A DNA stretch of 21,203 bases, from NCBI GenBank assembly GCA_023132135.1, contig JAGLYR010000056.1, forward strand, positions 1 through 21,203. Reading direction: 5' to 3'. The DNA is from Candidatus Eiseniibacteriota bacterium. GTDB lineage: Bacteria > Arandabacterota > Arandabacteria > JAGLYR01. Below the pieces are notes generated by a model. The model searched no databases. It saw only the letters and a program-made list of their open reading frames with translations, and was not told where the DNA came from. The position numbers and the translations under genes are program-made. Every line of letters starts with the position of its first letter. Within the stretch, counting starts at the first letter, position 1. Below, in pieces: positions 1 through 21,203 of this stretch.

Positions 1-525
1 ACAAACAACTCCGGCGTTGACACCGGGGTTCGAGTAGGTTCGGCACTCGATGACAAGGGCATCCCGCGTCCCGCCGGCAGAATCGAAAGTCCACGACCAG
101 CACGCCTTATCCCAACCTGTTCCCGGACCGTAGTCGCTGTCTCCCCCGGCGCTGCCTTGGTAATTATCGATGTCGTCGCTCGTGGTGTAGTGGGCCCAGA
201 TGCGGCACGACGGAGCAACCCCCGGAGTGATGTCATAGCGCCAGAAACAAGCCTCGACGACGGCTCCGTCGGTCAAGCCCGTGACCCAAGCGATGTATGC
301 CTGTGGAGTCCCGCTGGGAGAGTTGTCCTCCAGCTTCAGGGAACGCCACCCACAAAAGACCGGGTCCGGCTGGCCGACGTTCGTCGCGACGATAGGCGGC
401 TCGCCCGAACCGTACATTCCGAGCACCGTCCCGCCATCCTCCCAGCCACAGTACGCAGTCTGTTGACCCTCTGCAACCGATGCAACAAGGCAGGCGGCTA
501 GAGAAATCAAGAGTACCCTTTTCAT
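1..525 (-). CDS. Secreted protein of unknown function, C-terminus off the window
   Basis: An open frame runs from an ATG at 525 leftwards to the window edge, giving 175 residues with no stop. The first 20 or so residues (MKRVLLISLAACLVASVAEG) form a classic signal peptide, so the protein is exported. A good Shine-Dalgarno sequence (GAGGTGAG, about 532-539) precedes the ATG. The mature part starts with YCGWEDGG and contains paired cysteines and many aromatic residues. It looks like a beta-sandwich wrapping domain of the LamG/choice-of-anchor sort, but I recognise no named family. It is the last of six minus-strand genes for exported proteins. The C-terminus lies outside the window, so the sorting signal it uses cannot be read. 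Coding is supported by the signal peptide, the ribosome binding site and the uninterrupted frame. Confidence 0.82.
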   Translation of the reverse strand, partial: MKRVLLISLAACLVASVAEGQQTAYCGWEDGGTVLGMYGSGEPPIVATNVGQPDPVFCGWRSLKLEDNSPSGTPQAYIAWVTGLTDGAVVEACFWRYDITPGVAPSCRIWAHYTTSDDIDNYQGSAGGDSDYGPGTGWDKACWSWTFDSAGGTRDALVIECRTYSNPGVNAGVVC

Positions 526-703
526 GGTCTTCTCACCTCACCTTCTTGAAACCTTCTGCTGGCTTCCTTCTCGGGAGTCCGCACCCCCGAGACATTCTCC
601 ACCTCTGAAGCCTCGCTTCCTTGACGTCTCCCGAGATCACCACCCCCCTTCGTGCCGCCTCTCAGTAGCTTGTTCATTAGATACGGCAGTGTTCAGAATG
701 CAA

Positions 704-1408
704 CTAGCGGTATGTCGACTTGATAGATCCCCAGGTTGCGTTCTTTGCGCGGGTGGGTCCTTCCTCATCGGAGATTCGAAGCACAACGCACTCCACCCTT
801 CCGTACTCACCTCTTAGCGTCGGGTTCGGACTGCAGACGCCGCCGGGGCTTTCCAGAAGGACCGGGTAGTCGGGCACCTGTCCGTCGCTCACGCCGACGT
901 TCATCGCGTCCCACTCCGCGCACAGGCGCACGTCGAACTCATCGAAGTCCCCGGCACACTCCACTCCCTGGGTCTCGATTCGAAAGGGAAGCCCGTGCCA
1001 AAAATGCACCGCCCTCCGCTCGGTGTAGTAGTCGAGAATCCCAGTATACTCGGTCTCTTCATTCCCCCACGGTCCTGCACCGGACAGCCAGAATGTACCG
1101 CCGGAATACCTCAGGAGGTAGGACGCGTACCCGTTGCCGTCCTCATCAAACCAGGAACCGATCCACTCGGGCTCGCCCTCCAGCGCGGGGCAGGCGAACT
1201 CCCACAAGAGGCCGAGGGCGCTTGCGCCTTCGTCCCAGGACTCGGCGTGATATGTGTTGCCGAGGCTCAGCCAGACGTCTCCGACATAGGACACAGTGTA
1301 ACGCCCCTCCAAGTTGTCGAAATACTCCCCGTACAGCGGCGGCCCGGCGAGGACCGTGCAGGCGGGGAACACCAGCACCATGGCAACCAAAGCAGAAACC
1401 GCTTTCAT
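704..1408 (-). CDS. Exported cysteine-containing protein with WG-x-x-K C-terminal tail
   Basis: A 234-residue protein. The frame stays open further upstream, but I place the start at the ATG at 1408. It is preceded by a strong ribosome binding site (GGAGGAGGTG, about 1413-1422) and begins a clean signal peptide, MKAVSALVAMVLVFPACTVLAG. The mature protein is acidic and rich in Tyr, Trp and Gly (for example the GEYFDNLEGRYTVSYVGD region near its start), suggesting a beta-rich secreted fold. I recognise no family. The last 11 residues, ATWGSIKSTYR, match the tails of three other exported proteins in this window, at 4856-4891, 6527-6559 and 9239-9271. No promoter is evident in the 145-bp gap upstream, so read-through from the gene ending at 1554 is possible. 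Confidence 0.82.
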   Translation of the reverse strand: MKAVSALVAMVLVFPACTVLAGPPLYGEYFDNLEGRYTVSYVGDVWLSLGNTYHAESWDEGASALGLLWEFACPALEGEPEWIGSWFDEDGNGYASYLLRYSGGTFWLSGAGPWGNEETEYTGILDYYTERRAVHFWHGLPFRIETQGVECAGDFDEFDVRLCAEWDAMNVGVSDGQVPDYPVLLESPGGVCSPNPTLRGEYGRVECVVLRISDEEGPTRAKNATWGSIKSTYR

Positions 1409-1553
1409 CACGACACCTCCTCCGTGCACCGGACTCCCCGTTCGAGGGATGCGCATCTCACCCCTCCGGGCCCCGGGACAATGCATGTACGATGTTTCCA
1501 ATCTCGCCGTGACCTCCGATTGTGTCCCCCGAGATGTAACAGAATTCGCCTGC

Positions 1554-4500
1554 CTATCTCACCACAACAAGCCTCCGGGTTTCGGTGTACGGACCCGCCT
1601 CCATTCGACAAAAGTAGATCCCTGGTGCCACGCGCTGTCCTGCTGCCTGGCAGCCATCCCATATGACTTCGTGACAACCCGGGATGTATTCCCTCTCGAC
1701 CAGCGGACGTACCACTTGTCCGGACACGTTGTAGATAACAAGTTCCACCGGGACGCTGGGCGACGCGGACTGCGGGATGCCGAAGGAAATGGTCGTCGAC
1801 GGATTCAGAGGATTGGGTTGGCCCGGGTACAGGGCATACGCGGTGGGTAACTGCGTTTCTCGTTCCGGGACTGAGGTTGCTCCTTGCGTTGCCACGGATC
1901 CGCCGAACACAGATGCAGGCGTTGTCGGCCAGCCGTACGTATCCGTCACCCTGACATCGACAAGGTCTAGCGGAGATGTCTGATCCCAGGAAACCATTCT
2001 GAGAATCACGCGTGCCAAAGTTCCGGGACCCGCGGGTCCCACCGGTTCCCCCGTCGTGTACGCTCCGAATGAGACCCGACCCGCTTCGTTGTCAATCCGG
2101 GGTCCTAGGGTGTAGACGCTTCTGCCAGTCGTTCCCAGGACAGCGCCGGGCACGAAATCCTGCACGTGCACGACGGAGGGATCAAAGGAGAGAGTTGCCT
2201 CAAAGGCGCCCAGATCCAGCGCGTCTTCGACGATGAGAGAAAAGGATGCAGTGTCGCCGATATCCCCCACAAAGGCGAGCGCTCGAGGTTCAATCTTCAC
2301 GGTGGGAGACCAGGGCTCAGGCTCAGGTGGGGGGAAGTCGGCGGTCGGGCAACCCTGTCCCCATCTCGCTGCCACCTGCTGCACGTCCACAACGTCGATG
2401 CAGCCATCTTCGAGCGAAGAACAATAGATCCCGGGTTCCACCAAATTGACATCGAAGGTGTCCGAGTAACAGGCGTCACCGACGCAGCAGCCCCATCTGC
2501 CGGATACCTGCATGATGTCCTGGACCGTCACGTCGCCGTCGTCATTGAAGTCTCCGTAGCAGAAGGCCCGATGCGCGATGGTTGCGCCGCTGACATTGTT
2601 TACGTCGATGAGTCCCGGTGGGACCTGCGTATCGACAAGCTCCCAGTTCTCCAGGCAGACGAAATCCTCGGCAGCTCCATCGCCCAGCCGTGAGAAGTAG
2701 ATCCGGGCCAGCTTGCCGGAGCCCGTCGGTCCTGGTTCCGGACCTGCCGAGTAGGCTCCGTAGCGGGTACCTACCACGTGGCAGGACGGATCACACGGGA
2801 TTGGCTCCAGCGGGTAGATCGTGCGGCCAGTAGATCCGGGAAGGCTGTCTACGAATGCGCCCTCGAACTGCACCAGGGAGTTGTCATATCCCGTGCAGAT
2901 CTCGAACGCGCCTAGGTCGAAGACGTCCTGTACCCACAGGCCAAAGCAATAGCAACGACCGCAGGGGTAGTAGGTGGTGATGTTAGCGGGAGACAGGAAT
3001 AGCTCTGCTCCACATCCGACGGGGAGTGCACCGATCAGGTCGCACTCCGGGTTGGGCTCGCTGAATGGAGCACACGGGGAACCCGGCTGCAGACGGTAGT
3101 CGTCGTTTTCGGGGTCGCAGAAAAGCGGGTCCTCGGAAATGTTGCCGTTGATGCCGTACTGATCCGCGAAGCACCCAACCCAGTCGCCCCCCTCGTTGCC
3201 GTAGACGTCACAGCAAGTGAGAGTGGCATTGCTCGTACCGTCGCAGTAGGCAACGCTCGCGGACCTGGTGAAAGCGATGATTGTGTTCTGTAGTGTGGGC
3301 GAGGATCCTATTCTGCAGTACATCGCGCCGCCTGGATCGGGGGGATCGGTGGTGCAGCACAGGGCGAAGGTGCAATTGGTTAACGTAGGGGAGGAATTGC
3401 TGAGGTACATCCCGCCGCCAGATCCCGTGCACGCGGTATTTCTCGAGAACACGCAGTTGGTGAGTCTGGGAGAGGAGTTTTGCTGGCACCACATCGCGCC
3501 GCCGTGACGCGTGGCCTCGTTCATAGAGAAGACGCAGTTCCTGAGAATTGGGCAGGAGCTGCTACGACAGAACATGCCGCCGCCCAGGGCGTCTTGCCCG
3601 TAAGCCTCGTTGAGCCGCAGAGTGCAATTGGTGAGCCTAGGTGAGGACTCGGAGCAGTACATCCCGGCACCCCCGCCGTGGGAAGGCAAAGATACGTAGC
3701 CACGGGTTAGCGTAAACCCTTCGATGATCGCTGTGCTGTCCACGTTCCCGCAGTAGATAACCCTCCCTTCGTCTTGAGCATCGATCGTGACGCAGTCCGC
3801 TTCGCCCGTTTCGCTGCTTAGGCAGATCCCTGACTTCATGATCACGCAGGTGAGGAAACTGTCGGGGGTCATGTGGGTGCAATCGTAGTACGTCCCGCAG
3901 GCCACGAGAACGCTGTCGCCACACAGCGCAGAGTCTATCCCGGCCTGGATGGTGGGTGCATCGGCGGGAACGTGCCAGACGCGCATACAGTCACCGAGTC
4001 CAAGGGCGCCAATCAACCCACAGTCGGGAGCATCCAGGCAGGGTGAGCATGGGCGCAAGTGATAATCCTCGTTGTCCGGATCGCAGAACAACGGGTCTTC
4101 GAAGATGTTGCCCTCGAGGAATTCGAACGGTCCGCCCCCGGTAACAAGAACCGTGTTGTCCCAGCAGTCCGAGCACCGCACTTGGAACACGTTTACGTCG
4201 ACCGTGAAGAAACCATATTCGCAGTTGGTCACGATGCAGTTGTTCACGAAGATCTGGTTGGCACTGTCTCCACCTATGCCTTTCCCGCAGTCGCTGATCG
4301 TACAGTTCGAGATGTAGGCAGTTCCAACCCGGTCTTCATATTCGTCCAGGAAAATGCCCCACCCTGAGTTGAGTACTACGATGCCTGAGGCGTACCACGT
4401 CACGTCGGGGCTCCATCGCTGCACGATGCAGCAGGGCGCGTTCCTGAGGGTCAAGTTAGAAATACAAACGGCTTCCTTAACGTGGAAGATCCAGCCAGAG

Positions 4501-4754
4501 CCCCCACCATCAACGATCGCCCCGGTGCTCTCACCGCGGATGGACAAGGGCTTGTCGAGTACGATGTTGGTTTCTTGATAGTTCCCGTTGGAGATGAATA
4601 CCGAGTCTCCAGCGGCGCAGGAATCGACGGCCGCCGCAATGGTCGGAGCATCCCCGGAGCCGTCCGGTAGGACATGCCACGTGCGAGCAGTTGCAGGGCC
4701 AGTTGCAAGCAGCACAAGACCTAGAACGATGAGAGTGAAAGTTGTAGAACGCAT
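1554..4754 (-). CDS. Secreted double beta-helix protein with cohesin-like/dockerin-like region and FlgD-like C-terminal sorting domain
   Basis: A 1066-residue exported multidomain protein. The ATG at 4754 is chosen because it starts the signal peptide MRSTTFTLIVLGLVLLATGP; the frame is open for 22 more codons upstream without a signal. Domains, approximately: right-handed parallel beta-helix 1 (25-256); beta-helix 2 (257-582) with rungs such as SSPRLTNCTL and SSPTLTNCTF; a cohesin-like beta-sandwich (583-727); a dockerin-like pair of segments (732-800, including DFNDDGDVTVQD, an EF-hand-type Ca-binding loop); a second cohesin-like domain (816-958); and a FlgD Ig-like/type IX-like sorting domain (975-1066, LYPGQPNPLNPSTTISF through IWDG to GIYFCRM). 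Beta-helix proteins of this sort often bind or cleave polysaccharides, but no catalytic residues are evident. It lies 98 bp downstream of its beta-helix paralogue and is probably co-transcribed with it. Confidence 0.9.
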   Translation of the reverse strand: MRSTTFTLIVLGLVLLATGPATARTWHVLPDGSGDAPTIAAAVDSCAAGDSVFISNGNYQETNIVLDKPLSIRGESTGAIVDGGGSGWIFHVKEAVCISNLTLRNAPCCIVQRWSPDVTWYASGIVVLNSGWGIFLDEYEDRVGTAYISNCTISDCGKGIGGDSANQIFVNNCIVTNCEYGFFTVDVNVFQVRCSDCWDNTVLVTGGGPFEFLEGNIFEDPLFCDPDNEDYHLRPCSPCLDAPDCGLIGALGLGDCMRVWHVPADAPTIQAGIDSALCGDSVLVACGTYYDCTHMTPDSFLTCVIMKSGICLSSETGEADCVTIDAQDEGRVIYCGNVDSTAIIEGFTLTRGYVSLPSHGGGAGMYCSESSPRLTNCTLRLNEAYGQDALGGGMFCRSSSCPILRNCVFSMNEATRHGGAMWCQQNSSPRLTNCVFSRNTACTGSGGGMYLSNSSPTLTNCTFALCCTTDPPDPGGAMYCRIGSSPTLQNTIIAFTRSASVAYCDGTSNATLTCCDVYGNEGGDWVGCFADQYGINGNISEDPLFCDPENDDYRLQPGSPCAPFSEPNPECDLIGALPVGCGAELFLSPANITTYYPCGRCYCFGLWVQDVFDLGAFEICTGYDNSLVQFEGAFVDSLPGSTGRTIYPLEPIPCDPSCHVVGTRYGAYSAGPEPGPTGSGKLARIYFSRLGDGAAEDFVCLENWELVDTQVPPGLIDVNNVSGATIAHRAFCYGDFNDDGDVTVQDIMQVSGRWGCCVGDACYSDTFDVNLVEPGIYCSSLEDGCIDVVDVQQVAARWGQGCPTADFPPPEPEPWSPTVKIEPRALAFVGDIGDTASFSLIVEDALDLGAFEATLSFDPSVVHVQDFVPGAVLGTTGRSVYTLGPRIDNEAGRVSFGAYTTGEPVGPAGPGTLARVILRMVSWDQTSPLDLVDVRVTDTYGWPTTPASVFGGSVATQGATSVPERETQLPTAYALYPGQPNPLNPSTTISFGIPQSASPSVPVELVIYNVSGQVVRPLVEREYIPGCHEVIWDGCQAAGQRVAPGIYFCRMEAGPYTETRRLVVVR

Positions 4755-4828
4755 AGCACAACACCCCCTTCTGCACCTTCGCCAGCTCGGGAGCAGTCCG
4801 CTCTTTGAGTCGACGGCCAAACGCCTAT

Positions 4829-4846
4829 ACCCGGATCAGACCGGGT
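4829..4846. other. Small GC hairpin between the two beta-helix genes
   Basis: ACCCGG, a 6-nt loop and CCGGGT form a 6-bp perfect stem just past the stop at 4853 on the minus strand. No T-tract follows in either direction, so it is not a convincing terminator. It could be an mRNA-stabilising or processing hairpin, or chance. Confidence 0.25.
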
Positions 4847-4852
4847 CTCCTG

Positions 4853-5878
4853 CTATTCGCGAAACATATTCTTGACCTGACCCCAGCTGACTCTCTCCAC
4901 CGGCGTCGGCTCACCACACGGACACCCGACCCCGTAGGCACCGATCAGTCCGCATTCGGGGTTGTACTCGGGTATGCAGGGAGAGCACTCTTGCAGATGG
5001 AAGTCACCGTTGTACGGATCGCACAGCCTCGGACACTCCGAGAAGTTACCGTTGATTCCGTACTGATCCTCGATATGTCCCGCCCAGTCCGCCCACTGGT
5101 TGCCCCAGAGGTCGCAGCATGTGAGGGTGGGGTTGCCCCCCCAATCGCAGTAGATGACTCCTGAATTCGAGGAGCTGTTGTTTGAGAGGATGCAGTTGGT
5201 GAGTGTCGGAGACGAGTAGAGGCAGTATATTCCTCCGCCGCCATAGTCGGTGCCGTTGCTGTATATTACGCAGCTGACGAACGTCGGAGAAGACCCCCCA
5301 ATGCACGCAATGGCGCCGCCCCTGCTGTTCTCGTACCACTCGCCAAACGCGCTATTCTCAAAGAAAATACAGTTAACAAAGGCGGGCGAGGAGCCGAAGC
5401 AGCACAGTCCTCCTCCGCAGGCGGCGTGCTCGTGCCAGCCATGTGCGACGTTGTCCCGAAAGGTGCAGTTGGTGATCGTGGGAGAAGAGCCCCAGCAGTA
5501 CATACCGCCGCCGCGCGCCGGGAAGCATCCGACACATCCTGCAAGCCCGTGGGTGATGGTGAATCCGTCAATGCTCGTGGTGTTGTCCACATCGCTGCAG
5601 AAGAGCACTGTTCCGTCGCACTCAGCATCAATCGTGACGCAGTCAGGATTACCAGTTTCACTTCGAAGTGTGATCCCAGATTTCATCCAGATCTCATGCT
5701 CGTAGAATGTCCCACACGCGACGAGCACAATGTCGCCTGCACTGGCGGAATCAATCCCCGCATGGATCGTGGGTGCATCGCCTGTACCGTCGGGGAGGAT
5801 GTACCAGGTTCGAGCGGAAGCAGGGAGTGATGAGAACGGCACGATGATGGCCAGTGCTGTGAGGAGTAGCTTCTGCAT
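4853..5878 (-). CDS. Secreted right-handed beta-helix protein with WG-x-x-K C-terminal tail
   Basis: A 341-residue exported protein. The start at 5878 is fixed by an ideal ribosome binding site (AGGAGG at 5885-5890, 6-nt spacing) and the signal peptide MQKLLLTALAIIVPFSSLPA. Residues about 24-310 form a right-handed parallel beta-helix with rungs carrying the repeating pattern SSPTxxNCxF and GGGxYC. Roughly 26 cysteines occur in the mature chain. It is a clear paralogue of the second beta-helix in the gene at 1554-4754: both share an ARTW-(Y/H)-(I/V)-LPDG start and a DQYGINGN motif, and each ends with an ECxLIGA motif. It lacks the cohesin-like, dockerin-like and FlgD-like domains and instead ends in VSWGQVKNMFRE. 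A strong promoter lies 81-110 bp upstream of the start. Substrate and function are unknown. Confidence 0.9.
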   Translation of the reverse strand: MQKLLLTALAIIVPFSSLPASARTWYILPDGTGDAPTIHAGIDSASAGDIVLVACGTFYEHEIWMKSGITLRSETGNPDCVTIDAECDGTVLFCSDVDNTTSIDGFTITHGLAGCVGCFPARGGGMYCWGSSPTITNCTFRDNVAHGWHEHAACGGGLCCFGSSPAFVNCIFFENSAFGEWYENSRGGAIACIGGSSPTFVSCVIYSNGTDYGGGGIYCLYSSPTLTNCILSNNSSSNSGVIYCDWGGNPTLTCCDLWGNQWADWAGHIEDQYGINGNFSECPRLCDPYNGDFHLQECSPCIPEYNPECGLIGAYGVGCPCGEPTPVERVSWGQVKNMFRE

Positions 5879-5884
5879 GACACA

Positions 5885-5890
5885 CCTCCT
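5885..5890 (-). promoter_or_regulatory. Ribosome binding site AGGAGG
   Basis: AGGAGG on the minus strand, 6 nt before the ATG at 5878. It decides the start of the beta-helix gene over the upstream in-frame ATGs. Confidence 0.8.
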
Positions 5891-5958
5891 TTGAGAGGTC
5901 ATGGGTGGGGTGCTGTGCAATAGCGGAGAGTGTTGGGCGGGCTGCGAGGACGGCACAG

Positions 5959-5988
5959 AGTATATCATCGGTAAATGACAACTGTCAA
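5959..5988 (-). promoter_or_regulatory. Sigma70-type promoter for the beta-helix gene at 4853-5878
   Basis: On the minus strand, -35 TTGACA (5983-5988), an 18-bp spacer and -10 TATACT (5959-5964), with TG one base before the -10 (extended -10). The predicted transcript starts near 5952, leaving a leader of about 75 nt. The same architecture recurs at 9969-9998. Confidence 0.72.
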
Positions 5989-6302
5989 GAAAGAAAGAGC
6001 TATAGTAACCAATCGAGACAGCCTACATGATCTATTGTAACGAACGATATCCTTCATAGCATGAATTGGGCTATGGTGAAGACTGGGAAAGGCACAGGGG
6101 TCTTGCTGTTACCGGTGTGAATACATGCAGATGGGATGGCTGGTAGCGGCACCACCGGTCCATGTCTGATCGACAGGGGGGATTCTCTTCGATGCGGGCC
6201 CCGAGCCTGGCCGGCTCATCTGCCTGGGCCAAGGTCCGATTGAGCCGCGCCCGTGAACCACGAATGTCGTAACTCCAATTTCCACAAGTCGTTCTAGAAT
6301 TG

Positions 6303-6316
6303 AGTAGTCTGTCCCG
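6303..6316 (-). repeat. Dispersed motif CGGGACAGACYACT, copy 1
   Basis: On the minus strand this reads CGGGACAGACTACT. The same 14-mer (Y = C or T) occurs on the plus strand at 8632-8645 and 10056-10069. Every copy is intergenic, and every copy lies next to other repeats or gene fragments. Confidence 0.6.
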
Positions 6317-6352
6317 CATTTGCCGTCCCGCATTTGCCGTCCCGCATTTGCC
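6311..6352. repeat. Three perfect tandem copies of a 14-bp unit
   Basis: The unit GTCCCGCATTTGCC occurs three times in direct tandem (6311-6324, 6325-6338, 6339-6352). The first copy overlaps the GGGACAGAC motif (GTCTGTCCC on the plus strand), so the array seems to have grown from the end of that motif. Confidence 0.9.
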
Positions 6353-6448
6353 CCTTGGACATCTTCCAGCCTACTCAGGGCGAACGGACGGGTGGGATCC
6401 TCTCGGGACAGGCTTCGCGGCACTCAGTGTAAGCGGATTGAGGGCAAC

Positions 6449-6490
6449 CGGTGACAGACTGCGTGTTTCCCACACCGCAGTCTGTCACCG
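6449..6490. repeat. Perfect 15-bp inverted repeat, REP-like hairpin
   Basis: Left arm CGGTGACAGACTGCG (6449-6463), 12-nt loop, right arm CGCAGTCTGTCACCG (6476-6490). It lies 34 bp beyond the stop of the PPC-domain gene (minus strand). No T-run follows on either strand, so a rho-independent terminator is unlikely. The core GACAGACT resembles the GGGACAGACYACT motif found elsewhere in the window. Confidence 0.75.
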
Positions 6491-6523
6491 AGTTTGTCCA
6501 CCGTCTTCTCATTCTCGTTTCTG

Positions 6524-8011
6524 CTACTTGAAGAGCGACTTGACAGAGCCCCAAGTCTCGTTCCTGAGTCCCGAAGGCACCTCGTAGCAGGGAAATCCTG
6601 CGCAAGGACAGGGGTTGCACCCTTGCCCCCCACCCACAGCCACGTAGCCCGCCCGCCCGTTGCCGATCTCGCATGGGAGAAGAACGGTAGATCCGCCGTG
6701 GCAATCGGCGACTTCTGCTCTGCCGATGCCGGCATGTTCAATCACTCTCACTTCCCCCAGGGACGTCGGCATGAGAGCAAGCACCCCGATCGGGACCGGT
6801 CCGTAGTTCGGTGGAACCACCATACAAGAGTCCCAGGATTGCTCCACGAAGTCACCGGGATCCTGAATTGTTCCGATCGTCTGGGGAGCACAAGAAATCC
6901 AGCTCACAAACGTCCAATTCGCCGGCCACGTAAGGCCATACGACGCGGCCGTGAACCCATTCACCTCCGGTATCAGCTGATACGCATGGCCGCACATACA
7001 GACATAGAAGTAGAGGACATCCTGTAGCGGTCCCCATTCCGTAACGAGAGCTGGACAGCCCGGCCAATACGCATCACAGGGCACATTGGGTAAGGTATTC
7101 TGAACATGGAGAGCGATGGCAGCGTTCGGAATCGCGGCTTTGTTGATGATCATCCAGAACGGGCCTCCGTTGCCACTGCCGCACGCATCACAGATAATGT
7201 AGTAGGTTCCGCCTCCCGCACTGGAGAATACCACCACTTCATCAGCGCCTGTGCAGCAGTTGTCGCTCCCGACAATGCACGTGCCCGCGACGTCGTCGCA
7301 GTCGGTCACCACATACAGGGAGGCATCGAAACCTTGCGGGGCCATCTTGATCGCGAGCTTCTCGCCGGCCGCGACGTCGATCACGTAGGTGACATCCTTG
7401 CCCGCTGCAGCGTAGCCGGTGCAGCCGGCGGAGCCTGGATCATAGTTGTTGGTGGCATTGGTGAGATCCCCGCTGATCTCGTCGCCGTAGAAAACCTCGA
7501 TCGCGCCATCGCAAGTGTCGTTCTCGGGCGCCGCACCAGGGCACGTACACTCCTCGCAGGTTATCGTGAGGGTGTACGAGCACTCGGCGCCAAAGTAGCC
7601 ATCGACCACAATGTAGTAAGTGCCGGGTTCCAGGCACGGTGTGGTCGCCGAAGTGTTGCCGAAGGTGATGCAGTCGGCCTCTTCGCAGCTTCCGAGGATA
7701 AACACATCGAGATCGCAGATCATGTCGGAGAGCGCAGCGGTGACGATGTAGCACTCCGGTCCCGGGATGACCAACTCATACACGACTTCCCCGCCACTCT
7801 CCGTCCAGCTTACACACCCGTAGGTCTCCACGTTGTTCGCCGCGCCGGTGTTATCACCCGTGACCACGTCGTCGCAGTAGATCGGGATCGCATCCGAGCA
7901 ATCCAGTAGACCTCGGGTCACATACGTCGGCTTCTCGAACGGCTTCTCGGCAAACACCGCCGACGAGACGAATATCAGAGAAACCGCCAGGCAAACAGAA
8001 ACTAGTCTCAC
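6524..8011 (-). CDS. Secreted protein with two PPC-like domains and WG-x-x-K C-terminal tail
   Basis: A 495-residue exported protein. I place the start at the GTG at 8011: it has AAGGAGGT 8 nt upstream and begins the signal peptide RLVSVCLAVSLIFVSSAVFA. The upstream in-frame ATGs give no signal sequence. Residues about 38-155 and 162-290 are two bacterial pre-peptidase C-terminal (PPC)-like beta-sandwiches. Typical phrases are PCLEPGTYYIVVDGY in the first and GGGTYYIICDACGS in the second, each starting with a D-C-x-x-A-I motif. Residues about 291-480 form a cysteine-rich domain I do not recognise. The C-terminus, ETWGSVKSLFK, is the shared tail. No protease domain is present, so the protein is probably a surface or extracellular binding protein. 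Transcription probably starts near 8300. Confidence 0.88.
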   Translation of the reverse strand: MRLVSVCLAVSLIFVSSAVFAEKPFEKPTYVTRGLLDCSDAIPIYCDDVVTGDNTGAANNVETYGCVSWTESGGEVVYELVIPGPECYIVTAALSDMICDLDVFILGSCEEADCITFGNTSATTPCLEPGTYYIVVDGYFGAECSYTLTITCEECTCPGAAPENDTCDGAIEVFYGDEISGDLTNATNNYDPGSAGCTGYAAAGKDVTYVIDVAAGEKLAIKMAPQGFDASLYVVTDCDDVAGTCIVGSDNCCTGADEVVVFSSAGGGTYYIICDACGSGNGGPFWMIINKAAIPNAAIALHVQNTLPNVPCDAYWPGCPALVTEWGPLQDVLYFYVCMCGHAYQLIPEVNGFTAASYGLTWPANWTFVSWISCAPQTIGTIQDPGDFVEQSWDSCMVVPPNYGPVPIGVLALMPTSLGEVRVIEHAGIGRAEVADCHGGSTVLLPCEIGNGRAGYVAVGGGQGCNPCPCAGFPCYEVPSGLRNETWGSVKSLFK

Positions 8012-8018
8012 CTTCCCC

Positions 8019-8026
8019 ACCTCCTT
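8019..8026 (-). promoter_or_regulatory. Ribosome binding site that fixes a GTG start
   Basis: AAGGAGGT on the minus strand; its AGGAGG core ends 8 nt before the GTG at 8009-8011. The signal peptide begins exactly at this GTG, whereas the nearest in-frame ATGs lie more than 90 bp upstream and have no such site. Confidence 0.75.
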
Positions 8027-8035
8027 GTCTGGCCT

Positions 8036-8507
8036 ACCGAGCCCCGCCGGAGCGGGAGCCCGCGCCCAATACCAAGGGGACAAAGCACAGCTGAGCCCTC
8101 CCATCAACAGAGCAATCCCAGCGTCCACCTCCCTTCAACGATTCGGAGCGCTCTCGAACACAGAGCCTCCCGGGTACAGGCCACAGTTCACGTGCGAGAG
8201 CATGAGATCATCCTCCCAGGCGCTCCCCTCACGTATGCAAAGAGTACCGCCACCGGTGTGGTGGAGCTGAGGGTCGATTTATGTCTCGATTCAGAGTCTT
8301 GATTTAATTATACTAACATCTATTACCAATATCAAGAAAAGACTAACACATTAAACTATACATGTCAACACTTCAATTGATATACGTATCGATCATCTAT
8401 TATCGATGACACTCGTGGATACTCAGGTCTGCGACGCTTACCGGAATGCGGCGACAGAGTGCTTTCAGGGACGTCCCTACGATCTCAAATGCACTGTCCC
8501 CGTTTTC
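8036..8507. other. Long leader and intergenic region containing an AT-rich island
   Basis: No gene is supported here. From about 8280 to 8400 the sequence becomes strikingly AT-rich against a GC-rich background; it contains the probable promoter of the PPC-domain gene. From 8036 to 8280 the DNA would be the 5' leader of that gene. I see no recognisable riboswitch. Confidence 0.5.
8307..8335 (-). promoter_or_regulatory. Sigma70-type promoter for the PPC-domain gene
   Basis: On the minus strand, -35 TTGATA (8330-8335), a 17-bp spacer and a perfect -10 TATAAT (8307-8312). It sits in an AT-rich island. The start would be near 8300, giving a long leader of about 290 nt before the GTG at 8011. A weaker alternative starts from TTGACA at 8363-8368. 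Confidence 0.6.
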
Positions 8508-8630
8508 CTACCTGGCCAGCGTCATCTTCTTGACCTCACTCCAGCCTGGGGCGTTCAGCCGGTAGAGGTAAACGCCGGAAGCGACGGCGTGGCCGTTCCT
8601 GTCCATACCGTCCCAGACAGCCTCGGTATT
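8508..8630 (-). pseudogene. Orphan C-terminal fragment of a FlgD-like sorting domain
   Basis: Reading the minus strand from about 8630 to the TAG at 8508 gives about 40 residues including VWDGMDRNGHAVASGVYLYR and ending KKMTLAR. This matches the end of the sorting domain in the gene at the right edge of the window (LWDGRDRNGTPVASGIYF ... RRMVLLR). The frame has no start, signal peptide or upstream domain: it hits a TAA about 50 bp upstream, and homology stops right at the GGGACAGAC motif at 8632. It is the tail of a lost secreted-protein gene. Confidence 0.82.
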
Positions 8631-8631
8631 C

Positions 8632-8645
8632 CGGGACAGACTACT
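8632..8645 (+). repeat. Dispersed motif CGGGACAGACYACT, copy 2
   Basis: CGGGACAGACTACT on the plus strand, extended by TTATTAGC. Copy 3 continues TTATTGGC, so the two plus-strand copies agree over about 21 bp. It lies at the junction between the sorting-domain relic and the C39-like relic. Confidence 0.65.
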
Positions 8646-8696
8646 TATTAGCATAACTACTTGTTTGGCTTTGGCTTAGGGCCACGCTTCTGTGGG

Positions 8697-8970
8697 AGAA
8701 GGGATATCCCAAGCATCGTCTCCACCCGGTGGGCACCAATGGGCGATTGTCCCGGAGACCCATGCGCTCCACCCCGCGGAGCATTTCATCCTTGTCGTGG
8801 GCTATAACCCTCAGACCGACGAGATGATCTACAACAGCCACAATCGGAGACAACGCCTCAAAGCATCCAAGCTGCTGGGCATCATCGACACCTTCTCCCT
8901 CGTCAACCGTCACGACTGGACCGGCGCGCTCTACGTTCCTCTTCCGGCGAAGGCTCCCGCGCGCCGCTGA
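8697..8970 (+). pseudogene. C39-peptidase-like C-terminal fragment, copy 1
   Basis: A frame ending at the TGA at 8968-8970 encodes about 90 residues including AEHFILVVGYNPQTDEMIYN and ending near WTGALYVPL. The H-F-I-L-V-V-G-Y-N stretch resembles the catalytic-His strand of papain-like C39 peptidases (Peptidase_C39_2). The N-terminal half that would carry the catalytic Cys is missing, and there is no proper ribosome binding site. A 271-bp segment (8697-8967) recurs at 10152-10422 with 11 mismatches and no gaps by my count. Seven of the 11 differences change an amino acid, which argues against purifying selection. Family assignment is tentative. Confidence 0.6.
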
Positions 8971-8989
8971 GGGTCCCTTGCGGAAGCCC

Positions 8990-9109
8990 TCACCCCCGGC
9001 CGGAGGCCGCTCGCGTCGCCGCATCCAATGACCTGCTTGCCCAGAGCCGGAGTGTCTCCTGGTCTTCCAGGACATCGACCGGCACCTCGTAGTACTGCAT
9101 CGCGTAGGA
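8990..9109 (-). pseudogene. Possible protein fragment of unknown origin
   Basis: The minus strand reads about 39 residues including YAMQYYEVPVDVLEDQETLR before a stop at 8990. The composition is protein-like, but no start, signal or neighbouring domain supports a complete gene. It may be another relic in this debris-filled gap, or a chance frame. Confidence 0.25.
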
Positions 9110-9163
9110 CCTATCGCCGTAGGACCTGAAGGGTCCGCTGCCGGCTGCTCGGAGGGGGGTAGT

Positions 9164-9202
9164 TTTTCGGGGTTTCGGGAACAAGTCCCGAAACCCCGAA
9201 AA
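9164..9202. repeat. Perfect 17-bp inverted repeat with 5-nt loop
   Basis: Left arm TTTTCGGGGTTTCGGGA (9164-9180), loop ACAAG, right arm TCCCGAAACCCCGAAAA (9186-9202). It lies 33 bp past the stop of the gene at 9236-9850. Neither exit has a T-tract, although the arms themselves begin with T and end with A, so it could act weakly on either strand. It may equally be a REP-like or mobile palindrome. Confidence 0.8.
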
Positions 9203-9211
9203 GAACCACCA

Positions 9212-9235
9212 TTCGTGCTCTTCGTGTGCTTCGTG
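9212..9235. repeat. TTCGTG short tandem repeat abutting a stop codon
   Basis: TTCGTG occurs at 9212, 9221 and 9230 with an exact 9-bp period. On the minus strand the array starts with the first base after the TAG (9236-9238) of the upstream gene and reads CACGAAG CACACGAAG AGCACGAA. Confidence 0.75.
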
Positions 9236-9850
9236 CTACCGGAACAGGATCTTCACGCCGCTCCAACTCCCCTCCTCGGTCTCCGTCGGACATGTGCACG
9301 AGGGAAGCACACCCGTCAGTTCGCCGAAGCCGACAAAATCTCCCGACTTGAGAACAAGCAAGGAATCAGGGTCCGTGATCGGAATGGGCGGCCAGTTCGA
9401 GAAGAAACAGAATGTCCCGGAACCCTGGTACATGGGGAAGCAGCCACAGAGCTCCAGAGGCTCGAACTTCACCAACGGCACATCCAGACCGGGAATGCTG
9501 GGATCCTGGCAGGTGAAGTAGGCCCAGTATTCCACCGTGCAGGGCTCGCCTTCGGCTTCCCCTGTTGAGGTACCCGCGACATCGAGCGCGGCGAAGGAGA
9601 AGAAATCGCACACGCAGGGACACTCCTCGAGCTGGAGAAGCACATCAAAATGACTGACGGTGCTGATCCCAGGAACGTCCCAGGTCAGAGTAATGCAGTA
9701 CTCCCAGTCCCACAGCTCGGGATAGCCTGACGGTTGAGCTTCACTGGTCCCCGAGAACACATATTGCCCCTGGGCCCCTGAGGGCAAGACCAGCATCGTC
9801 CAAGAAATGAGAAACAGAGAAACACTCCATCCAAAACGGTATCGATTCAT
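9236..9850 (-). CDS. Small exported protein of unknown family with WG-x-x-K-like C-terminal tail
   Basis: A 204-residue protein. The start at 9850 is chosen because it begins the hydrophobic signal MNRYRFGWSVSLFLISWTML, cleaved probably after ALPSGAQG-type residues, with a purine-rich GGAGGTGGAG about 8-12 nt upstream. The mature protein is a single acidic, cysteine-rich domain (ECPCVCDFF, EPLELCGCF, LPSCTC). I recognise no named family. It ends GSWSGVKILFR, a variant of the tail found on three other exported proteins of this island (S replaces G after W). A near-perfect promoter lies about 120 bp upstream. A 9-bp tandem repeat begins right after its stop codon, followed by a 17-bp inverted repeat. 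Confidence 0.85.
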   Translation of the reverse strand: MNRYRFGWSVSLFLISWTMLVLPSGAQGQYVFSGTSEAQPSGYPELWDWEYCITLTWDVPGISTVSHFDVLLQLEECPCVCDFFSFAALDVAGTSTGEAEGEPCTVEYWAYFTCQDPSIPGLDVPLVKFEPLELCGCFPMYQGSGTFCFFSNWPPIPITDPDSLLVLKSGDFVGFGELTGVLPSCTCPTETEEGSWSGVKILFR

Positions 9851-9968
9851 CTCTATGCTCCACCTCCCACCAGGGTACAGCTCCGCCTCATGCGGAGATG
9901 TTGTCCACATTTCACCGCGTCGCTGTCTCCATGATCTATCGCACAATCCTTCCTATCACACAGATAGT

Positions 9969-9998
9969 ATTATATCATAAGCACCCATGTCCTGTCAA
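9969..9998 (-). promoter_or_regulatory. Consensus sigma70-type promoter for the gene at 9236-9850
   Basis: On the minus strand, a perfect -35 TTGACA (9993-9998), 18-bp spacer and a perfect -10 TATAAT (9969-9974), with TG one base upstream of the -10. The start is predicted near 9962, giving a leader of about 112 nt. It is preceded by TC, as in the promoter at 5959-5988 (TCTTGACA in both). Confidence 0.8.
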
Positions 9999-10055
9999 GA
10001 GACATTCTGTCCTCACACAGTTTTGCAGTAAATGACTTGGAAACTCGGGGAAACT

Positions 10056-10069
10056 CGGGACAGACCACT
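10056..10069 (+). repeat. Dispersed motif CGGGACAGACYACT, copy 3
   Basis: CGGGACAGACCACT followed by TATTGGC. It lies about 80 bp before the second C39-like fragment; copy 2 lies about 50 bp before the first fragment, in the same orientation. Confidence 0.65.
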
Positions 10070-10151
10070 TATTGGCCGACCGTGCTGGCCGCGAGGAAAT
10101 AGGCGGGTCGGGGCGACGCCGGGCGTCATTATTGAAACGGGGATTGAGGAA

Positions 10152-10449
10152 AGAAGGGATCTCCCAAGCATCGTCTCCGGCCGGTGGGCACCCATGGGCG
10201 ATTGCCCCGGAGACCCATGCACTCCACCCCGCGGAGCATTTCATCCTTGTCGTGGGCTATAACCCTCAGACCGACGAGATGATCTACAACAGTCACAATC
10301 GGAGACAACGCTTCAAAGCATCCAGGCTGCTGGGCATCATCGACACCTTCTCCCTCGTCAACCGTTACGACTGGACCGGCGCGCTCTACGTTCCTCTTCC
10401 GGCGAAGGCTCCCGCGCACCGCCGAACAGCTTTTCAACACCTCTGTTGA
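10152..10449 (+). pseudogene. C39-peptidase-like C-terminal fragment, copy 2
   Basis: Second copy of the 271-bp segment at 8697-8967, in the same orientation and with no indels, but joined to different flanks. The frame again encodes AEHFILVVGYNPQTDEMIYN and WTGALYVPL. It then runs on into unrelated sequence (HRRTAFQHLC) to a TGA at 10447-10449, because the original stop is lost. There is no catalytic Cys half. It is best explained as a duplicated relic, with the peptidase family assignment tentative. Confidence 0.6.
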
Positions 10450-10474
10450 TGTTCTGATGGACACGGGTTACACT
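10446..10474 (+). promoter_or_regulatory. Possible weak promoter for the TonB receptor operon
   Basis: TTGATG (10446-10451), 17-bp spacer, TACACT (10469-10474), each matching four of six consensus positions. If used, transcripts start near 10481 and carry the hairpin at 10495-10525 in their leader. Confidence 0.3.
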
Positions 10475-10494
10475 CTCGACCTCGCCCACCCCGG

Positions 10495-10525
10495 GGCCGC
10501 TTCCTGGGCGGCCGCTTTTCTTTCT
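10495..10525 (+). terminator. Intrinsic terminator or attenuator before the TonB receptor gene
   Basis: GGCCGC, 7-nt loop and GCGGCC form a 6-bp all-GC stem (10495-10513), followed by a T-rich run, GCTTTTCTTTCT. It points along the plus strand. It either ends transcription coming through the C39-like relic or acts as an attenuator for the receptor gene that starts 26 bp further on. Confidence 0.55.
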
Positions 10526-10551
10526 ACCACTTGCTTCGAGAGGCAATGTGT

Positions 10552-12789
10552 ATGACAAGAGCGAACAGGAAAACATGCCCGGTGTTGTTTCTCCTTCTAT
10601 TCCCGCTTCTCCTTCTGCTTCCGTGCTCGGTCGAAGCCGCCACGGTCGCCGGTTTTGTCTACGACGCCGAAAACGGGGAAGCACTGCCCTATGCCAACGT
10701 CTTTTTCCGAAACGCTCCCTGGGGTGACATGGCGAACAGGAAGGGCTACTACGTGATTCCCGCACTTCCCGCCGGCGAGTACGAAATCGTCTTCGGCTAC
10801 ATGGGCTACCGGCAAGAGGTTCGAACCATCACGCTGGCGGAAAACGAAGAGATGACAATCTCGGTCGAGCTGCAACCTCAGGCCATTCAAATGGCAACCG
10901 TTGAGGTCAACGAAACTGCGAGCGATCTCGCGCTGGAGACCGGCAAGCTCTACCTCGCGACACGAGATTTGACCCACATGCCCGCGCCGGTCGAGGCAGA
11001 CGTCTTTCGAGCGGTTCAAATGCTTCCCGGCGTGAGCACGCTCTCCGACTACTCGAGCGGCCTCTACGTTCGGGGAGGAAGCGCCGACCAGAACCTGATC
11101 CTTCTCGATGATATGGACGTCTACAATCCCGATCACCTCTTCGGATTCTTCAGTACTTTCAACGTCGATGCCGTCAAGACGGTCGAGCTGCAGAAGGGCG
11201 GATTCCCGGCGCAACACGGCGGCAGGCTTTCCTCGGTCCTCGACGTCCAGAACAGGGACGGCAACCGGCGCGAAATCGAGGGCGTCGCCCGCCTGAGTCT
11301 GATCAGCGCAAGCGCCACTGTCGAAGGTCCATGGAAACGAGGATCCTGGATGGTGTCCGGCCGCCAGACGTTCATCGAGCAGCTGGCCAGACTCAGCGAC
11401 ATCGATCTTCCGTACGAGTTCTACGACCTGCACGCGAAGGGCAATTACGATTTCGCCGAAAACGACCGGTCGAGTGTCAGCTACTACCGGGGCCGCGACA
11501 GGCTGGACTGGAACCAGGAGAACCTGGACATTCTGCTCGAGTGGGGAAACGACACCTGGAGCACCCAGTGGACGCATCTCTTCAGCAGCCGCGTGTTCTC
11601 CCATCTACTCATCGGCGGCAGCAGGTTCCAGACCATCGCCGAAGTCGAGTTCGACGATTTCAAGGTCAGCACCGAAAACAAGATCACCGATGTGTGCGCC
11701 AAGTGGGGATTGTCCTACCGGCCGAACCGCTCGCACCTGATCGATTTCGGCGCGGAAGTCAAAGCGCTGAATTTCTCGTACGTGGACAGGATCGGCAAGG
11801 AGTCGGGCTCCGAGCTCAAGTATGACGGAGTCTACGGTGCCCTCTACGCGCAGGACGAATGGATGCTGAGTCCAATCTGGAGCGCCGAGGCAGGACTCCG
11901 GCTGAACTACTACACGGAGGGTGAATACTTTCGACTGTCGCCCCGGCTCTCCCTCCGCAGGCAGATCCGGGAATACGTATCGGCCCATGCCAGGTACGGG
12001 CGCTACTCCCAGTTCCTGAACCTTGTCGCCTTCGAGGGCGCCAGTTTTGCGTCGATGTGGTTTCCGGTCGACAAGACCCTGGATCCTGGTATCGCCGATC
12101 ACTACATTCTGGGAGTCGAGTTCGGACCCTACCGCCATATCTCCCTGTCGATCGAAGGGTACTACAAGCCGTACGACAACGTCGTCGAGTTCAGCGAGGA
12201 ATACCAGCGCTCCCTCGGCGACAACGATCCCGATATGTGCCGGTTGTTCAACTCCGGTACCGGAGAGGCTTACGGGGTGGACGTGCATCTCAGGAACCAG
12301 GTCTCGCGCTTCACGGGGTGGATCGGTTACGCGTACGGGTACTCCCGCCGGACCATCAAGGACTACAACTTCGGCAGGGAATACGCACCGACCTATGATC
12401 GCCGCCACCAGGTCTACGTCGTTCAGGACATCTCGGTCGGGTACGGACTGAGCCTGAACGCAATCTTCCGGTACGGATCGGGCCAGCCGGTAACACTGGC
12501 TTCCGGGCGATACACGGTTCATGACATCACCGGTCGCGAGTACGAAACTCCACTCTACGGGGACATCAACACCGGCCGGCTTCCTTCCTACCATCGACTG
12601 GATCTGGGAATCTCGAAGCGCAAGAGAGTCGCCGGCATGGACATGGAGTTCGGACTTCAGGTGATCAACGCGTACAACAGGAAAAACGTATACATTCGCG
12701 AGTACGACATGGAGAAGAATCCGGCGGAGTACAGGGATGTTACGATGCTTCCCATTCTTCCGACGATCTCCGTAAGCGCCAGGTTCTAG
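10552..12789 (+). CDS. TonB-dependent outer-membrane receptor with CarboxypepD_reg-like N-terminal domain
   Basis: A 745-residue outer-membrane protein. The ATG at 10552 follows GAGAGG by 8 nt and starts a signal peptide rich in Leu (VLFLLLFPLLLLLPCSVEAA); an in-frame ATG at 10531 is less likely. Residues about 30-112 are a carboxypeptidase-regulatory-like beta-sandwich (TVAGFVYDAENGEALPYANV). Residues about 130-240 form the plug (VFRAVQMLPGVSTLSDYSSG, LYVRGGSADQNLILLDDMDV). The rest is a 22-strand-type barrel ending ISVSARF with a terminal aromatic residue. Such receptors import large or scarce ligands using TonB-ExbBD energy; the ligand cannot be read. The gene for a lipoprotein follows after 23 bp. 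A plug fragment of a paralogue survives at 15472-15630. Confidence 0.93.
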   Translation: MTRANRKTCPVLFLLLFPLLLLLPCSVEAATVAGFVYDAENGEALPYANVFFRNAPWGDMANRKGYYVIPALPAGEYEIVFGYMGYRQEVRTITLAENEEMTISVELQPQAIQMATVEVNETASDLALETGKLYLATRDLTHMPAPVEADVFRAVQMLPGVSTLSDYSSGLYVRGGSADQNLILLDDMDVYNPDHLFGFFSTFNVDAVKTVELQKGGFPAQHGGRLSSVLDVQNRDGNRREIEGVARLSLISASATVEGPWKRGSWMVSGRQTFIEQLARLSDIDLPYEFYDLHAKGNYDFAENDRSSVSYYRGRDRLDWNQENLDILLEWGNDTWSTQWTHLFSSRVFSHLLIGGSRFQTIAEVEFDDFKVSTENKITDVCAKWGLSYRPNRSHLIDFGAEVKALNFSYVDRIGKESGSELKYDGVYGALYAQDEWMLSPIWSAEAGLRLNYYTEGEYFRLSPRLSLRRQIREYVSAHARYGRYSQFLNLVAFEGASFASMWFPVDKTLDPGIADHYILGVEFGPYRHISLSIEGYYKPYDNVVEFSEEYQRSLGDNDPDMCRLFNSGTGEAYGVDVHLRNQVSRFTGWIGYAYGYSRRTIKDYNFGREYAPTYDRRHQVYVVQDISVGYGLSLNAIFRYGSGQPVTLASGRYTVHDITGREYETPLYGDINTGRLPSYHRLDLGISKRKRVAGMDMEFGLQVINAYNRKNVYIREYDMEKNPAEYRDVTMLPILPTISVSARF

Positions 12790-12812
12790 CCGGATGAGTA
12801 AGGAGAAAATCA

Positions 12813-13706
12813 ATGCCCCTTGCGATGAAGACTAAGAAGTTCGATCGACTTGCACAAATCGCCGTTTCACTCGGCCTTGTGCTTGTGGTGTTCTCCGGGT
12901 GTGGCGAGGACGTGAACAAGCCGGGCACCGAGTCAACGTACGTTCTCTTCGGTTACCTGTACGTTGGCGAGACGGTAAGCGAAGAGAACGCCATCTTCCT
13001 GGCCTGGACCCGGTCGATTGAAGAAACCTACCAGAGAGAGGACGCTGTCGTATCGGGCGCCGTCGTGACACTCCGGCGTGAAGGATCAGTTGTCCGGGAT
13101 ACGTTGGAGATGGTCGAACCGGGCTACTACGCAAATCCCGATGTCGCGATTGGACCGCTCGAGACGTACCACCTCGACGTCTATATCGGCGGAAACCTCG
13201 AGATCACGTCAACAACGACTACGCCGAACGCTTTCACGATTGAAACCGATCTTCGCGAGGCGCCGCTGACGATGGTCCACGGCGACATTCCCGATTCGTT
13301 TGGCGTCCTCATCGACTCACCGGACGAAACACAGATCTTCATGGTAGACATCTACTGCACGGAAGACTGGCAGGACGCCGTGTTCCTCGAGGGCTACCAG
13401 CACGGCCAGCGCAACCATCCCGATGACTACGAGAGGTACGGCGGGGACAACAGCGAGCCTAGGCACATCTGTGCCTTCTTCGCGCTGGACGATCTCGAAA
13501 AAGACGGCGACCGGTTCGTGCTGGACTGGTACAGCGCTATGATGGTGTTCCAGGGCACGTACGACGTGGCCTTTCTCACAATTGACGACAATTACTACAA
13601 CTACCTCTACCGCGACTTTCCGGAGAGGAACGCTGGCGTCGTGGGCGGCATAGGAGTGTTCGCCTCCGCCTGTCGGAAGGCGTTCTGTGTGGAGGTGGTG
13701 GAGTAG
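12813..13706 (+). CDS. Outer-membrane lipoprotein paired with the TonB receptor, DUF4249-like
   Basis: A 297-residue lipoprotein. AAGGAG lies 7 nt before the ATG at 12813. The signal peptide ends in the lipobox VFSGC with the lipidated Cys at residue 30. After that comes an Ig-like segment (VLFGYLYVGETVSEENAIF, VVSGAVVTLRREGS) and a C-terminal part with an NYYNYLYRDFPERNAGVVGG-type ending. This layout and the ending GGIGVFASACRKAFCVEVVE resemble DUF4249-type lipoproteins that sit next to TonB-dependent receptors in Bacteroidota and act as ligand-capturing lids in the SusC/SusD manner. The assignment is by resemblance only. It is co-transcribed with the receptor (23-bp gap) and followed by a strong terminator. 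Confidence 0.8.
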   Translation: MPLAMKTKKFDRLAQIAVSLGLVLVVFSGCGEDVNKPGTESTYVLFGYLYVGETVSEENAIFLAWTRSIEETYQREDAVVSGAVVTLRREGSVVRDTLEMVEPGYYANPDVAIGPLETYHLDVYIGGNLEITSTTTTPNAFTIETDLREAPLTMVHGDIPDSFGVLIDSPDETQIFMVDIYCTEDWQDAVFLEGYQHGQRNHPDDYERYGGDNSEPRHICAFFALDDLEKDGDRFVLDWYSAMMVFQGTYDVAFLTIDDNYYNYLYRDFPERNAGVVGGIGVFASACRKAFCVEVVE

Positions 13707-13723
13707 TATTCCGGGGAGAGGAC

Positions 13724-13752
13724 GAAGGGGGCCTTACGGCCCCCTTCTTTCC
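13724..13752 (+). terminator. Rho-independent terminator of the receptor/lipoprotein operon
   Basis: GAAGGGGGCC, loop TTAC and GGCCCCCTTC form a perfect 10-bp stem (13724-13747), followed by TTT CC. It lies 17 bp after the lipoprotein stop, between two convergent operons. The minus-strand exit has no T-run, so it is mainly a plus-strand terminator. Confidence 0.85.
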
Positions 13753-13771
13753 TGGCGTGACAGCATTGGAA

Positions 13772-14404
13772 CTAGAATGTCGGTGAGGTGACGATGTACC
13801 TCCCCGACACGTGATAGTAGATTCGAACACGCCAGTCGAAGTTGGTGTCCCTTTCCTGGGGATTGGATGTACCGGCGGATGTGCCGCGGATCTCGAAGGA
13901 CGACACCGTGTAGCCCTTCAGGGCCACCAGCAGGTCCGCCATCAGATCGTTCAGGAAATCGATACCGGCTGTATTGATAGGCGCCGGCTTGAGGATTCCC
14001 AGAAGCGGATAGACAGCCTCGCTGTAGTTACTGATGAGAGTTTGCGAAGCCCCCGTGTCCGACCGTTCCACCGTCACCGAGGCGCCAAAGATCTCCCGAT
14101 CCGTCTCCGGCTCGTTGTAGGCAACCGTTCCATACTGCACCGAGGCTACTCGAATGGTATCGATCATGCCGATCTCGATGCCGGCCTCGTCCAGGTCCAG
14201 CCGGAGCTGGTCGACGTTGATGATCTCGAAGCCGCTGCCGACATTAATGCTTCCCCGGGCCTGGAATGTGAACTCGATGAATTCCTCCGTCACGAGCGTC
14301 ATCTCAATGTCTTCGGTCCCCGGGACTCCCGGACACTTGGCGCCGAGAAGGAGGACGCCTAGTGCAAGATAAATCAGGATTTGCAGAACTGCTTTCTTGC
14401 GCAT
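13772..14404 (-). CDS. Exported small protein of unknown function, possible lipoprotein
   Basis: A 210-residue protein with an N-terminal hydrophobic segment (LQILIYLALGVLLLGAKCPG). GGAGG lies shortly before the ATG at 14404. Cys24 sits where a lipobox Cys would be, but the preceding residues G-A-K are atypical because Lys at -1 is not accepted by the usual lipobox pattern. Lipidation is therefore uncertain. The mature part looks beta-rich, with alternating hydrophobic strands (FIEFTFQARGSINVGSGFEI, FDWRVRIYYHVSGRYIV). I recognise no family. The gene starts 12 bp after the stop of the outer-membrane barrel gene, so the two form an operon and may act together at the outer membrane. Confidence 0.8.
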   Translation of the reverse strand: MRKKAVLQILIYLALGVLLLGAKCPGVPGTEDIEMTLVTEEFIEFTFQARGSINVGSGFEIINVDQLRLDLDEAGIEIGMIDTIRVASVQYGTVAYNEPETDREIFGASVTVERSDTGASQTLISNYSEAVYPLLGILKPAPINTAGIDFLNDLMADLLVALKGYTVSSFEIRGTSAGTSNPQERDTNFDWRVRIYYHVSGRYIVTSPTF

Positions 14405-14416
14405 GGTCAGAACCTC

Positions 14417-15313
14417 CTACATCCCGAAGTGTAAGCCCAGGGCGATACCGGTGGCGGCCCCGGAGTTAAGCTCGACAAACACCTGCACCGGCGTGAGTTT
14501 GACAAGCAGGCCGGTTGTGAGATGCATGTTGGTTTCGTTGTCGAGAGTGAGATCGAAGGACAGATCCGGATAATCCTCGTCCACATACTTCGCGTCCAGC
14601 TCGATGGAATCGTATCCCAGTCCAACGTAGGGCTGGAAAATGGCGAACTGTTTGCTCGCCGTCACATTGAAATGCGTGGCACTCGCCTTGACGACGTCAT
14701 TTCCAATTTCGAAGCCCTGCATGAAGAACCCCGCAGCCAAGTCGACCGGCAGGAGCGGCAGCCACTGGGAGATCGAGTGCTGGGCGCCGTACCCGATGTA
14801 CTTGAACTCTCCGAACTCGGAGTCTCCAAGATCCAGTGCGATGTAGCGGACGAGCACACGGGTCCCGAAGATGGAGCCGATCGAGAGCTCGGGCACCGCG
14901 ATCTCAAATCCGTCCAGGTTGAAACCGCCGGGGTAGAGCTGCGCCAGGGAGCTCTGTCCCTCGACGATCACTCCCGTCGGATCCCCGATGACCGTAGGGA
15001 CCCTCGTCGACACCAGGCTGGTGAAGCCCGGCGGGTCCGTGGGCAGGTAGGTTTTGTCCTCATCGTCATAGCCGATGGCCATGGCGGCCAGGCCGATCGA
15101 GAAATTAATACCCACGGCCGGCACGTTTCCGGTGCGGAAGATGGCCGAGTTCATTGTTCCGGAGAGACCAGCGTTCAGCGGACCCAGAAAGCCCGCCACG
15201 TTCGCGTCCGTGAGCCCGCCCAGGTTATCCGACAACTGGGCGAGGACGGGCGCCGACGTCAGGCAGATGGCCAGACACGCCAGAGCCACCGGCAAGTTCT
15301 TTCGAAGGATCAT
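14417..15313 (-). CDS. Outer-membrane beta-barrel protein, DUF6588-like
   Basis: A 298-residue protein. GGGAGGAAAAGC precedes the ATG at 15313, and the signal peptide MILRKNLPVALACLAICLTSAPVLA ends in a good AxA site. The early mature region (NAGLSGTMNSAIFRTGNVPA, INFSIGLAAMAIGYDDEDKT) followed by strands such as VLVRYIALDLGDSEFGEF and a C-terminal barrel ending GIALGLHFGM resembles DUF6588 outer-membrane proteins of Bacteroidota and relatives. Function is not known for that family. It is the first gene of an operon with the small exported protein downstream (12-bp gap). Upstream, in the same orientation, lies the relic of a TonB receptor/lipoprotein pair. Confidence 0.85.
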   Translation of the reverse strand: MILRKNLPVALACLAICLTSAPVLAQLSDNLGGLTDANVAGFLGPLNAGLSGTMNSAIFRTGNVPAVGINFSIGLAAMAIGYDDEDKTYLPTDPPGFTSLVSTRVPTVIGDPTGVIVEGQSSLAQLYPGGFNLDGFEIAVPELSIGSIFGTRVLVRYIALDLGDSEFGEFKYIGYGAQHSISQWLPLLPVDLAAGFFMQGFEIGNDVVKASATHFNVTASKQFAIFQPYVGLGYDSIELDAKYVDEDYPDLSFDLTLDNETNMHLTTGLLVKLTPVQVFVELNSGAATGIALGLHFGM

Positions 15314-15471
15314 GCTTTTCCTCCCTTCTCAGAGTATCACTCAAACCAGATTGTCTAGATTACTTGATAGACTGTGGGGTGCTTGGGACCCGGTGTCAAG
15401 TGGAAAACCCATTCGCGCACTCTCGCACTCGCCACGCAGGGCGGCATGTCACAGCGCCTCGGGAGTCCTCC

Positions 15472-15630
15472 CTATTCCACGACGCGGACCCGGTAGGTAG
15501 CCCGGCAGGCGGAGGCGAAGACGGCGAGTCCGCCGCCGCGAACGTAGAGCCCGCTTGAGTAGTCGGAGAGAGTGCTGACTCCGGGCAGAGTCTGGACCGC
15601 GCGGAAGAGATCGACCTCGACCTCCTCCAT
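15472..15630 (-). pseudogene. In-frame relic joining a TonB-receptor plug segment to the tail of the DUF4249-like lipoprotein
   Basis: The minus strand from the ATG at 15628-15630 to the TAG at 15472 reads 52 codons. Residues about 7-33 (VDLFRAVQTLPGVSTLSDYS, SGLYVRGG) match residues 149-176 of the intact receptor at 10552-12789. Residues about 34-52 (LAVFASACRATYRVRVVE) match the last 18 residues of the lipoprotein at 12813-13706 (GVFASACRKAFCVEVVE). In the intact operon these two segments are more than 2 kb apart. The junction falls on a Gly-Gly-coding GGNGGN tract present on both sides, which suggests deletion at a microhomology. The nucleotide sequence differs widely from the intact operon, so the parent was a diverged paralogue. 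Confidence 0.85.
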
Positions 15631-15674
15631 CCCCCCTCGAAATACCCGTGTGGGGCCGAATTGAGCAAACCTTA

Positions 15675-15703
15675 TTGACGCTGCCGGCTCTGGCGGCTAG
15701 GCT
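15675..15703 (+). promoter_or_regulatory. Possible promoter for the ABC transporter operon
   Basis: TTGACG (15675-15680), 17-bp spacer and TAGGCT (15698-15703). The -35 is good and the -10 is poor. It is about 46 bp upstream of the first transporter gene. Confidence 0.3.
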
Positions 15704-15748
15704 GGTTTTTCAAACCGACACATCAGCACGAGGAGGCCATGCCGGGGC

Positions 15749-16480
15749 ATGATCGAAGCGAGAGAGCTGAGTAAACACTTCAAGGACGGCAAGCGTGGGC
15801 TGGTGAGAGCGGTGGACGGCATCTCCTTCGAATGCAAGGGAGGAGAAGTTTACGGTCTCCTCGGCCCGAACGGCGCGGGGAAAACGACGACACTGCGACT
15901 GCTGTCCACGTCGCTCCGGCCCACGTCCGGGACCGCGCTTGTCAACGGCATCGATGTTGTGAGCAACCCGGAAAAGGTACGGAGTCAGATCGGTTTTCTT
16001 TCCGGGAACACGGGAATCTACGGACGTCTCACGCCGCGGGAGATGGTGGGCTACTTCGGAGAACTCTACGGGATGTCCGACGAGATCATCACAAAGAGAA
16101 CGGACGAAGTCTTCTCGATGCTGGACATGCACGACTTCGCGGACGTTCGCAATGAGAAGCTGTCCACGGGAATGAAACAGAAGGTGTCCATCGCCAGGGC
16201 GGTGATTCATGATCCTCCGGTGATGGTCTTCGATGAACCCACGACGGGGCTGGATGTGATGTCGTCCCGGACCATCGTCGAGTTCATCCGGCGGTGCCGC
16301 GATGAAAACAAGTGCGTGATCTTCTCCACGCACATCATGAGTGAGGCGATGCGCCTCTGCGATCGGGCTGCGATCATCCACAAAGGGAGGATCTTCGCGA
16401 GCGGCAGCATTCAAGAGATCCTGGAACGCGCCGGAGAGGACAATCTGGAAGACGCGTTCATCAAGATCGTAGGAGAGTGA
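15749..16480 (+). CDS. ABC transporter ATP-binding protein, NatA type
   Basis: A 243-residue cytoplasmic ATPase that would drive the permease encoded 1 bp downstream. Walker A GPNGAGKTT is at residues 39-47, signature LSTGM (variant of LSGGQ) at 138-142, Walker B VMVFDE at 158-163 followed by the D-loop GLD, and the switch His at 195 in STH. In the Q-loop region the sequence is FLSGNTGIYGRLT, the form typical of NatA-like exporters, where Gln is replaced. AGGAGG lies 12 nt before this ATG. A second ATG at 15739, out of frame, opens an 11-codon overlapping frame and sits only 2 nt from the same site. Substrate unknown; members of this family export Na+ or drugs or move lipids and peptides. Confidence 0.93.
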   Translation: MIEARELSKHFKDGKRGLVRAVDGISFECKGGEVYGLLGPNGAGKTTTLRLLSTSLRPTSGTALVNGIDVVSNPEKVRSQIGFLSGNTGIYGRLTPREMVGYFGELYGMSDEIITKRTDEVFSMLDMHDFADVRNEKLSTGMKQKVSIARAVIHDPPVMVFDEPTTGLDVMSSRTIVEFIRRCRDENKCVIFSTHIMSEAMRLCDRAAIIHKGRIFASGSIQEILERAGEDNLEDAFIKIVGE

Positions 16481-16481
16481 C

Positions 16482-17711
16482 ATGCGTCTGCGGACGGTAC
16501 GAGCGATCTACCGCAAGGAAATGAAGGAGACGATCCGGGACCGACGCACTCTGGTGCTGATGATTGTAGTTCCCGTGCTCGCGATTCCACTGCTCATGAT
16601 GTTCTCAACACATCTGATGATCAGTCAATTCAAGCGGGTTGCGGAGGAGACGTCGCGCGTGGCTGTGATGGGGGCCGAGCACCTCCCGGAGGAGCTGGGC
16701 CGGAACCTTGGTGAGGCAGAAGGTCTGTCCCTGGAAACCCGGGCGGCGCTATCGGACAGGGACTCAACCGCGTGGATGAAGGCACTCGATGAGGGCGAAC
16801 TCGATGTGGTTCTGATCGTACCCCCGGGTTTCGAACGAGCATTGCTCGATGAATCGCCGACGAAGATCGAGATTGCCTACGACAAAGCGGAGATCCGGTC
16901 GGACATGGCGGCCGACAAAGTGAGCGGGCTTTTGGAATCGTACAGAGACGATGTTGTCCGGGACCGCCTGAGACAAAGGGACATCCCGGAGGAGGTTATC
17001 CTGCCCTTCGAGAGTGTTCTGCGGAACATGGCCTCCGCCAGGAAGCTCGCCGGTCAGAGCATCGGAGGTCTGCTGCCCTACCTGATCATTCTGATGTGCT
17101 TCACGGGCGCCATGTACCCCGCCATTGATCTGGCCGCGGGCGAGAAGGAGCGAGGGACGCTGGAGACCCTCCTGGTGTCTCCTGCATCCAGGGGTGAGTT
17201 CGTAATCGGCAAGTACCTGGTGGTTCTGACTACGGGGATCATTGCCGCCGCCCTGTCACTGGCAAGCCTCCTTGCATGGGTCAAGTACATGGCGGGAATC
17301 ATGGGTGGGGCAGGTGAGGAAGAGACGCTCGTTGGCCTCCAGTTCGATCCGGCCACGGTGGGATTGATCCTCCTGATGATGTTGCCCACCGCCGCCATTT
17401 TCGGAGGAGTCCTCCTGTCGATTTCGGTGTTTGCCCGATCCTTCAAGGAAGCGCAGAACTACATAACCGCCTTCATGATGATAATCCTGTTCCCGGCGTT
17501 TGTCTCCCTGGTGCCCGGGATCAAGCTGAGCCACCGGATGGCTCTCATTCCCATCGTCAACGTCAGCCTCACAATCAAGACTGCATTGTCGGGGACTCTG
17601 GAGTGGAGCTACGCTGCGACCGCAGGGCTTTCCATGGCTGTACTCGCCGCGCTGATCCTTCTCTTCGTGAAGAAGTGGTTTGAGAGGGAGTCCGTGCTGT
17701 TCCGAATGTAA
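16482..17711 (+). CDS. ABC-2 type transporter permease, NatB type
   Basis: A 409-residue integral membrane protein. It begins 1 bp after the stop of the ATPase gene and uses AGGAGAGTG as ribosome binding site, so the two are translationally coupled. Transmembrane segments are predicted near residues 24-45, 194-216, 243-266, 292-316, 328-346 and 380-397. A large hydrophilic extracytoplasmic domain lies between the first and second (about 50-190). The conserved GEKERGTLETLLVSP motif (220-234) after the second segment is a hallmark of NatB/ABC-2 permeases that couple to NatA. Fusion of a wide soluble domain with six segments matches family length. No substrate gene is nearby. Confidence 0.92.
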   Translation: MRLRTVRAIYRKEMKETIRDRRTLVLMIVVPVLAIPLLMMFSTHLMISQFKRVAEETSRVAVMGAEHLPEELGRNLGEAEGLSLETRAALSDRDSTAWMKALDEGELDVVLIVPPGFERALLDESPTKIEIAYDKAEIRSDMAADKVSGLLESYRDDVVRDRLRQRDIPEEVILPFESVLRNMASARKLAGQSIGGLLPYLIILMCFTGAMYPAIDLAAGEKERGTLETLLVSPASRGEFVIGKYLVVLTTGIIAAALSLASLLAWVKYMAGIMGGAGEEETLVGLQFDPATVGLILLMMLPTAAIFGGVLLSISVFARSFKEAQNYITAFMMIILFPAFVSLVPGIKLSHRMALIPIVNVSLTIKTALSGTLEWSYAATAGLSMAVLAALILLFVKKWFERESVLFRM

Positions 17712-17717
17712 GTTGCC

Positions 17718-17743
17718 GGCCCGGCTTGTGAATAGTCCGGGCC
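17718..17743. other. GC-rich hairpin after the ABC transporter operon
   Basis: GGCCCGG, 12-nt loop and CCGGGCC form a 7-bp stem, with GTTG/CAAC able to pair outside it. No T-run follows. It lies between two convergent genes and may be a weak terminator. Confidence 0.35.
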
Positions 17744-17773
17744 AGACAACCCATCCCAAAATACCACGCTGGT

Positions 17774-17794
17774 CGTTACTCGTTACTCGTTATC
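17774..17794. repeat. Heptamer tandem repeat overlapping a stop codon
   Basis: CGTTACT CGTTACT CGTTATC. On the minus strand it reads TAACGAG TAACGAG TAACG, and the first TAA is the stop codon of the giant gene (17790-17792). Confidence 0.75.
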
Positions 17795-20700
17795 TCAGCA
17801 GCACCATCCGTCTTGACGTCGTCTCCCCTCCTGTGCGCAGCCAGCAGAAGTAGATGCCCGAGGCGACGGGCGTGCCGTTCCGGTCGCGACCGTCCCACAA
17901 CACGTGGTAGACGCCCGGAACCTGGTCCCGGTCCACCAGCTGGCGAACGCGACGCCCGGTGACATCGTAGATGCTGAGCGTCACGGACGACCGGGCCGCA
18001 CCGGCCGGGATGGAGTAGGAAATCTGCGTTGAGACCGCGAACGGGTTCGGACTCACCGGGGCCAGCAGCAGACGGGTCGGCTTCTCCGGCGCGGGCGCCT
18101 CTTCCTCGATGCCCGTCAGCATCCAGCACGTCGTGCGCCGGACCGTGTGCGTCGTGGTTCCCGCCATGCCGTCGAGCTGGCTTCCGGGGCAGCCTTCGAA
18201 CTCGATCTGGTAGGTGATGTCAAAGAAGCTGTCCACCGCGAAATCGCCGCTGGGCAGCTGGGTCAACGTCGTCTGGCCCGGACCCGGGAGCCCGAAGTCG
18301 GCCCCTCCCAAAATCCTGAGAGTGCAGAAGTCCGGATCGCCAAAGAGCTCGCCCTGCAGACGGTACAGCTCCGCATCGAAAATCTGAACGGGATCGCCCA
18401 GGTTTCTCGGGGCAATGTGGATTTCTCCGGTGACCGGCACCCAGAGAGAGCGGGTGAACCCGGTCATGGCGCCGGTCCCGATCGCGTCCCACTGGAGCAT
18501 GGCGTCGAACGTGCAGACCTCGCCACCGAGCATACCTCCCGGCGTGTTATGCACGTTGCTGAAGTTCGTCAGCGGCCCGTGCATTTCGATGGTCGTGGCC
18601 GGAGGCAGACCGTCGATGATCATCATGGGCTCGTCCAGATTGTCGTACGGGCATTGGGCTGGGAAGTCGATCGTGCCCGTACCGTTGTCCGGCTCAATGC
18701 AGCAGACCTCGTACACGGTCATCTTCCCCGCGTTCTCGGTCTGGTACCCGTTCTCGCTGCCGTCCTCGCCCGGAACGCCGGTGTCCTTGTCGACATAGAG
18801 CCAGGTGGTCCCGCCGTCGCCCGAGAACCGATAGCAGTAGTCATAATCCCCGGCCGCAAGGGGCAGCGTCACGGTGGCCATGTACTCGTCGTTGTCGGGT
18901 TCGCCGGCTGCGATTCCATCCCAGGCCGGATTCGGGACAGCGTCCGTCCACGTCCAGGCTGCGGGTTGTTCGAACGGATCGCTCCCCGGGCCGAAGCCCG
19001 CCTGGCCGAGGACCAGGCCCGGCAAGGGATCCACACCGGGGGTCTGATCCGTGAGACCCGGCACGTAGACCCGGCCGTAGACTGTAACCTGCGTGCCCGG
19101 GTAATCCTCGATGGTGAGCGGCCACTGGAGGCGGCCCCAGTCGACGGTTCGGGGCTGGTGACACGTGAGCCTGAGGACGGTGTCGGTCGTGATTCCGGCA
19201 TATCCGTCGAGCTGGCTTCCGGGACAACCCTCGAACTCGATCTGGTAGGTGATGTCGAAGAAGCTGTCCACCGCGAAGTCGCCGCTGGGCAGCTGGGTCA
19301 ACGTCGCATGGCCCGGACCCGGGAGCCCGAAGTCGCTCCCTCCCAGAATCCTGAGAGTGCAGAAGTCCGGATCGCCGAAGAGCTCGCCCTGCAGACGGTA
19401 CAGGTCCGCATCGAAAATCTGAACGGGATCGCCCGGGTTCCTCGGGCCGATGTGGATTTCTCCGGTGACCGGCATCCAGAGGTGCCGGCTGAATCCCTGG
19501 AGATTGCCGGTCCCCGTGACGACCCACTCGATTTGGGCATCGAAGGTGCAGACCTCGCCACCGAGAATGCCTCCCGGCGTGTTATGCACGTTGATGAAGT
19601 TCGTCAGCGGCCCGTCGAGCTCAATCGTGTCTCCCGGGGGCAAACCGTCGATGATCATCATCGGGTCGTTGGGATGATCGAAGGGGCAGTCGGGCGGGAA
19701 GTCGATCGTGCCGGTGCCGTTGTCCGGCGCCAGGCAGCAGGTTTCCCAGATGGTCATCTTCCCGGCGTTCTCGGTCTGGTATCCGTTTTCGCTGCCGTCC
19801 TCACCGGGAACTCCCGTGTCCTTGTCCCCGTATACCCACACGAGTCCCCCGTCGCCGGAGAAGCGGAAACAGTAGTCGTAGTCGCCGGGCAGGTTGGGCA
19901 GCGTCACGGCGGCCATGTACTCGTCGTTGTCCGGCTCGCCCGCGGCGATAGCGTCCCAGCCCGGGTTGGGAATCGCATCGGTCCAGTGCCAGCCTGCAGG
20001 CTCCTCGAACGGATCGCTGCCCGGGCCAAAGCCCCACTGAGCGATCACCATACCCGGAACCGTATCGTTGCCCGGAGTCTGGTCCGTGAGCCCAGCGATG
20101 TAGACCCGCCCGTAGATCGTCACCTGCGAGCCCGGGTAGTCCTCGATGGTGTGCGGCCACTGGAGGCGGCACCAATCGACGCTGTAGGTCGTATCGTGGC
20201 ACGTGAGTTTCCGGACCGTGTCGGTCGTGATCCCGGCATACCCGTCGAGCTGGCTTCCGGGACAACCCTCGAACTCGATCTCGTAGGTGATGTCGAAGAA
20301 GCTGTCCACGGCGAAGTCGCCGCTGGGAAGCTCGGTCAGAATCGTCTGGCCCGGGCTCGGAAGTCCGAAGTCGGTTCCTCCCCGAATCCGGAGCGTGCAG
20401 AAGTCCGGATCGCCGAAGAGCTCGCCCTCGAGACGGATGAGATCCGCATCGAAGAGCTGAACGGGATCGCCCGGGTTCCTCGGGCCAATGTGAATTTCTC
20501 CGGTGACCGGCATCCAGAGTTGCCGGTTGAATCCGGTCAAATCGCCCGTTCCCGTGGCGGACCACTGGAGCGAGGCATCGAAGGTGCAGATCTCACCGCC
20601 CAGGATCCCGCCGGGAACGTTGACCACGTTGTAGAAATCCGCGAGCGGACCCCAGAGTTCAATCGTGGTTCCGGGAGGAAGACCGTCGATGATCTTCATC

Positions 20701-21203
20701 GGGTTTGTCGGGTGGTCGTAGGGACAGTCGGGCGGGAAATCAATGGTGCCGGTGCCGTTGTCGGGCGCCGAGCAGCAGACATCTTCATCCAGCACGGTCA
20801 TCTTGCCAGCGTTCTCGGTCTGGTAGCCGTTGTCGGTGTCGTCGATGTCGGCGTAGGTCCAGTCGTAGCCCTTGTTCCCCGAGAACCGATAGCAGTAGTC
20901 GTAGGTCCCGGGGGTGGACGGCACGACAAGATCCGCCATGTACTCATCGTTATAGGGTTCTCCCGCGGCGGCGCCGTCCCAGGCGGGATTGGGCACGGCG
21001 TTGATCCAGGTCCAGGACGGGTCGCTGGACGGATCCGATCCCGAAGGGCCATAGCCCACGTCGGCCAGGATGACACCCGGTATTGGGTCGTTGCCGGTCG
21101 TCTGCTCCGTCACACCTGAGATGGAGAGCCGCCCGTACACAGTGTAGATGGCTCCCGCGTAGTCGTCGATGGTATGCGGCCACTGGAGCCGCGCCCAGTC
21201 GAC
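17790..21203 (-). CDS. Giant modular secreted protein with FlgD-like C-terminal sorting domain, N-terminus off the window
   Basis: An open frame from the right edge to the TAA at 17790 gives the last 1137 residues; the start and signal peptide are not in view. Three tandem modules of about 341-345 residues fill the window. Each begins (V)DWxRLQWPxTIEDYPG, then has a beta-sandwich with GDYDYCYRFSGDGG and ENGYQTENAGKMT. A second domain follows, with PDNGTGTIDFPPDCP, GEIHIGPRNPGDPVQ, GELFGDPDFCTLRI and FAVDSFFDITYQIEFEGCPG. The last 93 residues (17790-18071) are a FlgD Ig-like/type IX-like sorting domain (LLLAPVSPNPF ... LWDGRDRNGTPVASGIYF). I do not recognise the second domain by name. Repeats are nearly identical in places at nucleotide level. 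The role is probably a surface or extracellular structural or binding protein. Confidence 0.93.
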   Translation of the reverse strand, partial: VDWARLQWPHTIDDYAGAIYTVYGRLSISGVTEQTTGNDPIPGVILADVGYGPSGSDPSSDPSWTWINAVPNPAWDGAAAGEPYNDEYMADLVVPSTPGTYDYCYRFSGNKGYDWTYADIDDTDNGYQTENAGKMTVLDEDVCCSAPDNGTGTIDFPPDCPYDHPTNPMKIIDGLPPGTTIELWGPLADFYNVVNVPGGILGGEICTFDASLQWSATGTGDLTGFNRQLWMPVTGEIHIGPRNPGDPVQLFDADLIRLEGELFGDPDFCTLRIRGGTDFGLPSPGQTILTELPSGDFAVDSFFDITYEIEFEGCPGSQLDGYAGITTDTVRKLTCHDTTYSVDWCRLQWPHTIEDYPGSQVTIYGRVYIAGLTDQTPGNDTVPGMVIAQWGFGPGSDPFEEPAGWHWTDAIPNPGWDAIAAGEPDNDEYMAAVTLPNLPGDYDYCFRFSGDGGLVWVYGDKDTGVPGEDGSENGYQTENAGKMTIWETCCLAPDNGTGTIDFPPDCPFDHPNDPMMIIDGLPPGDTIELDGPLTNFINVHNTPGGILGGEVCTFDAQIEWVVTGTGNLQGFSRHLWMPVTGEIHIGPRNPGDPVQIFDADLYRLQGELFGDPDFCTLRILGGSDFGLPGPGHATLTQLPSGDFAVDSFFDITYQIEFEGCPGSQLDGYAGITTDTVLRLTCHQPRTVDWGRLQWPLTIEDYPGTQVTVYGRVYVPGLTDQTPGVDPLPGLVLGQAGFGPGSDPFEQPAAWTWTDAVPNPAWDGIAAGEPDNDEYMATVTLPLAAGDYDYCYRFSGDGGTTWLYVDKDTGVPGEDGSENGYQTENAGKMTVYEVCCIEPDNGTGTIDFPAQCPYDNLDEPMMIIDGLPPATTIEMHGPLTNFSNVHNTPGGMLGGEVCTFDAMLQWDAIGTGAMTGFTRSLWVPVTGEIHIAPRNLGDPVQIFDAELYRLQGELFGDPDFCTLRILGGADFGLPGPGQTTLTQLPSGDFAVDSFFDITYQIEFEGCPGSQLDGMAGTTTHTVRRTTCWMLTGIEEEAPAPEKPTRLLLAPVSPNPFAVSTQISYSIPAGAARSSVTLSIYDVTGRRVRQLVDRDQVPGVYHVLWDGRDRNGTPVASGIYFCWLRTGGETTSRRMVLLR
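18126..19145 (-). repeat. Tandem protein module, unit 3 (last before the sorting domain)
   Basis: Starts VDWGRLQWPLTIEDYPG and ends near TTCW. It is about 340 residues, with the same two-domain layout as the units before it. Stretches near 18180-18290 and 19200-19310 are almost identical in sequence between units 2 and 3. Confidence 0.85.
19146..20180 (-). repeat. Tandem protein module, unit 2
   Basis: 345 residues, starting VDWCRLQWPHTIEDYPG. Contains both a GDYDYCFRFSGDGG segment and the PDNGTGTIDFPP domain. Confidence 0.85.
20181..21203 (-). repeat. Tandem protein module, unit 1 of those visible
   Basis: 341 residues, starting VDWARLQWPHTIDDYAG exactly at the window edge. It is more diverged than units 2 and 3 (it lacks their DTGVPGEDGS segment) and may be preceded by further units. 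Confidence 0.8.

Follow-up and report, generated by a model that had tools for sequence, protein, structure and literature searches.

Several families of C-terminal sorting tags have been described, and the closest to the tail reported here is the type A C-terminal domain (CTD) of the type IX secretion system (T9SS; TIGR04183/PF18962), together with the FlgD-like domain PF13860. Like the tail, this domain is a C-terminal tag on Sec-exported proteins that are otherwise unrelated, and it occurs in the same organisms, on the same bodies and behind a similar linker; it spans about 80 residues, whereas the tail has about 10. T9SS CTDs comprise 40-80+ residues of beta-sheet with a motif D and a basic motif E, whereas the tail has neither beta-strands nor the GxY motif D and is predicted to be helical. 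The shortest T9SS CTDs described are three-stranded, GxY-containing domains of 40-55 residues (PMC11969387), although there is a precedent in HBP35, whose final 22 residues are enough to take GFP through this system (PMC4804311). The type B CTD (TIGR04131) is another T9SS signal, for which a dedicated PorP/SprF shuttle serves as reader (PMC12618676); it is about 100 residues long and its shuttle gene is usually adjacent, while the tail has no constant neighbour.

The PEP-CTERM/exosortase, GlyGly-CTERM/rhombosortase, MYXO-CTERM/myxosortase and LPXTG/sortase systems likewise have many-to-one C-terminal sorting tags, borne by signal-peptide proteins from unrelated families. These tripartite tags comprise a motif, a transmembrane helix and a basic cluster, whereas no transmembrane segment lies ahead of the tail, and the adjacency of tag and sorting-enzyme genes by which such systems are recognized where the tag is single-copy was not seen for the tail. 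The outer-membrane beta-barrel signal is a last strand with a terminal aromatic residue; in contrast, the tailed bodies modelled with AlphaFold are FN3 and beta-helix folds, and their tail is drawn as a helix. The tail behaves as a sorting tag, yet it belongs to none of these families. No match to it was found in Pfam, NCBIfam or PDB, nor any description in the open-access literature, and the initial annotation knew of no named family for it. It is a real and widespread C-terminal tag, apparently undescribed in the sources searched.

The window, a stretch of 21,203 nucleotides from a Candidatus Eiseniibacteriota bacterium, contains the following features:

1..525, minus strand: 5' portion of a gene truncated at the contig edge, its body homologous to the tailed proteins L182:11874-13118 and L184:15290-15904.
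704..1501, minus strand: tailed exported protein with no Pfam match; signal peptide MKAVSALVAMVLVFPACTVLA from an internal start.
704..736, minus strand: tail TWGSIKSTYR and stop; the open reading frame ends ATWGSIKSTYR (translation and genome pattern search).
1554..4820, minus strand: beta-helix protein with a FlgD-like C-terminal sorting domain and no tail (Pfam, NCBIfam, BLAST).
1557..1853, minus strand: FlgD-like / T9SS type A-like C-terminal domain, preceded by the linker TSVPERETQLP (profile matches).
4853..5968, minus strand: beta-helix protein with signal peptide and tail (Pfam, BLAST, AlphaFold).
4853..4888, minus strand: tail SWGQVKNMFRE, with a one-residue extension, and stop; the open reading frame ends VSWGQVKNMFRE.
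6524..8128, minus strand: tailed exported protein with a weak PPC-like domain, below the Pfam cut-off (Pfam).
6524..6556, minus strand: tail TWGSVKSLFK and stop; the open reading frame ends ETWGSVKSLFK.
9236..9946, minus strand: small Cys-containing exported protein with tail; no Pfam match.
9236..9268, minus strand: tail SWSGVKILFR and stop; the open reading frame ends GSWSGVKILFR.
17793..18086, minus strand: FlgD-like C-terminal domain of the large repeat protein 17790-21203, which has no tail (comparison).

Translation of the minus-strand reading frames bore out the four tails that the initial annotation had placed at 704, 4853, 6524 and 9236. Its description of their bodies as unrelated holds among the four carriers, between which BLAST returned only alignments with E > 0.4, but not beyond them, as the 4853 protein is a paralogue of the FlgD-tagged neighbour at 1554-4820. 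Similarly, the tail was said to stand at the very C-terminus; this is so in most carriers, but in some the motif is followed by 1-8 more residues (FRE within the window, YRPWYRKR and FRQPAQD in carriers outside it). The PPC-like body assigned to the 6524 protein was recovered, although only as the weak match listed above. The protein at 704..1501 is a paralogue of four tandem tailed genes on another contig (C161, L190). The truncated gene at 1-525 probably encodes a fifth tailed protein of the window, because its body has two tailed homologues elsewhere in the genome. The TonB receptor and the DUF6588 protein of the window are without tail.

The consensus of the tail is [ST]-W-[GS]-x-[IV]-K-x-[LM]-[FY]-[RK]. 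Genomes were searched at the DNA level for W-x-x-[IMV]-K-x-x-[FY]-[RKHQ] directly followed by a stop codon, and the same pattern reversed served as control; the 3.4-Mb genome gave 43 sites with the motif and 1 with the reversed pattern. All seven relatives from the same class carry 14-35 tails each, with 0-2 in the controls. In 466 kb of sampled contigs, mostly picked for holding tails, 44 of 324 complete called genes carry the motif at their end and three further proteins carry it 3-8 residues upstream of the C-terminus, while it was absent outside the last ~20 residues throughout the 121,630 residues sampled. A chance origin is ruled out by the excess over the control, the counts in the relatives and the terminal-only position. 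The residue before the tryptophan is [ST] and the residue after it [GST] in 44/44 tails; neither position is part of the search pattern, so that their conservation provides a built-in validation. Leucine or methionine stands at +6 from the tryptophan in 36/44. The codons of the tail vary freely and serine is drawn from both TCN and AGY codons, indicating that selection acts at the level of the protein; an element acting as DNA or RNA is ruled out on the same grounds.

The tailed bodies fall into 17 sequence clusters in the window's own genome and into 40 over all loci examined, which rules out a single vertically inherited family, one of the two findings that the initial annotation would have taken as refuting its reading. 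A signal-peptide-like start was present in 33 of 40 tailed proteins by heuristic, and for several of the remaining seven a signal peptide was visible by eye at another start codon in the upstream sequence. A signal peptide with no further transmembrane segment was found in 31/40 tailed proteins vs 89/269 other genes (Fisher p 1.3e-7), by a home-made heuristic on tail-selected contigs that is weaker than SignalP on a full proteome; the direction of the effect is not in doubt, and the other refuting finding named by the initial annotation, a tail no commoner on exported than on cytoplasmic proteins, did not materialize either. No transmembrane helix directly ahead of the tail was found as a rule among 108 tailed proteins, of which 2 have a hydrophobic 15-mer (mean KD 1.8 or more) at residues -48 to -10. 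Three tailed proteins look like lipoproteins, and one is membrane-anchored and adjoins an ECF sigma factor gene (L205); such carriers are odd for surface cargo. In the PorA-PorXY-SigP pathway of Porphyromonas gingivalis, a sorting-tagged protein acts on an ECF sigma pathway, and the L205 protein, a single example, may act like PorA, although the two differ in tag and architecture.

Outside the class, only one of 52 genomes (G032) has many tails (25). The Krumholzibacteriota, Eisenbacteria and Gemmatimonadota genomes sampled carry 7 to 67 tails, a few of them with low counts; 45/47 Eisenbacteria genomes match the tail pattern. One Latescibacterota genome has 13, and the highest count was 87 in one MAG. 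One to few tails occur in Ignavibacteria, Bacteroidetes (Hymenobacter, Adhaeribacter), KSB1, Neomarinimicrobiota, Delongbacteria, Cloacimonadota and Zixibacteria. In these low-copy phyla the carrier is mostly a protein of ~130 residues consisting of a signal peptide, an FN3-like domain and the tail. Among 39 such FN3-tail proteins, the W, G, I, K, F and R of the tail are invariant (39/39) at a mean column identity of 31%, the tail being the best conserved part of the protein. The FN3 domain is similar to many other FN3 domains, among them the Ig-like domain of PPAD, a T9SS cargo of P. gingivalis. No FN3-tail protein was found in the window's own genome, where FN3 matches lie in larger proteins and end before the tail; related FN3 domains occur within larger proteins in tail-rich genomes generally. 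That the tail is a functionless remnant, spread by duplication of one family, would fit those carriers that are tandem paralogues (the four on C161), but not the 17 body clusters, nor the diverged codons beneath invariant residues, nor the fact that, from phylum to phylum, the tail is better preserved than the rest of a protein that otherwise diverges; this conservation pattern refutes the idea, which we regard as extremely improbable.

The two large neighbouring proteins said to carry a FlgD-like domain instead of the tail do match PF13860 (E 1.4e-6 and 2.7e-8), whereas none of the four tailed proteins of the window matches TIGR04183 or PF13860. Over 341 residues, the body of the 4853 protein shares 46% identity with its FlgD-tagged neighbour 1554-4820 (BLAST, E 1e-73), and other pairs of paralogues are divided in the same way between tail and FlgD-like domain, for example a beta-helix body with 44.9% identity over 385 residues. 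The linkers are also alike, with a similar [ST]xVE ahead of both: P-[TS]-A-T-E or S-P-V-E precedes the tail, and TSVPE, ITSVGE, IASVPE or TGVEE precedes the FlgD-like domain. The existence of paralogues with either tag, joined by similar linkers, indicates that tail and domain are exchanged at one and the same joint; as far as sequence comparison can tell, the tail is a substitute for the FlgD-like domain on the same kinds of body. The proposal that the tail is an alternative to the FlgD-like domain is hence directly supported by paralogues carrying one or the other.

AlphaFold models of two unrelated bodies, one FN3 and one beta-helix, both show the tail as a short detached helix. The FN3 model consists of a well-modelled FN3 domain, a low-confidence linker and the tail helix; that of the 4853 protein consists of a beta-helix, a disordered linker and a detached helix over the tail. 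The pLDDT of the tail helices is low (about 70 and 34), as would be expected of a peptide that folds on binding. The helix drawn by AlphaFold, and the presence of W, I, L/M and F/Y together with K and R, which suit an interfacial helix, could also mean that the tail acts alone as an amphipathic anchor in a membrane or at a surface, with no receptor. This appears quite unlikely: lipoproteins that are already anchored carry the tail, the strictness of the motif (K invariant, W-[GS] nearly so) exceeds what membrane binding would call for, and the helical hydrophobic moment is ordinary relative to that of permuted order. The moment, not being significant, was dropped as proof of an amphipathic helix.

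SprA, the translocon of the T9SS, was found in 9/9 tail-rich genomes (eight of the class plus G032) vs 2/16 tail-poor outgroups (Fisher p 2.7e-5, not corrected for ancestry). Among Bacteroidota it was present in 11/11 tail-bearing genomes vs 29/38 others (p 0.098, not significant), and the majority of SprA-bearing Bacteroidota have no tail; among Eisenbacteria it was present in 43/47 genomes. Profile searches did not find SprA in five tail-bearing MAGs, which have 2 (G070), 15 (G073), 52 (G106), 8 (G232) and 15 (G233) matches to the tail pattern, and the SprA of the window organism, used as query, again gave no match in G070, G073 and G106. Incompleteness of these MAGs may or may not lie behind the absence. 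Judged from these sequence data, a link between tail and T9SS is likely, but short of proof. The MAGs without detectable SprA, the lipoprotein and inner-membrane carriers and the dissimilarity of the tail to any CTD would also be consistent with a sorting or docking signal for an envelope receptor outside the T9SS (e.g. a periplasmic or outer-membrane scaffold), whose carriers stay in the envelope. Such a receptor comes second among the readings and is a doubtful possibility, given the swap of tail and FlgD-like CTD on the same body at a similar joint and the presence of SprA in nearly all tail-rich genomes.

Following the advice of Haft and Varghese (PMC3237569) to search beside the tag gene in genomes with a single copy, no constant neighbour of single-copy tail genes was found across phyla. 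The neighbours differ between phyla: in many Ignavibacteria and relatives there is Maf, usually behind a SpoIID-like lipoprotein (named by eye); in Hymenobacter and Adhaeribacter, RdgB or other genes nearby; in Delongbacteria, RuvB/QueA; and in Zixibacteria, Rex and an anti-sigma antagonist. The tail-rich loci examined likewise showed no dedicated partner gene beside the expanded copies; their only clearly recurrent neighbours form a large cluster of exported proteins that includes FlgD-tagged members. The absence of a constant neighbour fits a reader that belongs to a general machine.

C25 peptidases number 27 in the window's own genome and 13-30 in most other tail-rich genomes tested. This abundance, the invariant K and terminal R/K of the tail, and the fact that PorU is a C25-family sortase (PMC7468200) could point to a tag for processing or turnover that an envelope protease, perhaps of the C25 (gingipain/PorU) type, would cut to mature, attach or degrade the carriers. 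We consider this unlikely, since 25 tails accompany 4 C25 genes in G032 and 15 accompany 2 in G073, whereas G010 has 10 C25 genes and no tail; furthermore, some C25 genes are themselves FlgD-tagged cargo (e.g. L204:4562-8209). As their numbers do not track the tail, a C25 peptidase was rejected as the cognate enzyme.

The initial annotation took the tail for a targeting, anchoring or processing signal, and from its sequence and setting we infer the same. Our preferred reading, to which we assign a probability of about one half, is that of a short, linear C-terminal sorting signal serving the T9SS route or one close to it. The N-terminal signal peptide would send the carriers out through Sec, after which a flexible linker would hold out the tail for an envelope receptor, upon which it may fold as a short helix; the bound tail would then direct the protein to its final place, presumably at the surface. 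The most likely route would be the T9SS or one of its PorV/PorP-like shuttles, because on the same kinds of body the tail stands at the joint that the CTD otherwise occupies. Counted against this reading are the absence of a CTD motif and a length far below that of the 40-55-residue CTDs, as well as the tailed MAGs without SprA, the many SprA-bearing Bacteroidota with no tail, the lipoprotein and membrane carriers, the low confidence of the helices and the lack of a constant neighbour. More tentatively, the tail may be a ten-residue linear C-terminal code with a receptor of its own, and as such an envelope sorting pathway in its own right that spans the FCB superphylum; many phyla would have it in a single founding protein, while in Eisenbacteria-like lineages its clients would have grown to dozens (up to 87).

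If the sorting-signal reading is true, the tail would be a C-terminal tag unlike those known, shorter than the T9SS signals found described and devoid of a transmembrane helix. In poorly known phyla it marks exported proteins by the dozen (14-87 tails in most of the tail-rich genomes). It would offer an annotation handle for hundreds of proteins now annotated without a function. One conserved tailed protein is present in cultivable Hymenobacter and Melioribacter relatives and could be tested there, so that the question of what reads the tail would become a direct experiment.

Among 324 complete genes called in 466 kb of sampled contigs from the source genome (G000), the TAG stop codon terminated 39 of the 44 genes encoding the ten-residue C-terminal tail, as against 148 of the 280 other genes (p = 4.7e-6). 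This 3.4-Mb genome also carries 27 genes for C25 (gingipain/PorU-type) peptidases; most other tail-rich genomes tested hold 13-30 each. Lipoprotein signal peptides were present on three tailed proteins from Eisenbacteria (loci L133 and L162).

Around the single-copy gene for the FN3-tail protein, the order FN3-tail gene, gene for a protein of ~410-430 residues, Maf gene recurred in L067, L069, L073, L095, L148, L176 and L177, a mostly Ignavibacteria group to which conservation of the run was limited; the middle product was often lipoprotein-like and, as judged by eye, SpoIID-like.

Three features lie on two further loci, L205 being contig C301 of the source genome:

L188:13141-15198, tailed protein at contig end
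L205:136-2199, tailed protein at contig end
L205:2437-4172, ECF sigma factor gene and overlapping gene for a tailed membrane protein

The first two proteins, from one genome, are identical over their C-terminal 30 residues, and both extend six residues beyond the tail; either the gene was duplicated recently or the two contigs overlap in the assembly. The membrane protein has a single transmembrane segment and bears the tail at its C-terminus (GTEEKTWGEMKKQFKE). With the role of PorA toward SigP in P. gingivalis as a model, this anti-sigma-like protein may, by analogy, sense the tail pathway.

Follow-up and report, generated by a model that had tools for sequence, protein, structure and literature searches.

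We find that a short open frame in a 21,203-nucleotide contig of Candidatus Eiseniibacteriota (the whole stretch analysed here, which we call the window) is very probably a recent pseudogene remnant of a second, diverged operon encoding a TonB-dependent receptor and a DUF4249 lipoprotein, inverted with respect to the operon of this kind that survives nearby. The frame, which we refer to as the scar, consists of two pieces, a segment of the receptor plug and the end of the lipoprotein, which are homologous to two adjacent genes and keep the order and strand of those genes, and the joint between them lies in a tract of GGN codons. Below we describe this arrangement, examine how far each piece has diverged from its intact counterpart, and weigh the readings under which the frame would be a working gene, a copied fragment or an artefact of assembly.

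Architecture of the scar and of the intact operon

The features on which the argument rests are collected in Table 1. In the list of open reading frames the scar measures 159 bp and 52 amino acids, running from ATG to TAG on the minus strand, and its translation is MEEVEVDLFRAVQTLPGVSTLSDYSSGLYVRGGGLAVFASACRATYRVRVVE. The first-pass annotation had described a frame of 52 codons with start, stop and no frameshift, and we find it at exactly the position given. Its description of a plug joined directly to a DUF4249-like tail likewise stands, with the correction that the recognisable tail comes to about 20 residues and not 18. The signal peptide, the barrel and the body of the lipoprotein are all absent from these 52 codons.

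Table 1. Coordinates of the fused frame, its parts and the intact paralogous genes in the window.
Feature	Position	Strand	Basis
Fused open frame of 52 codons, a probable pseudogene remnant	15472..15630	-	ORF list; no Pfam match; no fused relatives found
TonB plug remnant of the putative lost paralogous receptor, scar residues 4-33	15532..15621	-	87% amino acid identity to intact plug
Candidate deletion joint within GGC GGC GGA tract	15529..15537	-	Comparison with intact plug, intact tail and L004
Final 20 codons and stop codon of the putative lost DUF4249 lipoprotein gene	15472..15534	-	13/20 identical to intact tail
Surviving TonB-dependent receptor with CarboxypepD_reg_2, Plug and barrel domains, paralogous to the lost one	10531..12789	+	Pfam
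Surviving DUF4249 lipoprotein, paralogous to the lost one	12813..13706	+	Pfam PF14054, E 1.8e-8

The intact pair at 10531-13706 passes the Pfam gathering scores of PF13715, PF07715, PF00593 and PF14054, the domain content of a receptor/DUF4249 operon, and lies on the strand opposite to the remnant. It had been placed 3 kb from the scar; measured on the window, the end of the lipoprotein gene is 1.8 kb away and the receptor plug 4.5 kb away. The intact receptor shares 55-56% identity with receptors of two Eisenbacteria genomes, and the intact lipoprotein is 45% identical to its counterparts at two loci, L004 and L091. In the window's own genome this is the one intact DUF4249 gene of its kind, and the remaining TonB-receptor matches there show only 22-29% identity.

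Divergence of the plug and tail segments

Scar residues 4 to about 33-34 align with the plug of the intact receptor (10990-11082, plus strand) at 87% amino acid identity (E = 1.7e-12), with at least 26 of 30 residues identical, and the same relationship appears in the DNA as a 90-nt inverted repeat, 80% complementary, between 10989-11078 and 15533-15622. As protein, the scar plug is slightly closer to the L004 receptor, from another Candidatus Eisenbacteria genome (93% over 29 residues), than to the intact receptor of the window. Seventeen codons differ between the scar and the intact plug, 14 of them synonymously and 3 nonsynonymously; a nonsynonymous count this low has a probability of 7e-6 if all the changes were neutral and 0.04 if half of them were. 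This ratio argues that the lost gene was functional for a long time before the deletion, and the gene was most likely a real, selected paralogue rather than a random partial copy.

The same ratio bears on the idea that the scar arose by copying parts of the existing operon alone, through template switching or a partial inverted duplication, and that a second full operon never existed. The remnant does lie inverted beside the intact pair, and a partial repeat in the same contig (274 nt, 96%) shows that partial copying occurs. However, a plug that differs by about 20% in its DNA, mainly at synonymous positions, is unexpected of a copy that was never functional, and the copying would have had to take up two pieces separated by about 2.6 kb, keep their order and join them at a GGN tract that they share. 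We consider this explanation quite unlikely.

The tail match is weak in a search until it is anchored at the stop codon. Scar residues 33-52 are 65% identical to the tail of the intact DUF4249 lipoprotein (13644-13703), with E = 0.07 when this segment is taken alone in a whole-genome search; when the alignment is anchored at the stop codon, none of 200,000 shuffles does as well as the observed 13 identities in 20, which puts the match far beyond chance. An alignment of the tail region to L004 extends roughly 15 bases beyond the stop, which we take as chance.

How long ago the two pieces were joined can be bounded from the plug. All 12 of the near-invariant plug residues tested are retained in the scar, and when neutral substitution is simulated, the probability that these residues and the open frame both persist is about 6% at 8% divergence and 3% at 10%. 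Under neutral drift, the divergence since fusion is thus limited to roughly 8-10%. Judged from these residues, the fusion would be recent relative to the split of the paralogues, or else the peptide would be under selection.

The joint and the missing receptor 5' end

The sequence across the joint is GGCGGCGGA. The scar reads CGC GGC GGC GGA CTC, where the intact plug has CGG GGA GGA AGC and the intact tail has GTG GGC GGC ATA. Both parents therefore do contain a GGNGGN tract, as had been claimed for the joint, and the three glycine codons of the scar correspond to a parental overlap of about one GGN codon, a few bases. An overlap of this size is too short for homologous recombination and is consistent with replication slippage or illegitimate joining.

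A second feature of the scar had gone unmentioned in the first-pass annotation. The receptor has also lost about 150 codons on the 5' side of the plug, which would encode the signal peptide and the CarboxypepD_reg domain: no receptor homology remains upstream of the scar ATG, and neither flank outside the frame shows homology to the window's own genes. The first part of the receptor was thus lost as well, and a single internal deletion does not account for everything. That two losses are required counts against reading the scar as an operon remnant.

The joint also bears on whether the contig is a chimera assembled from the reads of two organisms. The contig does come from a fragmented assembly (345 contigs), but at the joint the two pieces have fewer than 10 bases in common, they are joined in frame, in operon order and through homologous ends, and the 5' and 3' flanks both continue into intact genes. 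The shared tract is far shorter than an assembler's word length, and we reject a chimera as almost certainly wrong.

Relatives and the gene neighbourhood

L004 shows the receptor-then-DUF4249 order too, as do several other, more distant loci. Pairs of the BT2172/BT2173 type have been described as a conserved operon across dozens of genera (PMC11003636), and their gene order is common to the intact pair of the window and to the parents of the scar. Compared with that operon, the scar retains only about 30 plug codons and 20 lipoprotein codons, and its likeness rests on the pairing of receptor with DUF4249. Close copies of the receptor occur once each in the genomes of L004 and L005, and relatives carry at most one close copy of the receptor/DUF4249 pair.

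The nearest relatives compared share the class of the window's genome but come from other families. Around DUF6588 orthologues in five genomes of this class, no receptor or ABC genes are present in the available stretches, some of which are on short contigs, and the ABC permease has no close orthologue in the class or in the genomes of L004, L005 and L006. The neighbourhood is therefore not conserved around DUF6588, and it cannot place a second pair at the scar site. The proposal that a second receptor/lipoprotein pair was deleted is accordingly borne out in part: operon order and strand, the 14:3 codon ratio and the conserved operon in relatives support it, and against it, none of the relatives compared shows a full second pair at this exact spot.

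Several other features of the window were recorded. The DUF6588 gene and a following gene without a Pfam match (13772-15313) may form a conserved unit; close to the DUF6588 orthologue, two genomes of the class carry a weak homologue of the second gene. A 274-nt direct repeat, 96% identical, occupies 8697-8970 and 10152-10425, 1455 nt apart, so that its copies flank a gene at 9236-9946 (minus strand) on both sides. Translated, each copy gives the C-terminal part of a protein weakly resembling Peptidase_C39_2 (E about 0.1), and no complete gene is obvious; another contig, C230, has an 85% match to a 104-nt stretch that comprises the beginning of the first copy and its flank. This looks like a recent partial duplication. 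At 17790-21203 (minus strand), a large protein running off the contig contains tandem repeats of about 345 residues, spaced at 1035-1038 nt and 81-91% alike in most blocks, and its C-terminal segment resembles a secretion-sorting tail.

The open frame as a possible gene

The open frame and the kept residues are compatible with a peptide under selection as well. One form of this idea is that a small protein is made from the frame, such as a soluble cytoplasmic decoy or a regulator derived from the plug segment. The ATG, the stop, the unbroken frame, the GAGG immediately 5' of the ATG and the retained conserved plug residues are what such a protein would have. However, the product would lack the receptor signal peptide and the lipoprotein N-terminus, a Pfam search of the frame returns no family, and a promoter search on the minus strand gives no match. 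Chance alone would also put the joint in frame in one deletion out of three. Nor was the fused form found in any collection searched, comprising 84,980 species genomes, 60 relatives, viral contigs and plasmids. Relatives sharing the same short frame, which had been named as the case that would make this a real small gene, were seen in neither the species genomes nor the 60 relatives, the genomes compared lying beyond the genus. We consider an expressed protein very unlikely, and the suggestion that a small fused peptide is made finds no support here. The bolder version, in which the deletion created a new small gene whose 52-residue product with the conserved plug motif is made and retained, for instance as a regulator of the surviving receptor, we regard as highly improbable.

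Discussion

Taking the scar as the remnant of a second operon, we can outline a history for it. The second operon would have remained intact and under selection for a long time, after which a deletion of roughly 2.5 kb would have joined plug codons to the lipoprotein tail where the two had a few bases in common, through replication slippage or illegitimate recombination. The receptor 5' end may have been removed by a separate loss, or by a rearrangement through which the ABC-transporter side came to lie here. That the frame is still open would be due to chance and to the short time since the event.

Deletions between short repeats leave ordinary bacterial pseudogene remnants. The scar resembles these in its internal loss, in the few bases shared at the joint, in having no conserved product and in the presence of an intact paralogue. 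Unlike them, its joint happens to fall in frame between two different genes, which left an open frame.

On this reading the scar is a well-preserved case of ordinary gene decay, and it implies no new mechanism. The surviving pair would still supply the function, probably the uptake of a substrate through a receptor assisted by its surface lipoprotein partner. The window holds a clear example of a redundant receptor operon vanishing yet leaving behind an open, gene-like frame, one that automatic annotation could mistake for a small protein.
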